Shown: positions 1 to 7,063 of the stretch, piece after piece
Layout of the letters: every line of letters starts with the position of its first letter
Position numbering within the stretch: position 1 is the stretch's first letter
Origin: Huberarchaeum crystalense [NCBI: Candidatus Huberarchaeum crystalense]
GTDB lineage: Archaea > Huberarchaeota > Huberarchaeia > Huberarchaeales
NCBI GenBank assembly: GCA_002790315.1
Contig: PFUW01000025.1
Coordinates: 1-7,063, forward strand
DNA length: 7,063 nt
Direction: 5' to 3'
Position numbers and translations under genes: made by a program
Notes under the pieces: generated by a model
Databases searched by the model: none
Seen by the model: the letters and a program-made list of their open reading frames with translations, nothing else
Told to the model about the DNA's origin: nothing

Positions 1-3000
1 AGAATACATCCAGTAGTGGCATATATTACAAAGCCTTTTGTATATATTCAAGGATGTTATTCTGAAATGTTTGCTTATTCAGACGGTACTCCTGGATATA
101 GATTAAGTTGCACTCTTTCAAATCCAGATTTTTATTGGGGAATAGGAAACTCATATCGCTGTAAATCTTGCAGTAGTGTTTCTACTATAAATAACACAGC
201 TAATAGTCAATGGCATGTTATAATAACAGGTAAAAATGTTGATGGAAGCACAAGCACTAGACTTGACAAAACAGAAGACATCGGGGTAAATATTCCTTGT
301 GGTACTAAAATAACAAAAAAAATAGAAAAAGAAATACCTATTTCAGAATTAGCTACATCAGAGGGGGTAGATACAGTAAATATTATTACTTTATCCGATG
401 GAAAAAAAGATACTCAAACACAACAATTTTATAGTGTAAAGAACTTTCTTTTTCCAATCGGGGATAAATTTGAAATGTGTACTAGTATGAGTGAGGCATA
501 TATTAGATTTAGTGCTGCTAATATTGATTATAAATCGCAAAGCGCCACAATTGATTGTATGAGTGGAGCAAACTGCGCGCAAACCAATATTTTTGATATT
601 CCTTTGTGGGGATCTCTTGTTGGAACTGTTCATGCAAAAGGGTTGACAGGAGGTACTAATGGTGCTACATACACACTACGTGTAAAGGGAGAAATTCCAT
701 TAGGCACTAGTAAGCGCACAGATAAAAAGGAAATAACTATTACAAAGAATGATTATGTGTGTGGTCAGAATATAATGGTAACTCGTTTTTGGCCTAATAC
801 TTCTTGCGAATTAGGAAAACCAATTAAATTTACAGCTGAATTACGGTCAACTAGTAGCAATAAAATAAGCGAGAAGTTTTATAATCAATTTAAAATTGGA
901 AGTCTATACAGTGAGCATTTATATTTAACAGAGAATCAATTTCAAAACTTAACAAACTACAACTTAACATATATTGATTATAATTGGATACCATCATCAG
1001 CAGGACCATATTCTGCTTGTATTATTGCAGATAGCAATAACAACATAATAAAAGAAACAGACGAATCTGATAATCGTGCGTGTTCTACTTTTTATTGCAC
1101 TGGATTTTTAGGCTTTGTAGATAAATCAGTGGATAAGATAACAGCTGAACCGCACCAATTAATAAAATATACAATTCCTTATGGAAATATTAAGGGGGGG
1201 GTTAATTTAACAAACGTAAAAATTAGTGATACTTTGCCAGCAGGAACTACTTATGTTAATTCATCTCCAGAAGGCATAATGAGAAATAATGTTATTACAT
1301 GGAATCTTGGAAATCTTGAGGCAGGAGATGGAGGTACACTTAGTTTAATACTAAATATATCAACTTGTTATACAAAAGGTACAATAATTCCAAATTCAGC
1401 TAAACTCACAGCAGGAGATAATATGGGAAATTCTTATTCTACAGATTCCCCTTCTGTTTCTACTAGAATTGTTTGTTCTAAAGACACTGATAATGATGGT
1501 CTTTGTGATGTATGTGATCTTGTTTTTTGTGGAAATGGTGGGTGTGATGCAGGCGAAACTTGTGCTACTTGTCCTTTTGATTGTGCTTGTGTTTCTCCAG
1601 ATGTTTGTTGTGGATCTGGATCTAGTGCAAAATGTTTTACTCTTGCTTGTATTTCAAATTCAGATTGTAGATACCTCGATGCTGCGTGTAGAAAGTATAG
1701 TTGTGTGTTTGGAGGCACATGTAATGCAAAATGCAATATTTCCTCAGAAATAACACATTGTAATAATAGTACTAAAGATGGTTGTTGTCCTCCTGGTTGC
1801 ACGACTGCAAATGATGCTGATTGCCTTGCTACTTGTGGAAATGGTATTTGTGATAAACTGAGTGAAAATTGTAATAATTGCCCTAGAGATTGTGGTTGTA
1901 ATGCTACTTATGAATATTGTAGTAAAAAAGGTGTTTGTGAACCATTGTGTGGAGATGGTAGGTGTGATAGGGGTAGTGGTGAAAATGAAATTTCTTGTTG
2001 TATAGATTGCTCTTGTTCTGCAAACCTCTGTTTAGGATCAACATATATAACTCATAATTGCCCTTTTAAAAATGGTCTTGGTGGGTGTGCAACTAATCAT
2101 GATGATTGTAGTGATTGCTCTTGTTCTTGTGGGGGATATAATCGCACAGAAAAACCGTCTGATGGTTCTTGCAATGATAAAAAAGATAATAATTGTGATG
2201 GAGAGTGTGATTATGATACATCTGGTGGATGTATAAAAGGAGATAAAGGATGTTCTATTGAAATAACTAACATAGCAGTATCTGCGTCAACTGTTTGCCC
2301 TGGTGAATATGTTTATGTTAACTGCACTTCTTCTGTTCCAAATGTAAATAGTGTTGAGGTATCTGTTGATGGAGATTCTACAAAGTGTAGTTGGACAGCA
2401 TGGAATGGAAATAAAGCAAACTTTAGGTGTTATGTAAGCGAGACCACAAAAACACAAACAATAAACTGCGCAGTAAATACAAACAAGTCATATAAACAAG
2501 GATCAGATAAAAACCAAACAATTACAGTAGGAGGACAGGTGTGCTGTTCAGATTATAAAACAAGTGCTGTTTGTGGTAATGACAACAAATGTGAATGGTG
2601 TCATACATGTAAAGGAACAAAATATAGCGGGGGTGGTGATAGATGTATAAGTAAAGGTAATTGTATTTTTTCTTGCAACAAAAGAATGTGTAGTGCAACT
2701 TGTGATGCAGCACAAGGTGGTTGTGGTCAGGTTTATGACTATACTGTTTGGGATAGTTGTAAAAATAATACTGTAAAAGAAGGAACAAGATATTGTAATA
2801 TTACAACTTGTGATAGTAATTCTTGCTCTTGCAAATATGACTCTGCTGGGGTGTGTGATGTTGCATCTGAAACTCTTTCTTGCGATTCTGATTCAGTATG
2901 TGTAGGAGGACAATGTAAAAAAGACACAGATAAAGATGGAGTTCCTGATGACTCTGATAATTGTATATATGTATCAAATCCAGATCAAAATGATTCTGAT

Positions 3001-6000
3001 AATGATGGTGTTGGTAATGCATGTGATAATTGTAGATATGTCCTTAATTCAAACCAAAAAGACACAGATAATGATTGTTCTCGTCCACCATATGTATACT
3101 GTCCTTTGTGTGGAGATATGTGTGATTCAGAAAATATATGTTCTTGTTATACTTGTACAGAATGTACTAATATGCTTTGGAATGAAAGTTGTAAAATTGT
3201 TCTTTTAAAAGTAAATTTGCAACCCGCAGCTTCTTGTATTACAGGTCCAACAGGAATATACTCTGCAGATTTATCTTTGATTTTTGATTCAAAGAGATTT
3301 GACTGCCAAAACCACTCAATAATAGGTAGTGGAAAAGGAAATGGAATTGAATTAAAGGGTAATGGGGGTGTTGGTGGAAATAATTTAATTGAAAATTGCA
3401 TAATTGAAAACTTTGAAAAAGGAATTAGTGTGACAAATTCAAACACCAATGTTTTTTATAATAATCAAATACAAAATAATAAGATAGTTGGAATTGAAAT
3501 CGACACTTCTTCAAAAAACAACACCTTACATTATAATGTTATTTGCAATAATACGAGAGATATTTTAGATAGAGGTATTAATAATAAAGGATTAGAAAAT
3601 TATTGTTCTGTTTTTGGTAATTGGAATGATGTTGGCGGAGCTTATAAATTAGGGTGCAGCCACAAATGTATTGAAAAGTATTGTGTAGATGCTGATAATG
3701 ATGGATATTTTGCTGTTTCTTGTGGGGGAGATGACTGCGATGATAACAATTCATCAATTAATCCAAGAGTATCAGAAAAATGCAATACATCTATAGATGA
3801 GAATTGTAATGGTCTAATAGATGAAGAGGGTTGTATGAATATTTCTGATTGTATAGATGAAGACAGAGATGGATTTGTTAGTTGTACTTATTGTGCTAAT
3901 TGTTCTACTTGTAATATGAGTAAATGCGATTGCAATGACAACAATCCACATATTAGCCCGAGTCAAAAAGAAATTTGTAATGATGGTATTGATAATAATT
4001 GTAATGGCCTTATTGATGAAAACACATTAGATAACCCCTGTGTCAATTCTCAAACTATTTGTATTGATTCAAGTGGTGATAGATATTATAGATATACAAA
4101 AGGAGATCCTTTGGTTTGTCAAGAAATGGGGGAGGATTGTGATGATACAAGGGCAGATATTGGTCCAAACCAGGGAGAAATTTGTGATGATGGTATTGAT
4201 AATAATTGCGATACTTTGATTGATTTAGATGACCCAGAATGCCAGTGTAAAGATGAAGACAAAGACGGCTTTTTTGCATGTTCGCCCCTTTGCTTGCTTA
4301 TAACAACAAAATGTGATTGCAATGATAAAAATGCTAATATTAATCCAAATGCAACTGAGATCTGCAATGGAATTGATGATAATTGTGATGGCTCTATTGA
4401 TACTGGTTGTCCTTGTTCGCCTGTAGGTATTACTCAAATATGTAGTAAAAATGTTGGTATTTGTAAAGAAGGAAATCAAATATGCCAGAGCGATTATACG
4501 TGGGGTGAGTGTGATGGTGTGTTGCCTATGGAAGAAATTCCTGATAATGGTATTGATGAAGATTGTGATGGACAAGATTTAATAACTAAAAAAGAAAAGA
4601 GCGAGGGTGGGGGTTTAAGCAGACCAGTATCTTTTCATAAGATAGGCAAAATTCAATATATATTTACTCCTGTTGATATATCTAAAATTTGCTTAAGAGA
4701 AACAATATGTATTACTTTTATTGATGTAGATGAAGTTTCTGTTTCAGATAATGTTAGATTGTTAGGTGTTAGTTCAAACAACAAATTTTGTTTTAAAGTT
4801 GAAAATATAGGGGTTCAATCTATTCAAATGAAAAAGCTCGGTTATATGCCTGTCTATGAATCATTAAGTGTCATAGATTGTAAAAAGTGTGGAGATGGTG
4901 TTTGCTCTTCAGAAACAGGAGAAAACTCAATAACATGTTGTGAAGATTGTGGTTCAAAATGCGGAGACGAAGTTTGTAATTGTAATGAAAACAATCAGAC
5001 TTGTGTAAAAGATTGTAATCCTTGCTCAGAATATGGGTGTGGAGATGGTGTTTGCGGGGCAGAGTGTGGAGAAACATCTGAAACTTGTATAGAAGATTGC
5101 GGAAAACCCGTCCTTCTTGTTAAAGATTGCACTTGTGACTTTACATCTCCAAATTGGCACACACCCATTTTAGCAATATTATCATTAATTTTAATATTTT
5201 TAACTTACTCTTTTACAGCACTTAAAAACCGTTGCCCTTTATCTGAGAAATCTGACGAAAATACATTAAAAAATTATCTTTCTAAAGCCCTTATAGAACA
5301 AGGAACAGAATACAAATTGCCCCAAAACATCTTATCAACAAAATATTCACTAACTTCTTTACTTCCAGTACTGCTTTTAAAAGGTTGGACAAATAATCAA
5401 ATCACTAATGCTATTAAAAGTATAGAGCAATATAAAAATGACTATATTCAACTGATTGCTGGCATTATTGTTTTTGCAATTTCGGTTGGTTTAACTTATC
5501 TTGCATACAATGGAAAATTAGTTATTTACTCATCCACAATGCTTTGCGATGCTTGTTTGCTTTTTTACCTTGTTCCATCACTTTTGTCAATTGTTTTGGT
5601 TTATTTGGCTTCAAACCAAATTTATCGCATTCCAAATAAAAACAATTCAGAACAAGATGTTTTAAGCAATTATTTAGCAAAAGCACTAAAATCCCAAGAA
5701 CAAGACACACTCAGTTCTACATATTCAAATAAAGAATTATTGTCAAAAATAAAAACCATGCAGTTTGACAAACAGTTATTAAGCGACATATTTTCAAGAA
5801 TTAAAAATATGTTTTCTCATATTTTGAGCGTGTTAAAAAATACAGCTTTTCCCCGATTTTCAGAAGAACAACTGCTTCCACTTGCTATATATAAAGGATG
5901 GACAAAAGCAGAATTTAATAAGGCAAAACTATCGGTTATTAAGCCACAATATGATTTTATACAACTAATCATAACAATAATTACAGCAATGGTTTTAGTA

Positions 6001-6327
6001 TGTGTTTTAATTTTTATAGGTTGTTGTAAATCTCTTGTTTTGCCGTGGATGATTGTTTTGCTGTCTGGCGCGCATATTTTCTACAAGATTTTACAAAACA
6101 AAAAACTTGAAGAAATGCCAATTAGCAGTGATTTGCAAGTTAATGTTTCTAAAATTTTAGAAATTTCTGTGAAGATATTAGAGAGCAAACAAATATTTGT
6201 TCAACAAAAAGAGTTATTACCAGAAAAAATTGAATATCAGGGACAACAATTTTGGAGAGTTCTGACAAAAGATAAAAACCACGAAGTCATACTTGATTTA
6301 AAAGGAAAAGTGTTGAGAGTTATTTAA
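1..6327 (+). CDS. Giant modular Cys-rich surface protein with C-terminal membrane module (5' partial)
   Basis: The frame is open from base 1 to TAA at 6325-6327 (2108 codons). The GTG at 16 is probably not the start: it has codons before it, no ribosome site and no signal peptide after it, so the true start lies upstream. Domains, numbered from the first codon of the window: beta-rich N-terminus 1-250; CARDB-like about 254-366 (ends in DESDNRA); DUF11-like 373-491 (ISDTLPAGTTYVNSSP, WNLGNLEAG); Cys-rich 492-752; Ig-like 753-843; Cys-rich 847-974; thrombospondin type 3 repeats 975-1026; NosD-like beta-helix 1047-1223; MopE-type repeats 1230-1527; beta-rich 1539-1625; CGDG repeats 1630-1701; five predicted membrane helices about 1719-1741, 1815-1837, 1847-1871, 1986-2007, 2011-2031; soluble tail to 2108. 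Well over 100 cysteines and many N-x-S/T sequons lie before the first helix, as expected for an exported disulphide-rich, possibly glycosylated ectodomain. Predicted topology is N-out, C-in. A role in adhesion, metal binding or signalling is inference; no catalytic motif was seen. Confidence 0.93.
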   Translation, partial: RIHPVVAYITKPFVYIQGCYSEMFAYSDGTPGYRLSCTLSNPDFYWGIGNSYRCKSCSSVSTINNTANSQWHVIITGKNVDGSTSTRLDKTEDIGVNIPCGTKITKKIEKEIPISELATSEGVDTVNIITLSDGKKDTQTQQFYSVKNFLFPIGDKFEMCTSMSEAYIRFSAANIDYKSQSATIDCMSGANCAQTNIFDIPLWGSLVGTVHAKGLTGGTNGATYTLRVKGEIPLGTSKRTDKKEITITKNDYVCGQNIMVTRFWPNTSCELGKPIKFTAELRSTSSNKISEKFYNQFKIGSLYSEHLYLTENQFQNLTNYNLTYIDYNWIPSSAGPYSACIIADSNNNIIKETDESDNRACSTFYCTGFLGFVDKSVDKITAEPHQLIKYTIPYGNIKGGVNLTNVKISDTLPAGTTYVNSSPEGIMRNNVITWNLGNLEAGDGGTLSLILNISTCYTKGTIIPNSAKLTAGDNMGNSYSTDSPSVSTRIVCSKDTDNDGLCDVCDLVFCGNGGCDAGETCATCPFDCACVSPDVCCGSGSSAKCFTLACISNSDCRYLDAACRKYSCVFGGTCNAKCNISSEITHCNNSTKDGCCPPGCTTANDADCLATCGNGICDKLSENCNNCPRDCGCNATYEYCSKKGVCEPLCGDGRCDRGSGENEISCCIDCSCSANLCLGSTYITHNCPFKNGLGGCATNHDDCSDCSCSCGGYNRTEKPSDGSCNDKKDNNCDGECDYDTSGGCIKGDKGCSIEITNIAVSASTVCPGEYVYVNCTSSVPNVNSVEVSVDGDSTKCSWTAWNGNKANFRCYVSETTKTQTINCAVNTNKSYKQGSDKNQTITVGGQVCCSDYKTSAVCGNDNKCEWCHTCKGTKYSGGGDRCISKGNCIFSCNKRMCSATCDAAQGGCGQVYDYTVWDSCKNNTVKEGTRYCNITTCDSNSCSCKYDSAGVCDVASETLSCDSDSVCVGGQCKKDTDKDGVPDDSDNCIYVSNPDQNDSDNDGVGNACDNCRYVLNSNQKDTDNDCSRPPYVYCPLCGDMCDSENICSCYTCTECTNMLWNESCKIVLLKVNLQPAASCITGPTGIYSADLSLIFDSKRFDCQNHSIIGSGKGNGIELKGNGGVGGNNLIENCIIENFEKGISVTNSNTNVFYNNQIQNNKIVGIEIDTSSKNNTLHYNVICNNTRDILDRGINNKGLENYCSVFGNWNDVGGAYKLGCSHKCIEKYCVDADNDGYFAVSCGGDDCDDNNSSINPRVSEKCNTSIDENCNGLIDEEGCMNISDCIDEDRDGFVSCTYCANCSTCNMSKCDCNDNNPHISPSQKEICNDGIDNNCNGLIDENTLDNPCVNSQTICIDSSGDRYYRYTKGDPLVCQEMGEDCDDTRADIGPNQGEICDDGIDNNCDTLIDLDDPECQCKDEDKDGFFACSPLCLLITTKCDCNDKNANINPNATEICNGIDDNCDGSIDTGCPCSPVGITQICSKNVGICKEGNQICQSDYTWGECDGVLPMEEIPDNGIDEDCDGQDLITKKEKSEGGGLSRPVSFHKIGKIQYIFTPVDISKICLRETICITFIDVDEVSVSDNVRLLGVSSNNKFCFKVENIGVQSIQMKKLGYMPVYESLSVIDCKKCGDGVCSSETGENSITCCEDCGSKCGDEVCNCNENNQTCVKDCNPCSEYGCGDGVCGAECGETSETCIEDCGKPVLLVKDCTCDFTSPNWHTPILAILSLILIFLTYSFTALKNRCPLSEKSDENTLKNYLSKALIEQGTEYKLPQNILSTKYSLTSLLPVLLLKGWTNNQITNAIKSIEQYKNDYIQLIAGIIVFAISVGLTYLAYNGKLVIYSSTMLCDACLLFYLVPSLLSIVLVYLASNQIYRIPNKNNSEQDVLSNYLAKALKSQEQDTLSSTYSNKELLSKIKTMQFDKQLLSDIFSRIKNMFSHILSVLKNTAFPRFSEEQLLPLAIYKGWTKAEFNKAKLSVIKPQYDFIQLIITIITAMVLVCVLIFIGCCKSLVLPWMIVLLSGAHIFYKILQNKKLEEMPISSDLQVNVSKILEISVKILESKQIFVQQKELLPEKIEYQGQQFWRVLTKDKNHEVILDLKGKVLRVI
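760..1473 (+). other. CARDB-like and DUF11-like beta-sandwich pair (protein domains)
   Basis: These are two consecutive domains of the large protein. The first (760-1098) has the CARDB pattern: a cysteine-flanked strand start (PNTSCELGKPIKF), a W-x-P-x-x-A-G-P-Y strand and the closing I-x-E-x-D-E-S-D-N. The second (1117-1473) begins VDKSVDK and carries the DUF11 hallmarks V-K-I-S-D-T-L-P-A-G-T-T-Y, a tryptophan strand (ITWNLGNLEAGDGG) and a late N-S-A-K-L-T. Both families are extracellular spacer or adhesion modules in archaeal and bacterial surface proteins. The assignment is by recognised pattern, not by a profile search. Confidence 0.7.
1483..2016 (+). repeat. First cluster of CGNG/CGDG Cys-rich protein repeats
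   Basis: After a single D-T-D-N-D-G calcium-type motif (1483-1500), three copies of a repeat starting C-G-(N/D)-G-x-C-D and ending D-C-x-C lie at 1528-1590, 1834-1899 and 1948-2016. Between the first two is DGCCPPGCTTANDADC (1777-1824), a short Cys motif that often precedes CGNG repeats in prokaryotic surface proteins. Regular cysteine spacing suggests small disulphide-stapled units. The function is unknown; a rigid stalk or metal-binding role is inference. Confidence 0.75.
2161..2217 (+). repeat. Isolated partial MopE-type motif
   Basis: The encoded stretch SCNDKKDNNCDGECDYD matches the second half of the MopE-type unit (C-N-D-x-x-D-N-N-C-D-G-x-x-D) without the preceding D-x-D-x-D-G half. 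It lies about 1.5 kb upstream of the main array in the same protein. It may be a relic or a naturally occurring half-unit. Confidence 0.6.
2257..2529 (+). other. Ig-like beta-sandwich domain within the large protein
   Basis: About 91 residues lie between two Cys-rich blocks. They show alternating strand-like patterns: IEITNIAVSASTVCPGEYVYV, then VNSVEVSVDG, a W-T-A-W strand pair and a final N-Q-T-I-T-V. The cysteines are spaced like an intradomain disulphide. This resembles Ig-like or CARDB-type spacer domains of surface proteins, but I cannot name a family. Confidence 0.45.
2539..2922 (+). other. Cys-rich block beginning with a PSI-like motif
   Basis: The block begins CCSDYKTSAVCGNDNKCEWC, which resembles the PSI (plexin-semaphorin-integrin) pattern C-x(n)-C-x-x-x-x-x-C-x-W-C. 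It continues with about 20 further cysteines in short spacing and leads directly into the thrombospondin type 3 repeats. PSI similarity rests on cysteine and tryptophan spacing only; the rest is unassigned. Confidence 0.4.
2923..3078 (+). repeat. Thrombospondin type 3 calcium-binding repeats
   Basis: The translation contains DTDKDGVPDDSDNCIYVSNP, then DQNDSDNDGVGNACDNC and DTDND. This is the standard D-x-D-x-D-G-x-x-D-x-x-D-N-C ... N-P-D-Q spacing of thrombospondin type 3 repeats, which bind calcium through the aspartates in exported proteins. The third copy is truncated after DTDNDC, so there are roughly two full units and one partial unit. Confidence 0.88.
3139..3669 (+). other. NosD-like parallel beta-helix module with Cys-rich cap
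   Basis: The module begins with a cysteine knot (CSCYTCTECTNMLWNESC) and a capping region. It reaches the FDCQNHSIIGSGKGNGIEL turn, then shows rungs such as NLIENCIIENFEKGISV, NTNVFYNNQIQNNKIVGIEI and NNTLHYNVICNN. This is the repeating N-x-I-x-x-N-x-I-x-x-x-x-x-G-I pattern of right-handed parallel beta-helix (PbH1/NosD-like) proteins. Only about four rungs are seen, so the helix is short. The same cap and first rung recur at the start of the next gene (6713). Confidence 0.8.
3688..4581 (+). repeat. Array of five MopE-type metal-binding-motif repeats
   Basis: Units are at 3688-3834, 3856-4041, 4066-4242, 4252-4410 and 4414-4581. Each of the first four combines an aspartate-rich half (D-x-D-x-D-G-(Y/F) ... 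D-C-(D/N)-D) with I-x-P, then E-(I/K)-C-N-x-x-I-D-(N/E/D)-N-C-(N/D)-x-x-I-D. The fifth is the variant with G-I-C-K-E-G-N-Q-I-C, a W-G-E-C strand and NGIDEDCDG. The family is named after the surface protein MopE of Methylococcus capsulatus and is annotated as a putative metal-binding motif. Aspartate clusters suggest calcium binding; copper binding is known for MopE itself but cannot be assumed here. Unit 3 is degenerate in its first half (DSSGDRYYRY). Confidence 0.88.
4888..5103 (+). repeat. Second cluster of CGDG Cys-rich repeats, next to the membrane
   Basis: Three units, C-G-D-G-V-C-S-x-x-x-G-E-N ... D-C-G (4888-4953), C-G-D-E-V-C-N-C-N (4960-5016) and C-G-D-G-V-C-G-A-E-C-G-E (5038-5103), lie about 50 bases before the first membrane helix. 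They are of the same type as those at 1528-2016. Their position suggests a disulphide-rich stalk that lifts the ectodomain from the membrane (inference). Confidence 0.78.
5254..6108 (+). repeat. Tandem duplicated 'KGWT' helical plus membrane-hairpin module
   Basis: Unit A is about 5254-5613 and unit B about 5647-6108. Both start with an N-Y-L-x-K-A-L helix (TLKNYLSKAL and VLSNYLAKAL). Both later have L-L-P-x-x-x-x-K-G-W-T (K-G-W-T codons at 5380-5391 and 5893-5904), then an A-x-x-x-I segment, (Y/Q)-x-x-D-(Y/F)-I-Q-L-I and a two-helix membrane hairpin. Unit B has an insertion of about 35 residues between the first helix and KGWT. Preceding membrane helix 1 (5155-5223) puts the soluble parts inside the cell. 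Similar GW(S/T)-x-x-x-(I/L) helical motifs occur in uncharacterised membrane proteins of DPANN archaea, but I know no function for them. Confidence 0.8.
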
Positions 6328-6553
6328 TTGTTATGTTGTCACAATAAAAATAATTTTCAAATCAAGCATACTTTAAAATCTCTGAACAATAACAGAATGA
6401 TTTTTAAATTTATTGAAAAATATGAGAGCAAAGTGATTTCAAACCTTGTCTGAAATACACAAACAATATTGAGCGCAACTTATTTCAAAATTTATTAAAT
6501 ATTAAAAATATGTAGGATTTTCAAACAAGGCGAGATAATAAGATTTACCCGCG

Positions 6554-6580
6554 ATTTTCAAAACATAAAATTTTGAAAAT
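6554..6580. repeat. Perfect 10-bp inverted repeat with 7-base loop
   Basis: ATTTTCAAAA at 6554-6563 is the exact reverse complement of TTTTGAAAAT at 6571-6580, separated by CATAAAA. It could form a weak A/T-rich hairpin in RNA, or be a palindromic protein-binding site. It lies about 130 bases upstream of the next start codon and 227 bases after the large gene's stop. No T-run follows directly, so it does not look like a standard intrinsic terminator. Confidence 0.55.
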
Positions 6581-6614
6581 ACATCTACAAACAGAACGCA
6601 AAAGCAAAAAATAA

Positions 6615-6628
6615 TTTGTTTGTTTTTT
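6615..6628 (+). terminator. T-rich tract, possible archaeal-type terminator
   Basis: The + strand reads TTTGTTTGTTTTTT. Archaeal RNA polymerase commonly stops at oligo-T stretches without a strong hairpin, so this could end the transcript of the large gene. It is nearly 290 bases past the stop codon, and AT-rich DNA produces such tracts by chance, so support is weak. Confidence 0.25.
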
Positions 6629-6643
6629 AGGCAGATGAATAGG

Positions 6644-6660
6644 TATATTAAAATATTTTT
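6644..6660 (+). promoter_or_regulatory. Candidate TATA-box region for the downstream gene
   Basis: TATATTAAAATATTTTT lies 53-69 bases before the ATG at 6713. If used as an archaeal TATA box with the usual 25 or so bases to the transcript start, the leader would be about 30 bases. The whole spacer is AT-rich, so the match is not specific. Confidence 0.25.
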
Positions 6661-6712
6661 TAATGGTCTCTTAGAACATCTTTGACTTTCTAGGATTATT
6701 ATACAAAACAAT

Positions 6713-7063
6713 ATGGCCAACAAATCAACCAAACTCTTGTTTTTTGTATGTGTACTTATAACCCTTTTTTTGTTTTCTTGGACTGCGAATGCATTCCTTA
6801 TTATCCAACCCTGTTATATTGGAGATGAAGCAGGATGTACTTGTGAATGTGACTCTTGTGAAGATTGCACAAATGCATTAAATTCTACTTCTTGTAAGAA
6901 CATTAAATTACAAAAAAATATAAGCATCTCATCAGAAACCTGCATTAATAATCCTGAAAATTTCAATAACAAAACATTTGATTGTCAAGGACATACAATT
7001 GAAGGAAATGGTTCTGGATCTGATTATGGAATTTATTTAAATGGAAAATCAGGAAATATGATT
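6713..7063 (+). CDS. Secreted Cys-rich beta-helix protein, paralogue of the internal module of the large protein (3' partial)
   Basis: The frame is open from ATG at 6713 to the window end (117 codons). It is the only usual start available: an in-frame TGA lies at 6683-6685 and no ATG, GTG or TTG intervenes. No Shine-Dalgarno motif is at usable distance. Residues 1-27 form a clear signal peptide: MANKSTK, a hydrophobic core rich in L, F and V, then SWTANA with likely cleavage before FLIIQ. The mature part has a cysteine cluster (CTCECDSCEDCTNALNSTSC), a strand region with TCINNPENF, and FDCQGHTIEGNGSGSDYGIY followed by L-N-G-K-S-G-N. This is the cap and first rung of a NosD-like parallel beta-helix, as found repeatedly in DPANN archaeal secreted proteins. 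It aligns with residues encoded at 3139-3390 of the upstream gene, with matching cysteines. The rest of the protein, including any membrane anchor or further modules, is outside the window. Function is unknown; carbohydrate binding or adhesion is a guess. Confidence 0.88.
   Translation, partial: MANKSTKLLFFVCVLITLFLFSWTANAFLIIQPCYIGDEAGCTCECDSCEDCTNALNSTSCKNIKLQKNISISSETCINNPENFNNKTFDCQGHTIEGNGSGSDYGIYLNGKSGNMI

What the first reader, a model, noticed from the sequence alone, without database searches (positions are those of the whole stretch)
5254..6324. Tandem duplicated intracellular 'KGWT' and membrane-hairpin module on a giant surface protein
Seen: two diverged copies of N-Y-L-x-K-A-L ... 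L-L-P-x-x-x-x-K-G-W-T ... D-(Y/F)-I-Q-L-I plus a two-helix hairpin, joined to a Cys-rich ectodomain by one earlier helix. An anchor alone needs only one helix. Five helices with two conserved intracellular helical domains suggest a job such as signal transfer, oligomerisation or secretion of partners. I know of no characterised family with this layout, so this is the best candidate for an undescribed system.
Basis: partly seen in the sequence, partly recalled or inferred. Interest (0 to 1): 0.6.

Follow-up and report, generated by a model that had tools for sequence, protein, structure and literature searches.

The report
Giant archaeal surface protein's docking tail
The inner end of a giant surface protein of a small, probably host-dependent archaeon carries two copies of a tiny three-helix domain that turns out to be common in such archaea, has no name in the family libraries searched, and may dock surface proteins to partners inside the cell.

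Summary
The last 357 residues of a giant, Cys-rich surface protein (2297 aa, start not seen) contain two diverged KGW units, each followed by a membrane hairpin, after one earlier membrane helix. The duplication is supported for the soluble parts, not for the hairpins alone.

The KGW unit is not private to this protein. It is one form of a ~45-residue three-helix domain, weakly RecX/UBA-like, without a Pfam or NCBIfam family of its own, matched in 135 of 394 genomes of the same domain (Archaea). It also begins a soluble coiled-coil protein that lies with a secretion/pilus-type ATPase (PF00437) in 43 of 56 distinct loci; this genome has that coiled-coil protein too. A 3332-aa surface protein elsewhere carries three KGW units behind its single helix.

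Seen only in this genome: KGW units alternating with hairpins (0 of 72 ORFs elsewhere lie between helices) and a tail shared with one paralogue. Best reading: a host-contact-type surface protein with a bivalent cytoplasmic docking tail. Docking is inferred and the partner unknown. Moderate interest; a new variant of a known kind.

The parts
1..6327 (+). giant surface protein ORF, 2108 aa in the window (2297 aa to the 5' end of its contig, start not seen): DUF11, five stretches of MopE-type metal-binding motif, weak beta-helix match, CGDGxC Cys repeats
5167..5229 (+). TM1, joins ectodomain to inner part
   Evidence: hydropathy
5272..5292 (+). NYLxKAL helix motif, copy 1
5344..5427 (+). KGW three-helix domain, copy 1
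   Evidence: profile without any sequence of this genome: 11.0 bits, E 1.4e-5
5446..5607 (+). membrane hairpin 1 (TM2 about 5446-5505, TM3 about 5551-5607), Cys near the outer loop
   Evidence: hydropathy
5668..5688 (+). NYLxKAL helix motif, copy 2
5857..5946 (+). KGW three-helix domain, copy 2
   Evidence: same profile: 5.9 bits, E 5.8e-4
5959..6096 (+). membrane hairpin 2 (TM4 about 5959-6021, TM5 about 6037-6096), Cys-Cys in the outer loop
   Evidence: hydropathy
6124..6324 (+). C-terminal tail domain, helix plus four strands, 51% identical to the tail of the paralogue on C52; PepSY-like at best

Best explanation
The stretch is the membrane anchor and cytoplasmic part of a giant adhesin-type surface protein of a reduced-genome archaeon. 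Shown by computation: one helix leads inside; two diverged KGW units follow, each closed by a membrane hairpin; then a folded tail shared with a paralogue. Each KGW unit belongs to a widespread ~45-aa domain, predicted to have three helices, that occurs in positions fitting the cytosol. Inferred: the KGW domain is a small protein-docking module. Two copies held against the membrane by hairpins would grip one oligomeric partner in two places and so tie a very large outside arm to something inside the cell. The most concrete partner candidate is the soluble KGW/KGY coiled-coil protein that elsewhere lies with a secretion/pilus-type ATPase and that this genome also encodes (contig C48); this last step is a guess.
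For: Paralogue with the same order (signal-peptide-like helix, Cys repeats, TM, one KGW, hairpin) on C42. A profile built from 25 sequences of other genomes finds just the two KGW units in 2297 aa (protein E 3.3e-8), the paralogue's unit (E 1.6e-6) and the C48 coiled-coil protein (1.6e-8); reversed giant (E 0.024) and reversed paralogue (0.12) do not stand out, and 0 of 1070 reversed ORFs hit at 1e-3. Widespread: 135 of 394 genomes at E <= 1e-3. Census of 72 ORFs outside this genome: 33 without TM, 24 with the unit before the first TM, 15 after the last TM, 0 between TMs. Same plan elsewhere: Cys repeats, one TM, one KGW at the very end (L038, L045, L055, L031); signal-peptide-like helix, Cys-rich part, one TM, three tandem KGW in a 3332-aa ORF (L117). 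Coiled-coil partner candidate: ATPase homologue in the locus in 43 of 56 distinct loci, PF00437 at 59.9 bits in the reference cluster; this genome has that protein (C48, 228 bits with a profile that includes it) and a PF00437 ATPase (C6, 60.1 bits). Of 11 best coiled-coil loci from genomes with C-terminal KGW proteins, 8 hold the ATPase homologue.
Against: No interaction is shown. The coiled-coil profile reaches 1e-5 in 11 of 13 genomes with C-terminal KGW proteins but in 91 of 394 overall, mostly small genomes of the same kind, so co-occurrence may be kinship alone. G370, with two C-terminal KGW ORFs (L051, L147), has no match at 1e-3. No second KGW ORF lay in the 30 named coiled-coil loci. 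In this genome ATPase, coiled-coil gene and surface genes are on different, short contigs. KGW relatives were recruited with profiles seeded by the window's units, so one search is not wholly independent, and copy 2 alone is weak (5.9 bits). KGW model only pLDDT 69, pTM 0.47. The paralogue on C52 has TM, hairpin and tail but no KGW, so KGW is dispensable for anchoring.
Confidence: 0.5

Rival explanations
1. The KGW units are self-association modules: they gather several surface proteins into clusters at the membrane, without a separate cytosolic partner.
For: Tandem copies in giants of three genomes (two here, three in L049/L117, about four in L065) and coiled-coil fusions in soluble relatives fit avidity and oligomerisation.
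Against: The analogous short bacterial SHOCT domain was proposed as an oligomerisation domain and its authors' first test did not support it (PMC3581485, abstract and passages). Most relatives listed have a single copy.
Confidence: 0.25
2. The stretch is only a reinforced anchor: extra helices and small folded caps stop a very large ectodomain from being pulled out of the membrane; no specific partner.
For: The C52 paralogue keeps TM, hairpin and tail without KGW; the alternation with hairpins was seen only in this genome (0 of 72 elsewhere).
Against: The KGW domain is found across many genomes, also in soluble proteins that need no anchor, and a larger surface protein elsewhere has one C-terminal helix only.
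Confidence: 0.2
3. The module binds nucleic acid or a RecA-type filament, as its RecX-like sequence might suggest.
For: RecX_HTH1 is the commonest Pfam match (16 of 28 members at E <= 0.05; one protein, L049, passes the cut-off, 29.2 against 26 bits).
Against: Membrane position behind a surface protein; matches are weak and mixed with UBA and Pex14_N.
Confidence: 0.04

Closest known systems
Giant surface proteins of DPANN archaea, for example the nanohaloarchaeal giants also called SPEARE (PMC10266531, abstract start and passages seen)
   Same: very large membrane-anchored ectodomain in a reduced archaeal genome, thought to mediate host contact
   Different: those are described with a VirB4/TraG-like ATPase domain; here Cys-rich and MopE repeats outside and KGW units, hairpins and a small tail at the C-terminal end; no such ATPase match in the 2108 aa scanned
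RecX three-helix domains (Pfam PF21982, PF02631, PF21981)
   Same: three-helix size and the helix, G-aromatic turn, helix pattern; 16 of 28 members match PF21982 weakly
   Different: the window protein itself has no RecX match at E <= 1; position behind a surface protein
SHOCT domain (PF09851; PMC3581485, abstract and passages seen)
   Same: short helical domain scattered over many unrelated architectures, function unknown
   Different: SHOCT is about 30 aa with two helices and mostly C-terminal; the KGW domain is about 45 aa, N- or C-terminal; SHOCT is not among the 25 of 41 families shown
Archaeal type IV pilus systems and their cytosolic coiled-coil proteins (PMC4858521 and PMC6393860, passages seen)
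   Same: the soluble KGW/KGY coiled-coil relative lies with a PF00437 ATPase in most loci
   Different: the window's gene was not seen in such a cluster (upstream side unknown); the passages name a coiled-coil arCOG07564 in one clade, whose identity with this family was not tested

Membership tests
KGW/KGY three-helix domain (defined here, profile A5) | match to a family profile built without this genome | tested here: met
   both units, 11.0 and 5.9 bits; protein E 3.3e-8; reversed control E 0.024; recruits were seeded by the window units
KGW/KGY three-helix domain (defined here, profile A5) | three helices with the G-W at the second turn | tested here: inconclusive
   model of copy 2: helices 2-7, 15-24, 29-43, pLDDT 69, pTM 0.47
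KGW/KGY three-helix domain (defined here, profile A5) | cytosolic side of the membrane | tested here: met
   prediction only: odd number of helices after the ectodomain; K+R 9, 17 and 13 in inner stretches of 72, 117 and 76 aa against 1 and 1 in outer loops of 15 and 5 aa
RecX (PF21982 RecX_HTH1) | Pfam curated cut-off reached by the window's units | tested here: not met
   no RecX match for the window protein at E <= 1; over the cut-off only in a relative, L049
Giant DPANN surface protein, SPEARE type | VirB4/TraG-like ATPase domain | tested here: not met
   no such Pfam or NCBIfam match in the 2108 aa scanned; the N-terminal end of the protein is missing
Giant DPANN surface protein, general | very large ectodomain with C-terminal membrane anchor in a reduced archaeal genome | tested here: met
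   2297-aa open ORF, Cys/MopE/DUF11 repeats, TM1, 500-kb assembly; signal peptide not seen because the contig ends
Type IV pilus or secretion system component | encoded with the ATPase and platform protein of the system | tested here: inconclusive
   4.2 kb downstream on C40 hold, by reading, other surface and enzyme genes; upstream is off the contig; the genome's PF00437 ATPase is on C6
PepSY-like domain (tail) | PepSY fold or profile match | tested here: inconclusive
   VIA Z 6.7 to YpeB C-terminal domain (rmsd 2.5, 57 aligned), 6.0 to YpmB, but a designed protein ranks first at 7.3; no PepSY match in Pfam at E <= 1

The most novel reading that the evidence does not exclude
The KGW domain is a common intracellular plug, not yet described, of host-dependent archaea: giant host-contact proteins and the coiled-coil scaffold of a pilus-type secretion machine carry the same plug or bind the same socket, so that contact on the outside is coupled to pulling or secretion inside. 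In the window's lineage the plug was doubled and clamped to the membrane by hairpins.
Probability: 0.15. Interest if true: 0.75.

Novelty: new variant of a known kind. Interest (0 to 1): 0.45.

Why it matters
How host-dependent archaea connect their giant surface proteins to the inside of the cell is open. The finding points to one small domain, countable by profile, that is shared by surface giants and by a coiled-coil protein encoded with a secretion/pilus-type ATPase. That gives a short list of bait and prey for simple binding tests.

Tried and rejected
Whole-C-terminus search in 197 genomes: the two matches outside this genome (G194 C31, G019) look like chance. Profile A2 including hairpins: 15 matches outside G000; three lie in ORFs with a KGW unit (L038, L045, and L031, recognised only); the other twelve have none, and those I read were membrane-helix or noise matches; L035 and L040 were not read by eye. 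Genome-contig scan with the 387-aa query: 132 stretches matched a pattern, no relative. Plasmids: no match. PDB by sequence: none for the 440-aa end. Foldseek: no match at or under 0.001 for either model; VIA for the KGW model best Z 2.9, uninformative. PDB search with profile A5 lists repeat and designed helical proteins first, RecX 3d5l at E 4.5e-4; treated as weak. FlaC_arch (archaellum) matches of two coiled-coil relatives stayed under the cut-off (25.7 and 23.9 against 27.8) and FlaC_arch is not among the 18 families; dropped. The 646-aa membrane protein beside the ATPase in L109 looks TadC-like by reading, but Pfam gives it no family, so 'pilus-type' rests on PF00437, which also covers secretion systems, and on reading. 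Six paper searches showed no description of the domain; they cover open-licence PMC papers only and could not use the motif itself. Organism not identified: no searched genome is nearer than 'same domain'; of 30 named loci of the coiled-coil relative 23 are titled Aenigm(at)archaeota, so DPANN is inferred.

Full report
What is there. The window is bases 568-7630 of contig C40 of a 500-kb, 74-contig genome, 75% complete. One ORF runs from the contig start to window 6327 (2297 aa, start missing). It holds DUF11, five stretches of a MopE-type metal-binding motif, a weak beta-helix match and Cys repeats of the CGDGxC kind. Its last 357 residues are the finding.

Check of the observation. The motifs stand at the stated places. 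Hydropathy gives five helices: one, then two pairs. Lysine plus arginine counts are 9, 17 and 13 in the three presumed inner stretches (72, 117, 76 aa) and 1 and 1 in the short outer loops (15, 5 aa), so both KGW units and the tail are predicted inside. Unit 1 against unit 2 scores 89 with shuffles at 31.3 +- 5.4, none of 2000 reaching it. The soluble parts alone score 56 against 26.3 +- 4.9 (1 of 5000); the hairpins alone 33 against 27.3 (723 of 5000), no better than composition. The NYL stretch scores 46 against 21.9 +- 4.5 (1 of 5000). The duplication is supported for the soluble unit.

Paralogues in the same genome. C42 holds a 412-aa protein, between a 182-aa ORF and genes that read as uL15 and SecY, with a signal-peptide-like helix, Cys repeats, TM, one KGW unit and one hairpin. 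Its soluble unit resembles unit 2 (54 against 22.1, 0 of 5000) and unit 1 (39 against 19.8, 2 of 5000). A second paralogue on C52 is cut by the contig end; C52 and C25 share an exact 26-base end, so its ectodomain probably lies on C25. It has TM, hairpin and the same tail (51% identity) but no KGW. The tail profile finds only these two places in the genome. The tail models well (blocks at pLDDT 79-86, helix and four strands), most of the rest does not. PepSY proteins are among its structural neighbours at Z 6 to 6.7, below a designed protein at 7.3: inconclusive.

The KGW unit is widespread. A profile with hairpins gave 15 matches outside, of which three lie in surface-type ORFs with Cys repeats, one TM and one KGW at the very end: L038 and L045 and L031. 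A profile of the soluble unit (A4) found 86 of 394 genomes at E <= 0.05, and the enlarged profile (A5, 28 rows) 135 of 394 at E <= 1e-3, the window's genome among them. To guard against drift I rebuilt the profile without the three sequences of this genome: it marks just the two KGW units in the giant (11.0 and 5.9 bits, protein E 3.3e-8), the paralogue's unit (14.1 bits) and the C48 protein (20.5 bits). The reversed giant and paralogue reach 0.024 and 0.12, the KGW-less paralogue 0.086, and 0 of 1070 reversed ORFs reach 1e-3.

Architectures. I classed 72 ORFs of other genomes, from loci fetched out of the match lists (a part of the matches; this genome, the loci of the named scan and two repeats of one ORF were left out): 33 have no TM, 24 carry the unit before the first TM, 15 after the last TM, none between TMs. 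These positions fit the cytosol, but topology was not computed for them, and for L138 (hydrophobic helices at 4-22, 497-515 and 545-563) it is ambiguous. The KGW-hairpin alternation was thus seen only in this genome. L117 is the nearest in kind: 3332 aa, signal-peptide-like helix, Cys-rich part, one TM, three tandem units. Pfam sees 16 of 28 members weakly as RecX_HTH1, and one protein passes its cut-off; UBA and Pex14_N matches also occur. It is a domain of that general sort, without a family of its own in Pfam or NCBIfam as far as searches show.

A lead to function. Many soluble relatives are one family: N-terminal KGW/KGY unit, variable linker, coiled coil. In the reference cluster L109 it lies near a PF00437 ATPase (59.9 bits), a 132-aa coiled-coil protein, three multi-helix proteins and small ORFs that read as pilin-like; the protein that reads as a TadC-like platform has no Pfam match. 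An ATPase homologue was found in 48 of 61 loci; five of these loci were in the set twice, so the count is 43 of 56 distinct loci: 23 of 30 from the genome search, 20 of 25 further ones from the named scan, 0 of 1 for this genome. The 132-aa coiled coil was found in 50 of 61, that is 45 of 56. Loci are 3-13 kb, so absence is weak. In the named scan 23 of 30 records are titled Aenigm(at)archaeota; others are titled Micrarchaeota, Heimdallarchaeota, unnamed archaea or bacteria and may be misbinned; the Crocosphaera locus holds no KGW ORF. This genome has the coiled-coil protein on C48, beside a gene that reads as ileS, and a PF00437 ATPase on C6.

Co-occurrence test. In the 13 genomes with C-terminal KGW ORFs (in two, G011 and G075, small or cut ones), 12 match the coiled-coil family at 1e-3 and 11 at 1e-5, three of these only in the coiled coil (G121, G194, G011); G370, with two such KGW ORFs, has no match. 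Of the best loci of the 11, 8 hold the ATPase homologue. The base rate is 91 of 394 at 1e-5. This does not separate function from kinship. The 30 named loci hold one KGW ORF each, the coiled-coil protein itself, except the Crocosphaera one, which holds none: no KGW-tailed surface protein lies there.

Mechanism. Shown: order, topology by prediction, duplication, family. Inferred: docking. The domain occurs in surface proteins, membrane proteins and a scaffold-like coiled coil, in positions that fit the cytosol; that is the habit of an interaction domain. Two membrane-clamped copies would give two grips on an oligomer. The coiled-coil protein is a candidate partner, at perhaps one in five. Rivals are self-association and mere anchoring.

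Novelty. Giant surface proteins of DPANN archaea and their presumed role in host contact are known (PMC10266531, passages). DPANN pilus-type islands with unrecognised parts are known (PMC6393860 passages; PMC4858521 passages). I found no description of the KGW domain in six searches, which cover open-licence papers only. I call it a new variant of a known kind.

Noticed in passing
window 6713-7063: Next gene starts with a signal-peptide-like helix and a Cys/beta-helix stretch (FDCQGHTIEGNG...) resembling one inside the giant protein at about aa 1050-1200; Pectate_lyase_5 match under its cut-off. Further on, C40 holds runs of N.
   Followed up: no
L007 7539-8774 (G000 C42): The one-unit paralogue sits directly before genes that read as uL15 and SecY, an odd place for a surface protein; whether it touches the translocon is open.
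   Followed up: no
L025 1-26 and L008 15433-15458: Contigs C25 and C52 end in an identical 26 bases in one continuing reading frame, so they probably carry one surface protein gene of over 1200 codons.
   Followed up: partly
window 5446-5607 and 5959-6096; L007 and L008 paralogues: All four hairpins read in this genome carry Cys at or near the outer loop (LCDAC, GCC, GVC, SVC); possible disulfides to the Cys-rich ectodomain or between hairpins.
   Followed up: no
window 5000-6000: GC skew drops from about +0.3 to -0.2 where the Cys/Gly-rich ectodomain gives way to the membrane part; probably codon content.
   Followed up: no
L109 1160-10378: Cluster with three multi-helix proteins of one kind (FPFMLT..FYGLLR+SKIF) and a 132-aa coiled coil with a conserved NP...FVT end; five of nine proteins scanned had no Pfam match at 0.01 or only coiled-coil noise.
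   Followed up: partly
L118 (G319 C9): A surface-type ORF of 3637 open codons with about four KGW-like units near its end, some 4 kb from another surface-type ORF of over 2500 codons.
   Followed up: no
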